Assembly (NCBI GenBank): GCA_007844125.1
Contig: CM017559.1
Coordinates: forward strand, 31,347,926-31,411,925
Reading direction: 5' to 3'
DNA: 64,000 bases
From: Sinonovacula constricta
Taxonomy: Eukaryota > Mollusca > Bivalvia > Cardiida > Solecurtidae
Shown: piece after piece, positions 1 through 64,000 of the stretch
How positions within the stretch are numbered: position 1 is the first letter of the stretch
How the letters are laid out: each line of letters begins with the position of its first letter
Program-made: the position numbers and the translations under genes
The notes under the pieces: generated by a model
Databases searched by the model: none
The model's input: only the letters and a program-made list of their open reading frames with translations
Told to the model about the DNA's origin: nothing

Positions 1-280
1 TTCAATTTGATCCGATTACTTCCTCAAATACTAGTTATTAATGAAAACCCTGCAGAAGGAACTATTTTCCATACCATGAACACTGAACACTAGGATATTC
101 AAGTGTAAATTATTACTTTTCTTCACAATCAATACTGAACCTAATCATAATAAGACACCTTCCCTACTTTTTTCCACTGCAGAAGGAGCTTGGGGTACAT
201 TAATGATACGACTGACAATAACTGCTCTAGACCCAAAGGAACAAAGCTGTCAGCTTAAATCTGCAATTGATGTTGTTTTT

Positions 281-505
281 TTTTGTTACATAGCACTGAC
301 ACAATTATGGTCAAATTGGCGATATCCAGCTAATTATTTGGGGAGGAAAGCACCAGACTTATGTCTGGGTAGAACCACTGCTGCACTGCAGATTAGCGGA
401 AAAACCTTCCCACTTAAAAGTTCTTGCCCTGACTGGGATTCTGTGAGGGACTGAGGAGTTACAAAGTCAGTGAATCTAACCGCTTGGCGACGGTTGGCCC
501 CTCAC
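281..505 (-). mobile_element. tRNA-derived SINE, family A
   Basis: The tRNA-like head lies at the right end, so the element reads on the minus strand. Shared landmarks with the other family A copies are a tail beginning with a 'ttgttacat-gcactgac' segment, a middle 'ccagacttatgtctggg' hairpin-like segment, and a degenerate A/B-box region ending near 'ggcccctcac'. This copy is diverged; its B box is hard to recognise. Confidence 0.7.
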
Positions 506-2827
506 AATCGGTAATTTATCAGATATTTACTATCAAGACTGATAGGTGATACATTTACTTAAAGCTTCACACCACTTTTAATAGCATCTGGTTTTCTTAT
601 TTGCAGCATAGCTTGATCTTTGGATAGCTTGGCTTTTTCTTGTTTTTTGTTAACTCAAACATTTAACAATGTATGGTAATAGGATTTTTTTTTAAAAACC
701 AGTGTTCAATGTTCTATAGAAGATTCTTTCCTTCTTATTTTAGGTTAAAATATGGTAAATAACACCAATTAACAAATATATTAACCCAATTGTCCAACAA
801 TATCTTACCCTGCTCACGTTGCTGCCTATAAAATTCCTTCTTGGCTAAAAAAATTAAAAGAAAAGAAAGAAAAACCAAAGTCAAGGGACCACTTATATGT
901 CATATAGGATGCAAAAAAAAAATATATTTGATGTGTAAGTTGTCCTCACTGTGATCTAAGAAACATGATTTTCCCATAATAAACAGTGCCACAGATTTTT
1001 GTTTTAAAATAACCAGGTTATCTATTAAGTTGTTGAAATGCTCTTTTTTGTGTGCGCATATAATGAAAATCTGGTCGACAGCATTTTTTTAACAGGTTTA
1101 AGTTTACAAGAAGCTGTCACTTTTGTTAAAAAAAACAACAACAGCATTTCATGTGTTTTGTTTTGTGTGTGTATGAGATAACAAAAGTAAATAATCATAA
1201 TACTTGTTGTTTACAAAATTAGACATAGGCCAAAACTGAAACCAAAAATGGCCAACATGAGCATACTTTATCTCAAGAGGAATATACCAAATTATTTGAG
1301 TATATACATATGTATGCCATTTTAAGTATATGCTAAGAAAATAAAATCTTCCAAAATTCTTTTCCTGTACAGATCTTTTTTAATAGCAATACTCATTGTC
1401 ACTCTGTTTTCTTAAACACTTAGTTAATGAAATGAAATAAAAAGTGAGTAATTAGAAAAAAAGAATTTTCTTTTTTCTTTTTTGTTTTCTCTAAAAAAAA
1501 AAGCTCCCATCAACTCTGTGAATTATTTTACTCATACAGCATTTTTCCTTTCTATTTGTATCAAGAAAATGTGAACAAAACAAGATGAGCAACAAATAAA
1601 AGTATTTTAGTAAATGTAAGAAAACAGTGCTTGCAACTTTAAGAATGACCATCACACAAACATTTTTAACCTTTTATTTATTCATACCAATTTTAATCTT
1701 CAATTTATTTAGAGCAAGCAAAGCCTTTACCTGAACAGACCAATAATAGGATTAACCTCACATTACCCTGAGCCCTGTCTCTGCATACCTTAACTATATA
1801 TTCATACATACACTGAGCAAAACCCTTCAAGATGATATAATTTTGGCACCAAATCTAAACTATTTATCAGAATAACCATTTGTCAAAACAAATTTTGAAA
1901 GGCAATATCTGCTACCACATTAGTCATGGATTTGAATCTAATCAAACACGGGGAGTTGTTCTACCTGTAAACGCACCTGTTTAAATTGATTTTCACATGA
2001 TAAGCATACCTTCACGTATTGATCAGTTTGATAAAAGCTTAATAAAGTTGATAACAAATGGGTAATAGATAGCAAGGTGATTATGTAAAATATGGCAACA
2101 CAGATATGGGAAGGCCTTTGAGGGCCCTCTGCCTTCAGATGTTGTATTAATATTTACCATTAGGACAGCAGTCACCTTTTGACTTATCATAAACAGTGTT
2201 ATGATTTATCCCTTAACCAGCTTTGCATAGAATTTAATTTAGATAAATGGTACAGATCCAGATCTCCTGTTGGAAACTATCTGATCAGGATTTACACTAT
2301 TTGCTCTCAAGAATCTTCTCTCTGGTAAAGTATCTCTTGAATTTGTGAGAAAATAACAAAGAATTTGAGGGTTTTTTGACAAGTGTAGCAGGGCCAGAAA
2401 TAATAAACAGGCAAACAAACACATAGTGAACCACTGCCAAACACGGCACTGTAGGGGCTCCAAACACAGCTTAGATATACACTAGTAGTTGTATAAGGGG
2501 CACTCAAAGTATCAAATGTTGCTTCAAGAGTATATTCTGAAATATTTTTGAAGAGGGCTCAAATTATCTTCTCCTTCAGGGTATTAGATTGAGAATAAAT
2601 ATTGATTGGTTTATCAGAAAGGCTTATCAGACTGCTTGACATTGACGATTAATAATAAAATTAATAATTAAGTTGCATAGATGAAAATCTTATTTTTTTT
2701 TAAAGCATTGGTCTATACCTCAAATGGCTAACAATTACTTTTATAAAATGTCATTAAAAGAATTAATCCAGCAATATTACTGGCCAAACTTTTTCTGATA
2801 CTATTTATGTTAACAGCAAAAACATAC
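506..2827. other. No gene seen; AT-rich intergenic or intronic DNA
   Basis: No exon with a convincing reading frame and splice sites on either strand. If the gene with the exon at 2828-3250 continues, this is its downstream intron; I tested several candidate donors near 1730, 1786 and 2007 and all gave in-frame stops. Confidence 0.5.
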
Positions 2828-3250
2828 CTTTTGACTGAAGAGTAACTGTTTTTTTCATCCGAGCAAATGACTCGTTGATGCTTTGTTTTGTGTCTGCGAG
2901 ATTCAACTCCTGCTCAGTGGCTCTAACCCCTGTTTGCAATGACCTCTCTGCTGTCATGAGCAGTGATGACTTCGGGTTGAACAAATCGGTCACTGTCCGT
3001 TTGTACGTTGCCGTGGAGGAGAAGAGTCCTCGACCTTCATACTGGCTGATATACGCCTCAAGGGCCTCTGTGGCGGAGAGGAATTCTCGATCGCCAATGA
3101 GGACGGAGCCCTTGTTGCACTGGATCTTGTACGGTGTGGTAGCAGCACCGAGGGATACTGCATCCCTGCTGCCGCCGCCTCTCAATGCCATACCAACTAC
3201 ACTCTCACCCTGATTGCAGCTTTGCTGGATTGTGGGATTGAAGGATTTAC
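2828..3250 (-). CDS. Internal coding exon of an unidentified gene
   Basis: An open exon of 423 nt on the minus strand lies between an acceptor (TTATTCCAG, AG at 3252-3251) and a donor (AAAAG|GTATGT, GT at 2827-2826). It begins two bases into a codon and ends one base into a codon, so it holds 140 whole codons and is phase symmetric. The frame stays open upstream of the Met codon at 3191-3189, so that Met is probably internal. The product has a Gly/Ser-rich start, a compact segment containing GDREFLSATEALEAYISQYE, and a polar, probably helical end. No signal peptide or membrane segment. I do not recognise the family; the SATEALEAYI segment faintly recalls the LAS2/C18orf54 family, from memory only. 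Codon use is more GC-rich than the surroundings. The antisense frame across the same interval is a shadow. Confidence 0.65.
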
Positions 3251-3540
3251 CTGGAATAAGACTGTATTATGTATTTCTGTTAAAAACTTCTAAAATTGTC
3301 TTTCTTGATATATGAGCATTTTATTGATAAATAGTTTCAACAACTTTACCCGAAATAAGATGGCAGTGTAAAATTATTTTAATTAAAATTTGGAATTATG
3401 GTAAATGGAAAATATTAAGGTATTAGTACACACACTCAGCTAGCTTAAGCTTCTAAATATTGGGTCATGGTGCTTGAACTGAACTAAGAAGAGTCTGATA
3501 ACTTTATGTAAACATAATTTGTTTTTAGTTTGTTTTGTGA

Positions 3541-3855
3541 ATACATTGCAGCGACACATTTATGGTCATCATAGCTATGCCCATATTTTTGGTGGGGGAA
3601 CACCACAAACAAATGTTTGTTTGTTTTTTGTTTTTGAAATACATTGCAGCGACCATTTATGATCATTATAGCAATGCCCAGCTTTATGGTGGAGGAAGAC
3701 ACCAGACACATGTCTGGATAGAACCACTGATGCACTGCAAGTCAGTTGGAAAAACTCCCATTAAGTCCTTCAAACTCGAACCCAAGTGGTGAGAGGCTAA
3801 GCAGTAAGAGTAGTTACAAATCAGTGGCTCTACCACTGTGCCATGGGTGCCCCCT
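3541..3855 (-). mobile_element. SINE family A, with a nested or tandem partial copy
   Basis: Two tails follow each other: a truncated one (about 3541-3629) and a full copy (about 3630-3855). The full copy ends with a tRNA-like head that includes a B-box-like 'ctcgaaccc' (reverse strand) and an A-box-like segment before 'ccatgggtgcc'. Head at right, so minus orientation. Confidence 0.8.
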
Positions 3856-3857
3856 CA

Positions 3858-4013
3858 CAAACAAACGTCGGTACAAAACTAGCAACGCACCATAGGTCAG
3901 CTAGACGACAACCCCACAGTAATTTTGTTGCCCCATTTTGAACCCACACGGTGAGAACCGAGTAGTAAAAGGAGTTTAAATTTGGCAACTCTACCACTTA
4001 ACCACAGGCCCTC
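3858..4013 (-). mobile_element. SINE family A, diverged third copy
   Basis: Directly follows the previous copy. It keeps a recognisable 'ttgaacccacacggtgaga' head segment and the 'actctaccacttaaccac' A-box region, but the body is shortened. It suggests insertion of one SINE next to another. Confidence 0.6.
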
Positions 4014-4865
4014 ATTTGTTTAAGGTAAATAGCAATTTATAACAATTATTTGCACACTGATGTGTGGGCCATCCTGATAACATAAATAAAAGTTTTTAAT
4101 TAATTATGAATTATCTGCACCAAAACTGCACATACTTCTTACAAATTATACTCCACTTTCTTACAGTCTGTCAATAAAAATAACTCGGAGAAAAAACTAC
4201 AATTATTTCATACCAGTAACTTGTTGCTAAAGGGTACATCATCCACTCAAGATAATGCTAATTTAGGTCATTGCTGCAATTACGAATATGGACATTTGAA
4301 AACCATTAATAAGAAATGAAAAATTTACCTTTGTAGATAGAAAAATCCTAATGCAATTTTAGTGTTATTCCTATGGCCCTCCTGATAACAAAGATACCCT
4401 TAAAATAACGTCTGGACTTCTATCTCAAGTGAATTCACAAGAAATTCCAAATCTCGCATTCAAAGGATACCGGTAAGCAGTGATTTGACGGCTCAAATGA
4501 AAGCCTCTTAAGTAAAGATACAGCTGTAAATGGGATCTAAATTGGGATATTGCTGGATCAGACGGCAAACATCTTAATCCTCCCTGGTTGCCAGTGAGTA
4601 AACTTGTACAGGAAATTAAAAGATACAAATCATGTATTTTACTTTGAATTAGTAAAAGATGCAATGTTCTGCTTTTGGAATGCAGAAAAAAAACTGTTCT
4701 AAAAATAAAATTCAACAAACCTCTGCCTTATTTGTTTTGTGATGTCACTATTCACAAGACTTCTAGTAAGATATATATTGACACTGTACCAAATTATTGA
4801 TATTCTCCTAAATTTGGCAGCAGTGTGTTTTTAAAACTCTAACTCAATATTTCACAAGTTTAAAG
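4014..4865. other. No gene seen
   Basis: AT-rich sequence. A short splice-flanked segment near 4325-4380 on the minus strand has an in-frame stop in the phase needed by the exon at 2828-3250, so I did not call it. Confidence 0.5.
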
Positions 4866-4869
4866 ATAG

Positions 4870-5037
4870 TGTAACGAACGCAGGAGTAGAAATATAAGCG
4901 CTTCAAACCAGCCTCGCTGCTGGGTTAACTCTTTAGCGACGCGGTTTCAGCGGCTTCCCGATTTGCGCGGTTAAGCAACGGTTACCGTGGCCGGTGTACG
5001 GATGGGTGACCGTTGGGGAGCGCCGGCCTGCGTTACA
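4870..5037 (+). repeat. Left LTR of the TRIM, with 5S-rRNA-like segment
   Basis: Starts TG, ends CA. A TATA-like 'atataag' lies near 4891-4897. The 5S-like part spans about 4957-5030: 'ggttaagcaacg' around 4969-4980 corresponds to the 5S box A region, and GGATGGGTGACCG at 5000-5012 corresponds to box C. The distance from TAAGCA to GGATGGG is 28 nt, the same as in metazoan 5S rRNA as I recall it. Confidence 0.88.
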
Positions 5038-5038
5038 T

Positions 5039-5056
5039 TGGTGGCAGCGGTGGGAT
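5039..5056 (+). other. Primer binding site complementary to tRNA-Leu 3' end
   Basis: TGGTGGCAGCGGTGGGAT is the reverse complement of ATCCCACCGCTGCCACCA, which matches the 3' end of eukaryotic tRNA-Leu (AAG type, as recalled) plus CCA, over 18 nt without mismatch. It begins one base after the left LTR, the standard location. Confidence 0.85.
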
Positions 5057-5125
5057 AGTCAACTGCCGGACTGGAGTTGCGTGACCACGGAACTTCCCAG
5101 GCCAAGTCTCGGGACGAGACTTCTC

Positions 5126-5139
5126 GGAGGGGGGAGTAA
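5126..5139 (+). other. Polypurine tract of the TRIM
   Basis: GGAGGGGGGAG at 5126-5136 followed by TAA directly abuts the right LTR; this is where plus-strand DNA synthesis is primed in LTR elements. Confidence 0.85.
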
Positions 5140-5307
5140 TGTAACGACCGCAGGAGTAGAAATATAAGCGCTTCAAACCAGCCTCGCTGCTGGGTTAACT
5201 CTTTAGCGACGCGGTTTAAGCGGCTTCCCGATGTGCGCGGTTAAGCAACGGTTACCGTGGTCGGTGTACGGATGGGTGACCGTTGGGGAGCGCCGGCCTG
5301 CGTTACA
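5140..5307 (+). repeat. Right LTR of the TRIM, with 5S-rRNA-like segment
   Basis: Same length as the left LTR. Differences seen: A/C near the start, C/A and T/G in the middle, C/T just before the box C region. The 5S-like segment is about 5227-5300, with box C at 5270-5282. Confidence 0.9.
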
Positions 5308-5311
5308 ATAG

Positions 5312-6711
5312 CTTCTGTTTAATTGTTTAAAGCCAGAGACAGTTACTGAAGTAGCTTATCGTTTTAATTTACAGTGAGTTTAGAAACACAGAAGATAAAT
5401 ATGCTTAATGTCAAATTTAGATAACACCAGGATACTGGTATGACTATATAAAGGATAGCCATGCGCCACATGAATTAAAGAACAACCCACCTTTTCCATG
5501 TTTTCAATGCAATATAAAAGATTAAGAGGATAGCACAGCATAGGGCTGTCTTATCAGGATCTGAACTATCTGCTGCCAAGCTTCGAATTATATATGTTAT
5601 TTTTACCTGTGCCTGTAGTTGCTGAGTCTCTAGCTAGATAAATACTGCTATCTTTGCATGTGGTGGTAGTCTCTAGCTATATATATATTGTATATAATGT
5701 TGTCTCTCACTGGCCATGTAGTCTCATTTTGACACACTAACAACTGTCCAGTGAGGATAGTCATACATACTTTCTATGTCAGATGAACCAACCCTTCATA
5801 AATTATAAACATGATTTCAGAGCAGAAGGTTAGGGATCGAGAAACAAGAATGGTTGACCCTCTTAACCAAAGTTCACTGTGGGAGTGTAAATCACCTACA
5901 CTCTATGCTGGTTATAACACACATGTACACATATACCACATTTCAATGTAGGAGTCTGGATCGCTGTGTTCTTGCATGAAAAGATTCATTTATATATTCA
6001 TATTTCATTTAGTTCTTTAGTTTACATTAGTCATGAAAATAATTAATAATTTCATACTGCAATGGAATGTTTATTGTGTAACTTCACCTGTCATTTCACA
6101 AGAAATGAAATAAAATTAATATTAACTTGTTAGAGACAAGTTTGTCAGGTGGGTGACTTCCTGTGTAAAGATATTTATAACTCCATACTATCTGAATTGT
6201 CTGTCCATTCTAAATACCAAGAGAAGAATTGTCTAAGTGGGTAATATTCTGTGAATCTACTAAGGTACACCATGAACCTGAACACAGCATAACATACCAG
6301 TCAGTCCAGACAAATAATCCAGAAACCCTAGAAGTATGTCCAGCAAAGCTTTGATCACTGCCGTCCTTTGGTTTGTATCAAAATTGGTCTCTACAATGTC
6401 AATACTTTAAGAAGTGCTTTATCAGTGTCCAAACAGGCACATAAATTCAAAGTGTTGTATATAAACACTGATGATAAGTCTAAGGGCACTCTAATTTGTC
6501 AAGGCCTACTGGAAGATGGGCGCGATTTTCTATTTTGGTTTTCATAAATGTCAGTGAAACCAGTCATGGAGCTGCCATTTTATTTGTTTAAGAACAAACA
6601 AAGGCACCATTCTTTTTCAATTTTAGTACCTTATGTCATTGCCTTGGTTTTAAACCTGCTGCCTACAGTACCTGGAGATCTGTCTACTGCACCATCAGAG
6701 CATATCTCATT
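5312..6711. other. No gene seen
   Basis: AT-rich sequence without convincing exons or recognisable repeats apart from short simple stretches. Confidence 0.45.
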
Positions 6712-6960
6712 TTGGCCTTACTTAAACCTTTCCTGCATGTATAAACCATTTTACGCCTTTATAAACCATTCACAATCATCAGCAGAATCTGCATGACTAA
6801 AGGTTTATGTGTAGACTGGTTCTGCCTTAAATCTACAATATTATTACAAGTTGAAAATTTATTATTAAAATACTTTTATCTAAAACAACAAAGTTAGGTG
6901 AATTTTTAAAATTATAGATGGACTATAAATAAAAGGGTTAAACAACTGATTGCCTAGTAT
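6712..6960. repeat. Interspersed repeat, family H (copy 1)
   Basis: Shares long stretches with 38040-38272, for example 'aacctttcctgcatgtata', 'aaaccattcaca' and 'tgtagactggttc', followed by a similar AT-rich tail ending in 'gaatttttaaaat'. Class unknown; no terminal repeats seen. Confidence 0.7.
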
Positions 6961-8109
6961 TTATTTAATACTTATTTACTGTGTGGCAATATCTGAAGGA
7001 TGTAAAATTACCACTATTTACATAATGAATAAAAAGTAACAGTTTGCACCAAATTTGTTACACAAATTTTATGTTTTTAGATTAAGATAAAAACTCTAAA
7101 ATGTTATTTTATTCAAATTTTTATTTTTTTTTCTTTAAAAAATTGCCAAAGAGTACACTTTTTCCCATTCCGAATATGACCTTTATAGCTGCTATAAAAC
7201 TGAGCCCCATCCCCATCCACCCATCTAAAAAAATCTCTGGGTAAAGAGAGGTTCCTCCAAGACTGACTGGTGGCTCATTACCAGATTATGTAACTGTAGT
7301 TTTTGGACATTAGTTGTTAAAATGTTACTATAGTGAGGGCAGCATTATTCCAGCTTTAATAGAAAATTACTTCCTCAAATAGTTCACCTAAACTTTGAAA
7401 TTGTTAAAAGTCAAAGTAATTTCAATGAAAAGCTTCACTTTCTGCAAAGATTAAGAAGAGTGTTGTTTTTGGCTGATGTTAAACTCTATGATTTAGCTAA
7501 AAAAAAATTCAACCAAAATATGTTTGCACCTAATATTACAAAAAATTCAATGATTGCTAAGAAAGATCAAGGTCTTGGTGACGATGTAAAGAAAATAAAC
7601 AAGGCAGGAAAATTATAGCTGAAAATAAATTACATATCTGCTCGTATCACATACCAAATGACAAGACAAATACTGATAACATAGGACTACAATGCTTCTT
7701 TTCAGATGGTAAAATGGCTCTGTATCTAGTCACCTCGCATTCCTTGAACAGAAAATCAGCCATTTGGTTTGCTACTTCCACGTCCCTCTATTGTCTGTAT
7801 TTAACTTTGGTAAGGAAGGTACAAGCACTCTCAACTATTGTTAGGTACTGAATCACATATCTCATGTTCCTACTTCAAGATGGAGTATTTTACAACCATC
7901 AGGTAAACAAACCATGATTTCAAAGTAAACATTCCTACAAATGAGGCTCCACAGTTTGTAACTTTTATGTTTTGGTTTTATACCACCACTTATTTTTTAT
8001 TCATACCCAATAAAAAGCTAAATTATATGAACTCAAACAAAATTCAATATTACCATGTCATAAATCAATAAAAATCAATTAATAATTCATTTTTTATGTG
8101 TGTTTGCTT
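6961..8109. other. No gene seen
   Basis: AT-rich; no exon, no repeat family that I could match within the window. Confidence 0.45.
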
Positions 8110-8402
8110 GTTTGATGGATTTATTGTCCCACCAACAGGATTTGAGTTATTTGAAAGAGATGTCCACTCAAAGCAGATATAGTGATGCCTTCACTGTGTA
8201 TAGCATTAACATCTGGCATTGTATTACACTCAGTCCCATACTCCTGACACCTGCACAATAAGCTGTAGAACTGCCCTTATATTAGCTTGTGTGTTAGCAA
8301 AGGAACTATACCACTACCATACTACTGAGTTTGTGATGATTCGGCCTGTGGTCAAACCTGGGGCAAAAGTTCTTCATATTACACTACCAGGTCTGGCATG
8401 TT
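8110..8402 (-). mobile_element. tRNA-derived SINE, family B
   Basis: Matches the copies at 23128-23438 and 56243-56540: 'ggatttattgtcccaccaac' start, 'tccactcaaagcagatatag', 'actgtgtatagca', 'gaactgcccttatatt' and an eroded tRNA-like head at the right end. Minus orientation. Confidence 0.8.
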
Positions 8403-8665
8403 AAAAAATGCCTCACGAAGACCGTATGTCTCTTTTTCTTGTTAAGCTCAAATGCTGGTTTGAACACTAACATTTCCAACATGATGGTCAACCAATAGAT
8501 TGAAAAGTAATTTGTCCTTCAAACTTTAATTGGTTCATGAAAACGATGGACAAGAAAAAAAGATAACATTATGCATTTATACATTTTCTAAAGCTAACAT
8601 TTATCAAATGAATTACCCATCCCATTTGAACTTGACTGGATTTATTACAACTTTTAATTTTTTGC

Positions 8666-8888
8666 TTTTGTAATACATCGCAGTGACCATTATAGACATT
8701 AGTGATATCCAACTTAATTGGTGGAGGAAGACCCCAGACAAATGTTCTGGCAGAACCATTGGTGCAATGCAGTTCAGCTGGAAAACTACAGTATGTTCTT
8801 CCCTGAACAGGACTCGAACCCATGCGGTGAGAAGCTAGGCAGTCAGAGGAGTTACAAGTTAGCAAATACCACAATACCATGAGCATGC
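8666..8888 (-). mobile_element. SINE family A, well preserved head
   Basis: Tail begins 'ttttgtaatacatcgcagtg'. The middle has 'ggtggaggaagaccccagac'. The head holds a perfect B-box-like 'ggactcgaaccc' (reverse strand GGGTTCGAGTCC) and the A-box region near 8855-8880. One of the better copies for a consensus. Confidence 0.85.
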
Positions 8889-10204
8889 AGTTCAGTGAGG
8901 TATATTATCAAATTGCATTTTTTTTTAAATTTTAGTCTCTCTTATACTTTTTAATTTAAAAAAAAAAAAATTATTTTTAAACAGGTACTTGAATGCATTC
9001 AGTATTTTGCTGCATTCAGTATTTTATCCAAAGTTTAATTTCTAAACAACTTTTAAATAGACTATGGTAATTTATTTAATTATACATGTTGGTATAGTTT
9101 CTTATTGTCCAGAATACATCCACTAATGGCAACTGTATAAGAGGAATCATGACAGTTTTAAGGTAAAATTGTGAGAAAGATAAAATCTTGGTTTTGTTTG
9201 TTTGCAGTTTGTTAACATATTTACCACATACAAAAATAATTATGCATTGTGGATATATGTAAATAAATGATCTTGTTCTAAATTTACCATCAATATAGAT
9301 CAAGAGCGTTCCTCAATAGGTCCTTTTAAACAGTATTACATTAAACAATTCACCAGCAAGTTATAGAAAATGTACTCATGACAGTTAATTTGATATGCAA
9401 CAAGTGTCAATATGATGATGTTCATCATAATTAAGAAAGCAACTGTTATTAGGATTAAACTTATTGAATGTAAGCATGTGGCAACAGTAAATAATTTGTT
9501 TTATTAAAATTACTCTATTACACAGGGTGTTTTCATTTTAAGGCTATGTAGGCTTTAAATACTTTTTTTTAGATTCAGCACGGTTTTTGCAAAGCATATT
9601 GGGGACGTTCCGTGACAACTGTTACTGAATTGTCAGTACAAACCCAACTCAGACTGTCCCCAGTGTCAGCCATTTTGTTGTTTATTTGTAATGACCTTTT
9701 GATGTGTCACAGAGCTATGGAAAATACAGCTGTGGTGATTCCCTTAGGTATTTTGTAAACAATTGAAAAAACACAATTTTAACGGGTGAAGGATGTTAAC
9801 TTGTGCTTTATAGTCAGGAGTTATAGTAGTAGCAATGAGTAATGCATCCCCTACTATTTCTACATATTGAATTATCCACTGAGCTAAAATTTGATACTCT
9901 GCCTTTAACAAGAAAAACTCTTAAAATATATATCTGATGTGCCGAGTGAAATATCATTTTGAATGGAACCACCATGTAACTGAACAAATTAAATTTATTG
10001 TGTCAGTTTTATTACAAATTCATGCAAAGGTTGTACATGACATTATTAAAATAAGGTTTACCAGCTTGAAATACTATACATTAAACCAGAAAGTCAGAAA
10101 ATAAAGTTAAAACAAGCACTAAAAGCATTCAAGATTAATTAGTTTCCATATTTGAATGAATTTGAGAAGTTTAAACCACTGTAGAACTTTTTATTTCCAG
10201 TTCT
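8889..10204. other. No gene seen
   Basis: AT-rich sequence. No supported exon on either strand. Confidence 0.45.
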
Positions 10205-10440
10205 GGAGGTGCCCATGGCTGAACAGTTAGAGTCGTCGACTTGTATCTTCTCAGCCCATCACTGCATGAATTCAAGTCCCGGTTTGGCCAAGAATTTCCA
10301 CATGAGTAGGATTTTCGGCTGGTGGTTTTACCCAGACATAAGTCTGGGATTTTCCTCCAACAATAATTAGCTGGACATTGTCAATATTAACATAATTGTG
10401 ATGGTGAGATGTAACATAAAACAACTCAAAACATAACATT
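10205..10440 (+). mobile_element. SINE family A, plus orientation
   Basis: The tRNA-like head is at the left ('gtgcccatggctgaacagtta' region, then 'gaattcaagtccc' as B box), followed by the body with 'acccagacataagtctggg' and the reversed tail. Confidence 0.8.
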
Positions 10441-11209
10441 TCCTGTTCTGTGTCAGGTATGCTTATCATTCAGCGAATTTGTACAGAAAACTAGTAAATG
10501 TACAGATCACCAAAAAATTCCAATCAGCAATTACCATTTACCTGCTGTCATGCATGCAGTCACTCTGCCAAATTGTTTACTGGTAATTCAATGTATAGAA
10601 AAAGGACTTAAGGGACCATGCACTAATGATGTTTCCTGTCTAAGATTGGCATTGTTGTGGTTACATATAAATTATAGTTGTAGACCGGATTACCGGTGAT
10701 ACTCCAATACAGTTTATTTCCAAGTTAGACATGGATACATTCTAATTGGAGAATAAAACATACAAAACAGCGCCAAGTGACTATTGTTGTATATAAATTT
10801 TAATATTGTTGTTGAAAACATTGCTGTGTTCATAAATAAATTTAGTGTGCAGACAAGTGTAAAACAAGATTAGGTCACCAGTAATATTGCTAACCAGGAT
10901 AGAGTTAATCAATTTTAACTAGTTTACTCTGAAAGTGAACTGGTGGTCAGACCAATGATTTTACCATATCAGTCAGTCCTGACAGATAACAACACTCAAC
11001 AGTACTGGTCTCAGACTGACAAACATTCAATAAAGTCATATCTTGCCTTTATGCAACTTTTACAAAGTTTTAAATGAGTTTTCTGTGTAACTTAATCATA
11101 ATTTCACTAAATTTTATTTCCATAAATGTCAAAAACAAATGGCCCTAAAAATCAACTTTGGAAACATAATGATGATAATATCTGCTCACAAAATTTTATG
11201 TAAAATTAC
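10441..11209. other. No gene seen
   Basis: AT-rich. Lies downstream (minus strand) of the exon at 11210-11283 and would be its intron. Confidence 0.45.
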
Positions 11210-11283
11210 CTTTTGGTTATTTTTCTGTCAGTGCGCGTGAAGATGGTTATGTCCATAAACTTAAGTAGCTTGACAAGATTCAT
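11210..11283 (-). CDS. Candidate first coding exon of an unidentified gene
   Basis: On the minus strand an acceptor TTGTTGTTACAG is followed at once by ATG (11283-11281) and 24 open codons, ending at AAAAG|GTAATT (donor GT at 11209-11208). The peptide is MNLVKLLKFMDITIFTRTDR followed by KITK and two bases of a further codon. Both splice signals are good and the codons look real. It could be the start of the gene that holds the exon at 2828-3250 on the same strand, but the phases do not join (two leftover bases here, while that exon needs one), so at least one more exon or a different gene is required. Function unknown. Confidence 0.4.
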
Positions 11284-12499
11284 CTGTAACAACAACTATT
11301 AAAAACTCCACCCACTGATTTGACAGCTAAATGTTACAAGCCACGACATGTATTCGGACCTCTAAATATTAATGCGGGCTATGTGCAAGGCTATTTAAAA
11401 TGTGGAAATGCACTAAATATGTGTCAAGAGATGATAAACAATAAATGTCATACCGCATTCCAAGAATATAATGGCAAAATAACACAATATTTTCAGTTTC
11501 CAAGATAAACAAATTCAAAAGCGGGAAGCGTTTGAGCAACCCAGATTATAAAGCGTCTGCCCTATTCGGAAAGTGCCGATTTCGTACCCAAAAGCACACC
11601 GGAACAATATTAACTAGTACTTTCGGTGTTGAAATTTGTCAGAAATAGAATAAATCTATTTTATACTTATTTCATGACAGAAAAATGTGTTAATGTTTTC
11701 ATCAATTAAGGGTTTGAATTATTTTTGAACCATTTTCTACATTACTGTTTACCAAGTGATTATCACAGCTATAAAAATATATATTGTTTACTGATAACTG
11801 GCCAAGAACCACAGTTTGGAATAGAATATAATAAAAGAGGTGAACTAAAGTAAATAAATAAGTGAATAATCTTTTGTGGCTTATTTTGCATTACTCAAAG
11901 CAGGATTTTCTTTTTTTTAGATATATGGAAATTTCTTTAAACATTACTAAACAAAACAAGATTTTCAGAAGATGTCATGCAGAGTATATTATAGTGAACT
12001 TGCCACAGGTGGGTTACCAAGCATACAACAGAAGTTACTGTCAGATTGGAAGAAGAAAGAAAAGAAGAAAAACAATAGTTTTCCATTAATATTTTATTAT
12101 TAACAAAGTGAACAGATAAATGGAATCATAAAACAATAATACAATTCAATATATTGGAATGGCATGGGTGAAAATGCAAAATGTTATTATGTACAGAGGA
12201 ACAACTATGTCAGTAAATGTAAACTTTATACATAGTAATCTATATATTAAAAATACTAATATTCATTTGCAAGACAAGCAGAAAATTAACAAGATTTTTC
12301 TTTTTTGTAGAGGTTTGCGATTGCCATTTACTTATCATCTTGTTTTGGAAGCAAGTAAATGTCTTATCAATGAAACAAAACAAAATACAGACAATAAACA
12401 CATTACCAGCATTTCATTACCATGTATAAACATTAAAAAATGATAAAGAAGGTAAATTTTACAATTAACAAAATCTACACAGTAGCACCTTCTGATGTT
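11284..12499. other. No gene seen
   Basis: AT-rich sequence between the candidate exon and the 3' end of the BH3-only-like gene. Several plus-strand frames of 60-95 codons here are low-complexity and have no splice or start context. Confidence 0.45.
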
Positions 12500-12505
12500 T
12501 TTATT
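12500..12505 (-). terminator. Candidate polyadenylation signal of the BH3-only-like gene
   Basis: AATAAA on the minus strand (tttatt as given), about 250 nt past the stop codon at 12757. Confidence 0.45.
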
Positions 12506-12570
12506 TTAAAGTGTTTTTTTCTTGTACTTGGACAGCCTTTAATAGCCCTTCTCAACCTTTAGTCATCCTG

Positions 12571-12802
12571 TGATGACTTACACAATAAGTCAAAACAGAC
12601 TGTTATTTATAACACAAACATTTAATAGAATGAACACATTTATGCCATGGGTCCATCAGCCGATTGTGTTACTTGTTTGTGTTGATGACTTACACAGTAA
12701 GTCAACACTTATTGTTACTATTTACATAAAACAAACATTTAATAAAGTAAACTCATTTAAGCTGTTGATCCATTTACATTGGTAATAACCGATTGTGTCT
12801 GT
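12571..12802 (-). repeat. Tandem duplication of the 3' end of the BH3-only-like gene
   Basis: Two units of about 112-120 bp start with 'tgatgacttacaca-taagtc' at 12571 and 12683 and end with 'ccgattgtgt' at about 12669 and 12798. The unit at 12683-12802 contains the last coding bases and stop of the gene; the unit at 12571-12682 lies in the 3' flank. In the flank copy the frame reads TQSADGPMA then TAA (12642-12640), parallel to the real end TQSVITNVNGSTA then TAA. Confidence 0.75.
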
Positions 12803-13149
12803 TCTTGGTGATTATCATTAGTCTCACACAAAATTCTTCTGACTTCATAATGATTATTTATCTCATCGCCAAGGCTGCGAAGGTATCGACCACTACTTCT
12901 GCAGTAATGTTCGTCTCCCATTGCACGTAGAATGCGCCCACACAGAGAGGGACGTGAGTTACAACAGGGCCATGGGAAGGACGTGTGCTGCCAAGATTCT
13001 TCAATCTGATGTAGAACCTCACCAGTGATATCATGTTCAGGGTGTGGTCCACCATGTCTCAGACCGGCAACTTCATTTCTAATCAGCTGGCTGAAGCGTC
13101 GCACTAGCCTGGGACTGGCACTGTGATTTTCCCTCATTGTGTTGATTTC
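12757..13149 (-). CDS. BH3-only-like apoptosis protein, single coding exon
   Basis: Coding bases are 13137-12757 (126 residues); the exon begins at 13149 after the acceptor CCTTTAAG. The spliced 5' UTR (exon ending at 14084, donor GTAAGT) has an in-frame TAA upstream of the ATG, so this is the first Met. Near residues 71-101 the protein contains ILRAMGDEHY and then GRYLRSLGDEINNHYEVRRI. The second matches the BH3 signature L-x2-[hydrophobic]-G-D-E-[hydrophobic]-N and closely resembles the BIM BH3. The rest is polar and Cys/His-containing, with no membrane anchor and no BH1/BH2, as expected for a BH3-only protein. BH3-only proteins bind and neutralise Bcl-2/Mcl-1 type guardians or activate Bax/Bak at mitochondria. 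The head-to-head Mcl-1-like neighbour supports the reading. The hydrophobic position four residues before the core Leu is Ser in the second motif, a deviation. It could instead be an unrelated protein with a chance motif. Confidence 0.7.
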   Translation of the reverse strand, partial: EINTMRENHSASPRLVRRFSQLIRNEVAGLRHGGPHPEHDITGEVLHQIEESWQHTSFPWPCCNSRPSLCGRILRAMGDEHYCRSSGRYLRSLGDEINNHYEVRRILCETNDNHQEQTQSVITNVNGSTA

Positions 13150-14083
13150 CTTAAAGGTAACAGTTACAATTTAGGTTATTGTTACAATAAATATATAGTT
13201 TTATTATAGTAATAGCTGTTAGAAGTAAATTTATAAAAAAAAGTTCCTATATAACATAAAAAGCTCTTGCAATGGCAACAAAGGGAGAGAGATGATAGTC
13301 ATGCAGTCCAGGCAATATCAAGACATAATTATGCTCTACAGACTGAATTATATTGGTAACTTAAACATACTTTTCTACCACCTGCTACACACCTGTCACC
13401 CCAAGAAATCAAGCGCATATTAAAGACAATGGAACTTGGAATGTGGCCTTATGGCTTCACATTATGATCATATTGAGCATAAGATGTGCAAATGGCTAAA
13501 AAAAAAATTTTTTTTGTTGCTCTTGTGACTCTCCCAATCTGAACACAATGCATTCTTTCCAAAGTCTTATTCAATACATCTAGTTTTAAAAATAAGCATT
13601 CGCATATCACATTTGTTTTTCCTATTTTTATATGCTAATATTTATTTTTATCAGATATAAGGATATGTGGATATACATATCAGGTAAATTCTACTAAAAT
13701 CTAAAATCAATCAAAACAATAATAAAGGAAAAATATGGTGGGCTGGGTCTTATTGGACTATAACATTCAAGTGATCAGAGGTGACTATTTTATTTCATTA
13801 TTTTTTCGGTAAACAAAGTTCAGCGTATATGAATAGAAGGATTACAAAAATGGAAGCAAATTTGACAAATTGTGACCAGGTCGCTTTAATGTCTTGGGAC
13901 ATGTCAGCTGTCTTTTTAATATGAATTTATGTTGCCAGGCTTGCTTGGTATATTCCATTTATTAACACTGTTTTTCACACAAATTGATAACAACGAGTTA
14001 AATGACAACCAACGAATATAACAGTGTATATTGGAATTTTGTAGGAATACGCTAATTATAATTTATATGAAAATGCAACTTAC

Positions 14084-14170
14084 GGGAAGTTAAACTCACA
14101 CAACTGTTTGCTCCTCGAATGGCTGTCCTTATGTGTTTCGGTTACTTTAGGTTTCGGTTACTTTAGGGAG
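14084..14170 (-). other. 5' untranslated exon of the BH3-only-like gene
   Basis: A strong donor CCC|GTAAGT lies at 14083-14078 on the minus strand. The upstream limit is not visible; about 14170 is an estimate. The exon has no ATG. The intron would be 14083-13150. It contains part of two direct copies of a 16-bp unit, TTTCGGTTACTTTAGG (14136-14167). Confidence 0.5.
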
Positions 14171-14254
14171 TTTCCAACAAACAATGACGTCACTTCCAAT
14201 CGCCTTGCGGTTTTAAAATAACTGGGGATACCGAGACGACACTGACTATAAATA
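14136..14254. promoter_or_regulatory. Putative bidirectional promoter of the apoptosis gene pair
   Basis: A perfect palindromic cAMP-response element TGACGTCA (14185-14192) is followed by a CCAAT box (14196-14200) and, on the plus strand, TATAAATA (14247-14254). Two 16-bp direct repeats lie at 14136-14167. The interval lies between the divergent 5' ends of the BH3-only-like gene (minus) and the Bcl-2 family gene (plus). CREB/ATF and NF-Y binding are family knowledge; use in this animal is inference. Confidence 0.55.
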
Positions 14255-14604
14255 TACGAGGGATCAACACATTTAATTCATTTAGCTAAGGTTAGTCGTA
14301 TAATCTGTATTATTATTAATGTAAACAATTAAGCTGTGTAACAAAAATATTAATTATATATTTTGAATTACTATTAATAAATTATATTCAAACTTAATTC
14401 AAACTTTTTTGTTTCTCTTTTCAAAAAACTAACACGGCCCTGGAATGTGTAGCTTAAAATAGATGTGAACGTCACATATATTTACCAACAACTCACGAGA
14501 TCGGTCGCCATTACTACCGAACGGACGACAGAGCAGGAAGATCTCGCCAATTTTGGCATTTGAGTGCTAGGTTGGTCTTTTCAGACCTTACTGAATTAGA
14601 CACC

Positions 14605-17466
14605 ATGTCGAGCATCAGCCCCACATTCGGAGGAAGTAAACCTTTTAATGCAGAAAATTCTTTATTTAAATCTTTGTGGGGTAAACAATGGGGTCGAACT
14701 TCAAATCAGGGACTGAATGACATCGACCAGTGCACACAAACCAGCGTAACTACGGGCACTCCTCTGGAAAGCGTGAGGAAACTAGCTGAAGAAATCGGCG
14801 TCGATGTCGTACTAAACTTCGGGCAAGAAAATGAAAGGAGAGCACCTGACAGGTTCTGTAAAACGATGAGAAAAACAGTCAAAGAAGTTTCTGATCGACA
14901 TGACATTGCGTTAAAAGCTATGGTAAACAAACTGAAAGTTGATGACACAAACGCTTTTAAGACTTTCGTCAGCGTGGCTGATGAAATCTTTGAGGATGGA
15001 CAGATTAACTGGGGTCGTGTTATTATTGTCTACGCGTTTGGTGCACGACTAGGTGCTCATTTGAAACAAATTCGACCAGGATATGAAGATAAAATTGCTT
15101 TGTATGTAGGAAAATACGTTGCAAATAAATTGGGACGTTGGATTCTTGATAATGGTGGATGGGTAAGTTTTGTGGATTCTAGGAGTATCCAATATTTTGT
15201 AAGCACATAAATTTACTGTCCATATTGGTCATTTTGCAACTTAGATAAATAAGTTTTATCAGTTTAAACAGAGACCTATTCACAAATATGGGACAGATGT
15301 TTTTTTTCATCTCGGCTACCTGGACCACACAAGCGGTTCTCATTCAAGTACCAGATACGAGACAAACTGTAGGCGGCTAGGTCAATCACGGATGAAATCA
15401 CAGATTGGCCTAGTTTAAATACGTTCATGTAACCATTCTTAGGGATGTTAGGTTATAAGCATTTATATTTAAAGTATGCTCAGTAGTAATTATAATAACA
15501 GCATGAGGATGACTCGCATAATCCCATTCTTGACCAATTTACATGTTTTTTAAGAATATAAAAATAATTGCTCAGTGATCTGAAGGACTATGATATGGCT
15601 GAGTATGAAGAATATAACCTTTTTTTGTTATAAACAAATTGTACACATCACAGTGACAGCTGCTAAAGATACATTGGTAAAAAGTACACTTATAATAATA
15701 CTTGAAATGCATGATTATGTTAATTAAAAATATATCAATAAATATCAGATTGATAGATAAAGGTAAATAAATATTAATATTATTTTATTTTGTACATTTT
15801 TATTGGATATATCATGTTTAATGACTCTGTAGTGTTCGATTTAGTCAAAATTCAATTTAGACAGCTGACTGATACATTATTGTAACAAATTCTTTTTTAA
15901 AAGACTAGGCAAAAATGCAGAGAGATCATATTTCTTAACTTTTGTGAGTGTATAAAACCAGTGTTCAAGTTCTCTAAATTAAAACTATAAATAAAAAATC
16001 CTGAAAGCATTATTTATGATCACTTATCAGTTTAGTTCACACAATCATTGGTAACAGATTCTGAATGTGACAGAATGAGATAACATATCATTGTTTCAAA
16101 CCAGGAAATCAAGGATAGGTTTTATTTTGAAAGACAAGATATCATTATTTCAAACCAGGAATTTAAGGAAAGGTTTTATTTTAAAGATAACATCATTGTT
16201 TCAAAGCAGAAAATTAAGGATAGGTTTTATTTTAAATGGTGGTCTCAATAGTGTACTTGTACAGATCATCCCTTTTTGCAGGGTGGTACATAGACTTTAA
16301 GTTCAGTCTTTTTAAGTTTCTATTTTTTGTCAGAAATTGAATAAAGTATACCAGCTTGGAAACAACTGTATACACCAGCAAATCAAGATGACATAATGTA
16401 AAATGAAAGAAGGAGAAGAGAAGAATTGGCTAGTGTTGTGATGCCTGTATGGATCAAGGGACACTAACTATCAAACAATAGACTCAGATTTTGAGACTTA
16501 AATTGAAAACCTACCATTGCTCCAGAACTCCTACAGTTAGCCTGCTAAGAATGAATGGTTCCAGCTAAGACAAATAGTGCATACACATGAACTCTCCCGC
16601 TTTTGGAGGGAGACTCCATCCTTTAAGGTTCAAAATTATTTTAAAATAAAGGATGTTTTACACATTTTCAGAAATCTCCCAACTCGGAAACAGATAACTT
16701 CCTTCTTTGTTTTCATAAAAATAATAATCCTGCCATGTTGCAAGTGAAATTCTCCCACTTTGGTCTGAGAAAAGGTTCACATGTATGATAGGTTCGATAA
16801 AGTTCATTCTGTTTAATTGTAAGTAAATAGCTAAGAATCTAATATTTGCTATTGACAATTGTAGCATACCAAGGATTATTGTAATTTCTTTTAACTGCAT
16901 AATTGGGTAGATTGGTGCTATGGAAATTGTCTCCCTTGTTGTTTAATATCTGAGGTTTTCCAGACAGTAGGTAGGTCCTTATAGTTGGAATTCTTGGACT
17001 TAATTGCCTGTTCTTTTGTAGATATTGCAATTATAAACAGTGAAATTTCTTACCTTTGCATAAATAGAAGCTTTAAATTTGGTAAATACTTAGAGATATG
17101 TTATTTAAAAGAAAACGGATGTGTTTGTTGATGATGGTTAACCTGGGTATTACCAGAAAGGCAGAAAACTTGACTACATAGAGCACAAACATAAAAACGG
17201 AGTAAAACAAATGAATTGGGTACATTGTATTTAGGGACTGTTCAGGGGAGGCTATTCATTAATGTCTCTCATTGCTTAATTTTTAATAGTAACAGGTGTC
17301 TCTGGATGGTGTACTCGGGAAATGACAGTTTTTTTCTCTTTTTCAGAACGCATTTTCTGACTTTTTCTCTGATGAGAATGCCGTTGAAGACAAAGTATGG
17401 AAGGGTCTGCTGTTCACGGCCACTCTGGGCAGTCTGGGAGCACTGGCAGCTGTGATGGCCCGATAG
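14605..17466 (+). CDS. Bcl-2 family protein, Mcl-1-like, two coding exons
   Basis: Exons 14605-15162 and 17347-17466, joined W186|N187 by GGATGG|GTAAGT and TTTTTCAG|AACG; 225 residues. The ATG at 14605 has a CACCATGT context; no upstream ATG in frame. BH1 is about 126-149 (GQINWGRVIIVYAFGARL), BH2 about 178-193 (RWILDNGGW NAFSDFF), and a C-terminal hydrophobic anchor about 205-225 would fix it in the outer mitochondrial or ER membrane. The intron sits just after the BH2 Trp, a position conserved in animal Bcl-2 genes. The stretch 86-120 aligns by eye with the Mcl-1 BH3 to BH1 region, but the Gly-Asp core is Val-Lys, so BH3 is degenerate; this and the FF-x-E end of BH2 favour a Mcl-1-like guardian over Bak/Bax. 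Such proteins block apoptosis by holding BH3 helices in the BH1-BH2-BH3 groove. It lies divergent to a BH3-only-like gene. Confidence 0.93.
16086..16238 (+). repeat. Short tandem repeat, three units of about 50-56 bp
   Basis: Units begin 'atcatt-tttcaaa-cagga' and end 'aggttttatttt-aa'. Lies in the intron of the Bcl-2 family gene; not coding. Confidence 0.8.
16581..16786. mobile_element. MITE-like element, family G (copy 1)
   Basis: Ends ATACACATGAAC (16581-16592) and GTTCACATGTAT (16775-16786) are inverted repeats with two mismatches. Next to the left end is 'tctcccgctttt'; next to the right end 'ttctcccactt'. A second copy lies at 26199-26405. No coding capacity; mobilising transposase unknown. 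Confidence 0.6.
16918..17266. mobile_element. MITE-like element, family C (copy 1)
   Basis: Matches 32628-32985, 38806-39172 and 63385-63640. Landmarks are 'ttgtctcccttgtt' at the left, 'ttggaattcttggactt', 'gtgaaatttcttacctttgc', 'agagatatgttattt', and 'caggggaggctattca' at the right. The two ends share an imperfect inverted 'TCTCCC' segment. Ends inside the intron just before the last Bcl-2 exon. Confidence 0.65.
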
Positions 17467-18482
17467 GAACTTGTGCAATCATATTCAGCCCTTGCAATAC
17501 ATTCTTATAATTTTTGACATGAGACATCTTATGCCTTAAGTTGATAAGACATTAGATGATTGTTTTCCTAAAAATCTTGTTATAAAACAGCCAGGAACTT
17601 TTTTTTCATAGTTAATTGTATATTCAAGTTTACTAAATTAAAAAAATGGTTCAACCAACATCTTTTTTCGTAACTAGCAAAGATCAGTGTATTTTTAATG
17701 CCTTGTAATTAAAGTGGCATGAAACAGTTATTTTCTCAAACATTGTATTGTTAGCTGAGTTATTTTCTTAAAACACATTGTAAGCTAGCCAAGATTATTA
17801 CTGTTGTCATGATCATTTAACACAAAGTTCACAATTTAGGCTAACTTGTATCTTGTTCCAAAATGAGGAGTTTCTTCGGGATTAGTATTTTTTTTAGACC
17901 TGTATTGATAGGGAAAATTTTAAAAGTCAAGAGAAGATTTAGTTGATTTGGCTTACTTGTGTTTGTTTTATGTACATATGATGTAAATTTCTTGCGATCT
18001 CCACACCAACAATGTTGCAACTTGTAACATCAACCAATAACTCGTACATGAATAATAAAAAATTGGACTTATTAATCAATTGTTTTTTCAATAGTGTGCA
18101 TATTATTTCATAATTATTATTTAATACTATTAATTAGATGGATAATAAACCCAACTAACTAAAATCATTTACACAAGAAGAAATTTCTGTCTATTTCTTT
18201 GAAAATCCATTTGTTTTGTTTTCATGTCTTCTGTGTGACCACATGTTTAAATTTTTCTAGGAATAGGAAATTGAAACATTTTGTTTGTATTTGTTTGTTT
18301 TACCTTTAATCTTAGGGAATGAAAAATTCTGAATAGCATATGTTATTTGTGCAATTTTGGCCCTTTTTGCCAACAAATTTTCTGAATACAAATGCTCTGT
18401 GTTTGTTATGTTGCATTTGTATGTACACTGAAAGTACAGTGTTTTTTCCTTTGAAATGCAGATCAGGCAGATGTTAAATAAA
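17467..18482 (+). other. 3' UTR and polyadenylation region of the Bcl-2 family gene
   Basis: AT-rich flank with AATAAA at 18054-18059 and again at 18477-18482. Either could end the transcript; the first is followed by a T-rich stretch. Confidence 0.5.
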
Positions 18483-19674
18483 AAATTGTTTTATTTAAAA
18501 GAAATGTATTGGTTATCTTAATTATGGGTAGATATTTTAAAAGGCTTTACACAAAAAATATTCTCATTTGCTAGGTAAATTTCTTTATTTGTATCATTAT
18601 GCCCATGCAAAATTTATAAAAATCTTGCTTTATTCCATTATATACGAGTTAAATATATGTTGAGGCAGCTGAAGCATTAAAAAAATTAACCAAAATGGAC
18701 ATCATATGGTTTTGTTTACCCTCACCTTTCGGCATATGGCGAGCAACAAGAATGGACATGTCATATTTTTGTTGCAAGTATGAATTAAATACCTACCCTA
18801 AGGGAGATAACACCATGCAATTTTTTAAGATGCACAATTTTTTAAGATGCAGCCCTTTCAATAATCCCCAGCTTAAAAGGAATGTGGTTCCTAAATCAGT
18901 AATAAAGTTTTACCCATTTCCCTGTTTTTTAAACATTTAACCAAAATCAATATACAAAAAGATAAATATGTAGTGTTTTTTCCTTAGTAAAATAAACATA
19001 CGAATGGTGTTTCTTTTCTTTTTTCTATCATGTAGTACATAAAAGACATTAAAAAGGAAGCAGACTATAAAACTAAAAGGACTCAGTTAAGTTAATACAT
19101 TTAATTTTGCCATATTAATCTAAGCCTTGTAATGCTACATGTTAATTACCCATACTTAATTTTAGCTTTTTCGCTTTTATATATATATGTTCATGTAAGG
19201 GATAATATTTCTATTAAGAGACTATGCTAATGCTGTAAGTAGTGTATATCCCAGACGACATCCAGCTACAGTACTGGTCTGAGATAGCTATGACTAGCCG
19301 GATAGAGTTAAAGGCTAATATTTTAGTCTGGTTCGAGCGATGGAATGGTCTGTAATGGTGTAATGTAAATGTTATGGTGTCTGAGTGACACAAATAAATG
19401 ATGAAAAGAAAATAAATAAAATTGTTACAACAAACCGAATATGTCATTCATTATATATCCAATCCATGGAACCACTTACAAACTTTTTTCAAACCCAAAT
19501 ACTTACAAGTAACAAATAAAAAAAGTCTTAATACTAAGAAAAGAAAGAACAAAATATAACTGGCATAAAAGCATTGAATACTTCTAATATTCATACAATG
19601 TCATAAAACACAGTAAGTTTTAGTAAGATTTTTCAAGACTTCAATAAAATGATGTGTTTATTAGTCGCACTGAT
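18483..19674. other. No gene seen
   Basis: AT-rich, no exon. A hydrophobic 77-codon minus-strand frame around 19214-19447 lacks an obvious start context or splice sites and is not called. Confidence 0.45.
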
Positions 19675-20163
19675 TTTTAGCTCACCTGAGCACAGGGAGC
19701 TTTTGTGATACCGTGTCGTTCGTCGTCAACATTTTAGCTTGTGAACACACTAGAGGCCATAGTTTTTATCCAATCTTCATCAAACTTGGTCAGAATGTTA
19801 GTCTGCATGAAATCTTGGATGAGTTCATTATTGGGTCACCTGGGGTCAAAAAGTAGGTCACTAGGTCAAATATTAGGAAAAACTTGTGAACACACTAGAG
19901 ACCACATTTATAGCCCAATCTTCACCATACTTGACCAGCATGTTTGCCAGTATGAAATCTTACATGTGGTTTGAAGTGAGTCGTGTGGATTCAGTGGGTA
20001 AAATTCTAGAAAATGTTATCAACACAGTGGCCACACTAATGGTCCTGTCTTCTCCAAAGATTTCTAAAGTTAATAACTCTTAATTACTTGATGCCAGAAT
20101 TGAGCCTACTAAAAGCCTGTGTCATCAGGTGAGCAATTAAGGGCCATCATGGCCCTCTTGTTG
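19675..20163 (+). mobile_element. Interspersed element, family D (best plus-strand copy)
   Basis: Begins 'tttttagctcacctgagca' and ends with the hairpin 'gggccatcatggccctcttg'. Contains two internal segments that start 'cttgtgaacacactaga' and describe a degenerate internal repeat of about 145 bp. Other copies: 20476-20712, 21338-21658 and, reversed, 46125-46712. A GC palindrome near one end is reminiscent of Helitron-like non-autonomous elements, but no definitive terminus is visible. Confidence 0.65.
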
Positions 20164-20475
20164 AATGAGCCCTTTGTTATTGTTGTGAGCTAAAAGGCAT
20201 TGGCCATGGCCTTCTTTAGGTTACCCCACCCACACCATTCCGTCCCAGTAGGAGATACTGAAATTTAGATAACAAGTAAACAAAACAAAAAAATACCATA
20301 GGTAGGTTAGTAGGTACATGTAATAAGCACCTTGTCAAAACTCCAAATCCGTCTCGCTCTGTGTACATTCTTTTTGGCCCTAAGTTGGCACAGTGGGGAC
20401 ATCTTAACAATTATTTGCCACATGGTTAGCTGTTATAGTTTTGTTACAACTGATTTAACTACTGGTATGTGCCTT

Positions 20476-20712
20476 TTTAGCTTTTTGTATCACCCTTTGT
20501 CGTCAATGATTTGCTTGTGAACACTAGAAGCTACAGTTCTTACGCAATCTACACCAAACTTGGAAATCTGGGATGAGTGTCAAAAACTAGGACATTATGT
20601 CAAATTTAAAAAAACAACAACTTGGGATCACACTAGACACCACATTTATTGCCCAATATTATGAAATCTTGGATGACAACGAATGGACGACTAATAGATT
20701 TGTTTAACATCG
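20476..20712 (+). mobile_element. Family D element, truncated copy
   Basis: Starts at 'ttttagctttttgtatcacc', keeps the 'gcttgtgaacactaga' segment and 'acactagacaccacattta' segment, and ends without the terminal hairpin. Confidence 0.55.
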
Positions 20713-21337
20713 CCTTTCACCTATAGGTATATGGCAAGCACATTATAGCATGAAGATAATAGTAATGGCTTATTGATTTAGTGTTTTGATGTCTGGGGCT
20801 ATGAGGTGCAGGTCCTTATACTATTTGGCTTTGCTTATGTTTTCTTAATACATGTATGTTGTTATTGTTATTATCCTTATATAAATTTGGTCCTTATTTC
20901 CGAAATGAGGATCAGTAACTTAAAACCTTTGTTATAAATTGTGTGATCTAAGTCACAGTTTAAAAGTTTATTATAATATACTGGAAGTTTAAAAAATTAT
21001 AATAAAATAGTTGTGTTTTATATCACAGCTAATCGAAATTTATTGTTCTATCACAGGCTCTGGAAGTTGAAAATTCTATATTAGATATCTTCTGTTGTAT
21101 ATCTAATTATCTATAAAATATATATTAAAAACATTTGTATATTTTATCATAAATTTGGGCACATATTATCTAGCTTGTCTCTATTTTTGGGATGTATCAT
21201 CCCCCAATTAGTGGCACCAATACGTCAACTATTCTAGGTATTTTAAAGTAAAAAAGGCTATGCTTTATATCTACTCAACATATTATGTTAAAGGGTCTTT
21301 TCAATTTTATGCTGCCACTTTTGCCATGTCTTGCTAT
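20713..21337. other. No gene seen
   Basis: AT-rich spacer between two family D copies. Confidence 0.5.
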
Positions 21338-21658
21338 CTGTTAATCTGTGATCGATGAATAAAAATCTTGGATGAGTTCGTAAATAGATTATGTATGTTC
21401 AGAAAGTGGGTCACTAGGTCAGTTGTTAGAAAAAGCCTTGTGAACATGCTATAGGCCACATTTATGGGCCAATATTCACTAAGCTTGGCTAGAATGTTTG
21501 CCAACATAAAATCATTGATGTGTTCGTAACACTTAGGGCCCAATCTTCACCAAAGAATTCTAAAGTAAATAACTCTAAATTACTTGATGCCAAATATGAG
21601 TGTATTACCCGTGTCTTCAGGTGGGCAATTCTGGGCCATCATGGCCCTCTTGTTAAGC
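21338..21658 (+). mobile_element. Family D element, 5'-truncated copy
   Basis: Starts within the 'aaatcttggatgagttc' segment and runs to the terminal 'gggccatcatggccctcttg' hairpin, which is identical to that at the end of the 19675-20163 copy. Confidence 0.6.
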
Positions 21659-23127
21659 TTTACCGTAAAAAATTATTTAATGAATTATTAAATGGTTCAT
21701 CACTGTGCACAAAACATGTGGTAATAAATATCTAATAGTAAATACGTGTTTAATGAAACCTTTCAACAGCAACATATAATGGGGGCACAGAGAGCCTGGT
21801 CAGATAGATACTGGGTTGAAATCTACATAATGTACCTCTACTTCTAAGAATGCTTATAATGCAATAACAGCAATTGATGGCCATCTTTAGTCACAGATTT
21901 TGATTAATAGGCACAGATGCATAATATGTATACCAAGCAAACCTACCATAAATCATAGAAAACCCACACATATTATACAACATACTTAAGTTATTGCATC
22001 ATTAGCCAAATAGTGTTCTTCATGACTAACAAAGTACACAATGTATATAAGTACATGCACAGTTAGGAGATACTTAAGGCTTTTTGTTTTTATGACAATT
22101 TTGAAACCTGACATGATAGTGTGATCCAGATACAGGAGGCCCCTAGATTGATCTAGGGACCAAGACATACCAAAGATATTACAAAAGGTAGTGGTATAGC
22201 TTCCTGGCTTATACAGAAGCAAACATAATGGATAATGTGACTTGTGTGCTATCATGCCAGGTGTTCATGGCATGCTATATATAGTTAAAGCAGCACTATA
22301 TCTGCTTCGAGTGGACACCAACTCTAAAAAACTAAAATACTAATGGACCTTTAACAGGACCTTTCCTGGTACCTGTACTAAATAATAATTGTGTAGAATT
22401 AGCATTAACAGATTTAATTTTGTCTGTTTTGCATAACATGATATAATACAAGCAAAAAGAAATTGAAAGGCAAGTGTATTATGTTTCACAATGTGCCAGA
22501 ATAAAAAGACTGGTAAACAAAGACCTTTGTTTTCTTATTACCAAAACATAAGCAAAAATATATGTTCATAACATGCCAATTTAACCCTTCTTGGAACCTT
22601 GAAAAGGAACACAATAACCTGTGCATTAATGCAGTTTTAACAGCCAAATTAGTACAATAATCCATTACATACATCCACTCTGTTACCCTGTCAGTTTATA
22701 ATATGTACCTCTGTCACAGGCTCAGAATAGTTTAGGCCATGTGACACAGTATGATGTCAAGATTAAACATAGCTTAGGAGTTGGAATATAAAATTGGCTA
22801 CAAAGTTGTTAAATATTAGCGGAACAAAGGTGAATTAAATATTAGTTAAATGTCAGTAATTCATTTAGTTTTTGTATCTATGTTTATGTTTAAGATAGAC
22901 AGTGTTAAAGGTTATGTTACATTCACATAATTATTTCCCTTGTGTAAGAATTACAGACAATAATTCCACATTAGTTGCTAAATTATTCAAATATTATTGA
23001 AGTTTTCAGAACAAAACAATTTTTTTTAATTGAAACACTAAATGTGCAATATATGTGAACCTCTAAAACATAATTAACCTCTTTTTTTGCATCAATAATC
23101 TTGACTTCCATAGCCGTCAGTCTGTTG
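21659..23127. other. No gene seen apart from a SINE fragment
   Basis: AT-rich sequence. The only recognisable item is the family B fragment at 22246-22330. Confidence 0.45.
22246..22330 (+). mobile_element. SINE family B fragment
   Basis: Reverse complement of the family B middle: 'atgccaggtgttca', 'gcatgctata' and 'cagcactatatctgcttcg' followed by 'gtggac'. Opposite orientation to the other family B copies. Confidence 0.7.
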
Positions 23128-23438
23128 CAGGGCATTTGTTGGGTTTATCTTCCCATCAACAGTATTTCGGTTATCTGGAGATGGTGTCCACTTGAAGCTG
23201 ATTTAGTGCTGCTTTCACTGTGTATAGCATGGTGTGAACACCTGGCATGATACCACACCCAGTCTCATAATCCTGTCGCCGGCCAACCAGTCATGGAACT
23301 ACCCTTATATTTGCTTAAGCGTCAGCATAGGAGCTATATCACAACCCTTACGACTTTAGTATTTAATGGCCCTGGATCGAGACCGAGCATTCTGTACCTA
23401 GAGCTGAAGCTCTATCATTGTGCTACCAGGACTGGTGC
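23128..23438 (-). mobile_element. SINE family B, long copy
   Basis: Runs from 'gcatttgttgggtttatct' to 'ctaccaggactgg'. Includes 'gatggtgtccacttgaagc', 'actgtgtatagcatg', 'gaacacctggcatgatacca' and a tRNA-like head at the right with 'tggatcgagaccga' in place of the B box. Confidence 0.8.
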
Positions 23439-23978
23439 AGGGTACTTGTGAGAATAATGAATGCTAATTAAGTGTAGGAGGATATACATATAGTAAGTTA
23501 TACTTATTTTATCATTCAAAGACATCAAAGTTTGAATTCTCAAATTTGTATAAAAGTGTTTCAAAATGATGTGGTTATTTCTAACAAATTTCATGATTTT
23601 TATCTTGGCAAAAACTGTCTGTTTTACCACCAATTATGTCTAAGAACCAGTTAAGGGAGGGCGAAGTGTTACTAATTCTTCTTGAGTTGGTATCTCCTTT
23701 TCAATTTATAATTGCCAGTAATATCTAGCTTGTGAGCGGCGATAATTCGCTTGATTAGCTGACATTTCCTTCCGGATCCATTCAAATGACGATTCGCCAG
23801 GTACTTTTTCAAATCTGTTAGCTTGAAATGGTCCAATTCTTAGTTGTTTACACAAGCTTCATTGATTTCTTTGTCCTTGTCCGCCATCTTTTTTTTACTT
23901 GGTCCCCAGAGGCTCAGCAGTGAGTAGCCTCCCTTTGAAATCAAGGGAAGTAACTGAGTTATCGGACTGCCCAATTAA
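23439..23978. other. No gene seen
   Basis: Mostly AT-rich. A slightly GC-richer segment near 23740-23900 has no supported exon. Confidence 0.4.
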
Positions 23979-24183
23979 GGCCATTATTCACTAACTCTTC
24001 TTAAGTAAGAATTGCTCAAGTCATGGATTTCAATCCACAATATCTTCATTTTGTATTAGATTAGATTAGGCTACATGTCTATATTTATGCTTCATAAATA
24101 AGCTTATTTTTGTTGGTATGAAAATTGTGACTTGCACTCAAGTCATGACTTAGGCTTGAGAGTGGTTGATGAATATAGGCCTA
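23979..24183. mobile_element. MITE-like palindromic element, family F (copy 1)
   Basis: Left end 'attattcactaactcttctt' and right end 'gagagtggttgatgaatata' are imperfect inverted repeats. The inside 'aattgctcaagtcatggatt' and 'ttggtatgaaaatt-tgactt' is shared with 54331-54562. Confidence 0.7.
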
Positions 24184-25140
24184 TAACCAATATTTATTTT
24201 TTAATCTGTTTAGTTTATTCTGTGAGAGGAAAAGTTAACAAAAAGAAGTCAAAAAAAGTTTACACATGATATGAGATAACAACCCACTACCTTTTTTTAT
24301 ATAACACATTAAAATCAATTTTATTTTTCTTTAACATTTATTCTACACACTGCAAGTTTGTCTATAGTAAGAAAAAGTGTTCTAATGTTGTTTTTGTTTA
24401 GTAAGTCTAGTAACATTTGATTAATTTTAGTGTTGTTTTTTTTCTTCTTTTAAGTAATATACCTAAAGTGACTTTAAACTTCCAACATAGTTTTGAAAAT
24501 GCTCTGAGGTATAATAATACATAGATACATGTATACAACATCTTCACAAGATGATAAGTTATACGGTAGAAACTCCCTAAACCGCAACTTCTAAACTCCA
24601 GAATCCTCTAAAAACGCAAAAGAAGGTGAAAGCCACATGTCATCATGGAAGTTTGTGTATTGTCAACAATTTAGTCAACCATATTTAATCATAAATATCT
24701 ATAAGTAACCTTCATAAAAAATTTAAAGTAAAAAGAATTTACATTTATCATTTGGTTTTAATTAAACCATTTATTTGGCAAATGCTATAGAAGAATTATT
24801 TAACACAAAAATAAAACAAATTTAACAAAAGTGAAAATAAAAAGAATATTTTACATTGTCCTAAGGCATTTGTGCTGTAAAAAGTATCAATGCAAGAAGG
24901 CGCTTGCATTGGTCTAACAAGCAATGCATTTTACATCCTCTCATAATGCCTACAACAAACAGCAAGAATATAATGTGCAAAAGGAATGCTTAAGTTAAGT
25001 ATTTTAAGCACAAAACACACAAATATATCAAAAATCAAGCAAATGTGCAGCTTAGTTGCAAAGGTAATACCAAGTTATAGTCTACTTTCAAGATACTGCA
25101 TGTTCAGCCAACTTTACAGTTTACCACTTGGTCATTGGGT
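24184..25140. other. No gene seen
   Basis: AT-rich spacer. Confidence 0.45.
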
Positions 25141-25375
25141 GTATTCGCCAATCTCGTACTAAGGCAGACACATGGCACTGGGAAGTCATATTACTGATCT
25201 GAATAACCCTCACAGGTACCTATTTATATTACTGGGTGGAGTGGAACCATTCGAGGTAAATTTCTTGCTCAAGGAAATTAGCGGCGACCTGACCAGGGTT
25301 CGAACCACAGACTCAATGATCCAGAGTTGTGCGTCCTACCACTGGACTATTCCGCTCCGCTCTTTTGTGCTATAG
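25141..25375 (-). mobile_element. tRNA-derived SINE, family C-type
   Basis: The right end is a tRNA-like head: reverse strand A box 'tagtccagtggtaggacgc' and B box 'ggttcgaaccc'. The body contains 'ggtacctatttatattactg' then 'ggtggagtggaacc' and 'tttcttgctcaaggaaatta', a motif common in marine invertebrate SINEs as I recall. A second copy follows at 25500-25684. Confidence 0.8.
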
Positions 25376-25499
25376 TTGACCATGAACATACTTTCTCAGG
25401 AAATATTCTCGTAAAAATGTAACTTCTCATTTCCAGTGACAATAAAGGAATTCAACAAGACACAGCACATTTTGTCCCTCATTGTATTGGGAATCACTA

Positions 25500-25684
25500 A
25501 ATTCGTATCATGTAACTGACCAGAATAACGTTTGAAGGTACCCATTTATTAACCTGGGTGGAGTGGAACAAATCGGGGTAAATTTCTTGCTCAAGGAAAT
25601 TAGATGTGACCTGACTGGGGTTTGAACCACAGTCCTGTGATCCAATGTTGTGCATCCTATCATTGGAATATTCCCCTCCTCAAG
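25500..25684 (-). mobile_element. SINE C-type, second copy
   Basis: Keeps 'ggtacccatttattaacctg', 'ggtggagtggaac', 'tttcttgctcaaggaaatta' and a weaker head ('ggtttgaaccaca'). Same orientation as the preceding copy, about 350 bp away. Confidence 0.75.
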
Positions 25685-25689
25685 CTATT

Positions 25690-26106
25690 AAAGTGTGACC
25701 TTAACCTTTGGGCTATCAATGTAGTTCCTACAAACAACAGACCTGATCATGGCAGAAACTTATCCCAATTTATTGAAAAAAATCTAATGATTCAGGAGTT
25801 AGGTTACAGTCCAGACAAGCTTAAAAGCATTTATTTTACCTTTGACCTCTAAGTGTGACCTTAACCTTTGGTCGTGCAAAGTAGTTCCTGCAAACAACAC
25901 ACCTGATCATGGCAGAAAATTATGCCAAGTTATTAAAAAAAATCTAATGCCTCATGGGTTAGGTTACAGCCTGACAAGCTTAAAAAGTATTTATTTTTTA
26001 CCTTTGACCTCTTAGCAAAATGCTGTCTTATCATGGCTAACACAATGACAAGTTATTTAAAACTCCCTTAAGCTCCAGCTAAGTTGCAGTCCTGACAAGT
26101 AAATCT
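25690..26106. repeat. Tandem repeat, about 161-bp unit, about 2.6 copies
   Basis: 'gtgaccttaacctttgg' recurs at 25694 and 25855; 'ctgatcatggcagaaa' and 'ttaggttacag' recur with the same spacing; a third, degenerate partial unit follows. Rich in TGACCT-like words, like the 146-bp array at 57.5-60.2 kb. Confidence 0.75.
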
Positions 26107-26198
26107 AGAGATATTAACACAGATACATGAACTGCCATGTGACAACTACATCAAACTTACTGCAAGCAAACTCAACAAAAATGAACATACAAAAACAC

Positions 26199-26405
26199 CA
26201 TACATGTGAACTCTCCCATTTTAGGTGGGAGACTTACATTTTCAGTAATCAAAGTTATATAAACTTTAGATAAATTTTGAGAAAATTAGGAATCCCCCAC
26301 TTTAAAAAGATAAATTTTCCTTCTTACCCTATTTAAAAAGATAAAAATCTCCTGAAATTGACATTATCCCTCACTTCTGCCTTAGAAGAATTTACCATGT
26401 ATGTT
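26199..26405. mobile_element. MITE-like element, family G (copy 2)
   Basis: Left end 'catacatgtgaactctccca' pairs with the right end 'accatgtatg'. Same length class and same terminal words as 16581-16786. Confidence 0.6.
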
Positions 26406-26512
26406 TGTTTGTTTGTTTATTGGGTTTCTTGTTCCATCAACAGTATTTCAGTTATCTGGAGACGGTGTCCACTTGAGGAAGATATAGTGCTGCCTTCACT
26501 GAGTATAATATG
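26403..26512 (-). mobile_element. SINE family B, truncated
   Basis: Covers 'tgtttattgggtttcttgtt' to 'actgagtataatatgc'; the tRNA-like head is missing. Confidence 0.75.
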
Positions 26513-27511
26513 CCGACTGTGCTGCCAAGTCCGATGATGTTATTTTATACTGTTTCAAAAATGAGTACCTGTATCATTGCTATTCAACTCCAGTATTATA
26601 GTATCACCACAATCTTTTTAATGTATCAAACAAAGCTGTGTGCCAAGAGTCTGCAGATGTCAAATTGGAGGGCACATAATGACCACCTAAACAGATGAAA
26701 GTATCTTGATAATTAAGAACAGAATCAGATACAAATTTGGTACATAAATCAGGTAAACCAGACAAGCATATGAAAAAAGCATGATTTCCTAACATTTGCC
26801 ATCCCTATTTATTAAATAAAAGGGAACTGAAATATCAATTCCTTGGCCATCTTATCATAGAAGGAAAAATCCATGTTTTAGTTTCTAAAGTGTATAAGGT
26901 GAATTTAGATAAGGAAAAGTTAAGGAAGTTAATAAATCGATAACACCCTCTAAAAGGAATTAAAAAAAAAATGCGAAGATCACATTCTGTCAGATTTAAT
27001 TTCCTAGCACTTCATGACAAAAATTGAACATAAATTTCTGTGGAGATCAAACAGCTTTACATGAAATTCAAGGCCAACCATGGCTGGTAGTGTGACCAAA
27101 ATGCAGGTATTGGCATTTCAAACTGTCTTTTACAACAAAAAAATAATTGCGGGAAAATTCATCTACAGTTACTAAATTTAAAAACATACAAATATGTGAG
27201 CAAAATAATGTTAATTTGATTTTTACGAAATTCTAAGTCATTAACTTTATCAAGTTCAGGTGAATATTTGGTATTTAGATGTTAGGCGGTGTCGCTTGTG
27301 ACAGTGTCCATACTTATGAGAAAGCTGAATTATGAAGCCCAAAGAACTGACCTTGCACGTACAGAAATAAATAAGTATAAAGAGAAGTAGACACGTTAAT
27401 TGTGTCCAGACATGCTTCAAATATTAGTATAAATTTTGTTATCTGTTTAAACTATTTTTACTAAAAAACACTGTAAAGTATTTAAACATGTAAGAAAACA
27501 ATAATGAGGTA
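26513..27511. other. No gene seen
   Basis: AT-rich; no supported exon. Confidence 0.45.
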
Positions 27512-28035
27512 TAAAAGGTGGTATCCAACAGTTTGGACCAAATTTATTTTATCAAATGACCAAATAAGTCATTGTTACCAGAAAAGGTCCTGCAAAATGC
27601 TGTTCATTAATGCCCTAGATCTGTGTGAAAAAGGGAAATTGTAAGACCTCAATTGTTATTACAAACAGGTAACTCCTATATGAGAAATGCTGCAAAGCTA
27701 TTTTTAAACTAAGAAAACAGGCTGCAGAGCTCTTTTTAAACGAAGAAAACCATGTGACAACTTATGTTTTACAATTGTTTTATCATTACAGTTATCCAGG
27801 TAATCCGCTCTAACTTCTGTATTTTTAGCAGAGACCACTTTCGTGCTTATTTATAGATTTAGAAAGAATGAACATTTAGTGTTATTTTTTGCAATGTGTA
27901 CTGTCTCACATATAGGGAGTTTTCAAAGTTGTCTTTACTCAGACTAAAGTATAGGTTTACAGAGAAATTATGCATAAATTTCTAGAAACCATGGATGAAG
28001 TTTGGCATAGGTAAACTGTCAGATACCACCTTTAA
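27512..28035. mobile_element. TTAA-type MITE (copy 1)
   Basis: About 524 bp. Left 'aaaggtggtatccaacag' and right 'tgtcagataccacctttaa' are inverted repeats. The right flank is TTAA and the left is ATAA, consistent with one mutation in a TTAA duplication. It holds an internal duplicated segment 'tgca-agct-tttttaaac-aagaaaac' (about 27690-27755). Relative of 28301-28774. Confidence 0.75.
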
Positions 28036-28300
28036 AATTATGAGGCATTGCATTTACAAAAAATTGCTTAAAATGTACAGAAACTATTATAAAACAAGAC
28101 TGAAGTCATACTGAAATTTACTTATCACAAATCAATTTTTTGCCTTTAAGTTGACTTAAGTTGGAATTTTAAAATGTTTTTGCTGTCAGTATGAATTTTC
28201 TTTATTATCTGTTTTACATCCATAAAATGTTGTATGTACGTTGAACCTCAGGGGTAGTCTGTGATACATTAGAACTACTGTACCTCATAAATGTTCTTTC

Positions 28301-28774
28301 TTAAAGGTGGTATCTAACAGCTTAGACTAATTTATTCTCTCACGTAACTAAATAAATTATTAAAAGATCAAGATCCACAAAATGCTATTTACTGGTCACA
28401 TACATACATGTGAAAAGTAATTGTCATTAGAAAAATGTACTTCCTATCAGAGCCACGCTGCTCAGTTTGCAATTTTTAAACTAAAAAGATTATGTGACCA
28501 CTTACTTTCGATATCACGTAACATGATCATCTGGTTATCAGCTCTGACGTCAGTATCTATTCTAGGTGATAACCCCATTGTGCTTACTTATAAATTTGGA
28601 AATATTGCACATTTAAAGTGAAATATTTCACAATTTGTATAGTCTTACAATTAAAAGTAATGTTTTAAACAGCCATTACTTTACTAAAGTTTATGCAGCA
28701 CAAATTCCCCAGAACAAAGGTAAGATGTTGTTACATGTTTAAGATATAGGCAAATTGTTAGATACCACCTTTAA
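28301..28774. mobile_element. TTAA-type MITE with perfect 19-bp inverted repeats (copy 2)
   Basis: TTAAAGGTGGTATCTAACA at 28301-28319 is exactly inverted at 28756-28774; total 474 bp. The outer TTAA on each side could be the target duplication, as for piggyBac-type transposons. No coding capacity, so it would depend on a transposase encoded elsewhere. Confidence 0.88.
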
Positions 28775-29044
28775 GTTAGCTTCAGTTTTCTCATCTAATA
28801 ATAAGACATAAGACATAAGAGACATTGATGGCAGAAAAAAAAAATCTTAAAACTTATTACAATTTATAAAATTAAAATATGAAACAAACAATATGAACAT
28901 TATTATCTTCATAACAACCTCTCTATAAAAAGAGACTCAGAAAAAAAAAGGTATATCAATACGGGTATCTTACAAACAAAATTGGTAAATAGCCTATGCC
29001 TGTACAGTAACACATAATAATTTCAATACATTTACATTATCCAA

Positions 29045-29050
29045 TTTATT
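29045..29050 (-). terminator. Candidate polyadenylation signal of the ZIP transporter gene
   Basis: AATAAA on the minus strand, about 365 nt past the stop codon at 29414. Confidence 0.45.
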
Positions 29051-29413
29051 TTTACATTGTGAGCTTTGTTTGTCTAAAAAATACAATGTGTACACAAAAA
29101 AAAACAACAACCCCAAAACACAACACACAAAATTAATTTTCCTCATGTAAGTAACCAAGTACATTCAGTTACAGTTTTGGTATTTAAAAGATGAGATATT
29201 GACAAAGAAATCAAGCAGTTACCAAAACACATTACAATTTTATATTTGTAAACATTTGAACAATGGTGTATTCAGTTATTAATTTCATAGCACTATTTGA
29301 AAAAATAATAATAATATTTGATCAGAACAATTTATAAAACCAGACAAATTTAGCATATCAGCCTCTCTTCTAATATGTATAAGATGCTGATTATTACTCT
29401 TTGTTGTTTGTCT

Positions 29414-30532
29414 TTAGTGTGGAGTAACGAAACATGTGGGCCCATCACCATTTTGCAAAAAAAGTACTCCAACAATAGTAGAAAATCCGAGAAGTAAAAA
29501 TAGCACTTTCAGTAGCCTTTGGTCAGAAGAATTGAACTCACATGGCAAAACCTCAAAAAATGTCACATACAAGAAAGTACCACAGGCTATGCCAGTTAGG
29601 AGTCCTTGAACCAATAAAGAGGACTTGGAGTCCCACAAATTCACTATGCCAATACCTATAGCTATGCCAACTGGAGAAGTCAGTGAGAAGAAAATAATGG
29701 ACCGAATAGTGCCTGCTTGAGACAGCTCACTCTGTACAAAATTCAGGCCCAGGCTGAAGCTAAGTATTGATTTATGTATGACTAAAGCAGCGAAAATATC
29801 CAACACGTCTTGAGACTTCTCCTGAAGACCGACTGCAAGACCCTCAAATAGAGAGTGGAAGGACAGCGCCAACAGCAGCAGGAGAGATCTCAAATAGGAG
29901 TGTGCATGATGAGGTCCAATATCATCATGGGTATTTGAATTGTTATCATCCTGGTTGGGACCTATAGATACTCTTTCGGAGCATTCATCACAGTGACGCT
30001 GGGTTCCATGGCGACATCTGTAGGAGAAACTTCCACTTCGAGCTGCAGGTCGATCACAGATTCCTTCGTATGAATGGTCTGTAATCTCCGAATGAGATCT
30101 CATTAACCGTCGTCCACTTTCCTCACTTGATGGTGGTATTAAGGGACTGGTTTCATCCGGAACTGTAGGTGTTTCCTCATGTTCATGTTCTTTGACTGTA
30201 AGCACAATCTGTTCAATGATCAAAATAAGGAACAATCCAAACATCATCACAAATTCAGCCACAGGGAAAGATGTAAAAATGCCCATGTCATTCAGTGTGG
30301 TCCCAAGGTCTACTCTGGTATCAGGGAGTAGATCTAAAATACCTGTAGCCAGGAAAACGCCGGCTGCATAACAGCTCATAAAACTAAGCAGACGTTTATA
30401 CAATATTTCATGTGCGTTACCATCAGATTTCTTTTGAAACAGTTTTTTCAGAAACACTGGTAAAATACCCAAAAGAAATGTCATCATAAACAATGAGAAC
30501 AAAACTATGACCTTCAATATGACAACCTCCAT
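29414..30532 (-). CDS. SLC39A1: ZIP family zinc transporter (SLC39A1/2/3 type)
   Basis: 372 residues in one exon, ATG at 30532. Eight membrane segments: about 4-30, 46-70, 89-113, 213-237, 243-268, 276-299, 305-331 and 338-361. TM4 carries the ZIP signature (LALSFHSLFEGLAVGLQ; H226, E230, G231) and TM5 has H253, residues that line the metal path. The TM3-TM4 loop (about 115-212) is long, acidic and His-rich (HEHEE, NTHDDIGPHHAH), the usual metal-sensing loop. ZIP proteins bring zinc, sometimes iron, into the cytosol from outside or from organelles. By eye it is closest to vertebrate ZIP1 (LATGILDLLPD, GTFLYVTFFEVLP), but ZIP2/ZIP3 cannot be excluded, so the symbol is approximate. An acceptor CTGATTTTTAG just upstream (exon starts at 30570) implies a noncoding first exon farther right. 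No break or missing key residue. Confidence 0.94.
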   Translation of the reverse strand: MEVVILKVIVLFSLFMMTFLLGILPVFLKKLFQKKSDGNAHEILYKRLLSFMSCYAAGVFLATGILDLLPDTRVDLGTTLNDMGIFTSFPVAEFVMMFGLFLILIIEQIVLTVKEHEHEETPTVPDETSPLIPPSSEESGRRLMRSHSEITDHSYEGICDRPAARSGSFSYRCRHGTQRHCDECSERVSIGPNQDDNNSNTHDDIGPHHAHSYLRSLLLLLALSFHSLFEGLAVGLQEKSQDVLDIFAALVIHKSILSFSLGLNFVQSELSQAGTIRSIIFFSLTSPVGIAIGIGIVNLWDSKSSLLVQGLLTGIACGTFLYVTFFEVLPCEFNSSDQRLLKVLFLLLGFSTIVGVLFLQNGDGPTCFVTPH

Positions 30533-30840
30533 TTTGTCTTGTTGTCTTTTCCTTCCTCTGTTTTCTTTTCCTAAAAATCAGGAAAATTTATGGAGAGCGT
30601 TTATGGTAAACTGCTGCTCAAAGTAAACTTCCCAAGTAGGAACAGGAAATCGGTGTCCAATTTAAAGGCTTCTTACAAAAAATCCAGACAAAACGAATTT
30701 CGGATATGGCTTTGCTGAATCATGATGCTGTTGCTGATTCTTTTTCTTTCTTCATGTTTTTTCATTACAAATTTATTCCAAGTTATTACACATTTTCAAC
30801 GTTAATAAACACGGACCTGCGTAAAACTATAAAAACATGT

Positions 30841-30912
30841 TGTCGGCCATTTTGTCTATCACGTGATACAGCAATGAACATATAGTATGCGGTTATTAGC
30901 AATGGTAAGTTT
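30841..30912. promoter_or_regulatory. Putative promoter region of the ZIP gene
   Basis: Contains a 12-bp palindrome TATCACGTGATA (30857-30868) with an E-box CACGTG, and a YY1-like word on the minus strand (AAAATGGCCGAC). On the plus strand AGCAATG|GTAAGT at about 30902 looks like a splice donor, so a divergent transcript is possible. All motif roles are inference. Confidence 0.35.
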
Positions 30913-31517
30913 ATATTACGGCTTTACATTATTTCAAAAGTAAATGTGTGAACAAGTGTCTAAAAAATAAATGGGTGTGACATATATTTTCACGAAAAGA
31001 GATATTGAATAATTTTGATTGATGACAAGATTATGAATCGGTTTAAAATGTATACGATTCGTATGCATGCTTCATCTTAGATCTATCATGGGACCGATGT
31101 TTATCTGTGCAACTTCAGCGCACGTGCTCGTTGACCAGTATTCGGCAGGTGATTCGTAGTAGCTACATTACAGCTAGTTTTTTTTTCTTTTTAAAGATAA
31201 ATCGTAATTCATCCAGTATAAAAATGGTGTGTCGAAAAGAATAACCTTAAGTATATGGGAGTATGTTGAACGCAAGAGTGGTGCAAACACTACAGATCAA
31301 GTGGAGTAGTGATGACTGTGACGATGGTACTTATCATTGTCTTATGATCGGGTAATTCTAAAATGTTAATCACGCGCGGGTGACACAAGTAGATCTAGCA
31401 TGCCTTTATGAACAAAGCATAGGCTATTGGATAAGCAAAACGAGTGTTATTATGTAGGCATATAACCAGCGTGTGTAGCATTTCTCATCGTCGGACACTC
31501 ACGACCGATCCATTCCG

Positions 31518-31724
31518 TTACTCTTCATTCATCGACGAAAGTAGTAAAGCCATGTCGATGGAATAGTCGAGCGTGTGTATCCGACGATGCGCACTGCTCA
31601 AAGTCTCTGGGTTGAAAAGCGGTTTTATTTTCTCGTAACCAAAATAGTCATATAACAGGGCTTGAATAATACGGTAGCCCGATGTCCCGGGCAAGTCAAA
31701 ATGCATTTTTGGGATACTGGTCAT
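31518..31724 (-). CDS. Small hypothetical ORF, 68 residues
   Basis: ATG-started open frame on the minus strand in a GC-richer patch; the product begins MTSIPKMHFDLPGTSGYRII and ends SSMNEE. It has no recognisable domain, signal peptide or membrane segment. Upstream of the ZIP gene. It may be a chance ORF or part of an unseen transposon; I cannot assign a function. Confidence 0.2.
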   Translation of the reverse strand: MTSIPKMHFDLPGTSGYRIIQALLYDYFGYEKIKPLFNPETLSSAHRRIHTLDYSIDMALLLSSMNEE

Positions 31725-32246
31725 TCATCATTGAATCAGTCCCTGGACAAGTCATAAATCGGCAGTCGGACAAGTGACAAATAAACAGCGGTTTCTAATT
31801 AGCGATGAAGACAACCAGTTTTACGATAAGAGCATTTACTAAAAACACGTAAAGGCGGTACATGTACAATGCACGCACCCGTACAAAACAGCCAATCATG
31901 ATGCGGGATACATAACGCTTCTACACAAAATAAATAAATAAAAGAAACAATTTATACCTTGTTTATTAGTTGTAGATAATGTATGTGTTGTTGTGTTGCT
32001 TAATTGAAAATGACGCAGACTTTCGGACAAGTAATTTTGTTAAGCTAACTAGTCTTGGACTATTCATTGATAAAAAAAATTCAGTCCTGTATAAAAAAGC
32101 CAGTGCTAAGACTTAAAACCATAACAATCAACATATATTTGAAACAGCGTATTAAATGTAGGTCCTATATAAGAAAGAAGTGGCCTATAAGCTCGTACTG
32201 AATAATATTACGTACTGAATAATATTACGATCTTTTGATCACGAAT
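31725..32246. other. No gene seen
   Basis: Mixed composition; the word 'ggacaagt' recurs several times (31743, 31768, 32026), without a clear repeat unit. Confidence 0.35.
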
Positions 32247-32248
32247 GT

Positions 32249-32283
<35 letters not shown>

Positions 32284-32287
32284 AGAG
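32247..32287. repeat. Compound microsatellite (CG)n(AG)n
   Basis: A run of alternating GC followed directly by a run of GA. The minus-strand frame through it (Ser-Leu and Ala-Arg repeats) is an artefact. Confidence 0.95.
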
Positions 32288-32627
32288 GCGTTTCGTAGAA
32301 AGAGGACCAATTTTAAGCTTTTTCAACATCAACATACAATGAAAATTCGTTTGTTTAAATACTATAAAAAGGCCGTTTGAAGGCATATTTAATTTTGTCT
32401 TAAAATGCATGTACAACTTCATAGCGAATACACCATTTCCGTTTTTTTTTTGGTTCACTAATAAATATGTGCACTGAACAGATAGCATTTTGTGCCTAAT
32501 ATAACCAGTAAAAATGTGTTTTCCCTGCCCTGTTTCTTTCGTCATTACTCAAAGAGTTCCAAATATAGTTAGGAACTCATTAAGCCATATTTAATCCCTT
32601 TAAACAATTTCAAGGGGTACACTGGTG

Positions 32628-32985
32628 AAGTGGAAGTTGTCTCCCTTGTTAGATAATATCCGAGATTGTTCAAACAGTTGGTAGGTCCTTTTAATTTGAA
32701 TTCTTGGACTTTATCGCCTGTTCTTTTGCAGATGGTGCAATCACACCCTGTGAAATTTATTACTTTTGCATCAATTTTAAGCTTAAAATCCATTTAAATA
32801 TTAAGAGATATTTTTAAACAAGAAATTGTAAATTTTTTGTGATGATAGTTAACCTGGGTGTCACAAGAAAGGTAGAAATTACAACACAATCTCCAAAGAG
32901 CACAAGCATAAAAACCAAGTAATCCAAATGAAAGGCCCTACTTGCATTTTGGGATTATTCAAGGAACACTTATGTCTCTCATTGA
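32628..32985. mobile_element. MITE-like element, family C (copy 2)
   Basis: Closely parallels 16918-17266: 'agttgtctcccttgtta', 'ggtaggtccttt', 'ttggacttt-tcgcctgttc', 'ggttaacctgggtgtcacaag' and the 'gaacacttatgtctctcat' end. Confidence 0.65.
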
Positions 32986-33842
32986 TATAAAACAATTACA
33001 AAAGTATATATCACAGACAACTGACCTGCACAAACAAGATTGACACCTCCTTAGACCAAACTGAATCCCAAAAGTAACAGATAAGCACTGGTTAAAACCT
33101 TGCCAATGTCTTAATATAGATTATCGGGGATGGATTGGGTGGAGGGAGGGATGGGATGCACCCACCAACCAGGTGAAAGAGTAGAGTTGTGAAAACACAT
33201 GCATGTAAGCTTAAAAATACCACTGTTAAGTTTCTGAAGTAAATTTTGTCTTTTGACTGCTTTGGTCGAAGTTAGGGTCCCTTACTGTGCATATATATCT
33301 AGTATTTACAGCCATAAAGTTGAATGGATATTGATTCACACCCACCTCCCCTCCACCTCCCACCAAAATTTTCTGGATCGGTCCCTGCAGATTATGTTGA
33401 AAGTTGTTTGTAACCATCGTGCCTGCCACAATATTTAATAAAATTACATGAACCATCCACGTACCAAGCATTACCAGTAGTCAGTAAAGTTTTGGGCTGC
33501 CATACAAAGTGCAAAACAAACCTTGATGTTGAAAGATATATATCAGTTCGCAATGCCCTTATCAATTAAGGAGACAAAAGTCAAATTTTAGATGTTCAGG
33601 GTACAGCCTAATGATTAGAAAGGAAGGGTATTTCTTTATTGATCATGAATGTAGATTTTGTAGTGTGTGTCTGAACAATGATATATACAGTATTGAATAT
33701 ACATTCATCAGGATGTTACTATGCCAACTATATCAAGATTTAAGAGATCAACATTTGCCAAAGTAGTATCTCAGTTACATCTTTGCCTGTATTCTGCTCA
33801 ATTATGTCAAACATTGCAAAATTTATAGTGCTTTTTTTTAAT
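32986..33842. other. No gene seen
   Basis: No exon. A purine/pyrimidine-rich stretch (33140-33165 and 33330-33365) is low-complexity. Confidence 0.4.
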
Positions 33843-34354
33843 AGATAGTTTCCACATCAGTGAAGATCCCTTATCTTGGTAGCCATCTTTGATGGCAACT
33901 TCAAGGGATTTTCAGATGAATTGTATAGAAGCGTAAAGTTTATTTTTTTGTAATTTCTTCATTTGTGGTCCAAAAATTAGAAGCTATACACCATCGGAAA
34001 GCTCTTAAAATTCATTTTTTGAAAATGCAATATTTTTAAAATTGATAAATGCACAAAGAATTATTACACAGAAATAAATGAAATTATTGGCTCATCCTTA
34101 AACAAAATAAACAGTGTATCTTTTTTGGTTGTATTTTTTTACCTTTTAAACTATCAAAATATAGTTTTGATATTTAAAATTATTCATAAAAGCTGTTAAG
34201 TTCAATTCAGTTAAATAGACTGAAAAATATAATTACAGTGATGAGTTTAATACAGCACATATTTCCAAATTTCGGCCTGCATTAGCTTCTGCCTTCAAAG
34301 ATGGCTGCCTTAAAATGACTTATCAGTGCCTATGACATCACATGGAAACTATGT
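33843..34354. mobile_element. MITE-like element, family E (copy 1)
   Basis: About 512 bp with long imperfect inverted ends of about 60 bp: 'agatagtttccacatcagtg' at left and 'tgacatcacatggaaactat' at right, then subterminal 'gccatctttgatggcaac' and 'ccttcaaagatggctgcc'. The inside is AT-rich. A reversed copy lies at 61721-62190. Confidence 0.8.
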
Positions 34355-36090
34355 AAAAAAAAGAATCATACATGAAGTCAATATATGATGTAAAATTTTC
34401 CTTTTATCACTTGTTTTAAATATTTTTTATTGTTTATTTCATCGTACCACACATTATATCATGTATTTAATAAATTAGCGCTCTTTATGAAAGTTTTCCA
34501 GCATGCATTTACAGTTTAGACGTTTCTATACGCAATTATTGCAATGTAAACATGTTGCTATATCTGTTTTGTGCATCTTCACACACAGATTTCATTTTGA
34601 TGTAAAAATTCCTGGTCACCAGAATTAAGATCCAGCAATCTGTCAAGTGTACATTTTGCTTATTATAAAGAATATAATTTATATTCTAGTAGTAAGTATG
34701 CATTATTACAGTAAAAGCAACAGTTACTCTGGCAGAAATCACTAATTGCATTTGTTCAGGGTCCATCAACATTTTTAAACATTCTTTTGTTTTTTCTTCA
34801 ACGTAATTGCAAGCTGTTGAAGGTCACAGAAATTCTTCCATTTATCGGTGGCCAGTTTTACTTTATTAATGGATATAAAACAATTCAAACTATTCAACTA
34901 TAATAGACATATACGATTTATTTACATGCTTAAGTCATAACAACAAAAACTTGGATAAAGCACTTTTTCAGTTCAAAGTATAAGATGTATGTTATAAAAA
35001 ACAAAATCCAGAAACAATATTATATTTCATTTTTTAATCAACTATTGTGTGTATGTTTTAAATAATTAAGACAACGTAGAATGCTCAATTAACTGGAACA
35101 CATGTGAAGAACAACTATGTGTTGGTAAAAACAACCATGTGTTGGTAAATTATAAACATTGATCTTGAGGCTTTGACTTACAAAACCCCTGATTGGTCAG
35201 ATTTAGTAAAACTGTTGAACCCGACCAATCAAAACTGTGAAAACAAGCCAAGGTAATTCCATTCACAGGATTCAAATGTTATTTTATCATGCACAGTGGC
35301 AGAAAGTTATTTTTACAAAATGCTTGTCTTATTAGCTTGTGAAAAGGAGTTCAAGTAAAAAAAAATCATAAGGGAAAGCACCACCATCAAACATGCATAA
35401 AGAAATAACTGCATTTAGTAAACCTACAATGCAGGATGGTGTTGATCTTTATAAGAATTTCATGTTTTTCTTTTTTTAATAATATAGAATAAATCATCAT
35501 TTAAGCTTTTTGAAAAATATAAACAAAGTAACATTATTTTTCTATGTGTTGCATATGATAAAACTGAAACATGTACCATGAATTCAAGTACATTTTTTTT
35601 TTTATATTTGATGCTTAAAAAAACAAAAACAGCATGATTTAACAAAATTCCTTAAAAAACTTTATACTTTGATGTTTGAAAATAAAGGAATACTGAATTC
35701 AAGCAAATCTGGCTTTAGACATTAACTTAGCATTTAAATAAAGAATAAACAACTTCAAGAAGCTTATATTCAGATTGCTACTGAAGTAACTCTGTATTAT
35801 CAAATATGACATTGACTTCAGTTTACTTCAATGTGAAAAGAAATGTCCCTAAATGACTTTTATAATGCTAGTAAAACGTTCATTGTATATCTTATTTCAT
35901 ATATCAGTCAATATGTCACTATAAGTCACAATTTAGCGATGTAAATATTCCTGCAGAAAAAAAAAATCTTATCACATCATGTGACAAATTTGTATGTATA
36001 TACTTGATGCACCAATTTCTTCCCTGGGTGACATAGAATATAGAATAAAGTACAGTATGTACTGGTAATACAGTAATATAATACACCAGT
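34355..36090. other. No gene seen; 3' of CSN2
   Basis: AT-rich spacer between a MITE and the CSN2 3' flank. No exon. Confidence 0.45.
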
Positions 36091-36658
36091 GATGTCAACT
36101 TACTCTCTGAATGGACAAGCAATACAACTTAAAGTACATTATGCAATATTGTCCAGTAAAATAATTTTCTAGTAATGTCAACTTTCTATGAGCATGGACA
36201 AACAATACAACTTAATATACTTTCATGTAATCTTGCAATATTCTCCCATGATGTCAACTTTTCCTCTTGGTGGACGAACACTTATTTGGTTATTATTAAT
36301 CAATCAATACAGTGTTGTCTCTCATGAATGTTATTTTTATATCATTGTTGGTGTCAACAAATCCAGTAGATGGACGAAAAAAGCAGCTTAGGATCTTTCA
36401 CATAATCCTATTCCCCAAACCATACCTGATGTCACCTTATCCTAGTCCTCAGGTTGGACAAACAATGCAGTTATTTGATCTATCACACATTCTTTACTTC
36501 ATTCTTGGCTGCAAACTTTCTTTTTTTTCCCTGTGAGTGGATCACAACATAGCAGGGGATCTTTCACGATAAGGTCTCTCAAGCAATTTAGTTTAATTTA
36601 ATTCAGGCTCGATGTCAATTTCTCCCATGAATAGACTTACAATATAGTGTCAGATTTA

Positions 36659-49830
<13,172 letters not shown>

Positions 49831-49833
49831 GAT

Positions 49834-49842
49834 ACCGGAAGT
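49834..49842. promoter_or_regulatory. ETS-type motif at the CSN2 start
   Basis: ACCGGAAGT lies a few bases upstream of the CSN2 ATG. ETS/GABP sites near the start site are typical of housekeeping promoters; function here is inference. Confidence 0.4.
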
Positions 49843-50339
49843 TGATCAATTTGTCTTTCCGGGCAACGCGCACCAAATCAGATGAATCCACTAAATCTAG
49901 TCTTGAGGTGGGAGGTGGGGGTGGTACTTTAAAGCATTGTAGATGGTTATTTTAACTTAAATCGTCTATGTCAAATTGTGTAATGCAATCGATGCATAGA
50001 AATATCATACCAATAATTGTATAACACTAACAAACTGGATTAAATGACAAACAAACATTTGATTACACATTGGAAAGGCTTTAGAAAGGATAAATGGAAA
50101 TAAATAAAGAATATATATATATCAGGGGGGAAGTTTTTTAATGGTTGCAAAGTCTTAAGAATAACTTAAAATAGATAAAAATGCCCACTGTACGAAGTAC
50201 CAAAACAAGACAATAAAGCATTTGCTAATAAGGTAACAATATTTTAACATACAACATATCTACTTAGAAACAGCTGCAACAACAGTAACACAAGATATGC
50301 TAGTTTTTGTAATACAAGTGATGTTGATTTATTGCCATA
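49843..50339. other. CSN2 upstream region; no other gene seen
   Basis: GC-richer for about 80 bp past the start codon, then AT-rich. Confidence 0.4.
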
Positions 50340-50960
50340 TATATCTATATCTGGTAGCCCATCGGTGACCGACCATGACATCATCTGTGCTTGCATCTCG
50401 TGTATGATGCCGCATATGGCTTCTCAGGCCAAAGCTAGAAACGCAGGGCATCAATGGTCCATGCCCTGAACTGTAAATAATGGCGCTCAGTGCCATCTCT
50501 CTCTGGCAGCAGCAAGACGCACTTTTTTGTTCCTCTCTAAAGCTTCTGTTTCTTTGTGGGACAGGGACCTCCATGCTGACCACACCTGTCCTTGACAGCA
50601 TTTTCAAGAGCTTGTGGCTTGATGTCACACCATTCAAAATTGCTCTTGAGTTGGACAGTCAAGTCTTCATAGCGCAGTTTCGGTCAGCCTGTTTGACGGG
50701 AGTCTTTCTTGAGTGCACCATACAGCAGCTGCTTGGGCATGCGATGAAAATCTACATGGATAACGTGTCCTGTCCATCTTAATTGAGATTTCAGGAGCAC
50801 TGACTCAGTGCATGACATTTTGGTTTTGTATGTTACTGCCTGGTTGGTGACTGTCCTGCCAGTAAATGCCCATGATCGTTCGTAGTGATCATGTGGTGAA
50901 CTGCTCTAGATGCTTAATGTGCCGCCTGTACAATGCCCATGTTTTACAACCATAAAGCAA
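50340..50960 (-). pseudogene. Decayed C-terminal part of a non-LTR retrotransposon reverse transcriptase
   Basis: Read on the minus strand, the frames give LLYGCKTWALYRRHIKHLEQ, then (after breaks) LLKSQLRWTGHVIHVDFHRM and PKQLLYGALKKDS, then LRYEDLTVQLKSNFEWCDI. These are the typical end of the reverse-transcriptase ORF in non-LTR elements abundant in marine invertebrates (LLYG-ETWT, LRW-GHV-RM). Several TGA stops and frame changes show it is dead. 5' truncated, as usual for these elements. I cannot name the clade with confidence. Confidence 0.75.
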
Positions 50961-52493
50961 GGATGACAGAACACACACACATACATGTATATAGTATATT
51001 GTGGTATTTGTTATAAGGGTATATGTTTTACGTGTTGTCATAACTGTAAATAGACATATATATAATTAAAAAAAACATGTTCTTAAAATCAAAATATTGT
51101 TCAGCTCAACGCTATATTTTGATTTTACATACATGTCCTTTTAATTATTTAACAGCCTTTGACTACCGGTTCATCCTATGCAGGTGCATTTGTGACCGAC
51201 AATGTTAAAGCTACTAATTTTGGAATATTATTTGATTCTTTTAGTTGACATCTAAACAGCGGTTTCATCAATATTTGGAGCAATTGGATCAAAGCAATGA
51301 GATAAATGTATCTAAAAGTTACACATCTTGAAAACTTCTAACCAAAATTTATTAAAACCAAAAAAATATGGCCATTTTGGGGGCAATTAAATGGTAAGGT
51401 CTTTATTCTGGTGATGCTGAATTTGTAAGATAAACAAAAAGGAGAAAACATGTAAACGTGGTTTATAAAGCTTTACATTATTTAAAACTGATTTTACATG
51501 AAGTTGTATAGTGTATGTAAGTATAGTATCTAGTTTTGAAAATAAGAATAAGATTTGTATGAAGTTCAAAATTAACAAAAAGCAGTAATTGCAAAAACTG
51601 CAAGGACAAGGTTTATGATCCTTTTGCTGTACACTTGTCTCATCTCAGCATATCCCTATTGTAAGTTTTCAGCATGTAAGTATCAAATAAACGGTTTCAG
51701 TAAAGTAGGACAACAAAATAATATCCAATTATAGCTTTATTCAATAACAAACATATTAAAAATGCTCATTTTACTGGACAGATGAACATACTTTATACTT
51801 AAGTTTATATAAACAGTGACAAGACAGAAAGTGACAAGACAGAAAGAGGATGGAAGTCAAGAAAATAGTAATAATTGTAAAATGTTTACTTGATGTCACT
51901 TTCTCAATACATTGATACAAGAGTAGACTAACAACTTCAGCTGAGGTTATAAAATTTTGCAATTAAGGTAGTGCTCATCAGAAATGTTAGTGTTCACCTA
52001 GGCTTACCCTTTCTCCCTTTTAACCATCCATATTTCTGTAAGTAAGGCTAAAAGGTGTTTGTAAAGTCAATTTAATTTTAAACAAAGATCTATTTTTAAA
52101 CTTGTAAGTCTCTACTGGGTTGTTGTTTCAAAGCCAAGTAAAATATGAAACTAAAAGAACATTGGTTGCACAGGACTTGCCAGGAAATCCTGTTACATGT
52201 AAACTTATTATAGAGAAAATTTCATTTACATGTAGTTGTTTTACAGTATAGAAGTAATTGTTACCATCTTTGGTGGACTACTGACCAGAGCGCACGAATA
52301 ATTTACAAACGTTTGTTGTTAGTTTGTAATTTTCGGATGATTTTGTTATAGAGCAACATTAATGTATCATAAAAACAGCAAATGTGACGAATGCCACCCC
52401 ACCCCCAACTACTGCTAAATGCCACTCTTCAACGGTATTAAAACAACTGAATGTGCTTATCTTGTAAAAGACAACTGTTGAATTACAATTAAG
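50961..52493. other. No gene seen; CSN2-RIOK2 spacer
   Basis: AT-rich; 'agtgacaagacagaa' is tandemly doubled near 51817-51845. No exon. Confidence 0.45.
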
Positions 52494-52690
52494 GGGCGCC
52501 CGTGGCCAAGTGGGTAGTCTCTAACTTGTAACTCCAAAGCCCTTCACTGCATGGGTTCAAGTGTGCAGACAGTAAGTCTGGTGTCTTCCTCCATTCCTCC
52601 ACCAACATGTTACTGGACATCCCCAATATGATCACAACTGTGTGAGTTGCATCCAAAAAGTGGCACTTTGCACCCATACCATGTACTATA
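52494..52690 (+). mobile_element. SINE family A, plus orientation
   Basis: Head at the left: 'gggcgcccgtggccaagtgg' A-box region, 'catgggttcaagtgtgc' as B box; body 'agtctggtgtcttcctcca'. About 300 bp past the RIOK2 stop. Confidence 0.85.
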
Positions 52691-52829
52691 TAACTTTCAA
52701 AGGCAAAGCTTGCTTGATTTATTGGTGGTCATAATTTCTGCAACATAAAATACATTGTTCTTATTTATTATTAGTTTAGGCTCATACTGACTTTCCCTCA
52801 TATAACATCTGCAAGCAAGGCTCACTTGC

Positions 52830-52835
52830 TTTATT
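52830..52835 (-). terminator. Candidate polyadenylation signal of RIOK2
   Basis: AATAAA on the minus strand about 150 nt past the stop codon at 52986. Confidence 0.45.
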
Positions 52836-52985
52836 AATGATTATAATTAATTGTGATGTAGCATATGAATAATTTTTCTTAGTACCACTCTGTGCCTAAA
52901 CTATGTTTTATAGAGCTTCCATTGGGCAAGCTCATGTGCTCAATTGTTAATATGTTTATGAAGAATAAAATTTATAGTATTTTTC

Positions 52986-63332
<10,347 letters not shown>

Positions 63333-63384
63333 TCAAGGTCACAAATTAGTCCTAATGACTAACTTCTCATAAAGGTGCAAATTT

Positions 63385-63640
63385 TAAATTGGAAAAAAAA
63401 AAGAGATTTTTTAAAAATAAATTTAAACTTTAAATACATTGACATACATATAGAGATATGCTACTTAAACAAGAAAATTATGGAGGTGTCTGTTGATGAT
63501 TGTTTACCATTGTATCACAAAAACGTCATAAAATCAACATACACTCCAAAGAGAACAAGAATAAAAACCAAGTAATCCAACTGAAAGGACCTACTTGTGT
63601 TAATCGATTTGTCAGGGGAGACTATCCACTAATATATCTT
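63385..63640. mobile_element. MITE-like element, family C (copy 4, partial)
   Basis: Shares 'atagagatatgctact', 'gtgtctgttgatgattgtt', 'aagaataaaaaccaagtaat' and the right end 'caggggagactatccacta'. The left third is missing. Confidence 0.65.
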
Positions 63641-64000
63641 TTTAAATGTTCTTCGTAGTTACCTTAATATAGTGCCTTCATACATTGCATATGTATTAAC
63701 AAAATGCTGTTCATTTAATTTTTTAACCCAAATAACAACTGAACAGATAAAAACTTCTACATACAAAGTATGCAAGAGACATTAATGTCCAGCACAATAC
63801 ACTGCCAGTAAATTAATATTTAAGGGCAATACCTGTTCAAAACATGACAGTTATGGCCTGGCACTGCCTTTATGTACAACACACTAATAAAATAACCTTT
63901 CCAAGTACTGTCAATTTACAAGTAAACAAGTATTATAATTCCCACTTTTCATTAAAAAAGAGATATTTACAAGGGGATGCTACTCTAACTATTCAATTAC
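63641..64000. other. RIOK2 intron to the window edge
   Basis: No N-terminal RIOK2 exon found before 64000. Confidence 0.5.

Follow-up and report, generated by a model that had tools for sequence, protein, structure and literature searches.

A TRIM with 5S-type promoter boxes in its LTRs from a bivalve genome

Findings

The segment 4870-5307 of the window (the whole 64,000-nucleotide stretch of DNA analysed here) is a single 438-bp TRIM with two LTRs and a 102-bp internal part, and each LTR contains what, by its sequence, is a pair of small-RNA-gene promoter motifs, a box A and a box C set at the spacing of 5S rRNA genes. We consider it probable that this is an Ajax-like TRIM with a pol III promoter, which would be mobilised by a Gypsy element primed with tRNA-Leu. 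An earlier note had described the segment as a Cassandra-like TRIM in a presumed animal genome; the observation is genuine, the Cassandra label is an analogy, and elements of this kind are already known in animals.

Anatomy of the element

The segment has the full anatomy of a TRIM, being shorter than 1 kb, with two LTRs, a PBS, a PPT, no proteins and a short target-site duplication (TSD), within the 4-6 bp given by Kojima 2024. Its features are as follows:

4866-4869, no strand: left target-site duplication ATAG, from the sequence
4870-5037, plus strand: 5' LTR, 168 bp, TGTAACG...CGTTACA, 4/168 differences from 5140-5307
4893-4898, plus strand: TATA-like TATAAG of the 5' LTR, 27 nt upstream of the 5S-like start, putative role
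4920, plus strand: predicted transcription start, placed by register with the 5S gene of contig L001 (see below)
4969-4980, plus strand: box A-like GGTTAAGCAACG of the 5' LTR, by pattern and two-box scoring
5000-5012, plus strand: box C-like GGATGGGTGACCG of the 5' LTR, by pattern and two-box scoring
5038-5139, plus strand: internal domain, 102 bp, too small for retrotransposon proteins
5039-5056, plus strand: tRNA-Leu PBS TGGTGGCAGCGG, 18/18 complementary to the tRNA-Leu 3' end, 1 nt after the 5' LTR
5104-5122, plus strand: perfect 8-bp hairpin AAGTCTCG-GGA-CGAGACTT, within the 3' internal part common to sister TRIMs
5126-5136, plus strand: polypurine tract GGAGGGGGGAG, ending 3 nt before the 3' LTR
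5140-5307, plus strand: 3' LTR, 168 bp, direct repeat of 4870-5037
5163-5168, plus strand: TATA-like TATAAG of the 3' LTR, from the sequence
5239-5250, plus strand: box A-like motif of the 3' LTR, by pattern and two-box scoring
5270-5282, plus strand: box C-like motif of the 3' LTR, by pattern and two-box scoring
5308-5311, no strand: right target-site duplication ATAG, from the sequence
5362-5365, plus strand: first downstream TTTT run, in the flank outside the element

Alignment and pattern matching bore out exactly the earlier account of a 168-bp LTR pair at these coordinates carrying 5S-like words 28 nt apart (TAAGCA to GGATGGG). The LTRs have diverged by 2.4%, which indicates that the copy is not brand new, and it is the only copy of the element within the window. 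They begin with TG and end with CA, with a 7-bp terminal inverted repeat, and the insertion is flanked by a TSD that in this one copy measures 4 bp (ATAG/ATAG; the adjoining 5-mers are GATAG vs ATAGC). The PBS was scored against 24 tRNA ends of human type, and the runner-up on the plus strand of the window reaches 14/18 with any of these. The G+C content of the element is 58% as against 34-35% in the 1-kb flanks, and its plus strand contains no TTTT of the kind that terminates pol III transcription. The hairpin at 5104-5122 could serve as a packaging or second-strand signal.

Direct repeats around a short spacer would also be produced by a tandem duplication of a 5S-bearing repeat or SINE3, without any LTR element being involved. 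SINE3 elements share the 5S-type internal promoter but have no LTR, PBS or PPT and are moved by non-LTR elements (PMC10886601, in the portion available to us). The TG..CA ends, the terminal inverted repeat, the PBS 1 nt after the first repeat, the PPT before the second and the 4-bp TSD all speak against such a duplication, and we rejected it as exceedingly improbable.

Relationship of the LTRs to 5S rRNA genes

The box A-like word GGTTAAGCAACG begins at 4969 and 5239 and the box C-like word GGATGGGTGACCG at 5000 and 5270 in the two LTRs. The linked pattern GTTAAGCA-N19..25-GGATGGGTGACCG has 2 matches in the window and none in 100 dinucleotide shuffles, and in a genome contig collection of 257 billion bases it matched just two stretches, L001 and L002. 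The match in L001 is an animal-type 5S gene with identical box spacing (Rfam score 114.2 bits); the second, in a Sphingomonadaceae record, has a different spacing and no Rfam match up to an E-value of 1. Our yardstick for the 5S comparisons was a single gene, that of L001, which was returned by the pattern scan of the contig collection. The L001 record itself (JAOZOU010000036.1, positions 1-5648) is titled as a bacterial MAG. Its combination of 5S, U1, U2 and histone 3' elements resembles that of an animal contig, and it looks like a contamination of the public genome collection.

Scored against the two boxes of the L001 gene on both strands of the window, both LTRs match at 23/24 positions; the runners-up are a site at 5215 within the 3' LTR, which scores 16, and the best site outside the element, which scores 15. 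The binomial expectation of a 23/24 match in the window, assuming equal base frequencies, is 3e-8. Against the box consensus of plant Cassandra elements the LTRs match at 22/25 specified positions, with three falling outside the consensus, as against 19 for the second-best site of the window; of 13 gaps tried (12-24), the 18-nt gap published for Cassandra scores best. Bivalve 5S box A may read GTTAAGCAACG letter for letter, and we presume ttaagcaacgtcg to be molluscan 5S words; a literature text search with these words and with a primer found no paper containing either. The 13 letters of box C are also present in a Crassostrea 5S primer (PMC4778033, as excerpted), beyond which the text search with the element's words found nothing relevant, the remaining hits being judged by title.

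The likeness is confined to these boxes. The Rfam 5S model gave no match in the window at the gathering score, and none up to an E-value of 10 within 4401-6000. When the 118 bases of 4920-5037 (5' LTR only) were isolated, 5S_rRNA ranked first among 4227 Rfam families and on the correct strand, with a score of 13.5 bits (E-value 1.6), which is not significant and lies below the RF00001 gathering cut-off of 38. As a control, a 68-nt piece of the L001 gene with its promoter intact was given to the same model and reached 45.5 bits; such a piece is therefore detectable, and the LTR segment has really diverged. In whole-LTR alignments to L001 scored 2/-3 the LTRs reach 30 and 27 as against shuffle maxima of 28 and 26 (0/2000 shuffles reach either), and with 1/-1 scoring 3 and 1 of 2000 shuffles reach the LTR scores. 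When both strands of the window were cut into 1520 half-overlapping tiles and scored 1/-1, the LTR tiles come top with 15, with unrelated tiles reaching 14. Between the boxes 5/19 positions are identical to L001 in an ungapped comparison, which is the chance level, and a gapped 2/-3 alignment pairs more. Thus the two boxes and their spacing are 5S-like at the level of sequence, and neither a full 5S fold nor a clear intermediate element is seen. In the fold predicted for RNA of the LTR, the box C end GGTGACCG pairs with the spacer segment CGGTTACC (both within 4979-5012) over 8 bp including one G-U, and part of box C might accordingly have been conserved for a structural reason, as a hairpin.

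The earlier claim that word identity, order and spacing all match the 5S promoter therefore holds for the boxes and their exact spacing but not for the stretch between them, and the alignment to an animal 5S gene, which it had proposed as a check, rises barely above the other tiles when made over the whole LTR. It had also named in advance, as what would count against it, the lack of a significant score against the 5S covariance model, and that lack is what was found. In our assessment the two-box evidence outweighs this failed score, because the boxes of a promoter can outlast the fold of the RNA. That the LTR merely happens to hold two short 5S words would sit well with the covariance score, with the few shuffles that reach the 1/-1 scores and with unrelated tiles only one point behind; set against the shuffles of the linked pattern, the binomial expectation under equal base frequencies and a scan of the whole contig collection in which one of the two matches is a 5S gene, we rejected such a coincidence as very improbable.

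Host and rest of the window

The window encodes a ZIP1-like zinc transporter in one long open frame (29414-30577), a Bcl-2 family protein (14458-15210) and a piece of a RIO domain (55355-55723). The protein search with ZIP1 scored the 7996 candidates that had most words in common with it, and the best 120 of its 433 matches were considered. The best match has 98% identity, and among the matches listed are the bivalves Mercenaria mercenaria (63%), Mya arenaria (60%) and Mactra antiquata (58%), other named bivalves (47-54%), a chiton (52%) and the nemerteans Tubulanus (46%) and Lineus longissimus (43%). We presume Mercenaria, Mya and Mactra to be heterodonts. The host is thus a bivalve, and probably a heterodont, as judged from this one gene, in agreement with the earlier presumption of an animal, molluscan host. 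On the same single-gene search it is very unlikely that the window is nemertean, which would have made the element simply the published Ajax.

Several other repeats were observed in the window. In a satellite array at 57499-60166, a 146-bp unit containing AAGGTCACGCTGTGACCTTGACCTT is repeated about 18 times (95% matches), and a tandem array at 45190-45609 has about 9.8 copies of an AT-rich 43-bp unit. A dispersed 138-nt repeat occurs in three copies (16920-17057, 32630-32767 and 38808-38945), two of which are 81% and 74% identical to the first.

Relationship to known TRIMs and LTR elements

The closest parallel is Ajax (Ajax-1_NGe and Ajax-1_LiLo; Kojima 2024), an animal TRIM described from two nemerteans with only the 5S promoter region in its LTR, a tRNA-Leu primer, lengths of 421 and 434 bp and a 5-bp TSD (PMC10886601, from the text available). 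Our element is likewise an animal TRIM with a promoter-only 5S piece in the LTR and a tRNA-Leu PBS (18/18), and at 438 bp it is close to both in length. It differs in its host (Mollusca vs Nemertea), which concerns distribution and not structure, and in its TSD (4 bp in the one copy vs 5 bp). Moreover, Ajax is said to cover box A, the intermediate element and box C, whereas here the boxes A and C are kept and the region of the intermediate element appears diverged, as measured ungapped against one 5S gene.

These comparisons bear on whether the molluscan lineage arose independently of the nemertean Ajax, which would make it a third capture of a 5S promoter; the matter concerns descent and not mechanism. 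Consistent with a separate origin are the difference in TSD length, the report of Ajax from two nemerteans only, in which it is thought to have originated (PMC10886601, text as available), and the presence of tRNA-Leu priming in the clam Steamer elements too (PMC8905726, in the part at hand). Conversely, the element shares with Ajax its primer, its promoter-only 5S piece and very nearly its length, a likeness judged by the published description. We regard an independent origin as a serious possibility, though we incline slightly against it.

The plant Cassandra elements are also TRIMs with 5S boxes A and C 18 nt apart in each LTR (box A RGTTAAGYRHGY, 18 nt, box C RRRATRGGTRACY; PMC7215508, as excerpted), and for them, too, sister TRIMs are described that share the internal part and have no 5S sequence (PMC10853983, in the accessible text). 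However, their PBS is of the Met type (TGGTATCAGAGC, in the text seen), as opposed to the Leu-type TGGTGGCAGCGG here, they come from plants and measure at least 563 bp in the dataset of PMC10853983 (as available) as against 438 bp, and their 5S sequence includes a terminator, with no TTTT in our element. We accordingly rejected membership in Cassandra on the PBS type and the missing terminator; of the earlier label, what stands is a TRIM with 5S boxes in each LTR.

The Helenus elements, which include bivalve families, resemble it as TRIMs with small-RNA-derived boxes in the LTR, 4-bp TSDs and a link to Gypsy elements (PMC10886601, in its accessible part). Their boxes, however, are derived from tRNA, and Leu is not among the primers given for bivalve Helenus in the available text of that paper. 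ARAGORN found no tRNA in the window, and the best match to box B (6/9 specified letters of the tRNA box consensus) is located upstream of that to box A (7/9). With no tRNA boxes A and B in the LTR by this consensus, Helenus was rejected. The biv-TRIMs, which are also TRIMs of bivalves, have TDRs of 202-218 bp, an inner domain of 77-80 bp, a PPT that is mostly GGGGAGA, no clear PBS as described in the available text, and a conserved segment TGATCCCAAAGGAC in most species (PMC6934838). In contrast, the corresponding features here are 168 bp, 102 bp, GGAGGGGGGAG and a clear tRNA-Leu PBS, and the conserved segment is absent from the element on reading its sequence; biv-TRIM was rejected because the repeat and inner-domain lengths are off.

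Clam Steamer and Steamer-like Gypsy elements have a 177-bp LTR starting with TGTAACA and a tRNA-Leu PBS (PMC8905726, as excerpted), resembling the present element in LTR start, LTR length and primer. They are unlike it in being autonomous, in their PBS TGGTGTCAGAAG and in their LTR end, TTAAACA or ATAAACA (same source, text at hand). A Steamer-type Gypsy element could plausibly act as the helper, a tentative assignment given that a Mytilus Steamer-like element has an Asn and not a Leu PBS (PMC11046912, in the text available).

Searches for relatives found no relative among phage records (five with pieces of 20-26 bases), and none in the viral contig collection, scanned with five DNA patterns and one protein; in the protein scan seven stretches matched a pattern and none was confirmed. 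A protein search with the antisense ORF of the element returned one candidate and none at an E-value up to 1.

Sister elements and the choice of polymerase

The ORF at 4937-5164 recovered four predicted proteins (P0121-P0124) at E-values up to 1 among five candidates (3.6e-4, 7.7e-3, 1.2e-2 and 0.65), encoded on contigs of 1.5 to 4.7 Mb. Common to the four is PRPSLGTRLLGGGSNVT, which corresponds to the translated 3' portion of the internal domain as far as the start of the LTR. They also all read (H/R)VTFGGS(G/S)GI, and the internal start of the element, including the PBS, reads IGGSGGI in another frame. In tblastn searches P0121 aligned to 5048-5146 (E-value 1.6e-10) and P0122 to 5075-5164 (3.2e-9). 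Outside the common internal part the four proteins differ from the element. The two open readings of box C, GWVT and MGD, are absent from P0121 and P0122 (by script) and from P0123 and P0124 (by eye), in a comparison where P0121 alone seems to cover an LTR from end to end, a diverged box would escape, and the third box C frame contains a stop and so could not show in such a protein. On these translated sequences, the common internal part seems to be joined in these relatives to a different LTR with no exact box C. A comparable situation is described in Asteraceae, where Cassandra-like TRIMs share part of the internal region and have TATA boxes instead of 5S sequence (PMC10853983, in the text accessible to us).

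This observation lends some weight to the idea that the element is an ordinary pol II TRIM whose TATA box lies at LTR position 24 and whose 5S-derived piece is a passive leftover that has ceased to drive transcription. The TATAAG close to the LTR start, the divergence of the spacer including the intermediate element and the absence of a terminator would suit it too. A TATAA in about the -27 zone, a motif noticed post hoc, arises in 287/20000 mononucleotide shuffles of the first 50 nt of the LTR. The -27 position fits the TATA-like element of a 5S gene and equally that of a pol II promoter, and the motif is for that reason undecisive as to the polymerase. Against a passive remnant, both LTRs keep the boxes almost letter for letter and the spacer has diverged, which is the pattern expected from selection; this argument is weak because two LTRs that belong to a single copy do not count as independent. 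We judge a pol II TRIM of this kind to be unlikely.

It is also conceivable, if doubtful, that a third independent capture took place in bivalves through an LTR swap onto an existing TRIM, perhaps a pol II one, whose internal part was kept. Under this scenario a terminator-less transcript would run through into the flank with strand transfer to the internal R, and P0121-P0124 would represent the surviving donor lineage.

Proposed mechanism

Returning to the Ajax-like pol III TRIM that we favor, TFIIIA, TFIIIC and pol III would start transcription near 4920 (LTR position 51), about 50 nt upstream of box A, leaving the first 50 bp of the LTR to serve as U3. Read-through across the internal part and the second LTR up to the oligo-T at 5362 in the flank would yield an RNA of about 446 nt. 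A host Gypsy-type element would supply the reverse transcriptase and integrase, tRNA-Leu would prime at 5039-5056, and the strong-stop DNA would transfer to the matching 5190-5307 in the 3' LTR, so that the read-through tail beyond this LTR would be left uncopied and would not be needed. Because the boxes sit downstream of the start, they would form part of the RNA and reappear in both LTRs whenever a new copy is made.

In favor of this proposal are the TRIM anatomy, the 23/24 boxes, the TATA-like motif at -27, the tRNA-Leu PBS, the 438-bp length and the bivalve ZIP1. Counting against it are the Rfam score, the lead of 15 vs 14 over unrelated tiles, the chance-level spacer, the 4-bp TSD, the missing terminator, the pairing of box C in a hairpin, a TATA-like motif that would suit pol II equally, and the single copy.

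Implications

Besides Kojima 2024, mentioned again in a 2026 meeting report (PMC12859917, as excerpted), we found no paper on a 5S-LTR element in animals among the openly searchable papers listed, as judged by titles and the beginnings of abstracts. For molluscs no report was found in openly searchable papers, and the term '5S rRNA' is absent from the main texts, as available, of the biv-TRIM paper (PMC6934838) and of a paper on bivalve transposons (PMC10294476); a molluscan 5S-LTR element may exist as a database-only entry, for instance in Repbase. The novelty suggested earlier thus extends to molluscs within the literature searched, but not to animals, where TRIMs with a 5S promoter were already published in 2024 as Ajax.

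Within this literature, animal LTR elements with a 5S promoter had been reported from a single phylum, Nemertea, and the present element adds Mollusca. Genome searches with the 438-bp query could now test whether they are ancient in these animals, have moved horizontally or were invented repeatedly. The element also suggests that a pol III transcript without a terminator of its own could still act as the template of an LTR retrotransposon.
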